Shown: positions 1-49,337 of the stretch, piece by piece
How positions within the stretch are numbered: position 1 is the first letter of the stretch
How the letters are laid out: each line of letters starts with the position of its first letter
NCBI GenBank assembly: GCA_015487615.1
Contig: WFPJ01000077.1
Span: 1 to 49,337 of the forward strand
Origin: Aquificales bacterium
GTDB lineage: Bacteria > Aquificota > Aquificia > Aquificales > Aquificaceae
Reading direction: 5' to 3'
DNA: 49,337 nt
Made by a program: the position numbers and the translations under genes
Notes under the pieces: generated by a model
The model's database searches: none
What the model was told of the DNA's origin: nothing
Seen by the model: the letters and a program-made list of their open reading frames with translations, nothing else

Positions 1-1244
<1,244 letters not shown>

Positions 1245-1273
1245 AATATCATGGAACTTGGCGGATTTGAGTA

Positions 1274-1279
1274 TATATT
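1274..1279 (+). promoter_or_regulatory. -10-like TATATT, 8 nt before the ccdA-like ATG
   Basis: The box TATATT ends 8 nt before the ATG at 1288. No purine-rich ribosome-binding site lies between them, so initiation at the normal distance would give a leaderless or nearly leaderless mRNA. No good -35 box is visible. Confidence 0.4.
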
Positions 1280-1287
1280 AATATCCC

Positions 1288-2127
1288 ATGTTTGATGTAT
1301 CACTGGCTGTTGCATTCACCGCAGGAATTGTAAGTTTTTTATCTCCGTGTGTTCTTCCTATAATACCTGGGTATCTCTCTTACATATCCGGTGTGGGTGT
1401 TGAGGATGTAGAAGAAAACAAGAGACTCATCAATTTCAAGGTTTTTATATCCGCTTTCTTCTTTGTACTCGGCTTTGTAATTATATTCACCCTTCTGGGT
1501 GCCTCAGCTTCCTTTATAGGAAGTTTCCTTAAAAATTATCAGAGAGAGATAGCACAAGTTGGCGGGGGATTGGTAATATTTTTCGGTCTGCATTTTTCAG
1601 GATTGTTTTTAAGTAGGCATTTAAATAAAATAATTATTCTCTTCGTACTTGCAGGCTTAGTAGCTCACCTCTTAGAGATTATAACAAGAAGAGAACTGCT
1701 AAGTCTTTATCTCGCCATAGCTATAGCTTATGGTCTGTATCTTTTAAAGGTGCATCATCTTCTTTACAGACAAGCAAGACCAGAAATTAGGACAAGGATT
1801 TCCTTCGTAGGCGCTTTCATACTTGGCATAGTCTTTGCCCTAGGTTGGAGCCCCTGTATTGGGCCGGTTCTGGGTTCAATACTCCTTTATGCATCACAGA
1901 AAGAAACGGTTATGGAGGGAGCTATATTGCTTTTCGCCTATTCTTCAGGTCTTGCAATACCTTTTCTTATTTCAGGCCTTTTATTCTCTGCATTTATTGA
2001 GTTCATAAAGAATTTCGGTAAATACTTTAAGTATGTTGAAATTACGGGAGGGGTGCTTCTTATAACATTGGGTGTACTTCTTGCTGTTGATAAACTTAGC
2101 TTGCTATCTGAGATAGCTACCTTTTGA
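1288..2127 (+). CDS. ccdA: CcdA/DsbD-family membrane thiol-disulfide transporter with extra loop
   Basis: CcdA-like proteins carry reducing equivalents from cytoplasmic thioredoxin across the inner membrane, for cytochrome c maturation or periplasmic thiol repair. The two diagnostic redox-cysteine motifs are present: FLSPCVLPIIPGYLSY in the first membrane segment (about residues 17-32) and ALGWSPCIGPVLGS (about 184-197). The protein is all membrane, 279 aa, against about 230-240 for typical CcdA. The excess is an insertion of roughly 50 residues (about 110-160) between the two halves, which itself looks like two more membrane helices. The start lies just after a TATATT box with no ribosome-binding site. 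A c-type cytochrome and a CxxCH-bearing sensor elsewhere in the window fit a role in cytochrome maturation, but this is inference. Confidence 0.9.
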   Translation: MFDVSLAVAFTAGIVSFLSPCVLPIIPGYLSYISGVGVEDVEENKRLINFKVFISAFFFVLGFVIIFTLLGASASFIGSFLKNYQREIAQVGGGLVIFFGLHFSGLFLSRHLNKIIILFVLAGLVAHLLEIITRRELLSLYLAIAIAYGLYLLKVHHLLYRQARPEIRTRISFVGAFILGIVFALGWSPCIGPVLGSILLYASQKETVMEGAILLFAYSSGLAIPFLISGLLFSAFIEFIKNFGKYFKYVEITGGVLLITLGVLLAVDKLSLLSEIATF

Positions 2128-2129
2128 TA

Positions 2130-2135
2130 TATAAT
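2130..2135 (+). promoter_or_regulatory. TATAAT -10 box for proA (leaderless arrangement)
   Basis: A perfect TATAAT ends 8 nt before the proA ATG at 2144. No Shine-Dalgarno sequence fits in the gap. The box lies just past the ccdA stop. Confidence 0.5.
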
Positions 2136-2143
2136 TAAAAAGC

Positions 2144-3478
2144 ATGAAAGTTACTGATATTGAGAGCTATGTTGAAGAAAAGGTAGAAAGGGCGAGGTCG
2201 GTTCTGAGAAAATTATCATCCCTTAAAACTTCCCAGAAGAATAAGGCACTTATTATTGCTTCGGAACTTATAGATGCGGAGCGTGAAAGAATAAAGGAAG
2301 AAAATGAGAAGGATATAACATCCGCTGAGGATATGGGACTCAAACCCTCTGTTATAGACAGGCTTACTCTCAATGATAAAAGGATTGACGGAATGATAAA
2401 AGTTCTAAGGGATGTTGCCAATCTGCCGGATCCGGTGGGTGAAATTGTAAGGATGTGGACCGTTCCGAACGGCTTGAAAATAGGAAGGATGAGGGTGCCA
2501 TTGGGGGTTATCCTCATAATATATGAATCAAGACCTAATGTAACGGTAGAAGCTGCCTCCCTTTGTATAAAGTCTTCAAATGCGGTTATTTTGAGAGGAG
2601 GGAAGGAAGCTTATAACACGAATATGATCCTCGTTGATATTTTGAGAAGGGCTCTTGAGGAGACGGGTATACCCGCCGATGCGGTACAGTTTATTGACAG
2701 ACAGGACAGGGAAATTGTGTGGGAGCTTTTAAAACAAGAAGGAAAGATAGATGTAGCAATTCCGAGGGGAGGAGAAGGACTTATAAGGGCGGTTTCCGAG
2801 AATGCTAAAATTCCGGTTATAAAGCATTACAAAGGTGTGTGTAACATATATGTTGATAAAGATGCGGACCTTAGTAAGGCTTACAATATAGTTTTCAATG
2901 CGAAGGTGCAAAGACCTTCTGTATGTAATGCAGTTGAAAATCTTCTAGTTCATAGGGATATAGCGGAAATTTTTCTACCGAGAATGGCATTTTATCTCGG
3001 GAAGGCTGGTGTGGAGTTAAGGTGTGATGAGGAAAGCTTTAGTATATTAAAATCTGATCCGAAACTTGATTTTGTTCAGATAAAAAGGGCTACAGAAGAA
3101 GATTATTATGAAGAATACCTTGATCTTATACTTGCGGTTAAGGTTGTGTCAGATATAGATGAAGCAATTGATTTTATAGAAAAATACGGATCAAAACATT
3201 CTGATGCTATAGTTACGGAGAATTATACGAAGGCAATGAAATTTCTAAATGAGGTGGACTCGTCCACTGTTTATGTTAATGCTTCTACGAGGTTTACTGA
3301 CGGTAATGAGATGGGGTTGGGAGCAGAGATGGGTATATCTACGGACAAAATTCATGCCAGAGGTCCTGTAGCCCTTGAGGAGCTAACCATAACAAAGTAT
3401 GTAGTATTCGGGGAAGGTCATATAAGGGATGATTTCGGTGTTCCAGAAATATATTTAAAAGAATATGGAGAGGGTTAG
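2144..3478 (+). CDS. proA: Gamma-glutamyl phosphate reductase (proline synthesis)
   Basis: ProA reduces L-glutamyl 5-phosphate with NADPH to glutamate semialdehyde, the second step of proline synthesis. It is a 444-residue aldehyde-dehydrogenase-fold enzyme. Family segments include RVPLGVILIIYESRPNVTVEAA (about 118-139), the ILRGGKEAYNTN nucleotide-binding region, and the KVQRPSVCNAVENLLVH segment holding the catalytic cysteine (in PSVCNA). The C-terminal TRFTDGNEMGLGAEMGIST and ARGPVALEELT are also typical. The length is slightly above the usual 415-420 aa. The last 14 nt overlap panB, so proA and panB are probably one transcript. Confidence 0.97.
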   Translation: MKVTDIESYVEEKVERARSVLRKLSSLKTSQKNKALIIASELIDAERERIKEENEKDITSAEDMGLKPSVIDRLTLNDKRIDGMIKVLRDVANLPDPVGEIVRMWTVPNGLKIGRMRVPLGVILIIYESRPNVTVEAASLCIKSSNAVILRGGKEAYNTNMILVDILRRALEETGIPADAVQFIDRQDREIVWELLKQEGKIDVAIPRGGEGLIRAVSENAKIPVIKHYKGVCNIYVDKDADLSKAYNIVFNAKVQRPSVCNAVENLLVHRDIAEIFLPRMAFYLGKAGVELRCDEESFSILKSDPKLDFVQIKRATEEDYYEEYLDLILAVKVVSDIDEAIDFIEKYGSKHSDAIVTENYTKAMKFLNEVDSSTVYVNASTRFTDGNEMGLGAEMGISTDKIHARGPVALEELTITKYVVFGEGHIRDDFGVPEIYLKEYGEG

Positions 3479-4268
3479 TATAAGGTATCTATTCAAGAAA
3501 AAAGCGGAAAACAAAAAAATAACTATGCTTTCAACCTATGATTATCTCTCCGCAAAGATATGTGATTCCTGCGGTATAGATTGTATTCTTGTAGGAGATT
3601 CCCTCGGTATGGTATTTCAGGGAAAGGAAAATACCTTGTCAGTTACATTGGATGAGATGATATATCATACAAAAGCTGTAAGGAGGGGTGCTAAAAGATC
3701 CTTCGTAATAATAGATATGCCCTTTATGAGTTATCAGGTATCGGTAGAAGAAGCGGTTAGAAATTGTGGTAGGGCTATAAAGGAAAGCGGGGCGGATGCG
3801 GTAAAACTTGAAGGTGGGGAGGAAATCGCCGAAATTATATATAAATTAGTAAATGTAGGGATACCTGTGGTGGGACACATAGGGTTTATGCCTCAAAAAA
3901 TAGGTATATACGGAGGATACAAAATAGTGGGTAGGGAGGAAGAGGAAAGTAAGAAGCTAAAATCTGATTTTAAAGCCATTGAATCCGCTGGTGCATTTAT
4001 GATAATCCTTGAAACGGTTCCTTGGCAGATGGCTAAAGATATCACGGAATCTTCAAAAAGTATAACCGTCGGGATAGGTGCGGGTAAATACTGTGACGGT
4101 CAAGTACTAGTATTCCATGATTTGGTTGGTCTTGTTGAGGATATTAAGCCAAAATTCGTAAGGAGATATCTTAACGGAGCTGATCTTTTTAGGGATGCGG
4201 TAATAAGGTACAAGGAAGATGTAGAGAGGGGAGAGTTCCCTTCGGAGAGGGAAAGTTATGGATTATGA
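3465..4268 (+). CDS. panB: 3-methyl-2-oxobutanoate hydroxymethyltransferase (pantothenate)
   Basis: PanB transfers a hydroxymethyl group from methylene-tetrahydrofolate to alpha-ketoisovalerate, giving ketopantoate on the way to CoA. Signature segments are MLSTYDYLSAKICDSCGID, LVGDSLGMVFQG (metal and substrate binding), VVIDMPF-like FVIIDMPFMSYQ, KLEGG, and VGHIGFMPQ. The length of 267 aa is normal. Its ATG lies inside the proA 3' end, and its own 3' end overlaps pilB by 11 nt. This places biosynthetic and pilus genes in one continuous run. Confidence 0.96.
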   Translation: MERVSIRYLFKKKAENKKITMLSTYDYLSAKICDSCGIDCILVGDSLGMVFQGKENTLSVTLDEMIYHTKAVRRGAKRSFVIIDMPFMSYQVSVEEAVRNCGRAIKESGADAVKLEGGEEIAEIIYKLVNVGIPVVGHIGFMPQKIGIYGGYKIVGREEEESKKLKSDFKAIESAGAFMIILETVPWQMAKDITESSKSITVGIGAGKYCDGQVLVFHDLVGLVEDIKPKFVRRYLNGADLFRDAVIRYKEDVERGEFPSERESYGL

Positions 4269-5955
4269 GAGAATACTTACTTTGCTTCAGAGGTCTGGAT
4301 TTATAACACCCCAGCAAGCACAGAAGGCACTTAAAGAGAAGAAGGAGGACGAGGATATTTTTCAGACTCTTTTGAGAATAGGTGTTCTTGATGAGGATAA
4401 AGTTGTAAGCTTTTTTACGGATATAATCCCTCACAGGGTATGGACTCAAGACGGTCAAATAAATGTTCCCGAATCCATACTTAGACGATTACCTGAAGAA
4501 TTTTTGAGGAAGGCAAAGGTTGCACCAGTAAAATATGAAGATGGAAAGCTATATGTTATTATGCTTAATCCTCTGAATCAAAATCTTCTTAATGAGATAA
4601 GATTTTACACAAAGGTTAGTAACGTTATACCCCTTGTTGCTCCCTTGTCAAGTATTGAAAAGACACTTGATAGACTATTCCCAGAGTTGAGGGATGTTTT
4701 AAATGAGATAGAGGAACCTGCGGAGGTTGAAATAGCTGAAGAGGAAGAAGCGGTTCCTACGGATGTACTTATTAAGGACTCAGAAGAAGCACCTATAGTT
4801 AGGCTTGCTAACGGTTTAATATTTGAGGCTGTTAAACTTGGCGCCTCCGATATTCATATAGAGCCTTTTGAAAAGAAAGTTCTCGTAAGATACAGGGTTG
4901 ACGGTGTTTTAAGGGTGTTTCATGAACTTCCAGTAAAGATTAAAGACAGTTTAGTAGCAAGATACAAGATAATGTCCAATCTGGATATATCAGAAAAAAG
5001 AAAGCCTCAAGACGGAAGGATAAGGATATTGATCCAAAAAAAGAAGATAGATCTGAGGGTTTCAACGGTACCTACAGTGTATGGCGAAAAGGTCGTAATG
5101 AGGATTCAAGAAGCGGAGAAGTATCTCAATGTAAGACTTGAGGATCTGGGATTTGAAGATGACGACCTTGAAAAGTTCAGAAGGGCTATATGGACGCCGT
5201 GGGGAATGATACTTATAACGGGCCCAACGGGTTCAGGTAAAACTACAACTCTTTATTCCGCCCTCATGGAGAGGAACAAGCCGGATGTTAACATAATGAC
5301 CGCTGAAGATCCCGTTGAGGTAGCAATTCCCGGAATAAATCAGGTGCAAATCAATGAAAAGATAGGTCTAACCTTTGCTTCCGTTTTAAGAGCCTTTCTG
5401 AGGCAGGATCCCGATATAATCCTCGTCGGAGAGATAAGGGACTTTGAAACCGGAGATATAGCCATAAGGGCTTCCCTTACAGGTCACCTTGTATTTTCTA
5501 CACTTCATACAAATGATGCGCCTACCACGGTTACAAGGTTGACTGATATGGGTATAGAGCCTTTTCTTGTAGGATCGTCACTAATAATGGTGGTGGCACA
5601 AAGGTTAATAAGGAAGCTGTGTCCTAACTGTAAGGTTGAAGCAAAGATTCCCAGGGATGCCCTTGTAAGGATGGGTGTGTTGAAGGATGAAAGAGAAGAT
5701 ATAACCATATATGCTGAGAATCCAAACGGCTGTTCCGCGTGTAACAATACAGGTTATAAAGGTAGAACCGCGGTCCATGAGATATTGGAAGTGGACGATG
5801 AGATAAGAAGACTTATTATTAAAGGAGGAACAGCGGATGAAATAAGGGATCTTGCAAAACAAAAGGGTATGAGAACCCTTTATGAATCTGGAATACTTAA
5901 AGTAAGAAAGGGTATAACATCCATAGAAGAGATTAATAGGGTGTTAACAAAATAA
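4258..5955 (+). CDS. pilB: Type IV pilus assembly ATPase PilB
   Basis: PilB is the cytoplasmic hexameric ATPase that powers pilus extension. The N-terminal 150 residues form a GspE/MshE-N domain (FITPQQAQKALKEKKEDED start). An acidic linker and the N2 domain with SDIHIEPFEKKVLVRYRVDGVLR follow. The ATPase domain has Walker A GPTGSGKTTT (about residues 322-331), an Asp box around TAEDPVE, Walker B DIILVGEIRD and a His box TGHLVFSTLHTNDAP. A tetracysteine zinc site is visible as LCPNCK ... GCSACNNTGYKGR. The length of 565 aa is normal. pilT follows 12 nt downstream, then pilC. GspE would be the alternative name, but adjacency to pilT favours PilB. Confidence 0.95.
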   Translation: MDYERILTLLQRSGFITPQQAQKALKEKKEDEDIFQTLLRIGVLDEDKVVSFFTDIIPHRVWTQDGQINVPESILRRLPEEFLRKAKVAPVKYEDGKLYVIMLNPLNQNLLNEIRFYTKVSNVIPLVAPLSSIEKTLDRLFPELRDVLNEIEEPAEVEIAEEEEAVPTDVLIKDSEEAPIVRLANGLIFEAVKLGASDIHIEPFEKKVLVRYRVDGVLRVFHELPVKIKDSLVARYKIMSNLDISEKRKPQDGRIRILIQKKKIDLRVSTVPTVYGEKVVMRIQEAEKYLNVRLEDLGFEDDDLEKFRRAIWTPWGMILITGPTGSGKTTTLYSALMERNKPDVNIMTAEDPVEVAIPGINQVQINEKIGLTFASVLRAFLRQDPDIILVGEIRDFETGDIAIRASLTGHLVFSTLHTNDAPTTVTRLTDMGIEPFLVGSSLIMVVAQRLIRKLCPNCKVEAKIPRDALVRMGVLKDEREDITIYAENPNGCSACNNTGYKGRTAVHEILEVDDEIRRLIIKGGTADEIRDLAKQKGMRTLYESGILKVRKGITSIEEINRVLTK

Positions 5956-5967
5956 AGGAGGTAAGAT

Positions 5968-7074
5968 ATGACACCTCAAACACAGACTGCAAAACAGGAA
6001 ATTAGACTTATGGATATAGTTATGAAGGCTATATCCTACGATGCAAGCGATATTCACTTAACTCCAGGTACTCCCCCAGTTATAAGGGTTGATGGGAAAC
6101 TGAGACCGCTGGAGGATTTCCCTGTTTTGACACCAGACATGACGCAGAGACTTGCTTACTCCGTTATGCCGGAGAAACACAGAAAAACCCTTGAAGAAAC
6201 AGGTCAAGCTGATTTTTCCTTCGGTATAAAGGATGTTGGTAGATTCAGGGCGAATGTATTCTTCCAAAGGAATACCATAGCTGCTGCCTTCCGTAGATTG
6301 CCCTATAAGATTCACAGTGTAAAGGAACTTGGTCTTACAGAGAAGGTACTTGAGTTGTGTCACAAGAGTATGGGACTGGTACTTGTTACAGGTCCAACTG
6401 GTTCTGGTAAGACGACAACTCTCGCCTCTCTGATAAATTATATAAATGAGAATTTCCCTCATCATATCATAACCATAGAAGATCCCATAGAATACACGTT
6501 CCAACATAAGAAAGGAATAGTAAATCAAAGGGAAATAGGACAAGACGTACATAACTTTTCTGACGCCCTTAGGGCAGCTCTGAGGGAGGACCCGGATGTT
6601 ATCCTCGTCGGAGAAATGAGGGACAGGGAAACGATAGAGATAGCCTTAAGGGCAGCGGAAACGGGTCACCTTGTTTTTGGAACATTACACACTAATACTG
6701 CCATTTCTACTATTACAAGGATAGTAGATATATTTCCTTCAGAACAGCAAGAGCAGATAAGAGTTCAACTTTCCTTTGTCTTACAGGGTGTTATATCTCA
6801 AAGGCTCCTGCCGAAGATAGGTGGGGGAAGGGTACTTGCATACGAATTGATGATTCCTAATTCAGGTATAAGGAATCTTATAAGGGAAAACAAACTACAG
6901 CAGATTTATTCATTAATGCAAAGCGGTCAAGTTGAATCTGGTATGCAAACAATGAATCAGTCACTCTTTAAACTTTACAAGGCTGGTCTTATATCACTTG
7001 ATGATGCTATGAGGGTTTCGCCGGATATAAAGGAATTGGAGAGGATGATAAATGCTTCCGGCTTGAGGAGGTAA
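5968..7074 (+). CDS. pilT: Type IV pilus retraction ATPase PilT
   Basis: PilT is the hexameric ATPase that depolymerises the pilus and drives twitching. Visible landmarks are ASDIHLTPGTPPVIRVDGKL at the N-terminus, Walker A GPTGSGKTTT (about 139-148), an Asp box TIEDPIEY, Walker B DVILVGEMRDRETIEIALRAAETGHLVFGTLHTNTA and the AIRNLIRE-like motif (here GIRNLIREN) near 310 that is needed for retraction. The length of 368 aa is standard. The start has a strong Shine-Dalgarno sequence (AAAGGAGG) 6 nt upstream, which contrasts with the leaderless starts elsewhere in the window. Confidence 0.96.
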   Translation: MTPQTQTAKQEIRLMDIVMKAISYDASDIHLTPGTPPVIRVDGKLRPLEDFPVLTPDMTQRLAYSVMPEKHRKTLEETGQADFSFGIKDVGRFRANVFFQRNTIAAAFRRLPYKIHSVKELGLTEKVLELCHKSMGLVLVTGPTGSGKTTTLASLINYINENFPHHIITIEDPIEYTFQHKKGIVNQREIGQDVHNFSDALRAALREDPDVILVGEMRDRETIEIALRAAETGHLVFGTLHTNTAISTITRIVDIFPSEQQEQIRVQLSFVLQGVISQRLLPKIGGGRVLAYELMIPNSGIRNLIRENKLQQIYSLMQSGQVESGMQTMNQSLFKLYKAGLISLDDAMRVSPDIKELERMINASGLRR

Positions 7075-7077
7075 AAC

Positions 7078-8310
7078 ATGCCAAAGTTTAGATATAAGGC
7101 ATATACTCAGGAGGGAGTTTTGGTAGAGGAGACCGCAGAGGCTCCTACAATGCAGGAGCTTGTTAATGAGCTTAAGAGTAAGAATTATACGGTTGTTGAA
7201 GTTGAATCTCTTACACAGGAAACCAAGAAGAAGGCAGGAAAGGGTGTAAAGAAGAAAAGGATTCTTTTCGGTGGAGTCAGTGATAGAGATATGTCTCTCA
7301 TGTGCAGACAGCTGGGTGCTCTAGTAAAGGCGGGAGTGGGTATAGTTGAAGCAATTGAAATAATCGCAGAACAAATGCCTAATCCTATACTTAGTAACGC
7401 CCTTGAAAGTGTAGCTAAGATGGTTAGTGAAGGATCTTCTATAACAAATGCTATGTCCAAGCACAGAAAGGTTTTTCCCGACTTTGTTATAAATCTTGTA
7501 GCTGTGGGAGAAGAAACCGGAAATCTTGATACATCTCTTATGAGGGCTGCTGAGTATTATGAGAAAATGGCTATGATAAAAAGTAAGATAAAGAGTGCAT
7601 CCTTTTATCCGGTACTTGTTGTAGTTATTGCGACAGTTATAGTAACAGGTATATTGTACTTCCTGGTTCCTATTTTTGCAGAAATTTACGCATCTTTCGG
7701 TGCTACATTACCTTTACCCACCCAGATTCTTATAAACGCTTCAAATTTCCTTAAATCCAATATACTTCAAATTCTGGGAGGGACCGCTCTCATTATAGTT
7801 GCTTTTAGATATATGATGAGAAAAAGCTATGGTTTCAGAAAGAATGTTCACAGGTTTATATTGAGGATTCCCAAATTCGGTGATCTTGCCCTTAAAAGCG
7901 CAATGGCTAAATTCGGCAGAACAATGGCTACTCTCTTTGTCAGCGGTGTATCTCTTGATAGGGCTTTACAGATTGCTTCTGAGGTTGCTGGTAATCTCAT
8001 TATAAAGGAAGCGGTTGATTTAGTTCAAAAGGAAGTAACTGAGGGGCAACCTATGTGGCAGGCAATGGAAAGACAGGGTATATTTCCTAGGTTGGCTGTG
8101 GCTATGGTTAAAGTTGGTGAAGAGACTGGTAATCTTGACGATATGCTTGAGTCCCTTGCAAGATTTTATGAGGATGAGGTTGATAAAACAGTTGAAGGTA
8201 TTGTTACCCTGATAGAACCTTTGCTTGTTGTTACCATAGGTTGTATAGTGGGTGTCATACTTATAGCACTTTACATGCCTATATTCAAAATAGGTGAAAT
8301 TATTAAGTAA
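7078..8310 (+). CDS. pilC: Type IV pilus inner-membrane platform protein PilC
   Basis: PilC is the membrane platform on which PilB and PilT act. It is 410 aa with the characteristic duplicated GspF/PilC domain: each half carries an ALVKAGV/LFVSGVSLDRAL-type motif and a VGEETGNLD motif (at about 142-150 and 342-350). Three hydrophobic stretches are visible near residues 180-200, 225-245 and 380-400. The N-terminus (MPKFRYKAYTQEGVLVEE) is the usual small beta domain. The start follows a GAGGAGG Shine-Dalgarno sequence. Its stop overlaps the ATG of the next gene (TAATG). No major pilin gene occurs in the window. Confidence 0.95.
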   Translation: MPKFRYKAYTQEGVLVEETAEAPTMQELVNELKSKNYTVVEVESLTQETKKKAGKGVKKKRILFGGVSDRDMSLMCRQLGALVKAGVGIVEAIEIIAEQMPNPILSNALESVAKMVSEGSSITNAMSKHRKVFPDFVINLVAVGEETGNLDTSLMRAAEYYEKMAMIKSKIKSASFYPVLVVVIATVIVTGILYFLVPIFAEIYASFGATLPLPTQILINASNFLKSNILQILGGTALIIVAFRYMMRKSYGFRKNVHRFILRIPKFGDLALKSAMAKFGRTMATLFVSGVSLDRALQIASEVAGNLIIKEAVDLVQKEVTEGQPMWQAMERQGIFPRLAVAMVKVGEETGNLDDMLESLARFYEDEVDKTVEGIVTLIEPLLVVTIGCIVGVILIALYMPIFKIGEIIK

Positions 8311-9947
8311 TGCTAAAGTATAAAGACCTTTTGAAACGAAGATTTGAAAATGAGGAAGGCCATGTATTCTATAAAAAGTATTTTAAATACAGAATAGCCC
8401 TTGTGTTTCCAAACACATATAAGGTTGGTATGTCAAATCTTGGTTTTCAACTTGTCTATTTTCTTTTAAACTCAGAAGAAGATATCTTCTGTGAGAGGGT
8501 ATTTTTGCCTGACTATAAAGATGCTGAAGTGCTTTCTATAGAAACCTGTACTCCCTTGAATGAATTTGACCTTATTCTCTTTTCCATACAAACTGAATTT
8601 GATTATATGAATGTTCTTGATATACTCAAGAGGGGAGGATTGGAGTTATTTAAGGAAAGAAGGAAAGAAACAGTTATGGCGGGAGGTATAGCGGTTTCCT
8701 ATAATCCTGCTGTTCTTTCTCCTTTTATTGATGGCTTTTTCCTCGGCGAAGCAGAAACAGGTGTGTTGGACCATCTTACGGAAGCCTTACCTTTACTGGC
8801 GGATAAAAATGCATTTTTAAAATTTATGGCAAAGCACCCCAACATATATATCCCTTCCATAGATGGGACCGTTACCAAGGAGGTGGGAAGGATACATAAT
8901 CTTGAGTCGGAAACACATACACACATATTTACCGAGGAAACGGTATTTGGGGATATGTTTTTATTGGAGCTTGTCAGAGGATGCGAAGCAAGATGCAGAT
9001 TCTGTATAGCGGGTTATTTTGTTAAACCATTCAGGCCTAAGCCTGTGGAACTTGTAAAAGACGCTTTAGAGTGGGGGGTTGTATTCAGAAAAAGGGTTGG
9101 CCTTATAGGGGCGGATGTATCTAATTACCCCTGGATGGAGGAGATTTATAACATCATAAAGTTTTACAATTTGGAGGTTTCTTTTTCTTCCCTAAGACCT
9201 AAATTAGACGATGAGATCTTGTTCAAGATAATAAGGGAGTCAGGGCAGAAAACTGTAACTGTAGCACCTGAGACTGGTAGTGAGAGGCTCAGATTTCTTA
9301 TTAATAAGGTACACACGAATGAAGAATATTTAGAGTTTACAGAAAGACTTGTTAAGGATTGCGGAGTCAAAACTGTGAAGCTTTACTTTCTTATAGGTTT
9401 ACCATCCGAAGAAGAGGAAGATTTGAAAGCTATTACGGATTTACTTAAGAGAATTTCCTCAATAAGAGGGCTTCCCGAAATAACCGCAAGTATAAATCAT
9501 GTAGTTCCTAAGCCTTTCACACCTTTTCAAAATTATGATATAGGTTCACTTGAGGATGTGAAAATGAAAGTAAAAACCTTGGAGAAGATTATAAGTAGAA
9601 GCGGTCTAAAGAAAAAGATAAGGTTTCACATTGAAAAACCTGAGAATACATTTATTGAGTATCTGCTTTCTGTGGGAGACGGGAGTGTAGGACTTTTACT
9701 CAAGGATGTGTATGAAAGGTACGGTAATATTAAGAGACTTGCAAAAATTATTAAAAATGTTGATAAATTTAGACCAATTGTCTCTTCAGGTATAAAGGAA
9801 AGGTATATTGAAGCCCATTGGAATTCTTATATCAAAGGTAGGGAACCATGGGGAGATTGCAGGGACGGATGTAAGGTATGCGGATTATGTAAAGATCCTT
9901 ATATTTCTTCAAACACTCTCAGGGTTACCTATCCTGTTTGTAACTAA
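8310..9947 (+). CDS. B12-binding-like radical SAM protein of unknown function (TIGR03960-like)
   Basis: A 545-residue radical SAM protein. The first about 180 residues look like a B12-binding-type Rossmann domain (RIALVFPNTYKVGMSNLGFQ ... MAGGIAVSYNP), but I do not see the cobalamin-ligand DxHxxG motif. The radical SAM core has CxxxCxxC as GCEARCRFCIAGYF (about 220-233), and later VAPETGSERLR and KLYFLIGLPSEEEEDL. The C-terminus carries an additional cysteine group, GDCRDGCKVCGLCKDPY, possibly for a second cluster. The combination resembles the TIGR03960 radical SAM family. The substrate is unknown. It overlaps pilC by one base at the start and runs 39 nt into the convergent prenyl synthase at the end. 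Confidence 0.85.
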   Translation: MLKYKDLLKRRFENEEGHVFYKKYFKYRIALVFPNTYKVGMSNLGFQLVYFLLNSEEDIFCERVFLPDYKDAEVLSIETCTPLNEFDLILFSIQTEFDYMNVLDILKRGGLELFKERRKETVMAGGIAVSYNPAVLSPFIDGFFLGEAETGVLDHLTEALPLLADKNAFLKFMAKHPNIYIPSIDGTVTKEVGRIHNLESETHTHIFTEETVFGDMFLLELVRGCEARCRFCIAGYFVKPFRPKPVELVKDALEWGVVFRKRVGLIGADVSNYPWMEEIYNIIKFYNLEVSFSSLRPKLDDEILFKIIRESGQKTVTVAPETGSERLRFLINKVHTNEEYLEFTERLVKDCGVKTVKLYFLIGLPSEEEEDLKAITDLLKRISSIRGLPEITASINHVVPKPFTPFQNYDIGSLEDVKMKVKTLEKIISRSGLKKKIRFHIEKPENTFIEYLLSVGDGSVGLLLKDVYERYGNIKRLAKIIKNVDKFRPIVSSGIKERYIEAHWNSYIKGREPWGDCRDGCKVCGLCKDPYISSNTLRVTYPVCN

Positions 9948-10718
9948 ATCAATTATATTCCTGATTTCTTCTCCATCAGGTATTGTTTTATCCAATATCT
10001 TCTTTGTTTCTTCCCTGAGCTTCTTTACTTCCCTTAGTGCAAAATCTGGATCCTTTTTGTAGATACCGTCCTTATCAAGTATATCATCTGTAAATTGGAA
10101 AAGTAATCCAAAGTTTCTTCCGAGATTTTCCAGATCGTTTAAAATATCCCTTCTCCCCGCTACAATTCCTCCACAAACAAAACAGGCTTCAAAGAGTGCA
10201 GCGGTTTTGTACATATTTGTCTCAACAGGATCTTCATATCCGTTTATATCAAAAAATTGTCCTAAAACCATGCCTTGGATACCTGCTTTTTTGCTTATAA
10301 CATTTATAATGTCAATGAGATCCTTTTCTTGAAGGCTTTTAAAAAGTTCTCTTTCAGAGAGTATTTGAAAAGCGTAGGTGAGGAGTGCATCACCTGACAA
10401 TATGGCATTTGCCTCCCCATACTTCTTATGACATGTAGGTTTTCCTCTTCTGAAGTCATCATTGTCCATGGCGGGTAAATCATCGTGTATAAGGGAATAG
10501 TTATGAATTATCTCTATTGAACAGCCCACGGTTATCGCGTCTTCAATATTACCGCCCAAATAGTATGTTGTAAGGGTTAACAAAAGGGGTCTTATTCTTT
10601 TACCCCCTTGAAGTGGATAGTAGGTGATAGGTTCATAGATATATGAAGGAATTTTGTCAGAAGAGAGTAAAAATTTTATCCTTTCCTCAATTTGTTTTCT
10701 TAAATAGCTTATGTTCAT
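9909..10718 (-). CDS. ispA: Polyprenyl (farnesyl/geranylgeranyl) diphosphate synthase
   Basis: A trans-prenyltransferase that condenses isopentenyl diphosphate with allylic diphosphates to make the C15/C20 precursors of quinone tails and undecaprenol. The first Asp-rich motif is HDDLPAMDNDDFRRGKPT (DDx4D, the bacterial FPP-type spacing), and the second is FQFTDDILD (DDxxD). GGKRIRPLL near residue 38 is the IPP-binding region. At 269 aa it is slightly short of E. coli IspA (299). The exact product chain length cannot be read from sequence alone. The ATG lies 7 nt after a TATAAT on the minus strand. Its last 39 nt are antisense to the end of the radical SAM gene. Confidence 0.93.
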   Translation of the reverse strand: MNISYLRKQIEERIKFLLSSDKIPSYIYEPITYYPLQGGKRIRPLLLTLTTYYLGGNIEDAITVGCSIEIIHNYSLIHDDLPAMDNDDFRRGKPTCHKKYGEANAILSGDALLTYAFQILSERELFKSLQEKDLIDIINVISKKAGIQGMVLGQFFDINGYEDPVETNMYKTAALFEACFVCGGIVAGRRDILNDLENLGRNFGLLFQFTDDILDKDGIYKKDPDFALREVKKLREETKKILDKTIPDGEEIRNIIDLVTNRIGNPESV

Positions 10719-10725
10719 AACTCAG

Positions 10726-10733
10726 ATTATATT
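10726..10733. promoter_or_regulatory. Overlapping divergent -10 boxes in a 25-bp intergenic region
   Basis: On the minus strand TATAAT (10731 to 10726) ends 7 nt before the ispA ATG. On the plus strand TATATT (10728-10733) ends 10 nt before the moxR ATG at 10744. The two boxes overlap, so both genes appear to start from one AT-rich patch with essentially no 5' leader. Confidence 0.45.
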
Positions 10734-10743
10734 ATTTTCTTAC

Positions 10744-11649
10744 ATGAATGTTAAAAGGGCAATAGAAGAGATAGAACACTTTTTTATAGGTAAAAGACAT
10801 GTTGTTGAATTAGCCCTTGCGTGTTTAGTTTCTCGGGGACACCTTCTCCTTGAAGATATACCTGGTGTAGGTAAAACCACACTTGCCCTTGCGGTTGCCA
10901 AGGTTTTTGGTCTTGAGTTCAAAAGGATGCAGTTTACGAGTGACCTTATGCCCTCTGATATAACCGGATCTTTTATATTTGATCAATCCAAAAGTGAGTT
11001 TGTTTTTAAGAAAGGACCTATATTTACAAATGTTTTTCTTGCGGATGAGATAAACAGGGCGCCACCTAAGACCCAGAGCGCCCTTCTTGAAGCCATGGCG
11101 GAAAAACAGATTACTGCGGACGGTAATACATTTCCTTTGCCTTCTCCCTTCTTTGTGGTAGCTACCCAGAATCCGGTTGAACAGTATGGTACTTTCCCTT
11201 TGCCTGAGTCCCAGAAGGACAGATTTTCTGTAAGGCTCAGGATAGGGTATCCCGAGAGGGAAACGGAGAAGGAGATATTAAAAGGCGAAGATCCCCTTCA
11301 AAGGGTTAAGGCTATGAAACCCGTGTTAAGAAAAGAGGACCTTGAAGATCTTCAAAGAAGGGCGGATAACTGTTATGTTTCTGATGATGTAATAGATTAT
11401 GTTCTTGATATAGTTCAAAGAACAAGGGAACATCCTTCCATATTAACAGGCGTTTCAACAAGGGGGGCTATGCAACTTTTAAAGGTTTCCCGCGCAATGG
11501 CTTTACTGAGGGGAAGAGATTTTGTAATACCTGATGATGTAAGGGATGTGACACCCTTTGTTTTAAGTCATAGGATAATACCAAGGGAGGAAGCAGACGG
11601 AGAATCCGTTATAAGGGAGATTGTGGAAGAGATAAAAATTCCCATATAA
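10744..11649 (+). CDS. MoxR-family AAA+ ATPase
   Basis: A 301-residue AAA+ ATPase of the MoxR type, usually a chaperone that inserts cofactors or remodels a partner carrying a VWA domain. Walker A is EDIPGVGKTTLA (about 40-51), Walker B is VFLADEINRAPPKTQSALLEAM, sensor 1 is VVATQNPVEQYGTFPLPE, and STRGAMQL follows in the lid domain. I choose the ATG at 10744 (MNVKRAIEEIEHFF) over the tracked 10711, because the extra residues would overlap the ispA start and are not family-like. No VWA-domain partner is in the window, so the client is unknown. A downstream TATAAT overlaps its stop codon. Confidence 0.9.
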   Translation: MNVKRAIEEIEHFFIGKRHVVELALACLVSRGHLLLEDIPGVGKTTLALAVAKVFGLEFKRMQFTSDLMPSDITGSFIFDQSKSEFVFKKGPIFTNVFLADEINRAPPKTQSALLEAMAEKQITADGNTFPLPSPFFVVATQNPVEQYGTFPLPESQKDRFSVRLRIGYPERETEKEILKGEDPLQRVKAMKPVLRKEDLEDLQRRADNCYVSDDVIDYVLDIVQRTREHPSILTGVSTRGAMQLLKVSRAMALLRGRDFVIPDDVRDVTPFVLSHRIIPREEADGESVIREIVEEIKIPI

Positions 11650-11650
11650 T
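11645..11650 (+). promoter_or_regulatory. TATAAT overlapping the moxR stop, serving the HAD gene
   Basis: A perfect TATAAT contains the TAA stop of the upstream gene and ends 10 nt before the ATG at 11661. The gap AAATAACCTG has no Shine-Dalgarno sequence. Confidence 0.45.
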
Positions 11651-11660
11651 AAATAACCTG

Positions 11661-12449
11661 ATGTTTACCCTTCTGATAGACCTTGACGGTGTTCTCGTCA
11701 AAGATAAGGAACTCAATCCCTTCCCTTATGCTTCCGAGTTTATAGAATTTTTAAGGGATAACAATATACCCTTTAAAATAGTTTCAAATAATTCTACGAG
11801 GTCGCCTTCAAAGTTAAGGAATGATCTTAATAGTAAAGGTATTCCTATAAATGAAGGGGAAATAGTAACCCCTGTGGGAGTTCTACCCCAGTATCTCAGG
11901 GAAAGGAATATAAAGAGGATCTTTGTAATAGGAACTCAAATGCTTGAGGATTATCTGAAAGATGAGGGTTTTGAAGTTGTAAGGGATTATAAGGTGGACG
12001 GTGTAGTTATAGGTCAGGATAAAGGTATGAATTTTGAAAAATTTAAGATTGCAACATCCGCAGTATTCCTTGAAGGAGCAATTATTATACCTGTTAATCT
12101 GAGCAGAATAGTTAGGGATTCTGACGGGCTTTACTTCCCGGGAGCCGGCTCCGTTGCTAAAATGATAGCTGAAGCTACTAATTATAAGGAGGAACTTCCA
12201 AACCTCGGAAAGCCTTCAAGAAATTTTGTAAGGATGGCTCTTAAAGGACTGCCTGATGATGAGGTTTATCTTATAAGTGATGATATATATACTGACCTTA
12301 TGGGGGCGAGGGATATAGGACTTAAAACTATTTTTATGACAACGGGTAAGTATAAAAGGGATGAACTTGAAAAATCAGGTTTCATTCCGGACTTTGTATT
12401 TAACAGTCTTTATGAATTAAAGGCTAAAATATCAGAGTGGTTAAGCTGA
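11661..12449 (+). CDS. HAD-superfamily phosphatase, NagD/subclass IIA type
   Basis: A cytoplasmic HAD hydrolase of the NagD-like (cap C2) group, 262 aa. Motif I is LLIDLDGVLVKD with both catalytic aspartates, motif II is IVSNNSTRS, motif III is a Lys in NLGKPSRNF, and motif IV is ISDDIYTDLMGARDIGLKTIFM (the usual GD is replaced by SDD). Such enzymes dephosphorylate small sugar or nucleotide phosphates; the substrate cannot be read from sequence. The last 13 nt overlap lptD. Confidence 0.87.
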   Translation: MFTLLIDLDGVLVKDKELNPFPYASEFIEFLRDNNIPFKIVSNNSTRSPSKLRNDLNSKGIPINEGEIVTPVGVLPQYLRERNIKRIFVIGTQMLEDYLKDEGFEVVRDYKVDGVVIGQDKGMNFEKFKIATSAVFLEGAIIIPVNLSRIVRDSDGLYFPGAGSVAKMIAEATNYKEELPNLGKPSRNFVRMALKGLPDDEVYLISDDIYTDLMGARDIGLKTIFMTTGKYKRDELEKSGFIPDFVFNSLYELKAKISEWLS

Positions 12450-14443
12450 TTTGGATTTTACCGTTGATCATAGCGTCCTTTGTAAATGCTTCCTTGCTTA
12501 TAAGATCCGACACACTTGAAAGGGATGAGGAAGGTAATATTATTGCCAGGGGACGGGTTGAGGTTTTTTATGGGAATTATTTTATTATGGCTGATGAGAT
12601 TATTTATAAAAAGGATAAAAAGGTTATTATTGCAAAAGGCAATGTTTTTATAGAAGCAAAAGATGAAAACTTAATAGCACTTGGCGATGAAGCAAAATTT
12701 GATATTGCCAGTAAGATCGGATACATAAGAGAAGTAAGCGGTAAATACAGACGGTTTTACTTCAAGGCGAATGATTTTAAGAAGGTGGGGGAAGAGATTT
12801 ATGAAACAAAGAGGGGGGAAATAACAACATGTCCTCCTGATAGAAAGGAAGCTCTGCTTTGTTTTTCGCGGGCAAGAATAACTGACAGGTATATATTTTC
12901 CTTTAACAATGTACTGAAAATAGGGAAGGTGCCGGTTTTTTATCTTCCCATAGGGATACTTCCCGTAGGTGATAGGAGATCGGGATTCCTTGAACCTATG
13001 ATAGGTACGGATACATACAACAGGGTTATATACAGACAGCCCTTATATTGGGCGATATCCGAGGACAAGGATGCAACCATAACTTTTGATTACAGAAGTG
13101 AGCAGGCGGACGGTATTGAGCTTGAGTACAGACAGGTACTCTCCTCATATAGTAAATACAGTGTCAATCTGTTCTATTACAGGGAACCCCCACTACCAGG
13201 TTTGTGGTGGAAGGGAAGGGATATGAAGGAATACAGAAGGGATAGGTACAGATTTAAGATGGACGGAAATTATGGGGGACTTAGGTTCGGTGTTGATACA
13301 GTATCTGACGCGTATTTTATGGAGGATATATATTTTGTTAGAGAAAAGGAAACAGTCCCTTATCTCCTATCCTATATTGATTATCACAGGGAATTTAAAG
13401 ATGTTATTTTTACTTTTAATTTGAAGAAGTTCAGGGATCTTACCCTATCTGACAGTGGGTCTATTGACAAACTACCGGAAATAGGAATTTTTCTTAAAAA
13501 TAGAGAAATAGGTAAAGGAATATTTTTTAACACGGAGATATACTATACTAATTTTTTCCAGGAAAAGGGGGAGAAAACCCACCGTTTTATAATGCGTTCT
13601 GAATTCAATAAAGGTTTTAACATATTCGGTATAAGGGATTACATTTCATTTACACATATAAATAACTACTATCTTCCCTATGGTGATTCTTCCTACGAAA
13701 GTGATAATTTAATAACAACTTTTGCTTTTGAAAACAGGATACCCTTCCTGTTCAGTCTGGAAGGAGATGTGTTAAAAAAGCAAGCACTCTTTGAGGTTGT
13801 GTATACCTATCAGCCTGATACTTTTGAAAATCCCCAGTTTGATGTGTTTGATGAAATAAATAGGAAAAGTGAAATAAAGTTTCGTATGAGTGCTGATACA
13901 TATTTGGGGGAAAGGCAGATTCTCGGTTTATTTATGGAAGGAGGATATAACTATTTAGGTTCTTATTTTTTACCGACTGATGGCAAGCTTATAGAAAAGA
14001 AATTACTACCTTTAAGGGTAGCTTTAAACTTCAGTCCGGTTAAAGGTATAATTTATACTCAAGACTTTTATTACGACCACAATCTCAGAAATATAATAAG
14101 GTTAGCTAATAATCTATCCCTTACCTACGGGGGTGCGAGCGTAGGAGTTGGAAGTTACATAAGCAGGAACAGTCAGAACAAAACAGTTTCGGATCAAACA
14201 AGATTGAGATTAGGCGTTAACTATAAGGGTTATTTTATAAACACGTATTCAAATATAGATAACAGAATTGAAAGGGATCTTTTTAAGAGGATATCCTTGG
14301 GTTATAAAAGTCCGTGTTGGTCTTTTAGTATAAAATATCGCAGTACATGGGACGGAAATAAAAGGGATTATATAAACGAGATATATTTATACTTTTCAGT
14401 TTTTAATATAAGGGAATTCATACTGCCGTTGAGGACAAGATAA
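12437..14443 (+). CDS. lptD: LPS-assembly outer-membrane protein LptD
   Basis: LptD (OstA/Imp) is the outer-membrane beta-barrel that, with LptE, places lipopolysaccharide on the cell surface. The start is GTG, giving MVKLIWILPLIIASFVNAS, a signal peptide. Residues about 20-150 form the periplasmic OstA/LptA-like beta-jellyroll (IIARGRVEVFYGN, VIIAKGNVFI). The family's GEITTCPPD and RARITDRYIF segments follow, then KVPVFYLPIG at the barrel entrance. The remaining roughly 450 residues alternate aromatic and polar residues, as a large barrel would. The length of 668 aa is on the short side. Three cysteines are visible (CPP, LLCF, SPCW), fewer than the four of E. coli, so the disulfide pattern must differ. 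It overlaps the HAD gene by 13 nt and rpe tail-to-tail by 26 nt. Confidence 0.92.
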   Translation: MVKLIWILPLIIASFVNASLLIRSDTLERDEEGNIIARGRVEVFYGNYFIMADEIIYKKDKKVIIAKGNVFIEAKDENLIALGDEAKFDIASKIGYIREVSGKYRRFYFKANDFKKVGEEIYETKRGEITTCPPDRKEALLCFSRARITDRYIFSFNNVLKIGKVPVFYLPIGILPVGDRRSGFLEPMIGTDTYNRVIYRQPLYWAISEDKDATITFDYRSEQADGIELEYRQVLSSYSKYSVNLFYYREPPLPGLWWKGRDMKEYRRDRYRFKMDGNYGGLRFGVDTVSDAYFMEDIYFVREKETVPYLLSYIDYHREFKDVIFTFNLKKFRDLTLSDSGSIDKLPEIGIFLKNREIGKGIFFNTEIYYTNFFQEKGEKTHRFIMRSEFNKGFNIFGIRDYISFTHINNYYLPYGDSSYESDNLITTFAFENRIPFLFSLEGDVLKKQALFEVVYTYQPDTFENPQFDVFDEINRKSEIKFRMSADTYLGERQILGLFMEGGYNYLGSYFLPTDGKLIEKKLLPLRVALNFSPVKGIIYTQDFYYDHNLRNIIRLANNLSLTYGGASVGVGSYISRNSQNKTVSDQTRLRLGVNYKGYFINTYSNIDNRIERDLFKRISLGYKSPCWSFSIKYRSTWDGNKRDYINEIYLYFSVFNIREFILPLRTR

Positions 14444-15086
14444 TGTTCTTGAGTTTTCTGGTTTGATTTTCTATATCTTCAGCAAAGAAGATCCCCGACC
14501 CTACAACTACAACATCTGCCCCCGCCCTTACCACTTCACCTATATTATCTTCCTTTATACCCCCGTCTATTTCTATAAGGAAATCCGTACCTGTTATATC
14601 TCTGAGATTTACCAGCTCCCTTAATCTATGAACGGATCTTTCTATAAACTTCTGACCACCGAACCCTGGGTTGACGGACATTAAAAGTACATAATCCACA
14701 TAATGGACTATTTCTTTAAGCATATCAAGGGAGGTTCCCGGATTTATTACAACTCCTGCCTTTGCTCCCTTCGCCTTTATTAGTTCAATTGTCCTGTGTA
14801 TGTGGTAATTGTTTTCTATATGAACACTTATCCAATCCGCACCGGCAGATATAAACTCTGGTATATATTTATCCGCATTTTCTATCATGAGGTGGGCATC
14901 AACCGGGATCTCTATCCTCTTTTTGATACATTCCAGTACATAGGGTCCCACAGTAATATTGGGAACGAAATGTCCGTCCATAACATCAAAGTGTATAAGA
15001 TCCGCACCGCCTCTTATAACCGCTTCTATTTGATTTTTCAGATCCCAAAAGTCAGCCGACAAAATTGAGGGAGCGAGCAGTTTCAA
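14418..15086 (-). CDS. rpe: Ribulose-phosphate 3-epimerase
   Basis: Rpe interconverts ribulose 5-phosphate and xylulose 5-phosphate in the pentose-phosphate network, as a TIM barrel with a metal site. Recognisable segments are LLAPSILSADFWDL at the N-terminus, HFDVMDGHFVPNIT (metal-binding His and Asp), DAHLMI, LLMSVNPGFGGQKF, and EIDGGIKEDN. The length of 222 aa is normal. The start is TTG, sharing bases with the TGA of hom (TTGA), and is preceded by GAGGAGG on the minus strand. The 3' end overlaps lptD. Confidence 0.96.
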   Translation of the reverse strand: MKLLAPSILSADFWDLKNQIEAVIRGGADLIHFDVMDGHFVPNITVGPYVLECIKKRIEIPVDAHLMIENADKYIPEFISAGADWISVHIENNYHIHRTIELIKAKGAKAGVVINPGTSLDMLKEIVHYVDYVLLMSVNPGFGGQKFIERSVHRLRELVNLRDITGTDFLIEIDGGIKEDNIGEVVRAGADVVVVGSGIFFAEDIENQTRKLKNIILSSTAV

Positions 15087-16390
15087 TAGGCTTCCTCCTC
15101 AACTCTAATTAATATTGTTTCACCTTCAACTACAGGCAACTTTTCAATCTCCTCTACAGCCCTTTTTATATCGTATTCATAGGCTTTATGTGTAAGAATG
15201 ACAAGAGGTATTATCGGTTCTCCTTCTTTACCCGCTATCCTGCATACCTTTTCCTTTTGTAAAACTGAAGCTATACTTATGTTGAAATCCGCAAGCACCC
15301 TTGATATCGCTGCAAGCACACCCGTTTTATCTGGAACATTGAATCTAAGATAGTATCTGCTGTAAAAATTGCTTGTGAAATGTATATTTTCGTCTTCCCA
15401 ACCCAGTATAAAATCTTCACCATTTATCCCCTTTTTTATCCTTCTTGCAATATCAACTATGTCTGAAACCACCGCTGAAGCTGTTGGTAAGGATCCAGCA
15501 CCTTTTCCATAGTACATGGTTTTACCTACAAAATCCCCCTCTATCATAACAGCATTGTAAACGGATGAAACCTTGGCAAGGGCATCCTCCGATGGTATAA
15601 AGGTAGGATGAACTCTTATTTCCACTGAGTTGTTCATCTTCTTTGCTATGGCCAGCAACTTTAATGTGTACCCAAGATCTTTACCCAATTCAACATCCAA
15701 TCTATCTATATTTGAAATACCCTCAACAAGTATATCATCAAAGTTAAAAAACTTTCCGTAGGCAATCCATGCCAATATGGCTATCTTATGTGCTGTATCC
15801 CACCCATCTATATCAAGACTGGGATCAGCTTCCGCATATCCCTTCTCTTGAGCCTCTTTAAGGGCTTCATGAAAGGTAACATTGCCTTCCAACATGCGAG
15901 TCAGGATATAGTTTGTAGTACCATTCAATATACCGTATATTGCCCTTATTTTGTTTCCTACAAGACCTTCTCTTAGAGCTTTTATTACTGGTATCCCTCC
16001 TCCTACGGAAGCTTCAAATCCGATACTTACACCCTTTTCCCTTGCTATTTTGAATATCTCATTTCCCCTCTTTGCAAGGAGATGCTTATTAGCTGTAACA
16101 ACGCATTTGCCTGCTTCAATACTTTCCTTCATTAGCTTGAATGCAAAGTCAATACCTCCCACCAGCTCAACTACTATTTGGGAGCTTTCAATAACTTCCT
16201 TATAATCTGTTGTTTTAAGATACTCTGGAATTTCAAATTCTCTCTTTCTGCTCCAATCCTTATCTGCGACCTTTACCAGCTCTATATCAATGCCTGTCTT
16301 TTTCTTTATCAGAGATCTATTATCAAGGAGAAGCTTAACGGTCCCCGTCCCTACCGTTCCGCATCCTACTATACCGACCTTTACTTTCAC
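15083..16390 (-). CDS. hom: Homoserine dehydrogenase with C-terminal ACT domain
   Basis: Hom reduces aspartate semialdehyde to homoserine on the way to threonine and methionine. The N-terminus has the NAD(P)-binding VGIVGCGTVGTGTVKLL (residues 4-20). VTANKHLLAKRG and GFEASVGGGIPVI follow. The catalytic region GILNGTTNYILTRM ... EADPSLDIDGWDTAHKIAIL is complete. Residues from about 350 (FNVPDKTGVLAAIS) form an ACT domain, normally for feedback inhibition by threonine. The length of 435 aa is standard. The start is GTG, 8 nt after a GATAAT box, with no ribosome-binding site. rpe follows with a 4-nt overlap. Confidence 0.96.
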   Translation of the reverse strand: MKVKVGIVGCGTVGTGTVKLLLDNRSLIKKKTGIDIELVKVADKDWSRKREFEIPEYLKTTDYKEVIESSQIVVELVGGIDFAFKLMKESIEAGKCVVTANKHLLAKRGNEIFKIAREKGVSIGFEASVGGGIPVIKALREGLVGNKIRAIYGILNGTTNYILTRMLEGNVTFHEALKEAQEKGYAEADPSLDIDGWDTAHKIAILAWIAYGKFFNFDDILVEGISNIDRLDVELGKDLGYTLKLLAIAKKMNNSVEIRVHPTFIPSEDALAKVSSVYNAVMIEGDFVGKTMYYGKGAGSLPTASAVVSDIVDIARRIKKGINGEDFILGWEDENIHFTSNFYSRYYLRFNVPDKTGVLAAISRVLADFNISIASVLQKEKVCRIAGKEGEPIIPLVILTHKAYEYDIKRAVEEIEKLPVVEGETILIRVEEEAY

Positions 16391-16435
16391 AGGGGAATAT
16401 TATCTTACAGTAAACACGTATTTTCAACAGAATTC

Positions 16436-17230
16436 TTATTGAATATCTTCTTCGGTCAATGTAACCTTGGGGATGGCTTCTTTAAGTTTTTTAAAGGTTT
16501 CGTAAAAATCATCTTCAATAGCCCTTACCCTTTTGCCGTATATCATCTGAAATGCCTTAGACACTATGGCCTCCTTGTGTAGGGCGTTGGTTAGTCCAAG
16601 TTCTTCATATTTGCTGTTTAATATATCTTTAACCTCTTCAAGAAGGTTTGCTCTCCTTTCTCTTTCAGCTTCTGCATCTTTCAAAGATAGTGATGTAAAG
16701 TTGTCAACTTTCTTTAATACTTTTTCAAAAGCGTACCCGGGGAATCTCTTATCGCCGAACCTGTCGGTGATAAAGCCTACCGTAATATAGTAAGGTTCCT
16801 CAACCATTGTTTCAAGTTCGTATTCTTCCATGTCTGGGTTCTTTTTTAGGTGCTCTATAAATATTTCATAGGCTTGATGTGCTTTATCTTTAAGGTTGGG
16901 TGCCTTTTCAATGTTAAGACTCAATATAAAATTCTTTAGTTCCTTAGGTAGCACTATAGCTAGTACCTTGTCAAGACCTACCGCCTTTGCAGCCTCAACC
17001 CTGTGTTGTCCGTTTATCACCTCGTAAGTGTTTTCACCACTTTCTATGAGCAGGACGGGGTCAACAAAACCTATCTTCTCTATTGAAAACATAAGCCGTT
17101 TTACAAGTTGTTCTGACAGATCCCTTTGGATGCTGGGTATGACTATCCTGTTTGTAGGCACTATACCGAACTGTAATTCATACCCTTTCAAAGGCTCCTT
17201 TATTGTATATAGCTCCTTTACCTCTTCCAT
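16436..17230 (-). CDS. ParB/Srx-like domain protein of unknown function
   Basis: A 264-residue cytoplasmic protein. Residues about 20-100 look like a ParB/sulfiredoxin-like nuclease domain: IPSIQRDLSEQLVKRLMFSI, then PVLLIE, then the diagnostic EVINGQHRVEAAKAVG (the GxHR box that in ParB binds nucleotide). The rest is charged and helical, without a convincing ParB helix-turn-helix, and no parA is next to it. It is therefore unlikely to be the chromosome-partition ParB. It is transcribed ahead of hom with a 45-nt gap that contains its own -10-like box. Function unknown. Confidence 0.75.
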   Translation of the reverse strand: MEEVKELYTIKEPLKGYELQFGIVPTNRIVIPSIQRDLSEQLVKRLMFSIEKIGFVDPVLLIESGENTYEVINGQHRVEAAKAVGLDKVLAIVLPKELKNFILSLNIEKAPNLKDKAHQAYEIFIEHLKKNPDMEEYELETMVEEPYYITVGFITDRFGDKRFPGYAFEKVLKKVDNFTSLSLKDAEAERERRANLLEEVKDILNSKYEELGLTNALHKEAIVSKAFQMIYGKRVRAIEDDFYETFKKLKEAIPKVTLTEEDIQ

Positions 17231-17316
17231 CTCTATTAATTTATTTTACTTCCATTTGGTAATTTTCAATCAATTATGCTAACATTTAAAATCAAAAGTA
17301 AAGAAGGAGGTAGCCT

Positions 17317-17850
17317 ATGATAGTTTCCAACATTCCTGCAGGTAAAAATCCTCCCGAGGATATATATGTGGTTGTGGAGATACCTCAAGGTAGCAGTATA
17401 AAGTATGAGGTTGATAAGGAGAGCGGAGCTGTTTTCGTTGACAGATTCCTCTTTACAGCAATGTATTATCCTTTCAATTATGGATTTATACCTCAAACAC
17501 TTGCGGATGATGGGGATCCGGTTGACGTATTGGTAATTTCATCTCAACCAGTTGTGCCAGGTAGCGTTATCAGATGCAGACCCATAGGATTGTTGGAAAT
17601 GAAAGATGAGGAGGGTATAGACACAAAATTGATTGCGGTTCCACATTCAAAGCTTGATCCGTCCTATGAAAATATAAAAACGGTTGAAGATCTTCCTCAA
17701 CTTTGGAAGGATCGTATAAAACACTTCTTTGAACATTACAAAGAACTTGAACCTGGTAAATGGGTTAAAGTAGAGAATTGGAAAGGTATCCAGGATGCAA
17801 TTGATGAAATAAAGAAAGGTATGGAAAATTATAAAAAGAATAATGGGTGA
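17317..17850 (+). CDS. ppa: Inorganic pyrophosphatase, family I
   Basis: Ppa hydrolyses pyrophosphate and so pulls biosynthetic reactions forward. It is 177 aa, with the conserved [45 protein letters not shown] block. The last part holds the family I signature D-[SGDN]-D-[PE]-[LIVMF]-D as [20 protein letters not shown] is at the C-terminus. A strong AAGGAGG Shine-Dalgarno sequence lies 8 nt before the ATG. It overlaps kdsD by 8 nt. Confidence 0.97.
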
Positions 17851-18805
17851 TATTATAAATCTTGGTAGAGAAATATTTGATAAAGAAATAGAGGGTCTTA
17901 AAAGGTTAAGGGATTCTCTTGATGAAAATTTTGAGAAAGCGGTAAAACTTATAAAAGAATGTGAGGGCAAGGTAATAGTAACTGGTATAGGAAAATCTGG
18001 ACATATAGGGCGTAAGATAGCCTCTACATTTTCAAGTACGGGAACACCCGCTCACTTCTTGCATCCTTCCGAAGCACTGCACGGAGATCTCGGCACTATC
18101 TCCAAGAAGGATATAGTCCTTGCTATATCTAATAGTGGTGAATCTGCAGAAGTTATTGCACTTATACCCTATATAAAAATGTTAGGTGTTCCTCTTATAT
18201 CTATAACCAACAATCCTAACTCAACCCTTGCCAAACACAGTGATATTCATTTATACCTAAATATAGAAAAGGAGGCATGTCCCCTTGAGCTTGCACCAAC
18301 AACTTCTTCCACAGCGACCCTCGTTCTAGGTGATGCGATAGCGATGGTTTTGCTGTTGCTTAAAGGTTTTTCGCGTGAGGATTTTGCTATCAGACACCCT
18401 GCCGGATCCTTAGGAAGGAAACTTAGGCAAGTAAAAGAGCTTTATCATACGGGCAGAGAGCTTCCTGTTGTCAGAGAAGATACCCCTATGAAGGATACAA
18501 TTTTGGAGATGACCTCAAAGGGATTCGGGGCTACCGCGGTTGTTAATGATAAAGGAAAGCTTGTAGGCATTATAACGGACGGAGATTTGAGAAGATTTTT
18601 TAACAGGGGAGGATCAGTTGAAGGATATGTAGCCAAAGATGCCATGACTCCGGATCCTAAGGTTGCTTTTCCTGATGAGCTTGCGAGTGAGGCATTAAAA
18701 AGAATGGAGGATTATAAGATAACTGTTCTTATCGTGGTTGATGAAGAAAGAAAACCTATAGGAATTATCCACATGCATGATATTTTAAGGGCGGAAATTC
18801 TTTAA
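17843..18805 (+). CDS. kdsD: Arabinose-5-phosphate isomerase (KpsF/GutQ/KdsD)
   Basis: KdsD makes D-arabinose 5-phosphate from ribulose 5-phosphate, the precursor of Kdo in lipopolysaccharide. Residues 30-170 are a SIS domain ([41 protein letters not shown]). [11 protein letters not shown] and the [28 protein letters not shown] segment are diagnostic of the family. Two CBS domains fill residues about 205-320. The length of 320 aa is normal. Rpe and LptD in this window belong to connected pentose-phosphate and LPS steps. Confidence 0.95.
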
Positions 18806-18814
18806 CTATTGTGT

Positions 18815-18820
18815 TATAAT
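18815..18820 (+). promoter_or_regulatory. TATAAT promoter of the atpB operon
   Basis: TATAAT lies 25 nt before the atpB ATG, and an AAAGGAG Shine-Dalgarno sequence lies between them. This start therefore has a conventional leader, unlike many others in the window. Confidence 0.5.
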
Positions 18821-18845
18821 CTTTTAAGCATTAAAGGAGAAAGGG

Positions 18846-19505
18846 ATGGAAGGCACATCAATAAAGCATGTTGTGTTGGGTATCGTAGCTATGGCTATTC
18901 CCTTAACCCTTATAATAATTGCTGGGAAACCGTCTACCCGTCCAACAAAGTTTCAAGCCTTATGGGAAGGCTACCTCAGATTTGTGAGGAGTATGCTTAT
19001 TGACAATATTGGGAAGGAGGGTTTAAAGTATACCCCTCTTATATCCGCCATAGGTTTGTTTGTTTTCTTTTCAAACCTTTTAGGAATGGTTCCAGGTTTA
19101 GAGGCTCCCACGGGTAATATGAATACGACTCTTGCCATGGCAATAATAGTATTTCTTTACTATAACTTTGAAGGTTTTCGCAAAAATGGAATAGGGTATC
19201 TGAAACATTTTATGGGTCCAGTTCCTGCCATAGCTCCCTTTTTCTTCGTAATAGAGGTTGTTTCTCACTTTGCAAGACCTATCACACTTGCCTTGCGTCT
19301 CTTTGCAAATATGAAGGGCGGAGCTATATTGCTTGTATCTTTGGTAGGTGTTGTTATTCAGAATCCTTTCACTATGGCATTATCCCCCTTATTTCTCCTG
19401 TTTGTTATAGCAATAAAATTTTTAGCGGTTGTTATACAGACTTACATTTTCATGATACTTTCCGTTGTCTATCTTGCTGGGGCGGTTGCTCACGAGGAAC
19501 ACTGA
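18846..19505 (+). CDS. atpB: F-type ATP synthase subunit a
   Basis: Subunit a forms the proton half-channels against the c ring in the inner membrane. It is 219 aa with five to six hydrophobic helices. The essential arginine is seen in ITLALRLFANMKGG (about 150). The early NLLGMVPGLEAPTGNMNTTLAMAI segment is also typical. The C-terminal helix has AVVIQTYIFMILSVVYLAGA. The family's usual LFANMxAGH reads LFANMKGGA here. It is followed at once by a UspA-like gene and then by atpE. The b, delta and F1 genes are not in the window, so the ATP synthase genes are split. Confidence 0.95.
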   Translation: MEGTSIKHVVLGIVAMAIPLTLIIIAGKPSTRPTKFQALWEGYLRFVRSMLIDNIGKEGLKYTPLISAIGLFVFFSNLLGMVPGLEAPTGNMNTTLAMAIIVFLYYNFEGFRKNGIGYLKHFMGPVPAIAPFFFVIEVVSHFARPITLALRLFANMKGGAILLVSLVGVVIQNPFTMALSPLFLLFVIAIKFLAVVIQTYIFMILSVVYLAGAVAHEEH

Positions 19506-19506
19506 T

Positions 19507-19917
19507 ATGAGAAAGGAAGAAGCATTATTAATACTTGAAGACAACAGGCACCAGTATGAGTCAGCCTTTAAATATGTTGCCAAGTTGGGGATGTCAGTTA
19601 TTCTCCTTGTAATCCTTGAAGATATATATACACTTGAAAAAACTTCCACATCCCTTGGTGTACCCTTTTCTAAAGATCTGTTACCGAAGGCTAAGGAAAG
19701 GGTAAACAATAAAATTGATACTGTACTTGAGAAAATAAAAGTTGATATTGTGGAAAGAAATATTGTAGCTGGACCTATGGATGAAACCGCCATTAAATAT
19801 ATCAGTGATAAAGAGCCAGAAACAGTTATAATATGTTTTTCTGATTTTCATAGGTCTGTTAAGTTGGCTGATAAAATTGATAGAGACCTGATGATAATAA
19901 AGTTGAGAGGAGGTTAA
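19507..19917 (+). CDS. UspA-like small protein between atpB and atpE
   Basis: A 136-residue protein from the ATG at 19507 ([16 protein letters not shown]); the tracked 19465 start would overlap atpB. The pattern of strands and helices suggests a universal-stress-protein-like Rossmann fold: an N-terminal strand, [16 protein letters not shown], a long helix with [28 protein letters not shown], then [17 protein letters not shown]. The ATP-binding G-x2-G-x9-G(S/T) motif is not present. There is no signal peptide; one short hydrophobic strand is visible. It sits 1 nt after the atpB stop and 2 nt before atpE, so it is made with the F0 sector. Function unknown; the fold call is tentative. Confidence 0.65.
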
Positions 19918-19919
19918 AA

Positions 19920-20261
19920 ATGGGAAAGATATTGTTTGCCATCCTTCTTACTTTGACAGGTTTTGCATCTGCGGAAGAGGCTGCGTCAGCATCTTCTTCT
20001 GATAAGGCTCTTTTCTACGGTCTTATGGCTATAGCAAGCGGACTTGCAATAGGTCTTGCAGCACTCGGAACGGGTATAGGTATGGGACAGGCTGTAAGAG
20101 GCACGCAGGAAGGTATTGCACGTAATCCCAATGTGGGAGGAAGACTGCAAACTGTAATGTTCATTGGCTTGGCATTTATAGAAACCCTGGCTCTGTATGC
20201 ATTGATTATTGCTATAGTGTTTGTTTTTACAAATGTATTTTCTGGAAGAGCAGGATTCTGA
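19920..20261 (+). CDS. atpE: F-type ATP synthase subunit c with apparent signal peptide
   Basis: Subunit c forms the rotating proteolipid ring. The mature part has two hydrophobic helices joined by the polar loop ARNPNVGG. The proton-carrying glutamate is in [17 protein letters not shown] (about residue 91). The first about 18 residues, [19 protein letters not shown], look like a cleavable signal peptide with an A-x-A site. That makes 113 aa against about 80 for a typical c subunit. A signal-peptide-bearing subunit c has been reported for Aquifex aeolicus. A GAGAGGAGG Shine-Dalgarno sequence precedes the ATG. A short GC hairpin follows the stop. Confidence 0.95.
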
Positions 20262-20284
20262 GGGGAGTTTTTCCCCTTCCCTTT
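20262..20284 (+). terminator. Possible weak terminator after atpE
   Basis: GGGGA-GTTTT-TCCCC can form a 5-bp hairpin directly after the atpE stop, followed by TTCCCTTTT. The stem is short and the T-run is broken, so termination is likely partial at best. Confidence 0.35.
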
Positions 20285-20290
20285 TATAAT
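20285..20290 (+). promoter_or_regulatory. TATAAT promoter for rpmH-yidD-yidC
   Basis: A perfect TATAAT lies 21 nt before the rpmH ATG, and a GGGAGG Shine-Dalgarno sequence is placed 7 nt before that ATG. Confidence 0.45.
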
Positions 20291-20311
20291 TAATTTGCGG
20301 GAGGCGCTGAA

Positions 20312-20455
20312 ATGTCTAATGCATTAAAGCCCCATATATCAAAAAGGAAAAAGAGGAGAAAGAGTGGTTTTCTTGCTAGAATGTCAACAAAGAGTGGTAG
20401 AAAAATAATAAGAAACAGAAGAAGAAAGGGGAGAAAGAGGCTCGCACCCTCATGA
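20312..20455 (+). CDS. rpmH: 50S ribosomal protein L34 (too short for the ORF track)
   Basis: A 47-residue very basic protein beginning MSNALKPHISKRKKRRKSGF. The L34 signature GFLARMSTKSGRKIIRNRRRKGRKRLAPS is complete. A GGGAGG ribosome-binding site is 7 nt upstream. The stop TGA shares bases with the yidD ATG (ATGA). In most bacteria rnpA, the RNase P protein gene, lies between rpmH and yidD; here nothing fits between them. Confidence 0.97.
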   Translation: MSNALKPHISKRKKRRKSGFLARMSTKSGRKIIRNRRRKGRKRLAPS

Positions 20456-20658
20456 AAGGACTTTTGGTTAGTCTTATAAAACTATGGAGATTGTTTATCT
20501 CTCCCCTCTACCCTCCCTCATGTAAATATCATCCTACATGTTCCGAATACGCGATACTGTCCGTGGAAAAGTATGGTATATGGAAGGGAAGCGTTAAAGC
20601 CTTGTACAGAATTTTAAGGTGTAATCCCTTTAGTAAGGGAGGTATTGATTATCCCTGA
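20452..20658 (+). CDS. yidD: Membrane protein insertion efficiency factor YidD
   Basis: A 68-residue member of the YidD family, a small amphipathic protein at the inner membrane that assists YidC-dependent insertion. The whole family signature is visible: LIKLWRLFISPLYPPSCKYHPTCSEYA with its three cysteines, then GSVKALYRILRCNPFSKGGIDYP. It overlaps rpmH by 4 nt and yidC by one base, so it is translated as a block with them. Confidence 0.96.
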   Translation: MKGLLVSLIKLWRLFISPLYPPSCKYHPTCSEYAILSVEKYGIWKGSVKALYRILRCNPFSKGGIDYP

Positions 20659-22142
20659 TGGAAGGAAGAGAAATTGATACTAAAAGGCTTTTGCTGTTTT
20701 TTGTTTTTATGATCCTTTTTATTATATCCTATCAGTTTATAGCCTATTTCTTTATTCCCAAAGAGGATGTAGCCAATCAACAGAAGATACAAGAGAAGGA
20801 AGAAATAAGGATAGATAAGATAACTCTTCCCGATAAACCAAAATTAAATGAAAAGTCATTGTTTAAGTATGAATCGGAGGACTTTTATATAGAATTTACA
20901 AAACAGGGAGGAAGAATATATAAGTTCATAGACAAAAAGTATAACATGGATCTAATAACTGAGAGGGAAAGGGAGTTGAACCTTTTACCCCTTGAAATTG
21001 TAACCGGAAACCAGGATATAGATAGGATTATTAATACTGCGCAATATGAAATATTCGCTAAAGGCAACAAAATAGTTATGAAAACCTCGGAAGGGGATAT
21101 AAATATTAGAAAAGTTGTTGAAGTTAAAGGAAAGTTAATGATAATTGAAATTGATGTAGATGGCATAGATAAGAAGATTTTTCTTAATGCGGGAACTTAT
21201 CCTGAAGAACCTTCCTTTTATACGCATGCAGGTCCCGTTTTGAAAATAGGTTCGGATGTTTTAAGAATTGATGTGGATGATATAGTTGATGAGGAATTGT
21301 TTACAGGGAATATATTGTTCGCAGGAGAAGAAAGCAGATATTTCTTTAAAGGATTTGAGGGAAAAATAGACAGTGTTATTATAAAGAAAATAACAAAAGG
21401 TGAGGATAGATTTACATTCACATTCGTATCCTACAATGGACCTATAAAATTCTATGCAGGTGCAAAGGAATATGCCCGTTTTAGAGGGACGGAATTAACC
21501 GAAGCTATTGATTTCGGAACCCTCAAGATAATCGTTAAACCCATATTTTACATGCTTTACTGGGTTTATGAAAATACCGGTAGTTGGACACTTTCAATAA
21601 TAGTGCTTACGTTGATTGTTAGGATACTCATGTTTCCCTTAGGGTACAAAAGCACAGTTGCTATGATGAAGATGTCCAAATTAGCACCTAAGATTGAGGA
21701 GATAAGGAACAAATATAAAAAAGATCCTGTAAAGATGCAGGAAGAAATGCTTAAGCTATACAAGGAAGCAGGATTTAATCCAGCATCGGGATGTTTACCT
21801 ATACTGCTGCAGATACCCATATTTTTCTCACTGTATAAAGTGCTTATAATTACAGTGGATCTTAAATTAGAGAGATTTCTGTGGGTTTCAAGTCTTGCGG
21901 ATAAAGATCCCTTCTATATACTGCCCATACTTATGGGTGGGTCAATGATACTTCAGCAAAAGCTTCACCCAAGTCCTGACAGTAGACAAAATTTAATTAT
22001 GTATCTTTCAGCTATTGCTTTTACTTTCCTTTTTGCATCCTTTCCATCTGGCTTGGTATTTTACTGGACACTTAATAATATCTTAAATATATTACAAAGC
22101 TATATTATTAAAAGGGTAATGCTTAAATCCGATGGAAAGTAG
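20658..22142 (+). CDS. yidC: Membrane protein insertase YidC
   Basis: YidC inserts and folds inner-membrane proteins, including subunit c of the ATP synthase encoded just upstream. Residues about 12-32 are the first membrane helix, and about 70-290 the periplasmic beta-supersandwich found in Gram-negative YidC. The insertase core begins near 305 (FYMLYWVYENTGSWTLSIIVLTLIVRILMFPLGYK) with its conserved arginine. FNPASGCLPILLQIPIFFSLYKVL and the last helices VFYWTLNNILNILQSYIIKR follow. The length of 494 aa is typical. The usual next genes (jag, mnmE) are absent here. Confidence 0.97.
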   Translation: MEGREIDTKRLLLFFVFMILFIISYQFIAYFFIPKEDVANQQKIQEKEEIRIDKITLPDKPKLNEKSLFKYESEDFYIEFTKQGGRIYKFIDKKYNMDLITERERELNLLPLEIVTGNQDIDRIINTAQYEIFAKGNKIVMKTSEGDINIRKVVEVKGKLMIIEIDVDGIDKKIFLNAGTYPEEPSFYTHAGPVLKIGSDVLRIDVDDIVDEELFTGNILFAGEESRYFFKGFEGKIDSVIIKKITKGEDRFTFTFVSYNGPIKFYAGAKEYARFRGTELTEAIDFGTLKIIVKPIFYMLYWVYENTGSWTLSIIVLTLIVRILMFPLGYKSTVAMMKMSKLAPKIEEIRNKYKKDPVKMQEEMLKLYKEAGFNPASGCLPILLQIPIFFSLYKVLIITVDLKLERFLWVSSLADKDPFYILPILMGGSMILQQKLHPSPDSRQNLIMYLSAIAFTFLFASFPSGLVFYWTLNNILNILQSYIIKRVMLKSDGK

Positions 22143-22144
22143 GT

Positions 22145-24691
22145 ATGAATATAAAAAATTTTCTCATACTTTCTCTATCAGTATCTGTACTTATTTTACT
22201 AATATTAATATATGGGGTTAGTTTCTTCATTTTTGATTCAATTATTGAAGACAGGGCTGTAAAACTCTCCAGGGCGTTAGCAAAGGAAACGTTCAACAAT
22301 ATGTATCAAATAATGAAGAGGGGGTGGACGAGGGAAGAAGTTCTTGAGTTTTTAAAATCCTTAAGTAGCTCCTACAAAGATACACCTTATGAGTTAGGTA
22401 TATACAGGGGAGAAATAGTAAAAGAGCTTTTCGGTGAAGTTCCTGAACCTGAGAAATCAAAGGAGGTTATAGAAACATTTAAAACGAAGAAGCCTCTGTA
22501 TGTGAGAAAGGGAGATACCTTTATATATACCTATCCCATTATAGGGAAAAGGGAATGTTTAAAGTGCCATGTTAATGCAAAAGTCGGTGATATCTTTTGT
22601 GTTCTTGAAGTTAAGCATGATATGGGCCCCGCACTTAAAAGCTTAAGACAGAGATTACTCATGTTTTTTATGTTTCTATCTCCCATTCCCATAGTTGGAG
22701 CCTTCGTTATAGGTTCTGTTGTTAGCAAAAGAATACATTCATCTGTAGAAATGTTAAGAAATAACGTAAAGAACATAAACAGAATAAGTGACCTAAGGCA
22801 TATAGAAATAAAGAAGGGCAACATTCCCTTTAAGGAGATTGAGGATATATTCCAAGAAGTAAACACCCTTGTAACGAAGTTAAAAAGTGTTGCGATAGAT
22901 AGAGATATACTTGAATTTGAAATAAAACTGTTGGAAAGGTTTGTTATCACTTCTGAAATAATCAAAGAATGGAGAACCTATGTGAAGGATCTTCTTTTCA
23001 AGATGAATGCTGTTGTGGAAACCCATGCTGTTTTTTGTGCTTTCCTTGAAGACGAAAGTATAAATATAGATATATTCTGGAAGGCTAAACCTTCTGTTAG
23101 GGCTCAATATATAACGGAAAATTTCATAAAGGAAAAACTTTCAAGTATATCCATATTTGCAACAGGTAAGATTGACAGTGCAGGTATATCGCATAACATA
23201 GGTGAGTCGGAAGGTACTTCCCTTGATTTTGCTGGTCTACACGACGTTGAAATATACACAAGAGTTGCTATCTTGGAGAAACCCAAAATTGCAGGCCTTT
23301 TCGGAATAATAGTCAAAAAGGGAGAAGCGTATAAAGATATAAAGGATCTTCTTATGAATGCAATGCTTGCTTCCCTTATAAATGTTATAGGATCATCAAA
23401 AGCCTTGTATAAGTACATTGAGGAAATTGAATACTACGCTACAAGGGATCCCCTTACTGGTTTATACAACAGAAGGCTGTTCGGTGAGTTTCTTGAGCAT
23501 GAAATTGAAAGGGCAAAGAGAATAAATACAAATGTAGGTTTGATTTTTATAGATATTGATAACTTTAAGCTGATTAATGATACTTACGGTCATATATACG
23601 GGGATATGTATTTAAAAGAGGTTGCCCTTGCTTTGAAAAAAAGTATAAGGGAGGAAGATATAGCTGCGAGATACGGGGGTGATGAATTTGCAATAATACT
23701 TCCTAACTCTGATCTTGACACAACCTTTTTTATAGCAAGGAGGATCAAAAAGTCTATAGAGGATATATATGTTGTATCTTCAAAAGGTGTTTACATAAGA
23801 TCCACCGTTTCAATAGGTATAGCAGTATTTCCTGAGCACGGTCAGACAACCATGGAGCTGTTGGCAAGTGCGGATAACATGCTGTTACAAGCTAAGGATC
23901 AGGGTAAGAACAGGATTTACGGTCCTATGGATGAAAGCATTGCCAAAGCAATGGAGAGATATAAAGAGGTGAGCCATCTTATACTTAAAGCTACGGAGAA
24001 CAAAGATCTTATAACACCTCACTTCCAACCTATAATGAATCTCTCTCAAGAAAAGGTGGAAGCTTACGAAGTGCTTATGAGATTCGGAGATGAGCATATC
24101 CCGGCGAGTAAGTTTATTGATATTGCGGAAAGGATGGGAACTATTTATAAGCTTGATACCATTCTGTATGAAAAAACCTTTGAGAAGATATCTCACATAA
24201 AGGAGAAACATCCGGAGCTTAAATACTTCTTTCTTAATATGTCATCAAGGGCTCTTATACTTGAAGATTTTGTCCTTGATATGGAAAAACTTGCTGTTAA
24301 ATACGATATAGATCCTGCTATGATAGTGTTTGAAATAACAGAGCGACAGGCGGTAAAGACGGAGGACCTGCTTATAAAGTTTATAACACGCCTAATAAAT
24401 GCAGGATTCAGATTTGCCATAGATGATTTCGGATCAGGTTATTCGTCCTACTATTACTTGAGAAAGATACCTATACACTTTTTAAAAGTTGAAGGTGAAT
24501 TTGTTAAAGGTATGGTCAGAAACAGGATGGACAGGGCTTTTGTTCACGGTATAGTTCTACTTGCGAAGGAGGCGGGTATAAAAACTGTTGCTGAACATGT
24601 TGAAACAAGACAAATCTTTGAAGCGGTGAAAGTAGCAAACTTTGATTATGCCCAGGGTTTTTATATAGGAAAACCTTCTCCTTATATATAA
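22145..24691 (+). CDS. Membrane GGDEF-EAL c-di-GMP protein with periplasmic CxxCH sensor
   Basis: An 848-residue two-helix membrane sensor. Helix 1 is about residues 6-30. A periplasmic region (about 31-165) has GKRECLKCHVNA, a c-type heme site in a Tll0287/DUF3365-like setting. Helix 2 is near 172-195, then a HAMP-like stretch and a GAF-like region (about 260-400). The diguanylate cyclase domain has ARYGGDEFAIILP with an I-site RxxD (REED) five residues earlier, so product inhibition is likely. The EAL phosphodiesterase domain has YEVLMRFG (EVL in place of EAL), EITERQ, DDFGSGYSSYYYL and KVEGEFVKG, where the usual Asp is Glu. Both activities are plausible. The input is probably redox or a gas ligand bound by heme, by inference. 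It lies 2 nt after yidC. Confidence 0.9.
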   Translation: MNIKNFLILSLSVSVLILLILIYGVSFFIFDSIIEDRAVKLSRALAKETFNNMYQIMKRGWTREEVLEFLKSLSSSYKDTPYELGIYRGEIVKELFGEVPEPEKSKEVIETFKTKKPLYVRKGDTFIYTYPIIGKRECLKCHVNAKVGDIFCVLEVKHDMGPALKSLRQRLLMFFMFLSPIPIVGAFVIGSVVSKRIHSSVEMLRNNVKNINRISDLRHIEIKKGNIPFKEIEDIFQEVNTLVTKLKSVAIDRDILEFEIKLLERFVITSEIIKEWRTYVKDLLFKMNAVVETHAVFCAFLEDESINIDIFWKAKPSVRAQYITENFIKEKLSSISIFATGKIDSAGISHNIGESEGTSLDFAGLHDVEIYTRVAILEKPKIAGLFGIIVKKGEAYKDIKDLLMNAMLASLINVIGSSKALYKYIEEIEYYATRDPLTGLYNRRLFGEFLEHEIERAKRINTNVGLIFIDIDNFKLINDTYGHIYGDMYLKEVALALKKSIREEDIAARYGGDEFAIILPNSDLDTTFFIARRIKKSIEDIYVVSSKGVYIRSTVSIGIAVFPEHGQTTMELLASADNMLLQAKDQGKNRIYGPMDESIAKAMERYKEVSHLILKATENKDLITPHFQPIMNLSQEKVEAYEVLMRFGDEHIPASKFIDIAERMGTIYKLDTILYEKTFEKISHIKEKHPELKYFFLNMSSRALILEDFVLDMEKLAVKYDIDPAMIVFEITERQAVKTEDLLIKFITRLINAGFRFAIDDFGSGYSSYYYLRKIPIHFLKVEGEFVKGMVRNRMDRAFVHGIVLLAKEAGIKTVAEHVETRQIFEAVKVANFDYAQGFYIGKPSPYI

Positions 24692-24692
24692 T
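24687..24692 (+). promoter_or_regulatory. TATAAT overlapping the GGDEF-EAL stop, serving the rhodanese gene
   Basis: TATAAT overlaps the TAA stop of the upstream gene and ends 7 nt before the ATG at 24700. The gap ATTACCT has no Shine-Dalgarno sequence, so the predicted transcript is leaderless. Confidence 0.5.
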
Positions 24693-24699
24693 ATTACCT

Positions 24700-25584
24700 A
24701 TGATAATCTTGTTCGTCTTTACAATACTTTTTGTTTCATTCACCTTTGGTGATATAAAACTCATAACCCCCGCTCAATTGAAGGATTTTATCAAGGATGA
24801 AAATACTGTGATTATTGACTTAAGGAAGAGTATAAAGGATTACTGGAAAGGTCATATACCTAAGGCTCAGTGGGTTAATGTTGAGGCTTTCCGTTTTCCT
24901 AAGAATGGTGTACCTGCCTTTTTTATTGATACTGACTTGTTTGTTGAAAAATTGAAGGAGCTAGGTATAGATAGGAATACGAAGGTTGTTCTCTATGATG
25001 ACAAAGGCACATTCATAGCTTTTTATGTAGCATGGGGTCTTGACCTTATAGGTCATCCAGAGATTTATGTGCTTGAAGGAGGATATAACAGGTATGTGGA
25101 TGAAGGTTTTCCAGTAACAAAGGAGTATCCATCTGTTACTCCTAAGAAGGATTATGGCAATTATAAAGTAAGGGAAGATATAAGGGCTGATATTGAAGAG
25201 GTCAAGGAAGCACTAAAAAGCAAGGAATATATATTTCTTGATGCTAGACCTCCTGAGCTTTATAAAGGAGAAAGGGGATTTTGGAAAAGGCTGGGACACA
25301 TAAAGGGTGCGGTTAACAGATTCTGGCGTCAGGATTTTGAGGAGGTAAAAGGTAAAAATGGTCTTAAGTACTACTTACTGAGGCCTAAGGATGAAATAGC
25401 TTTATTCTATGAAAGTTTAGGTATAGGCAAAGGAAAGAAGGTGATCCTTTACTGCGGACAAGGACTCATGTCAGCTGCCACCTACTATGTGCTGAAATAT
25501 TACCTGAGGGTTAAGGATGAGGTAAAATTGTATGACGGTTCTTGGAACGAATATTCCCAAACAGAATTACCTGCAGAGCCTTGA
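24700..25584 (+). CDS. Exported tandem-rhodanese sulfurtransferase
   Basis: A 294-residue thiosulfate/3-mercaptopyruvate sulfurtransferase-type protein made of two rhodanese domains. The first 17 residues (MIILFVFTILFVSFTFG) are a signal peptide, so it acts in the periplasm. The N-terminal domain (about 20-140; DLRKSIKDYWKGHIPKAQWV) lacks the cysteine, with YDDKGTFIA in the loop. The C-terminal domain (about 160-290) has the active loop ILYCGQGLMSAATYYVL with the catalytic cysteine. The domain split (inactive first, active second) is normal for this family. Sulfur transfer in an organism that oxidises reduced sulfur would fit, but that is inference. The last 18 nt are antisense to leuD. Confidence 0.92.
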   Translation: MIILFVFTILFVSFTFGDIKLITPAQLKDFIKDENTVIIDLRKSIKDYWKGHIPKAQWVNVEAFRFPKNGVPAFFIDTDLFVEKLKELGIDRNTKVVLYDDKGTFIAFYVAWGLDLIGHPEIYVLEGGYNRYVDEGFPVTKEYPSVTPKKDYGNYKVREDIRADIEEVKEALKSKEYIFLDARPPELYKGERGFWKRLGHIKGAVNRFWRQDFEEVKGKNGLKYYLLRPKDEIALFYESLGIGKGKKVILYCGQGLMSAATYYVLKYYLRVKDEVKLYDGSWNEYSQTELPAEP

Positions 25585-26073
25585 TCTTGCATATTCCATA
25601 AGTCCTCCCGCTTTAAGTATATCCATAAGCTCTTTTGGAAACTTAGTAGCTTTATAAACCTCTCCGGTCCTCAGTATTTTTATCGTACCCCCTTCAAGAT
25701 CAACTTCAACTTCGTCGCCATGATTTATTTTATCTACCGCTTCAGGGGATTCCACTATAGGAAGTCCCATATTTATGGCATTTCTGAAAAATATCCTTGC
25801 AAAGGATTTGGCTATCACCACAGGCACTCCCGCATACTTTATGGCTATGGGGGCATGTTCCCTTGAAGATCCTGAACCGAAATTCCTCCCCGCCACTATG
25901 ATATCTCCCTTCTTATGTTCCTTAGCAAAGCTGGGGTGTTCCGAATCTTCCATTACATGTTGGGCGAGTTCATAAGGATCCGATGTATTAAGATAGCGTG
26001 CTGGTATTATTTGATCCGTATCAACATTATCACCAAACTTCCAAACCTTCCCTCTTATGACATTTCCGCTCAT
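25567..26073 (-). CDS. leuD: 3-isopropylmalate dehydratase small subunit (LeuD)
   Basis: LeuD is the swivel-domain subunit that, with LeuC, isomerises isopropylmalate in leucine synthesis. The protein is 168 aa, the short archaeal/thermophile form. It has GKVWKFGDNVDTDQIIPARYL at the N-terminus and the GRNFGSGSSREHAPIAIKYAGV and SFARIFFRNAINMGLPI signatures. A homoaconitase-type small subunit cannot be fully excluded. LeuC is not in the window. The ATG is 9 nt after a minus-strand TATATT with no ribosome-binding site. The divergent lplA begins 44 bp away. Confidence 0.92.
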   Translation of the reverse strand: MSGNVIRGKVWKFGDNVDTDQIIPARYLNTSDPYELAQHVMEDSEHPSFAKEHKKGDIIVAGRNFGSGSSREHAPIAIKYAGVPVVIAKSFARIFFRNAINMGLPIVESPEAVDKINHGDEVEVDLEGGTIKILRTGEVYKATKFPKELMDILKAGGLMEYARSRLCR

Positions 26074-26082
26074 AGTCTTTTT

Positions 26083-26106
26083 AATATATCATAAATTTGC
26101 TATAAT
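26083..26106. promoter_or_regulatory. Divergent -10 boxes for leuD and lplA
   Basis: On the minus strand TATATT (26088 to 26083) ends 9 nt before the leuD ATG. On the plus strand TATAAT (26101-26106) ends 10 nt before the lplA ATG at 26117. The intergenic region is only 43 bp and holds no Shine-Dalgarno sequence for either gene. Confidence 0.45.
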
Positions 26107-26116
26107 TTTTACCATT

Positions 26117-27166
26117 ATGAAAATATACAGGTTGAAAGAGCAAGATAATTTGAGGTCTATAACTATATTTCACGCTATGGCAAGACTCGGTTACGAGGGT
26201 TTGGTTGTTGTCTATCCTAAGGAGACATACATAAGTGTGGGTTACTTTGACAAAACACAAAGTATCATTGATGTGGATAAGTGTCGTGAGCTGGGGATAC
26301 CTATAATAAGAAGGGAAGTAGGAGGAGGTCCTGTCTTGCTTGACGGCAATCAGGTTTTTTATCACCTTATAATGAAAAGGGGCGGATATAAACTCCCCTT
26401 TAAAATAGAAGAAGCATATGAAAAATATTCACAACCTGTAATAAGCACTTATAAAAGACTTGGTATTGATGTGTATTACAGACCTATCAACGATATAGCG
26501 GTTAAGGGATCCCACAAGAAGATAAGCGGTCAGGGTGCAGCTGATATAGGAGATTCTTTTGTTTTTGTCGGAAGTATATTGCTTAAGTTTGATACTAAGC
26601 TTATGTCTCAACTCTTCAGGGTACCAGAGGAGAAGTTCAGGGACAAGCTTTATAAAACATTGGAAGAAAACATCTCTTGGGTTGAAAAGGAAACAGGAAG
26701 GATGCCTTCAAGGGAGGAGGTAGAAGATATATTAATTGAAGAGTTTTCAAAGATTATAGATTTTAAAGGTGAAGGTACAATAGGTGATGATGTTATAGAG
26801 CTGGCTGATAAATTAAAGGAAGAGTTTACATCTGATAGGGTCCTGTTTGAAGACACAGGAAGGGAACATAGGGCAATAAAGATAAGAGAAGGGTTGTATG
26901 TAAGAAATGGAGTTCATAAGGCTAAGGGGGGTCTCGTAAAAAGTGAGGTATATGTGTGGGAGAATGTAATAGAAAATGTGCGTATATACGGAGACTTTAC
27001 CTTATACCCCAAAGAGGCAATACTTGATCTTGAGGAGCATCTTATAGGCATACCCTTTGAAAAATCAGCTATTGAAAAGAGGGTTAACGACTTTTTTGCA
27101 AAGGACGGACTTGATTTCCCAGGAGTTACCACGGAAGACATAGTCAAAAGTGTTTACGGTGAGTGA
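26117..27166 (+). CDS. lplA: Lipoate-protein ligase A-like protein
   Basis: A 349-residue protein of the biotin/lipoate ligase superfamily, which attaches lipoate (or octanoate) to acyl-carrier domains of oxoacid dehydrogenases, GcvH or LbpA. The catalytic domain shows RREVGGGPVLLDGNQVFYHLI (the RRxxGGGxVxxD motif) and KISGQGAADIGDSFVFVGSILLKFD with the active-site Lys region. A C-terminal extension of about 90 residues resembles the accessory domain of LplA. I use the ATG at 26117 (MKIYRLKEQDNLR), not the tracked 26057, because a TATAAT lies between them and the extra residues are not family-like. Aquificaceae often carry several such ligases tied to lipoate-dependent sulfur oxidation; whether this one belongs there is unknown. 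Confidence 0.85.
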   Translation: MKIYRLKEQDNLRSITIFHAMARLGYEGLVVVYPKETYISVGYFDKTQSIIDVDKCRELGIPIIRREVGGGPVLLDGNQVFYHLIMKRGGYKLPFKIEEAYEKYSQPVISTYKRLGIDVYYRPINDIAVKGSHKKISGQGAADIGDSFVFVGSILLKFDTKLMSQLFRVPEEKFRDKLYKTLEENISWVEKETGRMPSREEVEDILIEEFSKIIDFKGEGTIGDDVIELADKLKEEFTSDRVLFEDTGREHRAIKIREGLYVRNGVHKAKGGLVKSEVYVWENVIENVRIYGDFTLYPKEAILDLEEHLIGIPFEKSAIEKRVNDFFAKDGLDFPGVTTEDIVKSVYGE

Positions 27167-28526
<1,360 letters not shown>

Positions 28527-28531
28527 TCAAA

Positions 28532-28549
28532 GGTATATAATAATATACC
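28532..28549. promoter_or_regulatory. Palindrome GGTATAT-AATA-ATATACC over the tRNA-Asp promoter
   Basis: A perfect 7-bp inverted repeat with a 4-bp spacer covers the likely -10 box of the tRNA-Asp/ahcY transcript (minus-strand TATTAT, 28542 to 28537). It may be an operator, or simply symmetric -10 sequence; it also reads TATAAT on the plus strand, although no plus-strand gene follows. Confidence 0.35.
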
Positions 28550-28560
28550 ATATTAGACTT

Positions 28561-29358
28561 TTAAAAAGGAGCTTTTACTTCAGTGTAACCCTTGGGTACA
28601 TTAAATAATTTTTTATTTATGTTTATCCTCTTTACAGATTTAATATTAACTTCTCCTCCTTGCATTTCCCATTTTATAGGTACGCCGTACATTTTTATAT
28701 TTTTATTCACAAACTCCTTCAAATCTTTTAATATATCCGGATTATTCTTGCCGAAATCTGTCATTTTTGCAGCTGTAATAAGCAAATTTATCTTCATTTT
28801 TTCTGCTCCTATTAAGTCTTTGTTATCCTTTGTGAACCATGCTACAACTTCTACACCTCTTTTGCCTTTTTGCATCCCTCCTGCTTTTATTATGATTTTT
28901 CTGACTCTGTATTTACCTATCCTTTTATACTCATTTGTCGGTTTTAGTACATCTTTTTTTACATAACACTTATTTGTATTAGGATCGCATTCAATGAATG
29001 AAGCCATAAAACTTAATATCATAAATTCTGGTATGTGGGAAAAATCTGTGTAAGTTTTCTTTTTATGATCAATAGAAAATATATTTACTTTGTTATCTGA
29101 GATCTTCTGTATCAACGAAGTTTCTTTCTTTATTACAGGTGGTATTGAATTTCTAACATTATCTGGAAGTTGATCCATATCCATTTTTATATCTGTTTTT
29201 GTATCTATCCTCATTGCATTTTTAATTATGTAAACTGTGGATACGCTTTCTATTTCTACATGGGCTTCTTTTCCTTTAGATTCTTGAATAACCATATATC
29301 CGTTAATTGGAAATGACAAAGAGGATGTTACAAGGAACGCTATTATTAGTTTTTTCAT
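28561..29358 (-). CDS. Secreted protein of unknown function (DUF4412-like)
   Basis: A 265-residue protein with a signal peptide (MKKLIIAFLVTSSLSFPING). The mature part is rich in Lys, Ile and Met and alternates strand-like segments: GYMVIQESKG, AMRIDTKTDIKM, KVNIFSIDHKKKTYTDF, ECDPNTNKCYVKKD and a closing NVPKGYTEVKAPF. The pattern of a Met/Asp-rich strand, a mid-protein statement of ionic ligands, and the final PxGY resembles DUF4412-type periplasmic proteins, but I cannot confirm this. Two cysteines in CDPNTNKC may form a disulfide. It is preceded by a structured leader and an AAAGGTGAGG ribosome-binding site. Confidence 0.7.
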   Translation of the reverse strand: MKKLIIAFLVTSSLSFPINGYMVIQESKGKEAHVEIESVSTVYIIKNAMRIDTKTDIKMDMDQLPDNVRNSIPPVIKKETSLIQKISDNKVNIFSIDHKKKTYTDFSHIPEFMILSFMASFIECDPNTNKCYVKKDVLKPTNEYKRIGKYRVRKIIIKAGGMQKGKRGVEVVAWFTKDNKDLIGAEKMKINLLITAAKMTDFGKNNPDILKDLKEFVNKNIKMYGVPIKWEMQGGEVNIKSVKRININKKLFNVPKGYTEVKAPF

Positions 29359-29440
29359 ACCTCACCTTTATTTAAGCCGGGCTATTTATACCCCGCCTTT
29401 AGGGAGCATCCATAACCCGGCAGGCGGCATTTGGATGCTC
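29359..29440 (-). ncRNA. Structured 5' leader RNA of the secreted protein (unknown type)
   Basis: The leader begins right at the expected start point below a minus-strand TATAAT (29453 to 29448). It opens with a 9-bp perfect hairpin, GAGCATCCA (29440-29432) pairing with TGGATGCTC (29412-29404). Its 19-nt loop holds CCGCC and GCCGGG. Each is complementary to a downstream run: GGCGG (29397-29393) and CCCGGC (29381-29376). These pairings cross each other, so a pseudoknot or switching fold is possible. The Shine-Dalgarno region follows at once. I do not recognise it as a named riboswitch class. The plus-strand reading would lie upstream of the NifA-like gene but would not be in its transcript if that starts at its own box. 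Confidence 0.45.
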
Positions 29441-29447
29441 TTCATAT

Positions 29448-29453
29448 ATTATA
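29448..29453 (-). promoter_or_regulatory. TATAAT for the structured leader (minus strand)
   Basis: A perfect TATAAT on the minus strand, with 7 nt to the first base of the leader hairpin, which is the expected distance from -10 to +1. No clear -35 box. Confidence 0.5.
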
Positions 29454-29467
29454 ACTCTTGTATAAGA

Positions 29468-29473
29468 TAAAAT
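29468..29473 (+). promoter_or_regulatory. TAAAAT box 10 nt before the NifA-like ATG
   Basis: TAAAAT ends 10 nt before the ATG at 29484, with no Shine-Dalgarno sequence in TTTAACTATT. It is a weaker match than the others in this set. Confidence 0.3.
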
Positions 29474-29483
29474 TTTAACTATT

Positions 29484-31013
29484 ATGCTTACGGAAAGAAA
29501 GTCCCTTGAATCAAGAGAGCTTACATTAATAAACGAAATAGCTAAGGTTTTGAGTAAAGGAGCTTCTGTCGATAATGCTGTTGATGAAGCCCTTAAGATA
29601 ATGTACTCGTTCTGGGATGTAAGATACAGCTTTATAGCTTTATACAACAAGGATTTGAAGGTTTTAAATATAACCCATGCCTTCGGTCTATCAAAGGAGG
29701 AAATAGAAAGAGGTATATTCAGGAAGGGCGAAGGTATTACGGGTAAGGTATTTAAAACGGGAATACCAGTAGTTATATGGGATATTGAAACTAACAAGGC
29801 GTTTGCGAATAAAACGAGAATAAAGGAAAAGCTAAAAGAAAATGAATCTTTTATAGCAGTGCCTATAAGGGTAGGCGGAGAGATAATAGGTGTTCTTGCT
29901 ATATTTAAATCCTTTGATGGTAAAGAGAGTGTTGAAAGAAGCCTTGAAGTTTTAATCATAATAGGGACCATACTGGGTATGTTCTTAAGACTTAATCAGA
30001 AAATGACAGAGGAAAGAAGGGAGTGGGAGGAAGAGAAAAGAATACTTACAAGGGAACTTACAGGCAAGTATAACATAGATAATATTGTAGGTAGCAGTCC
30101 TGCTATCAGGAACTTGATAGATATAATTGAAAAGGTAGCAAGGACTGATAGTACGGTTCTCTTACTCGGGGAAAGCGGTACGGGAAAAAGTCTTTTTGCG
30201 AAAACGATACATGCCTTGAGTGAAAGGAAGGATAAACCTTTTATAACTATAAACTGTGCTGCTATTCCAGAGCATTTGCTTGAATCTGAGTTGTTCGGAT
30301 ATGAAAAAGGTGCTTTTACAGGTGCTTATGCGTCAAGAAAAGGTAAATTTGAACTTGCAAACGGCGGTACTGTGTTCCTGGATGAAATAGGTGATATGCC
30401 CTTATCTTTACAACCTAAGATACTGAGGGTTATTCAAGATAAGGAAATAGAGAGGATAGGCGGGGATAAGACTATAAAGGTAGATGTGCGTATTATAGCT
30501 GCTACAAACAGGGATCTCAAAAAACTGGTTGAAGAGGGTAAATTCAGGGAGGATCTTTATTACAGGCTGAATGTTATACCCATTTATATACCCTCCCTTA
30601 GAGAAAGAAGGGAGGATATACCCTTACTTGTTGAATACTTCCTTGATCTTTACAACAAGAAGCATGGTAAGAAGGTTAAGATAACACCCGAGGCACTAAA
30701 GGTAATGATGGATTATGAATGGAGTGGTAATGTCAGAGAACTGGAAAATCTTATAGAGAGGCTTGTTGTTATGAAGGACGATGTTATAAGGGACATTGAT
30801 TTACCTCCCTATATACTCACAACGAGAATAAACAAGGAAAAGGCGGTAAGCAATATGCCCCAATATATAGAAAGGACCGAAAGGGAAAAAATTATTGAAG
30901 CTTTAGAAAGGACGGGATATGTGAAATCAAGGGCTGCAAAGCTTTTGGGATACACTTTAAGACAGCTTGATTACAGGATAAAGAAGTACGGTATAGAAAT
31001 AAAGAAGTTTTAG
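29484..31013 (+). CDS. Sigma-54-dependent transcriptional activator, NifA-like
   Basis: A 509-residue enhancer-binding protein. Residues about 12-170 form a GAF domain ([21 protein letters not shown] ... [12 protein letters not shown]). The AAA+ domain has Walker [17 protein letters not shown] (about 220-235), the sigma-54-contacting loop [15 protein letters not shown], Walker [13 protein letters not shown] and the arginine region [16 protein letters not shown]-terminal Fis-type helix-turn-helix ([22 protein letters not shown]) closes it. The GAF-AAA-Fis layout and the [14 protein letters not shown] tail resemble NifA, but no nif genes are in the window, so the regulon is open. NorR-like or other GAF activators are alternatives. 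Confidence 0.9.
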
Positions 31014-31042
31014 GGTTGAAAATTCCGTTAAGAATATTAAAA

Positions 31043-31048
31043 TATAAT
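31043..31048 (+). promoter_or_regulatory. TATAAT promoter of the PDO gene
   Basis: TATAAT lies 32 nt before the ATG at 31081, and an AGGAGG Shine-Dalgarno sequence is placed between them: a conventional leader. Confidence 0.45.
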
Positions 31049-31080
31049 TATATGCTTATATTCTTTAGGAGGAATCAGCC

Positions 31081-31752
31081 ATGATAATAGGTGCAGATGT
31101 TCAAAAACAGCTTGAGGATGTATTTTCAAAGGAGCTTGATAAGGATGTTAGGATAATACTGTTTAGTCAAGCAATAGGTTGTGATACGTGTGAAACTGCG
31201 GAACTTTTATTTAAAGAGATTTCAGAATTGTCTCACGGCAAAATAAAATTAGACATATATTCACCGGTTCTTGATAAAGAGATTGCCCAGAAGTACGGTA
31301 TAGAAAGGGTTCCCTCAATAGTTATAGAAGGGGATAAGGATTACGGTATAAGGTACATAGGATTGCCTTCCGGTCTTGAATTTTCAACCATAGTACACGG
31401 TATTATTAATGTTTCAAAGAGAAGGCCTAATCTTTCTGAGAAAACAATTGAGGAATTAAAGAATATTGATAAAAAGATAAACATAAAGGTTTTTGTTACA
31501 ACAACCTGTGGTTATTGTCCTCAGGCTGCAATAACTGCGATGAACTTCGCTATCGCAAGTGACTTTATAGATGCTTATATTATAGATGCTTCTGAGAATT
31601 ATGATCTTGCGGAGCGTTTCCAAGTGGTAGGAGTACCCAAAATAGTTATAAACGATGGCCTTGTTGAATTTGTGGGTGCTCAACCGGAAAATAACTTCCT
31701 TGGATATGTACTTTCCGCTTACAGACTTTTGGAACAGGGAGTCAATTCATGA
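31081..31752 (+). CDS. pdo: Protein disulfide oxidoreductase (double thioredoxin fold, PDO)
   Basis: PDO proteins of thermophiles make and shuffle disulfide bonds in cytoplasmic proteins. This one is 223 aa, with two thioredoxin-fold halves: the first active site is IGCDTCETAELL (about 35-46, CxxC as CDTC), the second TTTCGYCPQAAI (about 139-150, CGYC). Each half has its cis-proline (RVPSIVI; VGVPKIVI). The length and layout match the PDO family characterised from Aquifex aeolicus and archaea. There is no signal peptide. The start has AGGAGG 9 nt upstream. Confidence 0.93.
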   Translation: MIIGADVQKQLEDVFSKELDKDVRIILFSQAIGCDTCETAELLFKEISELSHGKIKLDIYSPVLDKEIAQKYGIERVPSIVIEGDKDYGIRYIGLPSGLEFSTIVHGIINVSKRRPNLSEKTIEELKNIDKKINIKVFVTTTCGYCPQAAITAMNFAIASDFIDAYIIDASENYDLAERFQVVGVPKIVINDGLVEFVGAQPENNFLGYVLSAYRLLEQGVNS

Positions 31753-31782
31753 TATTATTTTTTAACAAGGAGGGGGTAAAGG

Positions 31783-32520
31783 CTGAAATATGCGCTTATA
31801 TCCATTTTGGTTTGCTCCCTGACTCTTCATTCAAGGGAGCTGACTGCTTGTTACAAAGCCTATTTTTTTATATTCCCTGTTGCGAGATCATGTATAACCT
31901 ACAAGGTAAAGGGTGATATACTTGAAATTAAAAGCTTTGTAAAAACAGTAGGTGTAGGAAAACTCGCCCACAAGGTAAATAATAGGGGAGGGGCAATTAT
32001 TAGGATAGGAAGTTTAAATCCGAAGCATTTCTTTCTTCATCAAGAAGAAGGTAAGTTTAAAAGGAGGATGATTTATTACTTTAATGCCAATAAGAACAGT
32101 ATAAGGATAAAGGTAACAAAGTACAAAGGACTTACTGATGAAGTAGAGAAGGTTGTGGATGAAATACATTCTTACGACGGATACAAGGATCCTTTTACCG
32201 CTTCTATTGATCTTTATACGGAAGTTGGTGCAAGGAAAAAAGGATATTTGAAGGTTTTTTATGATGGTGAAAAGTACAAAATACCTTACTTTATAGTTGG
32301 GGAAGTAGTGGTTGCAGGAAGGGAAGTATGGCTTGTTGAGGTTGAACCAGATATAAAAACTGAAGGGCTTATGAAACCCAAGGGAAAATGGTATCTTTGG
32401 ATTGATAAAAGGAGGCGATTGCCTCTTAAAATGGAACTTGGGTTTACTCTGGGATCAACTATTGTTGAGCTTGAAAGTATGAGGGGTGAGGAGGATGTTA
32501 TTTCTGAATTGGTAAAGTGA
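31783..32520 (+). CDS. DUF3108-like exported protein with apparent CTG start
   Basis: About 245 residues if started at the CTG at 31783. A stop (TAA) in this frame lies 2 codons upstream, and no ATG, GTG or TTG lies between. The CTG sits 6 nt after a very strong AAGGAGGGGG and gives (M)KYALISILVCSLTLHS, a good signal peptide. The tracked start, TTG at 31807, would cut this in half. The body has beta-rich segments, and near the C-terminus the DUF3108-like GKWYLWIDKRRRLPLKMELGFTLGS. DUF3108 proteins are periplasmic and of unknown role. It starts 30 nt after the PDO gene. Confidence 0.75.
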   Translation: MKYALISILVCSLTLHSRELTACYKAYFFIFPVARSCITYKVKGDILEIKSFVKTVGVGKLAHKVNNRGGAIIRIGSLNPKHFFLHQEEGKFKRRMIYYFNANKNSIRIKVTKYKGLTDEVEKVVDEIHSYDGYKDPFTASIDLYTEVGARKKGYLKVFYDGEKYKIPYFIVGEVVVAGREVWLVEVEPDIKTEGLMKPKGKWYLWIDKRRRLPLKMELGFTLGSTIVELESMRGEEDVISELVK

Positions 32521-32538
32521 ATATATTAGGCTTTGTTG

Positions 32539-32544
32539 TATAAT
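32539..32544 (+). promoter_or_regulatory. TATAAT for argF (leaderless arrangement)
   Basis: TATAAT ends 7 nt before the argF ATG at 32552. The gap GGGTTAA has no Shine-Dalgarno sequence. Confidence 0.5.
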
Positions 32545-32551
32545 GGGTTAA

Positions 32552-33472
32552 ATGAAGCGTGATTTTATAGATCTGTGGCAGATATCCCCCGAGGAAGCCT
32601 GGAGTATATTAGAACTTACCCTTTATATAAAGGAAGGTAGCAAGGATGTAAAGGATGTACTTAAAGGTAAGCATATTGCACTTTTATTTTCAAAACCTTC
32701 AACAAGAACAAGGGTTTCTTTTGAGATAGCAATAAATCAGCTCGGGGGTATAAGTTACTTTCTTCAAGAAAGCCAGTTACAACTCCAAAGGGGTGAAGAT
32801 GTCAAGGATACAGCAAGGACACTTTCACGGTATCTTGACGGCATAATAATAAGGACCTCCTCCCATACATGGTTAGAAGAATTTTCTCAATATTCCACTA
32901 TTCCTGTTATTAATGCCCTTACGGACAAATCCCATCCCTGTCAGATTCTCAGTGATGTATTTACATTGTACGAAAAGTTCGGCAAAGGTATAAGGGAATT
33001 AAAGATAGCCTATGTAGGTGACGGTAATAATGTGTGTAATACATGGCTTGTAGGGGCTGGGCTTTTCGGTTTGAATCTCTATGTAGCTAACCCGGAAAAT
33101 TATGAGCCGAGCAGTTATTATCTTCAGGCGGGAAGGGATCTGGCTGAGGTTACTGGTGGTAATATATACCTAACTACAAATCCCAAAGATGCCGTTAGGG
33201 ATGCGGATATTGTATATACCGATGTGTGGTTCAGTATGAACGATCAACATGATGAGGAAAAATACAATGCATTAAAACCTTTCCAGGTTAATGAAGAGCT
33301 TTTATCTTATGCAAAAGAGTCAGTACTTGTTATGCACTGTCTTCCTGCAAAAAAGGGTCAGGAGATAACTGAGGAAGTGTTTGAAAAATATTCCTCATTT
33401 ATTTTCACCCAGACTGAAAACAGGTTGCATACACAGAAGGCACTTTTATATTTTCTGTATCAAGGTAAATAG
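32552..33472 (+). CDS. argF: Ornithine carbamoyltransferase
   Basis: ArgF makes citrulline from ornithine and carbamoyl phosphate in arginine synthesis. It is 306 aa. The carbamoyl-phosphate motif is SKPSTRTRVSFE (about 50-61). HPCQILSD (about 127) and DVWFSMNDQ follow; the usual SMG loop here reads SMND. The ornithine-specific motif VMHCLPAKKGQEIT (about 263) separates it from aspartate carbamoyltransferase. Arginine feeds polyamine synthesis, and the polyamine gene bpsA is nearby on the other strand, but that may be chance. The 3' end overlaps the M23 peptidase by 13 nt. Confidence 0.96.
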   Translation: MKRDFIDLWQISPEEAWSILELTLYIKEGSKDVKDVLKGKHIALLFSKPSTRTRVSFEIAINQLGGISYFLQESQLQLQRGEDVKDTARTLSRYLDGIIIRTSSHTWLEEFSQYSTIPVINALTDKSHPCQILSDVFTLYEKFGKGIRELKIAYVGDGNNVCNTWLVGAGLFGLNLYVANPENYEPSSYYLQAGRDLAEVTGGNIYLTTNPKDAVRDADIVYTDVWFSMNDQHDEEKYNALKPFQVNEELLSYAKESVLVMHCLPAKKGQEITEEVFEKYSSFIFTQTENRLHTQKALLYFLYQGK

Positions 33473-34068
33473 AGGATGGGATCCTGTCTTATACCGTATT
33501 TGATAACTTCATAATGAAGATGAGGTCCAGAGGTTCTCCCCGTTGACCCAACATAACCTATTATCTGACCCTTTTCAACCTTTTCTCCGTATCCCACCGC
33601 ATAATCAAGGAGGTGACCGTAAAGGGTAACAAAGCCGTAACCGTGATAAACTATTACAGTTTTACCGTAGCCTCTTACCCACCCTACATATATTACCCTT
33701 CCCGAAGATGTTACATTTACGGGCGTGCCGTAAGGCGCAGCTATATCAACACCAGTGTGAAATTCTTTAACCCTCCTGAATATTCTCCATCCGAAATCGG
33801 AAGTTATTAGACCAACAACGGGCCAGATATCCGGTTTTACCGTATCAACTATCTTGACATCTGCAAGATCTTTTATTATAGCTTCTTCTCTGTATTCTCT
33901 TTCTTTTATGATCCTTTTAATTTCATCCTCCACAGGAAGTATATCCGTTCCGTTAGCACCTGGTTTGTAGCTATATCCTCCTATACCGTAGTCATTACTG
34001 CTGTTTAATGAAAGTACGGGTAGTAGCAAAAATATAATCACCCACCTATGTTGTAGAACCCTCCTCAT
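33460..34068 (-). CDS. M23-family (LytM-like) murein peptidase
   Basis: A 202-residue exported peptidase of the LytM/M23 fold, acting on peptidoglycan cross-links or as an activator of amidases. The zinc and catalytic residues are visible: FHTGVDIAAPYGTPV (HxxxD) and SGPHLHYEVI (HxH), with TLYGHL between them. I choose the ATG at 34068 (MRRVLQHRWVIIFLLLPVLSL), which gives a signal peptide with a basic n-region. The tracked GTG at 34089 adds seven residues, and a GTG at 34038 is a third option. The gene begins inside the 3' end of bpsA. Confidence 0.88.
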   Translation of the reverse strand: MRRVLQHRWVIIFLLLPVLSLNSSNDYGIGGYSYKPGANGTDILPVEDEIKRIIKEREYREEAIIKDLADVKIVDTVKPDIWPVVGLITSDFGWRIFRRVKEFHTGVDIAAPYGTPVNVTSSGRVIYVGWVRGYGKTVIVYHGYGFVTLYGHLLDYAVGYGEKVEKGQIIGYVGSTGRTSGPHLHYEVIKYGIRQDPILYLP

Positions 34069-35113
34069 CAAGATAAAAAACCTCATCACTTATTGGTTCA
34101 TTCCATCTTTTAAAGCCTGGTAATGTTTCTATTCTGTACCATGCGGATCTGTACCATATATCCCTCGGCGATTTTTTTACGGGAGCTATTTTTGCTGCCT
34201 TTGTTTTTTCATGATACTGCCAATTCATGTAATGGTTGAAATCCTTAACTATATCTGTTATAACAACACCGAAATTGTTGATAAGCTCTTGTTGAAAGTT
34301 ATGCCATCTGAATAAAGAAGAATCCCTTAATGTAAGACCGAAATATCCTGCACATCCTTCCCTTTTTAAAAGGGATATACCTCTTCCTGTAAAAGCTTTA
34401 AAGGCTGCTATGGTTTCGGGAGGATCCGTTATAAAAACATCAAAGGTACCTATCCATTCTTCTGGAAATGGATTTCTAAGATCCCAAACTATAGCCTCCG
34501 CGTTATCAATGCCGAGTTCTCTAAATACCTTCTTATCAAATTCTATAAGTCTTTCATCTATATCAAGTATAAGTACCCTTTTAGCTTTTCTTGTGAGAGC
34601 AACTGCCAGTCCAGTAAGATCATCTTCTGCTCCCATAACCATTATTTCTTTTCCTCTTAAATCACCCCTTGAGTCAAGGAACAACACCCTTGAAACTGTT
34701 GTCTCGGGAGTTACTGCACCCTGGTCGTAATCTTGTATGGGCTCCGGTCTATCCTTGGCAATTTGAACAAAAGTTCTGTAGAGCTCAATGTCATCATAAA
34801 ATGGAATGCCTCTTCCGTCGCATGCATTACATTTGTGATCTTTTACAGTATAAATTCCTTCCTCTTCAATAAGATCTTTACCCGCTTGTGTTAGTAAAAT
34901 ATTTTCCTTATCATCAATAAAAAGAATATTTTTCTCTATGAGTATCTTTACTATGCTTGAAGCGGCAGGAACTGTAAGATCAGCCCTGTCAACTATTTTC
35001 CAAAAGTCCTGTTCTTGTTGTACAGCAGATAACAATCTTTCCACATTTCTTCTGTGTATTTTTACACCGCTGTCTTCCTGAGCTTTTTTTGCCACTTCCG
35101 TGAGTATGTCCAA
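34046..35113 (-). CDS. bpsA: N4-bis(aminopropyl)spermidine synthase (branched polyamine)
   Basis: BpsA adds aminopropyl groups from decarboxylated S-adenosylmethionine to spermidine, giving quaternary branched polyamines used by thermophiles to stabilise nucleic acids. The 355-residue protein has an N-terminal winged-helix region (about 1-75), a small Cys pair (HKCNACDGRG), a Rossmann methyltransferase-like domain (VLFLDSRGDLRGKEIMVMGAEDDLTG) and the family's FDVFITDPPETIAAFKAFTGRGI active-site segment. The conserved C-terminal FNHYMNWQYHEKTKAA is also typical. The start is TTG with AGGAGG 8 nt upstream. Its last 44 nt cover the possible early starts of the M23 gene. Confidence 0.92.
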   Translation of the reverse strand: MDILTEVAKKAQEDSGVKIHRRNVERLLSAVQQEQDFWKIVDRADLTVPAASSIVKILIEKNILFIDDKENILLTQAGKDLIEEEGIYTVKDHKCNACDGRGIPFYDDIELYRTFVQIAKDRPEPIQDYDQGAVTPETTVSRVLFLDSRGDLRGKEIMVMGAEDDLTGLAVALTRKAKRVLILDIDERLIEFDKKVFRELGIDNAEAIVWDLRNPFPEEWIGTFDVFITDPPETIAAFKAFTGRGISLLKREGCAGYFGLTLRDSSLFRWHNFQQELINNFGVVITDIVKDFNHYMNWQYHEKTKAAKIAPVKKSPRDIWYRSAWYRIETLPGFKRWNEPISDEVFYLDEEGSTT

Positions 35114-35151
35114 CTACCGCACCTCCTTTTATAATTTTGAAAATCAGGATT

Positions 35152-35157
35152 TATATT
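35152..35157 (+). promoter_or_regulatory. TATATT for tlyA (leaderless arrangement)
   Basis: TATATT ends 7 nt before the tlyA ATG at 35165, with no Shine-Dalgarno sequence in the gap ATATCAG. Confidence 0.45.
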
Positions 35158-35164
35158 ATATCAG

Positions 35165-35932
35165 ATGAGGCTTGATAAGTTCTTGGTTGATAGGGGATTG
35201 GTAAAATCTAGAGAAGAGGGGCAGGCACTTATAATGATGGGGTGTGTACTTGTTAACGGAAAGGAGATAACAAAAGCGGGTTATCAGGTAAAGGGTGATG
35301 AAAATATAGAGATAAAAGAAAGGATGAAATATGTTTCAAGGGGAGGGTACAAACTTGAGAATGCCCTTGATCGCTTCCGTATTGATGTCAGCGGGATGGT
35401 TGCATTGGATGTGGGTTCTTCAACGGGAGGGTTTACCGATTGTCTTTTGCAGAGAGGAGCAAAAAAGGTTTATGCGGTTGATGTAGGTAAAGGGCAGATG
35501 GATCTTAAATTGCGTCAGGATCCAAGAGTAATTCTTTATGAAAAACTTGATGCAAGAAATATAGGCAAGGAACATGTACCGGAGAAAGTGGATATAATTA
35601 CAGTGGATGTTTCCTTTATTTCCCAATGTAAGATACTTTCCAATGTTCTTTCCTTTCTGAAAGATAGTGGAATACTTCTTTCCCTTGTAAAACCTCAGTT
35701 TGAATTATCCCCAAAACAGGTAAGAAAGGGAATAGTAAGAAGCGTAGAGGATAAGAAGGAAGCTATAAGAAAGGTGGTGGAATGCATTAAAAAGGAAGGT
35801 TTATACATAAAGGGTATCGTTAAAGCTTTTCCAAAAGGTACTAAGGGAAATGAGGAATTTTTTATCTGTGCTAAAAGTGAAAAACCTGATATAAATATAG
35901 ATAATGAAATTGGAAGGGCAGTTTATGAATAA
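35165..35932 (+). CDS. tlyA: TlyA-family rRNA 2'-O-methyltransferase (S4 plus FtsJ)
   Basis: A 255-residue protein with an S4 RNA-binding domain (MRLDKFLVDRGLVKSREEGQALIMMGCVLVNGK, residues 1-60) and an FtsJ-like methyltransferase domain (YVSRGGYKLENAL; ALDVGSSTGGFTDCLLQRGAKKVYAVDVG; DVSFISQ; LVKPQFE). TlyA proteins 2'-O-methylate rRNA and were once annotated as hemolysins. The size is normal. The next gene begins inside its last codons (ATGAATAA). Confidence 0.95.
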   Translation: MRLDKFLVDRGLVKSREEGQALIMMGCVLVNGKEITKAGYQVKGDENIEIKERMKYVSRGGYKLENALDRFRIDVSGMVALDVGSSTGGFTDCLLQRGAKKVYAVDVGKGQMDLKLRQDPRVILYEKLDARNIGKEHVPEKVDIITVDVSFISQCKILSNVLSFLKDSGILLSLVKPQFELSPKQVRKGIVRSVEDKKEAIRKVVECIKKEGLYIKGIVKAFPKGTKGNEEFFICAKSEKPDINIDNEIGRAVYE

Positions 35933-36314
35933 AATGTTTGTGAATAACACATTAAGGGGAGAGGTGGGTGTTTATCCTTTAACAGCGGAGAACCTCTTCA
36001 GGATAGGTACAGCTATAGCCATGGTTTTGGAAGAGAAAGGTTATGTGGATATTACTATGTGCCTTTGCAGTATTGACTTTGCTACTCTCTCAATTGCTGT
36101 AGGATTTATGGGAGGCGGCGGTTCCGTATTTATCAACGGAAGTGCATCCTTGTGTGTTAAGGGTAAATATGATGGTGAGATATATACCCTTGAGATAGAA
36201 GGACTTTCCTATGAGGATTTTGATAAGGTGGAAAGGATACTACTTGGGAGAAATATATTAAAGAGGAAAAAGGGTAAGCATATAGGAAAAATAACCTACT
36301 GCAGGGGTCTGTAA
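35925..36314 (+). CDS. Stand-alone, degenerate phosphohexomutase domain-I-like protein
   Basis: A 129-residue protein from the ATG at 35925 (MNKMFVNNTLRGEVG), which has GGAAGG upstream; the tracked 35904 is less likely. Residues 4-75 match the layout of the first domain of phosphoglucomutase/phosphomannomutase: FVNNTLRG for FGTDGIRG, PLTAENLFRIGTAIA for LTPE..LRLGRA, then a strand and DFATLSIAVGFMGGGGSVF for the S/A-rich helix. The catalytic serine loop (TASHNP) is absent, so it cannot be an active mutase. This is pattern recognition only. It may bind a sugar phosphate or a protein, or be a structural relic kept in the operon. Confidence 0.55.
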   Translation: MNKMFVNNTLRGEVGVYPLTAENLFRIGTAIAMVLEEKGYVDITMCLCSIDFATLSIAVGFMGGGGSVFINGSASLCVKGKYDGEIYTLEIEGLSYEDFDKVERILLGRNILKRKKGKHIGKITYCRGL

Positions 36315-36317
36315 ATA

Positions 36318-36566
36318 ATGGATGTTAAGAAGGAGTCTTTAGAACTGGGAAGGGAAACCATAACGCTTCTAATTGAATATGGAACACAAATTGACGATAT
36401 ATACAGAAGATTCAGGGAGTTGAGATTAAGATGCAACGAGCTTTCCTTTCAGTCCGCTCTGTTGAATGTGGAACATGCATTCTTTATGGTTGTTCAAAGT
36501 ATGAATATACTTAGGGAACAAATAAAGTTGTTAGAAATAGCAAAAGAAAGGAAGGAGGTGGAATGA
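36318..36566 (+). CDS. Small helical protein of unknown function
   Basis: An 82-residue, charged, almost wholly helical protein (MDVKKESLELGRETITLLIEYGTQIDDIYRRFRELRLRC) with heptad-like spacing of Leu and Ile. There is no signal peptide and no metal motif. It lies 3 nt after the mutase-like gene and overlaps the next gene by 4 nt (ATGA), so it is probably made in step with the pseudo-receiver protein and may be its partner. I do not recognise a family. Confidence 0.6.
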   Translation: MDVKKESLELGRETITLLIEYGTQIDDIYRRFRELRLRCNELSFQSALLNVEHAFFMVVQSMNILREQIKLLEIAKERKEVE

Positions 36567-38266
36567 AAGCTATTAAAGCCCTTCTTCTTGATAAGAAGGC
36601 TGAACTTTTTGAGATACTGGGTGATATTTTTAATGTAACCGGTCACAAGTTGATAGTAGCAAAGACCGAAGATCAGGCATTGGATCTTCTTAAGGCGGTT
36701 GATGTGGACATAATACTATTACCCTATGAGGATAGGGACTTTTGGGTTCACTCAAGGAAAGACCACGGTATAAAAGGAATATATCCCATGTTCATAGGAG
36801 AAAAGGAGGAGGAGCTCAGAGACATAGTTGAAATGGGTTTTTCCTACGTCAATTTCATAATGAAACCTTTTAATCCCCTTGATCTTCTCAACAGAATAGG
36901 ACATCTTTCAACCCTTGAAGAACATGAGGATCTCTCTGTCTTCGGCTTGCTTAATGTACTTATAGAGATGGAGAAACATGAAGAAACAGGATATGTGGAA
37001 CTGTCGCATAATGATGAGAAATGCATACTTTTTGTAGAGGGTGGAACCGTTAAGGAATCCACATGTGATACTGATGTTTTAAAAGGTCTGTTCGTCAAAG
37101 AGCCTGATATAACCAAGCTTCCCATTGTTGAGGACTTTGTTGCCAAGGAGCAGTTTAACTCAACAGATGATCTTATAGAAAAACTGTGGGTTGAGATGGA
37201 AGAGGTAGTTGAAGAGAAAGTGATAGAAGTAAAATTTGAGGATAGACTAAAAGAGCTTATAAGGGAAGTTGAGGAGGATGTATATTGCATACAGTTCCGC
37301 AGTGATAAGGATCTCTTGAGTAAAAATGCTTATCTTAGGGTGTTTAGAAATGGTGATACAAAGATAAACATGCTTATAAATCCGTGGCATCAGATAGTAT
37401 GGGGTGATATAAAGGCATGTATTGAACACCTCATAGGTGATATTAAATCACTGCACATAGTTATGCTCTTGACTCAAGATGTGTTTAAAAACCAGAATAT
37501 TATCAGGATAATGGAGGCTAATCCAAAGGTTACTCTTATAACCACGAGAGATATAGTGCATTCAATGAGGCTTGCGGGTATGCCAGCCTTCAAAACGAGA
37601 ACTCTTGATCTTTTTAGATATTTCAAGGTGACCCTTGCTACGGGTCATACGCTGAGTTTTATACCCGCCCCATACACGCCATATAAGGGTAACTTTGCGG
37701 TTATGGAAAGGGAGAAGGGAATACTTTATACATCAGAGATTTTCAGTTCAATGATCCCCGCATCACGCTTGTCTGATATAACAGCATTTGATCCGCATGG
37801 TATAAAAATATTCCACATGATACATATGCCCCATTCGGAAGGTGTGAAAAACTTTATAAATAGCTTAGAGGAATTACCTAAGTGGATACTACCCGCTTAT
37901 GGCAGTCTGTTGAAGGGTGAGGATGTTCAAAAGGCTGTAAATGTTTTGTCAAAGGTTAGTATGGGTATTGAACTTCCTATCATAAGGGATAAACAGGAAG
38001 CTATACTGATACTGAATGAAACCTTATCCTATATAAAAGGTAGGATAGACGGGGAGCTTTTCAGGGATATACTTTCCGAACTTGAAAGGTTTGCATTAAT
38101 AGAAAAGGGTAGGATAGTGGATGTACTGACGGAACCTTCCATCACCATTGATCAACTTTTCATATCTCTTTGTAACGTAAAATCTGTCAGTGATGAAATA
38201 ATGTACGATATACTAAACTTTATAAGTGAAAGGGAGGTTATGCTTCCCGCATTTATGTGCCTGTAG
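36563..38266 (+). CDS. Pseudo-receiver / PATAN-like / ODP-like (diiron MBL-fold) fusion
   Basis: A 567-residue three-part protein. Residues 1-115 look like a response-regulator receiver (ALLLDKKAELFEILGD ... NFIMKPFNPLDLLNRI), but the phospho-Asp position reads DIILLPYED, so it is probably not phosphorylated. Residues about 125-215 look like a PATAN/DUF4388 domain (VFGLLNVLIEMEKHEETGYVEL, CILFVEGGTVKES). Residues about 245-460 resemble the metallo-beta-lactamase fold of oxygen-binding diiron (ODP) proteins and flavodiiron proteins: AYLRVF.., TGHTLSFIPAPYTPYKGNFAVMEREKGILYTSEIFSS, WILPAYGSLLKG. The usual ligand strings HxExDH, SGDAFG and PSHG are changed to TQDVFK, TSEIFS and PAYG, so iron binding is doubtful. 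The role is unknown. Confidence 0.65.
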   Translation: MKAIKALLLDKKAELFEILGDIFNVTGHKLIVAKTEDQALDLLKAVDVDIILLPYEDRDFWVHSRKDHGIKGIYPMFIGEKEEELRDIVEMGFSYVNFIMKPFNPLDLLNRIGHLSTLEEHEDLSVFGLLNVLIEMEKHEETGYVELSHNDEKCILFVEGGTVKESTCDTDVLKGLFVKEPDITKLPIVEDFVAKEQFNSTDDLIEKLWVEMEEVVEEKVIEVKFEDRLKELIREVEEDVYCIQFRSDKDLLSKNAYLRVFRNGDTKINMLINPWHQIVWGDIKACIEHLIGDIKSLHIVMLLTQDVFKNQNIIRIMEANPKVTLITTRDIVHSMRLAGMPAFKTRTLDLFRYFKVTLATGHTLSFIPAPYTPYKGNFAVMEREKGILYTSEIFSSMIPASRLSDITAFDPHGIKIFHMIHMPHSEGVKNFINSLEELPKWILPAYGSLLKGEDVQKAVNVLSKVSMGIELPIIRDKQEAILILNETLSYIKGRIDGELFRDILSELERFALIEKGRIVDVLTEPSITIDQLFISLCNVKSVSDEIMYDILNFISEREVMLPAFMCL

Positions 38267-39158
38267 TTTTTACTACCTCAGAAAAGTATCTTATAAGTAT
38301 CTCCTTGGGGGGTGTCTTAAGGTTTTTATCCTTTAAAGGTATTGCGTATGGTGAAATTTTTAGCTTTCTTTCTTCCTGTAAACTTAGTTTAAACCTTATT
38401 GTGGGAGAACACACCGTTCCTCCCCTTCTTCTGCCGACCGGTGAGCTTTCACCCACGAAGAAGCCGAGCATTTTCAAAGCTTTCCTGACACACAGAGCGG
38501 ATGTATATGATACCCATACTCCGTCTTCTTTGAGTTTACTTGTTATCTCGCGCAGTAAATCAATGGTCCACATCTCTGGATTTCTGAAAGGTGAAAAGGG
38601 GTCGTGGAAAATAGCATCAGCCTTATCTTTTATAGAATCTATTGTGTTTCTTATATCCCCCTCTATAAGTTCTATAAGTATCCCTTGCCTTTCCAATGCA
38701 TCCCTATTCTTCCATACCTTATTATGAAGATTTCCGTATGGTTCGGGCATGGGCGGTAATTTAGAGGGAAAGGTTTTGTCAAGTCCGTATATCTTAATTT
38801 CTATCGTGGGGTTAATGTTTTTTAGATGATGTATAGCTACCACGCTGTTATATCCCAATCCGAAGCCTATGTCTATTATAATTATCTTCTTGCTTTTCTT
38901 TGCTTTATCAATAAGCCCAGAGGGTAGAAGGAATTTTTCATAGCATTCCCTTACCGCACCCGCATATACACTGTGGTATGGTTCTCCGTATTCCTTGCTT
39001 ATAAGCGTGAAGGAGCCGTCCCTTGTTTTTATTATTTCCCCCTCCGCCTTTATTGAGGGTTTGTACCATCTATTAAGTTCCTTTTCTACCCTTAGGGCTT
39101 CTTCCTCAGAAAGTTTAATACCGAATTTTTCCGCAACTCCTCTTATATACTCTACCAT
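38253..39158 (-). CDS. mnmC2: tRNA mnm5U methyltransferase, MnmC2 without MnmC1 (DUF752)
   Basis: A 301-residue SAM-dependent methyltransferase of the DUF752/MnmD type, which finishes mnm5U at the wobble position of tRNA. Visible are EPYHSVYAGAVRECYEKFL, the SAM loop IIDIGFGLGYNSVVAI (about 93-108), the FHDPFSPFRNPEMWTIDLLREI catalytic segment and PVGRRRGGTVCS. There is no FAD-dependent MnmC1 oxidase domain. A stand-alone protein of this family from Aquifex aeolicus has been characterised as MnmC2. It is the last gene of the long minus-strand operon and overlaps lepB by 7 nt. Confidence 0.9.
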   Translation of the reverse strand: MVEYIRGVAEKFGIKLSEEEALRVEKELNRWYKPSIKAEGEIIKTRDGSFTLISKEYGEPYHSVYAGAVRECYEKFLLPSGLIDKAKKSKKIIIIDIGFGLGYNSVVAIHHLKNINPTIEIKIYGLDKTFPSKLPPMPEPYGNLHNKVWKNRDALERQGILIELIEGDIRNTIDSIKDKADAIFHDPFSPFRNPEMWTIDLLREITSKLKEDGVWVSYTSALCVRKALKMLGFFVGESSPVGRRRGGTVCSPTIRFKLSLQEERKLKISPYAIPLKDKNLKTPPKEILIRYFSEVVKTTGT

Positions 39159-39835
39159 ATAAAGTGTTTGCCTATTCTGTCAAACCTAGGATTTAATATT
39201 GCATAGAATATTTGTCGGAAGGCTGTAAACGGTGTAACATCGGTGGTTCTTATAGGGGGTACCTTGCCAGAGAAGTAAATCACAAAGGCTTTTCCCACTA
39301 TTTTATCCCTGGGCAGGAATCCCCAGTATCTGCTATCTTCACTGTTATCCCTGTTGTCTCCCATAACAAAGTATGCGTTTTCTGGAATCTTAGTAGGAGG
39401 AAGGTTAATACGAGGTACCAAGGGATCTTTGTAAAGTGCTATTAGATGTTTAACACCGTTAGGGAGAGTTTCCTCGTATATGAGCCTTTCGTGACCTCCG
39501 TCTTTATCTCTGCCAACAAGTTTGAGCGGTAGTTCCTTGCCGTTTATGAAAACCCTGTGACCCCTTATTTCTATCGTGTCACCGGGCATTCCTATTATCC
39601 TCTTTATGAAGTCTATATCTGGATTTAAGGGCCATTTGAACACAACAATGTCTCCCCTCTTCGGTTCTGTAAATCTGTAAACCAATTTATTAACCAATAT
39701 GAAATCTCCCACGAGTAAGGTGGGTTTCATGGAACCTGAAGGTATGTTGAAGGCTTGAACAAAGAAAGTCCTTATTACCAAGAAGACTGCAATAATTATA
39801 GCAAATTCAATTATCCACTTCCTTGTCTTATCCAT
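39152..39835 (-). CDS. lepB: Signal peptidase I
   Basis: LepB cleaves signal peptides at the outer face of the inner membrane. The protein is 227 aa with one N-terminal membrane helix (WIIEFAIIIAVFLVIRTFFV). The Ser nucleophile is in IPSGSMKPTLLVGDFILVNK (about 33-52), the general-base Lys in DFIKRIIGMPGDTIE (about 77-91), and the box E motif is FVMGDNRDNSEDSRYWGFL. The start ATG and the rlmN stop share a base (TAATG). Confidence 0.96.
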   Translation of the reverse strand: MDKTRKWIIEFAIIIAVFLVIRTFFVQAFNIPSGSMKPTLLVGDFILVNKLVYRFTEPKRGDIVVFKWPLNPDIDFIKRIIGMPGDTIEIRGHRVFINGKELPLKLVGRDKDGGHERLIYEETLPNGVKHLIALYKDPLVPRINLPPTKIPENAYFVMGDNRDNSEDSRYWGFLPRDKIVGKAFVIYFSGKVPPIRTTDVTPFTAFRQIFYAILNPRFDRIGKHFIW

Positions 39836-40872
39836 TAGACATTCACCCCCTCATATTTAGCCCTTAATTGTCCGCATGCCCCGAAGACTTTCTGCCCCTT
39901 GCTAAATCTTATAAAGCATGATATTCCGTTTTCCCAAAGTATTTTTTGGAAATTTATTATATTTTCAGGTTCCGGTCTTTTGTAAGGAAGGGTGGGGTAA
40001 GGGTTATAAGGTATTATGTTGACTTTAAACCTTTTTTTGTACCTTCCTATTAACTTTACCAATTCAAGAGCGTCTTCAGGTGAATCATTTATATCCTTTA
40101 TAAGTACATACTCAAGGGTTATCCTTCTATATGGCTTCAGAGGATATTCTTTTAGAAGATTCATAAGTTGCCTAAGCTTATTAGTTTTGCATATAGGCAT
40201 CAATGTTTCCCTTTTTTCTTGAGAGGGGGCATTTATTGAAACCGCAAGATTCACTTCAGACATTACTGGATCGTGAGCCATTCTCCTTAGCTGGTATATT
40301 ATACCGCTTGTGGATATGGTTACCCTCCTCTTTGATAGGTCAAATCCCCAAGGCATGGTAAGTATTTCAACCGCTTTCCTAACATTTTCATAGTTGGCAA
40401 GTGGTTCACCCATACCCATAAATACAACATTCCTTACCTTAACACCGGATATCTTTTGAACTTGGAGAAGCTGGTCCACTATCTCCTCTGTTCTAAGGTT
40501 TCTTTTAAGACCGTCAATAGCGGTGGCACAAAAGGTGCACCCGATAGCACAGCCTACTTGTGAAGAAACGCAGAGGGTATAGTGATCCCTTTCTTTTATA
40601 AGTACAGTTTCTACAATATAGCCGTCCTCTGTCTTAAAAAGAAACTTCTCAGAATCGGAAGAAGTAACCCTCTTTATAAAGTTAAGGGTGTTTATCTTAA
40701 AGTTTTTCTTCAAATACTTACGAAAATCTTTGGGAAGATCCGTCATTGCTTCAAAATCCGTAATTCCCTTTTTGTATATCCATTTAAGGATTTGATCCAC
40801 CCTGTATCTTTCAAATCCTCTGTTAACAAATAAGTCAATCAGTTCATCTTTTGTATAGGATGTAATGACCAT
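39835..40872 (-). CDS. rlmN: 23S rRNA/tRNA adenine-C2 methyltransferase RlmN
   Basis: RlmN is a radical SAM enzyme that methylates C2 of A2503 in 23S rRNA and A37 in tRNA. It is 345 aa with an N-terminal accessory domain, the cluster motif VGCAIGCTFCATAIDGLKRNL (about 105-125), GMGEPLANYENV, and the C-terminal catalytic cysteine in QKVFGACGQLRAKYEG. It lies 15 nt after the PTPS-like gene in the minus-strand operon. Confidence 0.97.
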   Translation of the reverse strand: MVITSYTKDELIDLFVNRGFERYRVDQILKWIYKKGITDFEAMTDLPKDFRKYLKKNFKINTLNFIKRVTSSDSEKFLFKTEDGYIVETVLIKERDHYTLCVSSQVGCAIGCTFCATAIDGLKRNLRTEEIVDQLLQVQKISGVKVRNVVFMGMGEPLANYENVRKAVEILTMPWGFDLSKRRVTISTSGIIYQLRRMAHDPVMSEVNLAVSINAPSQEKRETLMPICKTNKLRQLMNLLKEYPLKPYRRITLEYVLIKDINDSPEDALELVKLIGRYKKRFKVNIIPYNPYPTLPYKRPEPENIINFQKILWENGISCFIRFSKGQKVFGACGQLRAKYEGVNV

Positions 40873-40887
40873 AGCAAATATAATATA

Positions 40888-41232
40888 TCACTCAAAGTAT
40901 TCCGCACCACAATTTTCCGTTTCCCACACTACAACCTTTTTAAGGGATGGGAATTTTACCTTCACCTTCTCATAAATCCACTTTGCTACATTTTCTGCAC
41001 TCGGTGAAAAGTCAAATATATCATTTAGGTGTTTGTAATCGGGGAGAATGTCTTTTAAAAATCTGTCAACTTCCAAGAAGTCAATGCCCATTCCGCCTTT
41101 GTCAACCTTATCAGCTTCTATGTATAGCTCTACCATCCAGGTGTGTCCGTGAAGAGGTTCAGGTTTGCCGTGGTAGTCTGTGAGAAAGTGGGAAGCGTTA
41201 AATTTCCTTTTTACTCTTATAATCCAAGCCAT
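40888..41232 (-). CDS. 6-pyruvoyl-tetrahydropterin synthase family protein, PTPS-III type
   Basis: A 114-residue COG0720 protein (T-fold). The zinc histidines are in ASHFL and LHGHTW. In QueD the catalytic Cys lies in a CxxxHGH string; here the string is KPEPLHGHTW, with no Cys but with Glu two residues before HGH (ExxHGH). That is the signature given to PTPS-III enzymes, which make 6-hydroxymethyl-dihydropterin and replace FolB in folate synthesis. So folate rather than queuosine is the better guess. The ATG has AGGAGG upstream, and the first 35 nt overlap the GGDEF gene. Confidence 0.85.
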   Translation of the reverse strand: MAWIIRVKRKFNASHFLTDYHGKPEPLHGHTWMVELYIEADKVDKGGMGIDFLEVDRFLKDILPDYKHLNDIFDFSPSAENVAKWIYEKVKVKFPSLKKVVVWETENCGAEYFE

Positions 41233-41974
41233 GCCTTTCCGCCTCCTTTATTATCCTTTTAACTTTATACATCCTTTCGTCCGCTTTCTTTAATAGCGTT
41301 TCAAGATCTTTACCGTCCTTAGGAAAGCATGCGTATCCAGTACTCAGAGTTATTTTAATACCTTCCTTTTCAAAAAATACCTTATTCTGTAGTCTGTAAA
41401 TTATGTTAAGTACATTGACGCATGGATCATCTGGTATAAATACAAGAAACTCATCACCTCCCCATCTTCCTACTATATCGTTATGCCTGAGGGAATCCTT
41501 TATCTTGTTTGCTATAATTGAAAGCACCGCATCTCCTGTAACATGCCCAAACTTATCATTTATAAGTTTAAAATTATTTAGATCTATTAGAATTATACTG
41601 AAAACATGATCAAGTTTTATAGCTTTTTCAATTTTATCTTTAAGTAATTCTTCTAAAAACACCCTATTATAAACGCCTGTAAGAGAATCATAGATTGCTA
41701 TTTTTTCAAGTCTTTTCATTGAAAGTATTAATTTTACAAGACGAATGAAGGAATAAAATATAATAAACAAACCAACAAAGGTTAAAGTAAGGGATAGATA
41801 AGGCTTTTCAATCACAAGTATAAATAATCTGGAAAAAAAGAGAAAAAGAAGACCTGTTAATAGTATTAAAAGATATCTTCTGAAATCTTTATTTAGAATA
41901 ATTATTACTGTTGCAGTTATTGTGAATATTATGAAAATGAATAGTTCTAAAATGAATATGTTTTCGGAAGTCAC
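41198..41974 (-). CDS. Membrane diguanylate cyclase (GGDEF)
   Basis: A 258-residue protein from a GTG start. Three to four membrane helices fill residues about 8-95 (IFILELFIFIIFTITATVIII, YLLILLTGLLFLFFSRLFILVI, LTLTFVGLFIIFYSF), then a single GGDEF domain. The active site is GRWGGDEFLVFIP, and an I-site RxxD (RHND) lies five residues before it. It should make c-di-GMP and be inhibited by it. No sensor domain beyond the membrane part is visible. Confidence 0.9.
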   Translation of the reverse strand: MTSENIFILELFIFIIFTITATVIIILNKDFRRYLLILLTGLLFLFFSRLFILVIEKPYLSLTLTFVGLFIIFYSFIRLVKLILSMKRLEKIAIYDSLTGVYNRVFLEELLKDKIEKAIKLDHVFSIILIDLNNFKLINDKFGHVTGDAVLSIIANKIKDSLRHNDIVGRWGGDEFLVFIPDDPCVNVLNIIYRLQNKVFFEKEGIKITLSTGYACFPKDGKDLETLLKKADERMYKVKRIIKEAERHGLDYKSKKEI

Positions 41975-41999
41975 TACAAAACCTCTTAACTCTTATATC

Positions 42000-42212
42000 T
42001 CAGCCTATAATTTCCTTAGCTTTTTTAAGGCACGAGTGTACTGCAAACATAAGTCCATGATTGTCCCATCTGTCAAATTTTTCAATAATCTGTTTTTCTC
42101 CGTTTTTAATCCTTATGTATATATAGTTGAGGGCTTCCCTTACTAAAGGAGTATCGCCGAGTTCTCTAATAATTCTATCTCTAACTTCCGGTGGTAAAGG
42201 TATTTCCTCCAC
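42000..42212 (-). CDS. Small hypothetical protein
   Basis: About 70 residues. I choose the GTG at 42212 (MEEIPLPPEVRDRIIRELGD), because a GGAGG lies 6 nt upstream of it; the tracked TTG at 42218 would touch the Shine-Dalgarno sequence. The protein is soluble and helical, with RWDNHGLMFAVHSCLKKAKEIIG at the C-terminus. It begins inside the end of the PHP gene and ends 25 nt before the GGDEF gene. I do not recognise a family. Confidence 0.55.
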   Translation of the reverse strand: MEEIPLPPEVRDRIIRELGDTPLVREALNYIYIRIKNGEKQIIEKFDRWDNHGLMFAVHSCLKKAKEIIG

Positions 42213-43224
42213 TCTCAACCTCCAAAGAACTGCTAATAAAGTAAGGTGTTAATCCAAAATATATTTTAAAAAATTTAAACCTGTAAGTGTATCCGTATAT
42301 TATATAATTTCCCTCTTCAAGCTCTGGGGATCTGCTACAGTCACAACAATATATTTCTTTACCTTTGTACGGTTTTATAAACCATATAACATTCTTTCTG
42401 GGAGAGTAAATGTTTATGCGATTGTTTTCCATCCATATTATGAAAGGTTTTTCATCAAATACGATAACAGTTTTTCCCTCCTTAAGGGCTTTTACGAAAT
42501 CTTTTTCGCTTTTTATGGGTCTTTTGGAGAAAATATAGTTTCTGAAAATCTTGAAGGAAAAGGAATAGTTTGGGAACAGAAGTTTCTTTTTTGAATCAAC
42601 ATAATAGAGCTTTACATGATGATCCAAGCCTCCTACTGTTTTTATAAACCAGTTTTTTTCTATTATCTTTTTTGTATAGTATTCTATATCAATAAGTCTT
42701 CTTAGATAATAAGGCATGTTGTTTTTTAAAAACGGATAAAAAAGAATATAGGAAAAACATAAAAGTATCACTCCGAGTTTATTCTTTTTAAGTACATCCT
42801 TTACATTTATAACTTCCAGAGGGGTACCTTTATCAACCTTCCCCTCCCATATATACTTGGGGTTAAATGGATGAGCTATTACTTTTACCTCACCTAAGTC
42901 TATTATATCTCCTTCTTCTACCCTCTTTTCTTCTGCCACTATAAAATCGCCTACTACATGTTGGGCAACATCCTTATTTCTGTGATCTGAAATAACTACA
43001 AAATCTATACCACACTCTTCTTTTGCCTTTTTTATATCCTCAAGCTTCCCCAAGGAATCGTAGGAAAACTGTGTATGTATGTGAAATTGAAATGAGTAAA
43101 TGTAAATATTTGGTATATCAATTATTGTTTCACATCTGTTTGCTCTCAAAAATTTTACCGGTAGTAAAAAGAGCCATATACCAAGAAAAATGTATATTAA
43201 TAGTATAAGTAAGAGTACGGTCAT
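42181..43224 (-). CDS. Membrane-anchored PHP-domain protein
   Basis: A 347-residue protein. Residues 3-25 are a membrane helix (VLLLILLIYIFLGIWLFLLPV). A PHP-type metal-dependent phosphoesterase domain follows: FHIHTQFSYDSLGKLEDI (HxHTxxSxD), DFVVISDHRN and VKVIAHPFNP. A second hydrophobic stretch (GVILLCFSYILFYPFL, about 145-160) interrupts the domain. VGGLDHHVK may give further metal ligands. The C-terminal third is strand-rich with YCCDCSRSP. Its ATG overlaps the trpS stop (ATGA). The substrate is unknown. Confidence 0.75.
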   Translation of the reverse strand: MTVLLLILLIYIFLGIWLFLLPVKFLRANRCETIIDIPNIYIYSFQFHIHTQFSYDSLGKLEDIKKAKEECGIDFVVISDHRNKDVAQHVVGDFIVAEEKRVEEGDIIDLGEVKVIAHPFNPKYIWEGKVDKGTPLEVINVKDVLKKNKLGVILLCFSYILFYPFLKNNMPYYLRRLIDIEYYTKKIIEKNWFIKTVGGLDHHVKLYYVDSKKKLLFPNYSFSFKIFRNYIFSKRPIKSEKDFVKALKEGKTVIVFDEKPFIIWMENNRINIYSPRKNVIWFIKPYKGKEIYCCDCSRSPELEEGNYIIYGYTYRFKFFKIYFGLTPYFISSSLEVESGGNTFTTGS

Positions 43225-44408
43225 CTTATATGCATCTTTTCTCTTACTTCTTCCATGGTTCTTTCCGCAATATCTTTTGCTGTTTTGCTTCCCTCTTCAA
43301 AAATTTCGTGTATTACTTTTATATCTTTCGCTATTTCCTTTCTTTTTTCCCTAACCGGTTCAATAACACTTATAACATTGGGTATGAGCTTACGCTTACA
43401 TTCAACACAACCAAGTTTACCTTCCTTACAGTTCCTGTAAATCTCCTCTATCTCATCCTTGTTAGGATTCATAATCTTGTGATATGTAAATACCGCGCAT
43501 ATATCGGGTCTGCCTGGGTCATTTTTTCTGAGCTTTTGGGGATCGGTAAACATCTTTAATATCTTTTCTTCTATCTCTTTGTTTTCATCAGAAAAGAATA
43601 TGGCATTTCCGTAAGATTTACTCATTTTCCTACCGTCTATACCGGGTATTTTGGGTGTTTCTGTTAAAAGGGCTTTAGGTTCCGGGAATGTATTACCGTA
43701 AAGATGATTAAACCTTCGTGCTATTTCCCTTGTCATTTCTATGTGGGGTAACTGGTCCTCACCTACTGGGACACCTTCCGCTTTATATATAAGTATGTCC
43801 GCAGCTTGTAAAACCGGGTAACCCAAAAATCCGTAGGTATCAGTTTCATAAAATTCCCTTTTTGATACATTTATTTTCTGTAACATTTCCTTTTCAATTA
43901 ATCCATTAAATAGGGCTTCAACAAAGTTTTCCGCCAATGAGTCTATAAGATGTTCTTCAAATCCCTCAAAATCTTCAACCTTGTAGGGTAGCAGATTTAT
44001 AAACTGTCTAACCGCATCCCTTATACCACCCCTGAATTGTATTTCAAGATCTTGAATCTTCAATAGATTGTACTTCATATCCTTATAAGTGGGATTCCAT
44101 TCAAGCCAACTTTTTGGAGTTATCATGCCGAGTAGAAGGTACAGTTCCGCATGCTGTTTTACACTGGATTGGCGGAACAATACACTCTTTTTTGGATCAA
44201 GCCCCATCGCAATCCAATCCACCATTAGTTCTTCTATGTTTTTTTCCAATTCACTTACATCCTTGTACGAAGTAGTTAAGGCGTGCCAGTCCGCTATGAA
44301 GAAAAAGGTTTCTTCTTTTTCCTGAAGATCAATCCAGCTTTTTATAACTCCATAGTAGTGACCTAAGTGTAATTTTCCTGTTGGTCTCATGCCACTTATT
44401 ATTCTCAT
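43221..44408 (-). CDS. trpS: Tryptophanyl-tRNA synthetase with a [4Fe-4S] cysteine motif
   Basis: TrpS charges tRNA-Trp. The 395-residue class I synthetase has the HIGH-type GMRPTGKLHLGHYYG and the KMSKSYGN loop. Unlike the usual 330-residue form, it carries a region after KMSKS with four cysteines in the exact spacing C-x22-C-x6-C-x2-C (ICAVF ... NCKEGKLGCVEC). The same spacing binds a [4Fe-4S] cluster near the anticodon site in Thermotoga maritima TrpRS. It heads the long minus-strand operon; a TAAAAT box ends 8 nt before its ATG. Confidence 0.95.
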   Translation of the reverse strand: MRIISGMRPTGKLHLGHYYGVIKSWIDLQEKEETFFFIADWHALTTSYKDVSELEKNIEELMVDWIAMGLDPKKSVLFRQSSVKQHAELYLLLGMITPKSWLEWNPTYKDMKYNLLKIQDLEIQFRGGIRDAVRQFINLLPYKVEDFEGFEEHLIDSLAENFVEALFNGLIEKEMLQKINVSKREFYETDTYGFLGYPVLQAADILIYKAEGVPVGEDQLPHIEMTREIARRFNHLYGNTFPEPKALLTETPKIPGIDGRKMSKSYGNAIFFSDENKEIEEKILKMFTDPQKLRKNDPGRPDICAVFTYHKIMNPNKDEIEEIYRNCKEGKLGCVECKRKLIPNVISVIEPVREKRKEIAKDIKVIHEIFEEGSKTAKDIAERTMEEVREKMHIR

Positions 44409-44461
44409 AAGGAAGTATTTTATTATCTTCCAAAAATTAATGCTGTATAGAATATAACATT

Positions 44462-45403
44462 ATGGACTGGAAGATAATGGATATAGGGGAAAAGAGGGCA
44501 TGTATTGTTACAGAATTAAATCAGTATGAAAGAGATAAACTTGTTGACATTATAAAGGGGGAAGGTATAGATGAGTTACACCTCGGAATGTCTGGAATAA
44601 GCGCCATGCTTGACTTTTTAAGGAAAATTCCCCATCTCAAAAGGCTATATATTGTAGGGGATATAAGGGGTGTAGATCTTACTCCTATAAATGAACTTCA
44701 TGATCTTGAGCTTTTATTTATATCAAGGAAGCCCGATGACGATACATGGATAGACTTTTCAAATTTAAAAAAGCTGAGGATTCTTTATATAGTATGGTGG
44801 AAGGGTGTTAGGAATATAGAAACGCTTGAGAACCTTGAAGAACTAAGGATAGGCATGTTTTCAAACAAAGATCCCGTGTACGATGGGAAAGATTTAACTC
44901 CATTCTCTAATATGAGAAAGTTAAAGGAACTGAGTTTTGACGGGGCTCCTAAGAAGCTTAAAAGTTTGAAGGGTATAGAGAATCTTAAAAATCTTGAAGT
45001 GCTTCATCTCGGATTGATTACAAAACGTATGGACGGAAAGAGTATTTGGTATGAAGATGCTTCCTATCTTGAGGGTAAGGCGCGTAGGCATCTTTGTGAA
45101 AAACTTGAGAGTTTGGAAGGCATTGAGAATCTTACAAATCTACGAGAGTTTTTCATCTGTGCAAAAAAACTTAAAACCACCAAAAACCTTGCCTCTTTAA
45201 AGAAACTCAGGGATGTCCGCATCCATGCGGATGATATAGAAGATAAGGATCTGTCCCACTTCCTTGAATTACCCGAGCTTATAAGATTTGAATTTGTCCC
45301 GCCCACTAGACGGGATAAGGATATGTATACTCCTCATCCAGATGAAATTGAGGAGGTCGCACGTGAGAGACTTGTAGAGTGGCAAGAGGCGGGCAAGATA
45401 TAA
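44462..45403 (+). CDS. Leucine-rich-repeat protein
   Basis: A 313-residue protein with seven or so irregular leucine-rich repeats of the 22-24 residue kind: LKRLYIVGDIRGVDLTPI, LELLFISRK, LRILYIVWWKGVRNIETL, LEELRIGMFS, LKELSFDGAPKKLKSLKGI, LEVLHLGLIT, LREFFICAKKLKTTKNLASL, LRDVRIHADD. It has no signal peptide or membrane helix and is likely cytoplasmic. It ends with a charged tail. It could be a protein-binding scaffold. The ATG is leaderless-like, with TATAAC and TATAGA boxes 3 and 10 nt upstream. Confidence 0.75.
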   Translation: MDWKIMDIGEKRACIVTELNQYERDKLVDIIKGEGIDELHLGMSGISAMLDFLRKIPHLKRLYIVGDIRGVDLTPINELHDLELLFISRKPDDDTWIDFSNLKKLRILYIVWWKGVRNIETLENLEELRIGMFSNKDPVYDGKDLTPFSNMRKLKELSFDGAPKKLKSLKGIENLKNLEVLHLGLITKRMDGKSIWYEDASYLEGKARRHLCEKLESLEGIENLTNLREFFICAKKLKTTKNLASLKKLRDVRIHADDIEDKDLSHFLELPELIRFEFVPPTRRDKDMYTPHPDEIEEVARERLVEWQEAGKI

Positions 45404-45454
45404 GTTCTTTTTATTCGTATAAATTTTACTTATAGTAGCAGGCTATAAGCAGAT

Positions 45455-45479
45455 GTAATACTTTTGTATGTTACTTTTT
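45455..45479 (+). terminator. Possible terminator after the LRR gene
   Basis: GTAATAC-TTTT-GTATGTTAC can pair with a 2-nt bulge and is followed by TTTTTC. It is AT-rich, so the hairpin is weak for a thermophile. Confidence 0.35.
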
Positions 45480-45594
45480 CTTAACATCCCCTTATACATT
45501 ACGTCCTAAATTCAATAATTTATCTCTTTACTCTGCTAAATACCATTTCCGTATAAAAGTAAAATTTTCTCGTGCACGGTTTATTAATTTAGTT

Positions 45595-45600
45595 TATAAT
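45595..45600 (+). promoter_or_regulatory. TATAAT promoter of the cytochrome c gene
   Basis: TATAAT lies 30 nt before the ATG, with an AAGGGAGG Shine-Dalgarno sequence between: a conventional, probably strong, expression unit closed by a good terminator. Confidence 0.5.
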
Positions 45601-45630
45601 GCTATAACTAAAATTTAAGGGAGGTGTACT

Positions 45631-45945
45631 ATGATAAAGTTTCTACTTTTGGCACTGGGTAGCAGTCTTATGGTTATGGCTGCGGACGGTGAAGCTATAT
45701 TCAAGCAGAAGGGATGTACTTCTTGTCACAGACCGGATATGGATACTGTGGGGCCTTCTCTTAAGAAGATAGCGCAAGCCTATGCGGGTAAGAGAGAGGA
45801 CCTTATTAAATTCCTGAAAGGACAGGGAGAGGCTATAGTGGATCCTGCCAAGGCTTCAGTAATGAAAATGCAGTTAGCAAGAATTAAGGATCTTTCTGAC
45901 GAGGAATTTGCCGCTCTTGCAGATTACATACTTAAATTCAAGTGA
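45631..45945 (+). CDS. Small monoheme cytochrome c (c552-like)
   Basis: A 104-residue periplasmic electron carrier. Residues 1-18 (MIKFLLLALGSSLMVMAA) are a signal peptide. The heme site is KGCTSCHRPD (CxxCH, about 28-37), VGPSLKKIAQAYAGKR follows, and the axial methionine is probably in SVMKMQLARI. The C-terminal helix ADYILKFK is typical. The size and layout resemble cytochrome c552 of Hydrogenobacter, but the sequence differs clearly. It is a single-gene transcription unit with its own promoter and terminator. Confidence 0.92.
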   Translation: MIKFLLLALGSSLMVMAADGEAIFKQKGCTSCHRPDMDTVGPSLKKIAQAYAGKREDLIKFLKGQGEAIVDPAKASVMKMQLARIKDLSDEEFAALADYILKFK

Positions 45946-45956
45946 TTTATAAAACA

Positions 45957-45991
45957 AGGAGCAGGTGGGCACGCGCGCCCACCTCCTTTTT
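45957..45991 (+). terminator. Strong Rho-independent terminator after the cytochrome gene
   Basis: AGGTGGGC (45963-45970), loop ACGCGC, GCCCACCT (45977-45984): an 8-bp perfect GC-rich stem, followed by CCTTTTT. It is the clearest terminator in the window. Confidence 0.85.
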
Positions 45992-46037
45992 CCCCTCTTG
46001 CTTTTTTCTTTTTTATTTTTGAATTAATAATTATTAT

Positions 46038-46892
46038 ATGATCATAATAATAACACTACTTCTGTTTGTAGCCTTGTCAAATTATGTTATAAGTGCATTT
46101 CAAGAAGCTAACGCTGTAAGACAAACCGTTGAAAAAATTTACTTAAAAGAACAGGGACTTTATATAGCTACTTCTGCCATCCCCCTCATAAAGGAATTGA
46201 TAAAAAGGGATGATCCTTCCTATGACAGTTTGTCGGATACTTGGGCCTTACCCATTGAATTTGCTACGGATGAGGGTAGCATACAAGTTACGATTAGCGA
46301 TGAGGACAGATTTTTCAATCTCAACTATGTGGCAAATGAAAAACATAGGCAGGTTCTGGAAAGGCTGTTTTTATTACTTAATATAGATCCGTACTATATA
46401 GACTCTATGCTTGTATGGATAGGTGAAAGGTCGGGCGGTATAGATACGGATTATCCTGTGAAGGGTAAACCCTTTGACAGTCCCCTTGAGCTTAAATACT
46501 TGGGTATGTCCGATGAAGATCTATACGGAAAAATGATAGGTAACAAATTTTATGAGGGTCTCTTATCTCTTGTAACGGTTTATTCCTCCGGTAAGATAAA
46601 CATAAATACAGCTCCTAAAACCCTTCTTATGGCTCTTGATCCTTCCATTGATGAAACCATAGCAAAGCGTATAATAGAGAGGAGGCAGGTAAAACCCTTT
46701 AAAAGGCTAAGTGATTTAAGCCTTGTTGAAGGTATAAATCCATTCGTTGTTTATAATATTGAAAAATTTGCGGATGTAAAAAGTAGGTTTTTCAACATAG
46801 AGATTGTTGTCAAAGTGGGGGATGCGGAGGTTACCGTTAGGGTTATATATGACAGACAGAAGGATAAAATAGTTTACAGGGAGATAATTTAA
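46038..46892 (+). CDS. GspK-like minor pseudopilin (type II secretion)
   Basis: A 284-residue protein. The first about 20 residues are a hydrophobic helix (MIIIITLLLFVALSNYVISAF). A GspK-like body follows: DPSYDSLSDTWALPIEFATDEGSIQVTISDEDRFFNLN, VWIGERSG, KGKPFDSPLELKYLGM, and a helix-hairpin-helix-like GKININTAPKTLLMAL. The basic leader with a Gly before the helix, expected for prepilin peptidase, is absent: the frame has a stop six codons upstream, and no other start lies between. Either the start is unusual or the protein is simply a membrane-anchored relative. Other gsp genes are not in the window. Confidence 0.8.
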   Translation: MIIIITLLLFVALSNYVISAFQEANAVRQTVEKIYLKEQGLYIATSAIPLIKELIKRDDPSYDSLSDTWALPIEFATDEGSIQVTISDEDRFFNLNYVANEKHRQVLERLFLLLNIDPYYIDSMLVWIGERSGGIDTDYPVKGKPFDSPLELKYLGMSDEDLYGKMIGNKFYEGLLSLVTVYSSGKININTAPKTLLMALDPSIDETIAKRIIERRQVKPFKRLSDLSLVEGINPFVVYNIEKFADVKSRFFNIEIVVKVGDAEVTVRVIYDRQKDKIVYREII

Positions 46893-46921
46893 TTGATTAG
46901 ATAAATAAATAAAAGGATGGG

Positions 46922-47638
46922 GTGAAGATGAAAGCAATGTTAAACCTTTTAACACTTTTAATCTTTCTCCTCGGTTTTGTGCATGCGGGGGATTTTGTAT
47001 TCGGTCCTGTGAAGGTTGAAGTGGGACCTGACGGTAAAGGGGAGAAGACCTTTGAATTTGAGGTTCCGAGTACGAGGGCTATTTACGGGGTGCATGTTCG
47101 TAATGGGTACATACTATACGGAGGCAAGGGCGAGAAGGTCAAAAAAGGTGAGATCTACATTAATGGAAGGCTTGTGATGACATTTGATGATAAACCTTAC
47201 AGTCCCAGATCCCGCAAGAAGCCTGGTGTTGATGTACAGCTCAGGAAAAAGAATGTAATGGTAGTTAAGGTATGGGGACCGCCCGGGTCTTTCGCGAGTG
47301 TTGATATAATAGAGGCGCCTCTTAATCCGCCTGTATGTAATGAAGATTGCAGTTTGAGTGTGGAGAATATGGGGCCGAGTTCTGGTGTTTTGATTTACTG
47401 GGCACGATTTGAGGAGGAGGGGATAGAGTATTATGTGTTTTACAGGTCTGAGGGTAAGGAGGGACCTTGGAAGAAGCTATATACCATAGGTTGGAGGTAT
47501 AGGAGCGGGCCTGCTGTTGATGATCCGCCCGATCTTGATAAGAAGACATATTGCTATAAAGTTGAGGCTGTAAAGAAGGGGAAAGTTGTAAGGGTTTTAG
47601 GTCCTGTTTGTGTTCCCCCTTACAGATACTCATGGTAG
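46922..47638 (+). CDS. Secreted protein of unknown function, fibronectin III-like C-terminus
   Basis: A 238-residue protein with a signal peptide (MLNLLTLLIFLLGFVHAG). The first part (about 25-135) is a beta-rich domain (FVFGPVKVEVGPDGKGEKTFEFEVP; YINGRLVMTFDDKPYSP), and the second (about 140-238) has a fibronectin III-like layout (GVLIYWARFEEEGIEYYVFYRS; YCYKVEAVKKGKVV). Two close cysteines (CNEDCS) are present. The start may be GTG at 46922 (5 nt after AAGGA) or ATG at 46928. I do not recognise a family. Confidence 0.65.
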   Translation: MKMKAMLNLLTLLIFLLGFVHAGDFVFGPVKVEVGPDGKGEKTFEFEVPSTRAIYGVHVRNGYILYGGKGEKVKKGEIYINGRLVMTFDDKPYSPRSRKKPGVDVQLRKKNVMVVKVWGPPGSFASVDIIEAPLNPPVCNEDCSLSVENMGPSSGVLIYWARFEEEGIEYYVFYRSEGKEGPWKKLYTIGWRYRSGPAVDDPPDLDKKTYCYKVEAVKKGKVVRVLGPVCVPPYRYSW

Positions 47639-47650
47639 GAGGGGAAAGGG

Positions 47651-47936
47651 ATGAGGAGGTTTTTAGTTTTTGTATTAACTATTTTGCCTTATCTTTTTGC
47701 ATTTTCAGTGGTGCCGAGATACAACCAGCCCTATATGAGGAGCGAATGGTATCTTTACGGTTGCGGTATGTTCAGTACAAGTATGCTGGGTAAGAGAGTG
47801 GTGACGAACAGGACCCCCGTTAAAATCGGAGATCAAAGTCCATCCCGCCGAAGGGCAGATCTATATCGGAAGGGAAGTTTGTAAGATAGTAGAGGAAGGA
47901 CTTTACAGCTTTTACATAGTTGAAATCAGTTCCTAA
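47651..47936 (+). pseudogene. Small exported protein interrupted by a frameshift
   Basis: The first frame gives a signal peptide and MRSEWYLYGCGMFSTSML... up to about 47813. After that the coding-like text continues in another frame: EIKVHPAEGQIYIGREVCKIVEEG, then LYSFYIVEISS and a stop at 47934-47936. Removing one C from the run CCCCC (47814-47818) joins the two as TNRTPLKSEIKVHPAEG. This is either a recent one-base insertion or a sequencing error in a homopolymer. The restored protein would have about 94 residues. It lies 12 nt after the previous secreted protein and has GGAGGGG upstream. Confidence 0.55.
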
Positions 47937-47989
47937 AAAGTTGAAGAATTTTTGGGAAGTAGTATACTTATCGAGAGATTGAGGCAAAT

Positions 47990-48247
47990 ATGGTTTGGGG
48001 AAAAGCCACTCAATACTTTACGACTAAGGTTATTCGTAAGCGTAGTTACCTTAAACCGGAGTGGATAGAGATGGCAAGGCAAAGGAAAGAGGTTGTTAGG
48101 GAGGAAGTGCAGAAGGACGGAAGAATACGCATGTGGATTTATATAAAGGAGGTAAATAAATACCTGAGAGTTGTGTTTCTGCAAGATGGAGAAACTGTGC
48201 ATAATGCTTTTTTTGACAGAAATTTTAAAAAGGAGGTTGAAAGATGA
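47990..48247 (+). CDS. Small DUF4258-like protein, possible toxin-like partner
   Basis: An 85-residue protein: RKRSYLKPEWIEMARQRKEVVREEVQKDGRI, then YLRVVFLQDGETVHNAFFDRNFK. The WIE...EVxxDGR...LRVV...TxxNAFFDR pattern resembles small DUF4258-type proteins often found next to DUF2283 proteins. It overlaps the next gene by 4 nt (ATGA), the usual layout of such pairs. Toxin activity is not shown. Confidence 0.6.
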   Translation: MVWGKATQYFTTKVIRKRSYLKPEWIEMARQRKEVVREEVQKDGRIRMWIYIKEVNKYLRVVFLQDGETVHNAFFDRNFKKEVER

Positions 48248-48447
48248 AGGTTCAATACTTCCCCGACACGGATACGCTTTATATAGAACTTATTGACGTA
48301 CCGAGTGTGGAGTCGGAAGAAGTTATGGAGGGAATCGTTCTTGATTACGACAAAGAAGGGAAGGTAGTTGGTATAGAGATAGAGCGTTTTACCGAAAGAT
48401 TCAGGAGAGAACCTGCGGAAATACCCCTTAAGCTCATGCCGGCTTAA
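48244..48447 (+). CDS. DUF2283-family small protein
   Basis: A 67-residue protein with the DUF2283 pattern: MKVQYFPDTDTLYIELIDVPSVESEEVMEGIVLDYDKEGKVVGIEIE (YDxxxDxLYI ... DxxGxxxGIEI). It is coupled to the gene before it. Members of this family have been suggested as partners in small two-gene modules. Confidence 0.75.
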   Translation: MKVQYFPDTDTLYIELIDVPSVESEEVMEGIVLDYDKEGKVVGIEIERFTERFRREPAEIPLKLMPA

Positions 48448-48501
48448 CTCATGGACCGGTTGATAGACACATACTTGATGAGCTCAGAAAGATAAGAGAT
48501 C

Positions 48502-48828
48502 TCAAGACTGTTGAAACCGAAGAGCACCTTCTGAAACCTTATCTCCTACGCTGACAACCTCATGGTCCTTTTTTACTAAGGTACCGAGTTTTAATCCTGC
48601 TTTTGCGAATTCCTTTCCTGATACAAAATTAAGATCTTCGGAAAGTCTGTTTAATCCGTAACATAATCTTAAAGCGGTACCCCCTTGGAAGACCATACTA
48701 TCTAAGAGTTCTTTATCACTGCTTATAACTTCCAGAATGGCAAACTGTACTGCTTCCCTTATGTAATGATTTTCATGTGTGCCCTTTACCGGTTTTGCCT
48801 TCAGAAGTATAGCTCTTATTCTTTCCAC
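48502..48828 (-). pseudogene. AbiEii-like nucleotidyltransferase, truncated
   Basis: A 108-residue remnant from a GTG start. It has the nucleotidyltransferase motif MVFQGGTALRLCYGLNRLSEDLNF (GGTxLR ... RxSxDxxF), with the second metal Asp changed to Asn. Normal AbiEii/AbiGii proteins run past 200 residues; here a stop cuts off most of the C-terminal part. Its partner gene upstream overlaps it by 13 nt. The truncation and the altered Asp argue that it is decayed. Confidence 0.65.
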
Positions 48829-49175
48829 TTCTGTTCTTCCAAAAGATCAACACTCCTTCTGTGCTTCTTTAAATCTCTTTCCACAAGCTCGGCTGACGCT
48901 TCAAAAACCTTCTTTTCCGCATTCCACACTATCAAGTCCTTCTCCATTAGCTCTTTAACCTTTTCCTTGTTTATATCACCGTGAACAAACTCAACAATAC
49001 CGAAGGGAGTTTTGTATGTGTAGCTTCTTCCTTCCGTTACAAAGGTCAGTCTGTTAGGAACTTGAGATATTAAAGACAACTCGGATGCTCTGCTCTCAAG
49101 AGAATGATAAAAAAACTCCCTGCCTCTCAATATATAATCAATAATTCTTATAAACACCTGACATAATATAGCCAT
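48816..49175 (-). CDS. AbiEi/DUF6088-like antitoxin, probably N-terminally truncated
   Basis: A 119-residue protein. The segment ASELSLISQVPNRLTFVTEGRSYTYKTPFGIVEFVHGDI resembles the C-terminal domain of AbiEi/DUF6088 antitoxins. The N-terminal winged-helix expected before it is missing or replaced by MAILCQVFIRIIDYILRG. It overlaps the truncated AbiEii-like gene, which is the normal order of an AbiE locus. Both genes look like remains of one toxin-antitoxin system. Confidence 0.6.
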   Translation of the reverse strand: MAILCQVFIRIIDYILRGREFFYHSLESRASELSLISQVPNRLTFVTEGRSYTYKTPFGIVEFVHGDINKEKVKELMEKDLIVWNAEKKVFEASAELVERDLKKHRRSVDLLEEQKWKE

Positions 49176-49218
49176 TAACTATATTAATCCTGTTATGAAA
49201 CCCAAAGAGGTGATGGAA

Positions 49219-49337
49219 GATGTCATCGGTTAAGAGAGTCCTCACAATAAGGGTTTCAGGAAAGGAAAAGAAGGAAAAGGTAAGAAAATTCCTCTTTGAC
49301 CTTGCTCACTTCAGAAATATGCTCATTCTTATGATAG
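49219..49337 (+). CDS. Partial ORF running off the window (possible TnpB-like)
   Basis: An ORF from the ATG at 49219, preceded by GAGGTGATGGAAG, reads MSSVKRVLTIRVSGKEKKEK and then VRKFLFDLAHFRNMLILMI before the window ends. The basic start and LFDLAHFRN segment recall the N-terminus of IS605-type TnpB proteins, but 39 residues do not decide it. A 12-codon ORF at 49195 (MKPKEVMEDVIG) overlaps its start. Confidence 0.35.

Follow-up and report, generated by a model that had tools for sequence, protein, structure and literature searches.

Layout of the locus and of the 567-aa protein

Within the window, i.e., the whole stretch of 49,337 nucleotides under analysis, the gene for a 567-aa protein stands at the end of a tlyA-136aa-82aa-567aa run, whose neighbouring ORFs overlap or sit a few bases apart. 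The features are the following:

35165..35932, + strand: tlyA-like gene (S4 and FtsJ methyltransferase), first of the local operon (profile)
35904..36314, + strand: 136-aa protein similar to domain I of phosphohexomutases (GlmM) but lacking the catalytic serine loop; normally the cluster's third gene (alignment A3)
36318..36566, + strand: 82-aa helical protein, with a 4-base overlap with the start of the 567-aa gene; 75% mean column identity (ORF, alignment A2)
36563..38266, + strand: 567-aa protein with pseudo-receiver, PATAN-like domain, ligand-less ODP/MBL fold and helical C-terminal domain (ORF, profiles, AlphaFold model, dN/dS about 0.05)
36563..36910, + strand: pseudo-receiver domain, residues 1-116, with D10 kept and P54 at the phospho-Asp site (profile, alignment, model, fold match)
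36911..37195, + strand: PATAN-like domain, residues 117-211, DUF4388 being recognisable in its first half (profiles, model)
37022..37066, + strand: codons of C154 (46/46) and C168 (44/46) with the intervening hairpin (ortholog alignment; strands from models)
37268..37978, + strand: MBL fold of the ODP/flavodiiron N-domain, residues 236-472, with ligand positions that are lost or vary among orthologs (Pfam, Foldseek, alignment)
37979..38263, + strand: helical C-terminal domain, residues 473-567, without family (model; dN/dS 0.02-0.05)

The ortholog alignment of the 567-aa protein (A1) comprises 46 members with a mean column identity of 44%; by named matches, the closest relatives are Aquificales metagenome bins. 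Its full-length AlphaFold model showed a pLDDT of 87.8, and that of residues 1-214 a pLDDT of 92.6 and a pTM of 0.89. In the model, helices make up most of the C-terminal 95 residues, and comparison of this domain with the PATAN families (hhalign) gave no match. The search of contigs with the 567-aa protein retrieved three close relatives and one short match of 37 residues, that of plasmids retrieved none, and neither repeats nor promoter patterns in the surroundings of the gene revealed anything relevant to the reading of the protein. The 136-aa protein, conserved in most of the family, adds a further apparent pseudo-enzyme to the operon.

Receiver and ODP folds and their active sites

Residues 4-116 of the A1 profile match CpxR and other receivers in the PDB (E 1.2e-8), the profile search of this first third being one of the checks proposed in the earlier note on this DNA, and the model of the N-terminal half (residues 1-214) matches receiver structures with TM values up to 0.78 by target length (Foldseek). 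By profile and fold match the domain has the fold of the Receiver family (PF00072), but it does not hold the family's set of phospho-Asp, acidic pair, Thr/Ser, and Lys. Although D10 is invariant among the 46 orthologs, residue 54 at the end of beta-3 is Pro in the window protein and Asp in only 3 of the 46, so that the absence of the phospho-Asp, first noticed in the motif LLPYED, holds. Most orthologs have a hydrophobic residue or Gly at the Thr/Ser site, and Lys101 is retained in 19/46. D57 (Asp in 32/46) was considered as a shifted phospho-Asp and rejected, since the model puts it in the following helix, three residues beyond the point where beta-3 ends. Thus, as judged from its sequence, the N-terminal domain is a pseudo-receiver as defined in PMC12632262; such domains are common, yet the way in which they are activated and inactivated is not understood (PMC12632262).

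Pfam ODP (PF19583) matches the window protein with E 1.3e-14 (54.9 bits versus a cut-off of 27.2) as well as 44 of the 46 orthologs, and residues 235-473 of the A1 profile match ODP structures in the PDB (E 4.7e-19). Upon comparison of the predicted structure with ODP, also proposed earlier as a check, the MBL fold of the full model matched 6qrq and 6qnm (Foldseek, TM 0.78 by target length), the ligand positions being changed. The protein is accordingly placed in PF19583 by a sequence score above the Pfam cut-off and by its MBL fold, but not by the diiron ligands HxDxD, H, D, H. ODP of Treponema denticola and Thermotoga maritima (PF19583; 6qnm, 6qrq) is likewise a signalling protein (PMC7666581), with which the 567-aa protein shares the fold and significant sequence similarity; the 567-aa protein differs in that its metal ligands are lost and in that a receiver and a PATAN-like domain precede the ODP fold in the same chain.

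Ligand positions were compared by aligning the 46 orthologs with ten ligand-intact ODPs of the same phylum, two of them encoded by the window's own genome (L002 and L003, HQDPD..H..GD..QHG). The window residues at positions 304/306/308/373/392/446 are T/D/F/P/E/Y, only D306 among the six still matching. Positions 304, 373 and 446 are never His among the 46 orthologs; the ligand His at 373 is replaced by Pro in 43/46 and that at another ligand site by an aromatic residue in 38/46, while position 392 is Asp in only 2/46. This loss of ligands in the ODP half is ancestral. The earlier note had described it as loss of an HxExDH string, of the Asp of SGDAFG and of the His of PSHG. Two points are corrected: intact ODPs here read HxDxD instead of HxExDH, and the loss extends to one more site, Pro373, which in AHYLHSVG is the second His.

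The ODP fold being intact, and Asp or Glu being present at residue 306 in 25, at 308 in 17 and at 392 in 20 of the 46 orthologs, it could be argued that the protein still binds metal via shifted ligands and senses oxygen as ODP does. On the contrary, across the ODP half not a single His, Cys, Asp or Glu column reaches 90% conservation among the 46 orthologs, the most conserved acidic residue being E288 (39/46), so that neither a shared alternative metal site nor intact iron ligands at shifted positions, which would have spoken against the first reading, were found there. Considering also the replacement of ligand His by Pro or aromatic residues and the two intact ODPs encoded by the same genome, retained metal binding is very improbable, and diiron sensing of oxygen, to which the protein had been proposed to adjust pilus motility, is not supported, ligand His being absent from all 46 orthologs. 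The description of three joined folds without their usual chemistry is confirmed, the residue losses by alignment and the receiver and ODP folds by profile and model, with a weak PATAN call for the middle one.

Conservation of the gene, its PATAN-like middle and a Cys pair

In the search of the phylum, 57 of the 64 genomes of f1, the window's family, gave matches that include the N-terminal part, a few of these matches being fragmented (families and genera carry f and g numbers from the kinship labelling of the tool). Within f1 the gene is missing from G017, all five g5 genomes and G035, and in no other family did any match cover receiver and ODP together. Among congeners, dN/dS amounts to 0.047-0.054 for the whole gene and to 0.02-0.05 within the folded domains, a 24-residue linker being relaxed. 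Some signs of decay do appear: the gene is split by one frameshift past the PATAN-like part in the Aquifex-like G001 (L056 8407-9973), lies in two pieces in G005 and is degenerate in G042. However, it is full length in most of the 57 genomes and dN/dS remains at about 0.05 in all folded domains, which refutes decay for the window's lineage and makes it a negligible explanation overall. Retained in 57/64 genomes of the family and strongly constrained by purifying selection (dN/dS about 0.05), the 567-aa product is a working protein, not a decaying one.

The middle domain was originally read as PATAN. It is better called a short PATAN-like module, the match being weak and partial: DUF4388 (PF14332) matches 5/46 orthologs, with 1.5e-4 at best, and the scores of relatives, 17-18 bits where the curated cut-off is 25, come from the first half of the profile, which is the only half of the domain that resembles DUF4388. 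Comparison with the local PATAN family (hhalign) was weak as well (probability 33%, E 5e-4, 42 columns), and no solved PATAN structure appeared among the structure matches.

This module carries an almost invariant Cys pair, missed at first reading, with C154 in 46/46 and C168 in 44/46 orthologs, whereas the next best Cys column reaches 14/46. DSSP on the models places residue 154 within strand 152-159 and residue 168 just past strand 162-166 of one hairpin, making a C154-C168 disulfide geometrically plausible in the models, and from the alignment the two residues are a candidate disulfide or redox pair. Of the oxygen or redox sensor originally envisaged, the diiron oxygen part is not supported, and redox sensing may still apply because of this pair. 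The protein might then be a thiol redox sensor in which, the diiron site being lost, the signal is now a C154-C168 disulfide in the PATAN-like hairpin that alters docking. Such a sensor would be consistent with the near invariance of both residues, with their predicted position on neighbouring strands, and with the equivalent positions not being Cys in the local PATAN family. Nevertheless, C168 is missing from orthologs L020 and L021, which look normal in other respects, and cytosolic proteins of hyperthermophiles often contain stable disulfides with a structural role, so that we consider thiol sensing unlikely. Still less probable is the more elaborate scenario in which the protein gave up both Asp phosphorylation and diiron oxygen binding, the Cys pair becoming a switch that reports redox state to a pilus or secretion machine via the 82-aa partner.

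The putative 82-aa partner, gene neighbourhood and proposed role

The 82-aa gene lies directly upstream of the 567-aa gene in nearly all relatives, while outer neighbours differ, and its product is far more conserved than the 567-aa protein (mean column identity 75% versus 44%). It was found in 59/64 genomes of f1 and 36/41 of f2, two Aquificales families, and has no relative in Pfam, NCBIfam or the PDB, where the search with its profile gave chance matches only. Because it occurs in f2 and g5 without the 567-aa gene, the 82-aa protein has a function of its own; it probably also forms a complex with the 567-aa protein. In f2 (L086 8113-8731), the genes downstream of the 82-aa homolog encode first a conserved protein of ~130 aa without family and then a thioredoxin-like protein.

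Regarding the outer context, the order rpsM-rpsK-rpsD-rpoA-rplQ-yggT-tlyA-136aa-82aa-567aa is displayed by most g4, g7, g9 and g10 genomes, and lpxA-glmU lie downstream in g2, the names of the ribosomal and lpxA/glmU genes having been assigned by reading their sequences. These two contexts would favour an adaptor with no connection to pili that has a housekeeping role in translation or envelope synthesis, is expressed with the ribosomal genes and the GlmM-like fragment and acts with TlyA, YggT or UDP-GlcNAc enzymes. Such neighbours vary between genera while the 82-aa gene stays, however, and gspK-gspF are found downstream in g11, features that leave a housekeeping role doubtful, about on a par with thiol sensing.

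A pilus role had been proposed from the pilB-pilT-pilC genes of the window, since PATAN regulators bind PilB in cyanobacteria (PMC7690835, PMC10519157). These genes, at 4258-8310, are 28-32 kb from the 567-aa gene, a spacing that recurs only within the window's genus (G060, G061); in relatives whose genomes are complete, the pilT genes with the best scores are at least 100 kb away. Their proximity was therefore rejected as evidence, and the phylogenetic profile of PilT, nearly universal, gave no signal. Other neighbours nonetheless keep a pilus role in play. In two genomes of g11, the only genus with this arrangement, GspK-like and GspF-like genes follow it at most a few bases apart, and the genes convergent to it in g4 encode an Arf/Ras-like GTPase and a protein that has HEAT repeats besides a partial PATAN. 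Stand-alone PATAN proteins of these genomes adjoin MglA-like GTPase and roadblock genes, and g5 has neither the 567-aa gene nor the MglA-like and PATAN genes, though PilT is kept; this co-loss may be a single event. The correspondence is not strict, the 82-aa and MglA-PATAN genes being present in f2 without the 567-aa gene, and G049 (96% complete) having the latter with no strong MglA or stand-alone PATAN match. The g11 and g4 neighbours and the g5 co-loss give partial support to a pilus role, the 567-aa protein possibly controlling pili.

Two arrangements were observed alongside. The g4 genes convergent to the 567-aa gene (L122 2849-5077) encode a 152-aa protein, an Arf-like GTPase and a protein of 420 aa in which a partial PATAN is combined with a zinc ribbon and HEAT repeats, and at L117 6307-7904, in the window's own genome, there is a roadblock - PATAN (DUF4388, 230 aa, TrmB-like tail) - Ras/Arf-like GTPase cluster, order-wide and missing in g5.

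Because neither phosphorylation of its receiver nor iron binding by its ODP fold is to be expected from the residues left, the 567-aa protein of these heat-loving Aquificales has probably become a pure docking protein. The adaptor role considered from the start is supported by both chemistries being gone family-wide in a protein under purifying selection, and we give even chances to a phosphate- and metal-independent protein-binding adaptor that works with the 82-aa partner and may act on a pilus/secretion or MglA-like system. In such an adaptor (i) receiver and ODP domain would be retained as folded docking surfaces engaged in protein-protein contacts only, (ii) the protein would be co-made with the 82-aa helical protein from the overlapping upstream gene, their near-constant adjacency pointing to a complex, and (iii) in the weakest step, the PATAN-like module would act on the inner-membrane type IV pilus/type II secretion machine or on an MglA-like GTPase system. 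This last action is proposed tentatively and is somewhat less probable than the adaptor itself; counting against its pilus side, the commonest neighbourhood is ribosomal/tlyA, not pili. A dead receiver and a dead ODP kept under strong selection throughout a family of deep-branching thermophiles, accompanied by an unvarying small neighbour and an almost invariant Cys pair, offer a compact test case for the roles of domains after their chemistry is gone.

Several known systems resemble this architecture in part. FrzS of Myxococcus xanthus, a pseudo-receiver protein in pilus formation with MglA and SgmX (PMC11580455), shares the pseudo-receiver, but its second part is a coiled coil instead of PATAN and ODP. 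The cyanobacterial PATAN-CheY regulators PixG, PixE and LsiR also join PATAN and receiver in one protein, although PATAN comes first in them and after the receiver here, where its match is weak and partial. The stand-alone Aquificota PATAN (DUF4388) proteins beside roadblock/MglA-like genes belong to the same domain family and the same genomes, but they have a complete DUF4388 and a TrmB-like tail, with no receiver or ODP. Finally, ODP-GGDEF proteins of the same class (L058-L060, L062-L064) join ODP to signalling domains in the same phylum; unlike the 567-aa protein, they keep intact ligands and an enzymatic output domain, with no receiver or PATAN. Those encoded at L058, L059, L060, L062, L063 and L064, of ~550 aa with an N-terminal intact ODP and a C-terminal GGDEF (GGEEF motif), are candidate diiron oxygen-controlled diguanylate cyclases.
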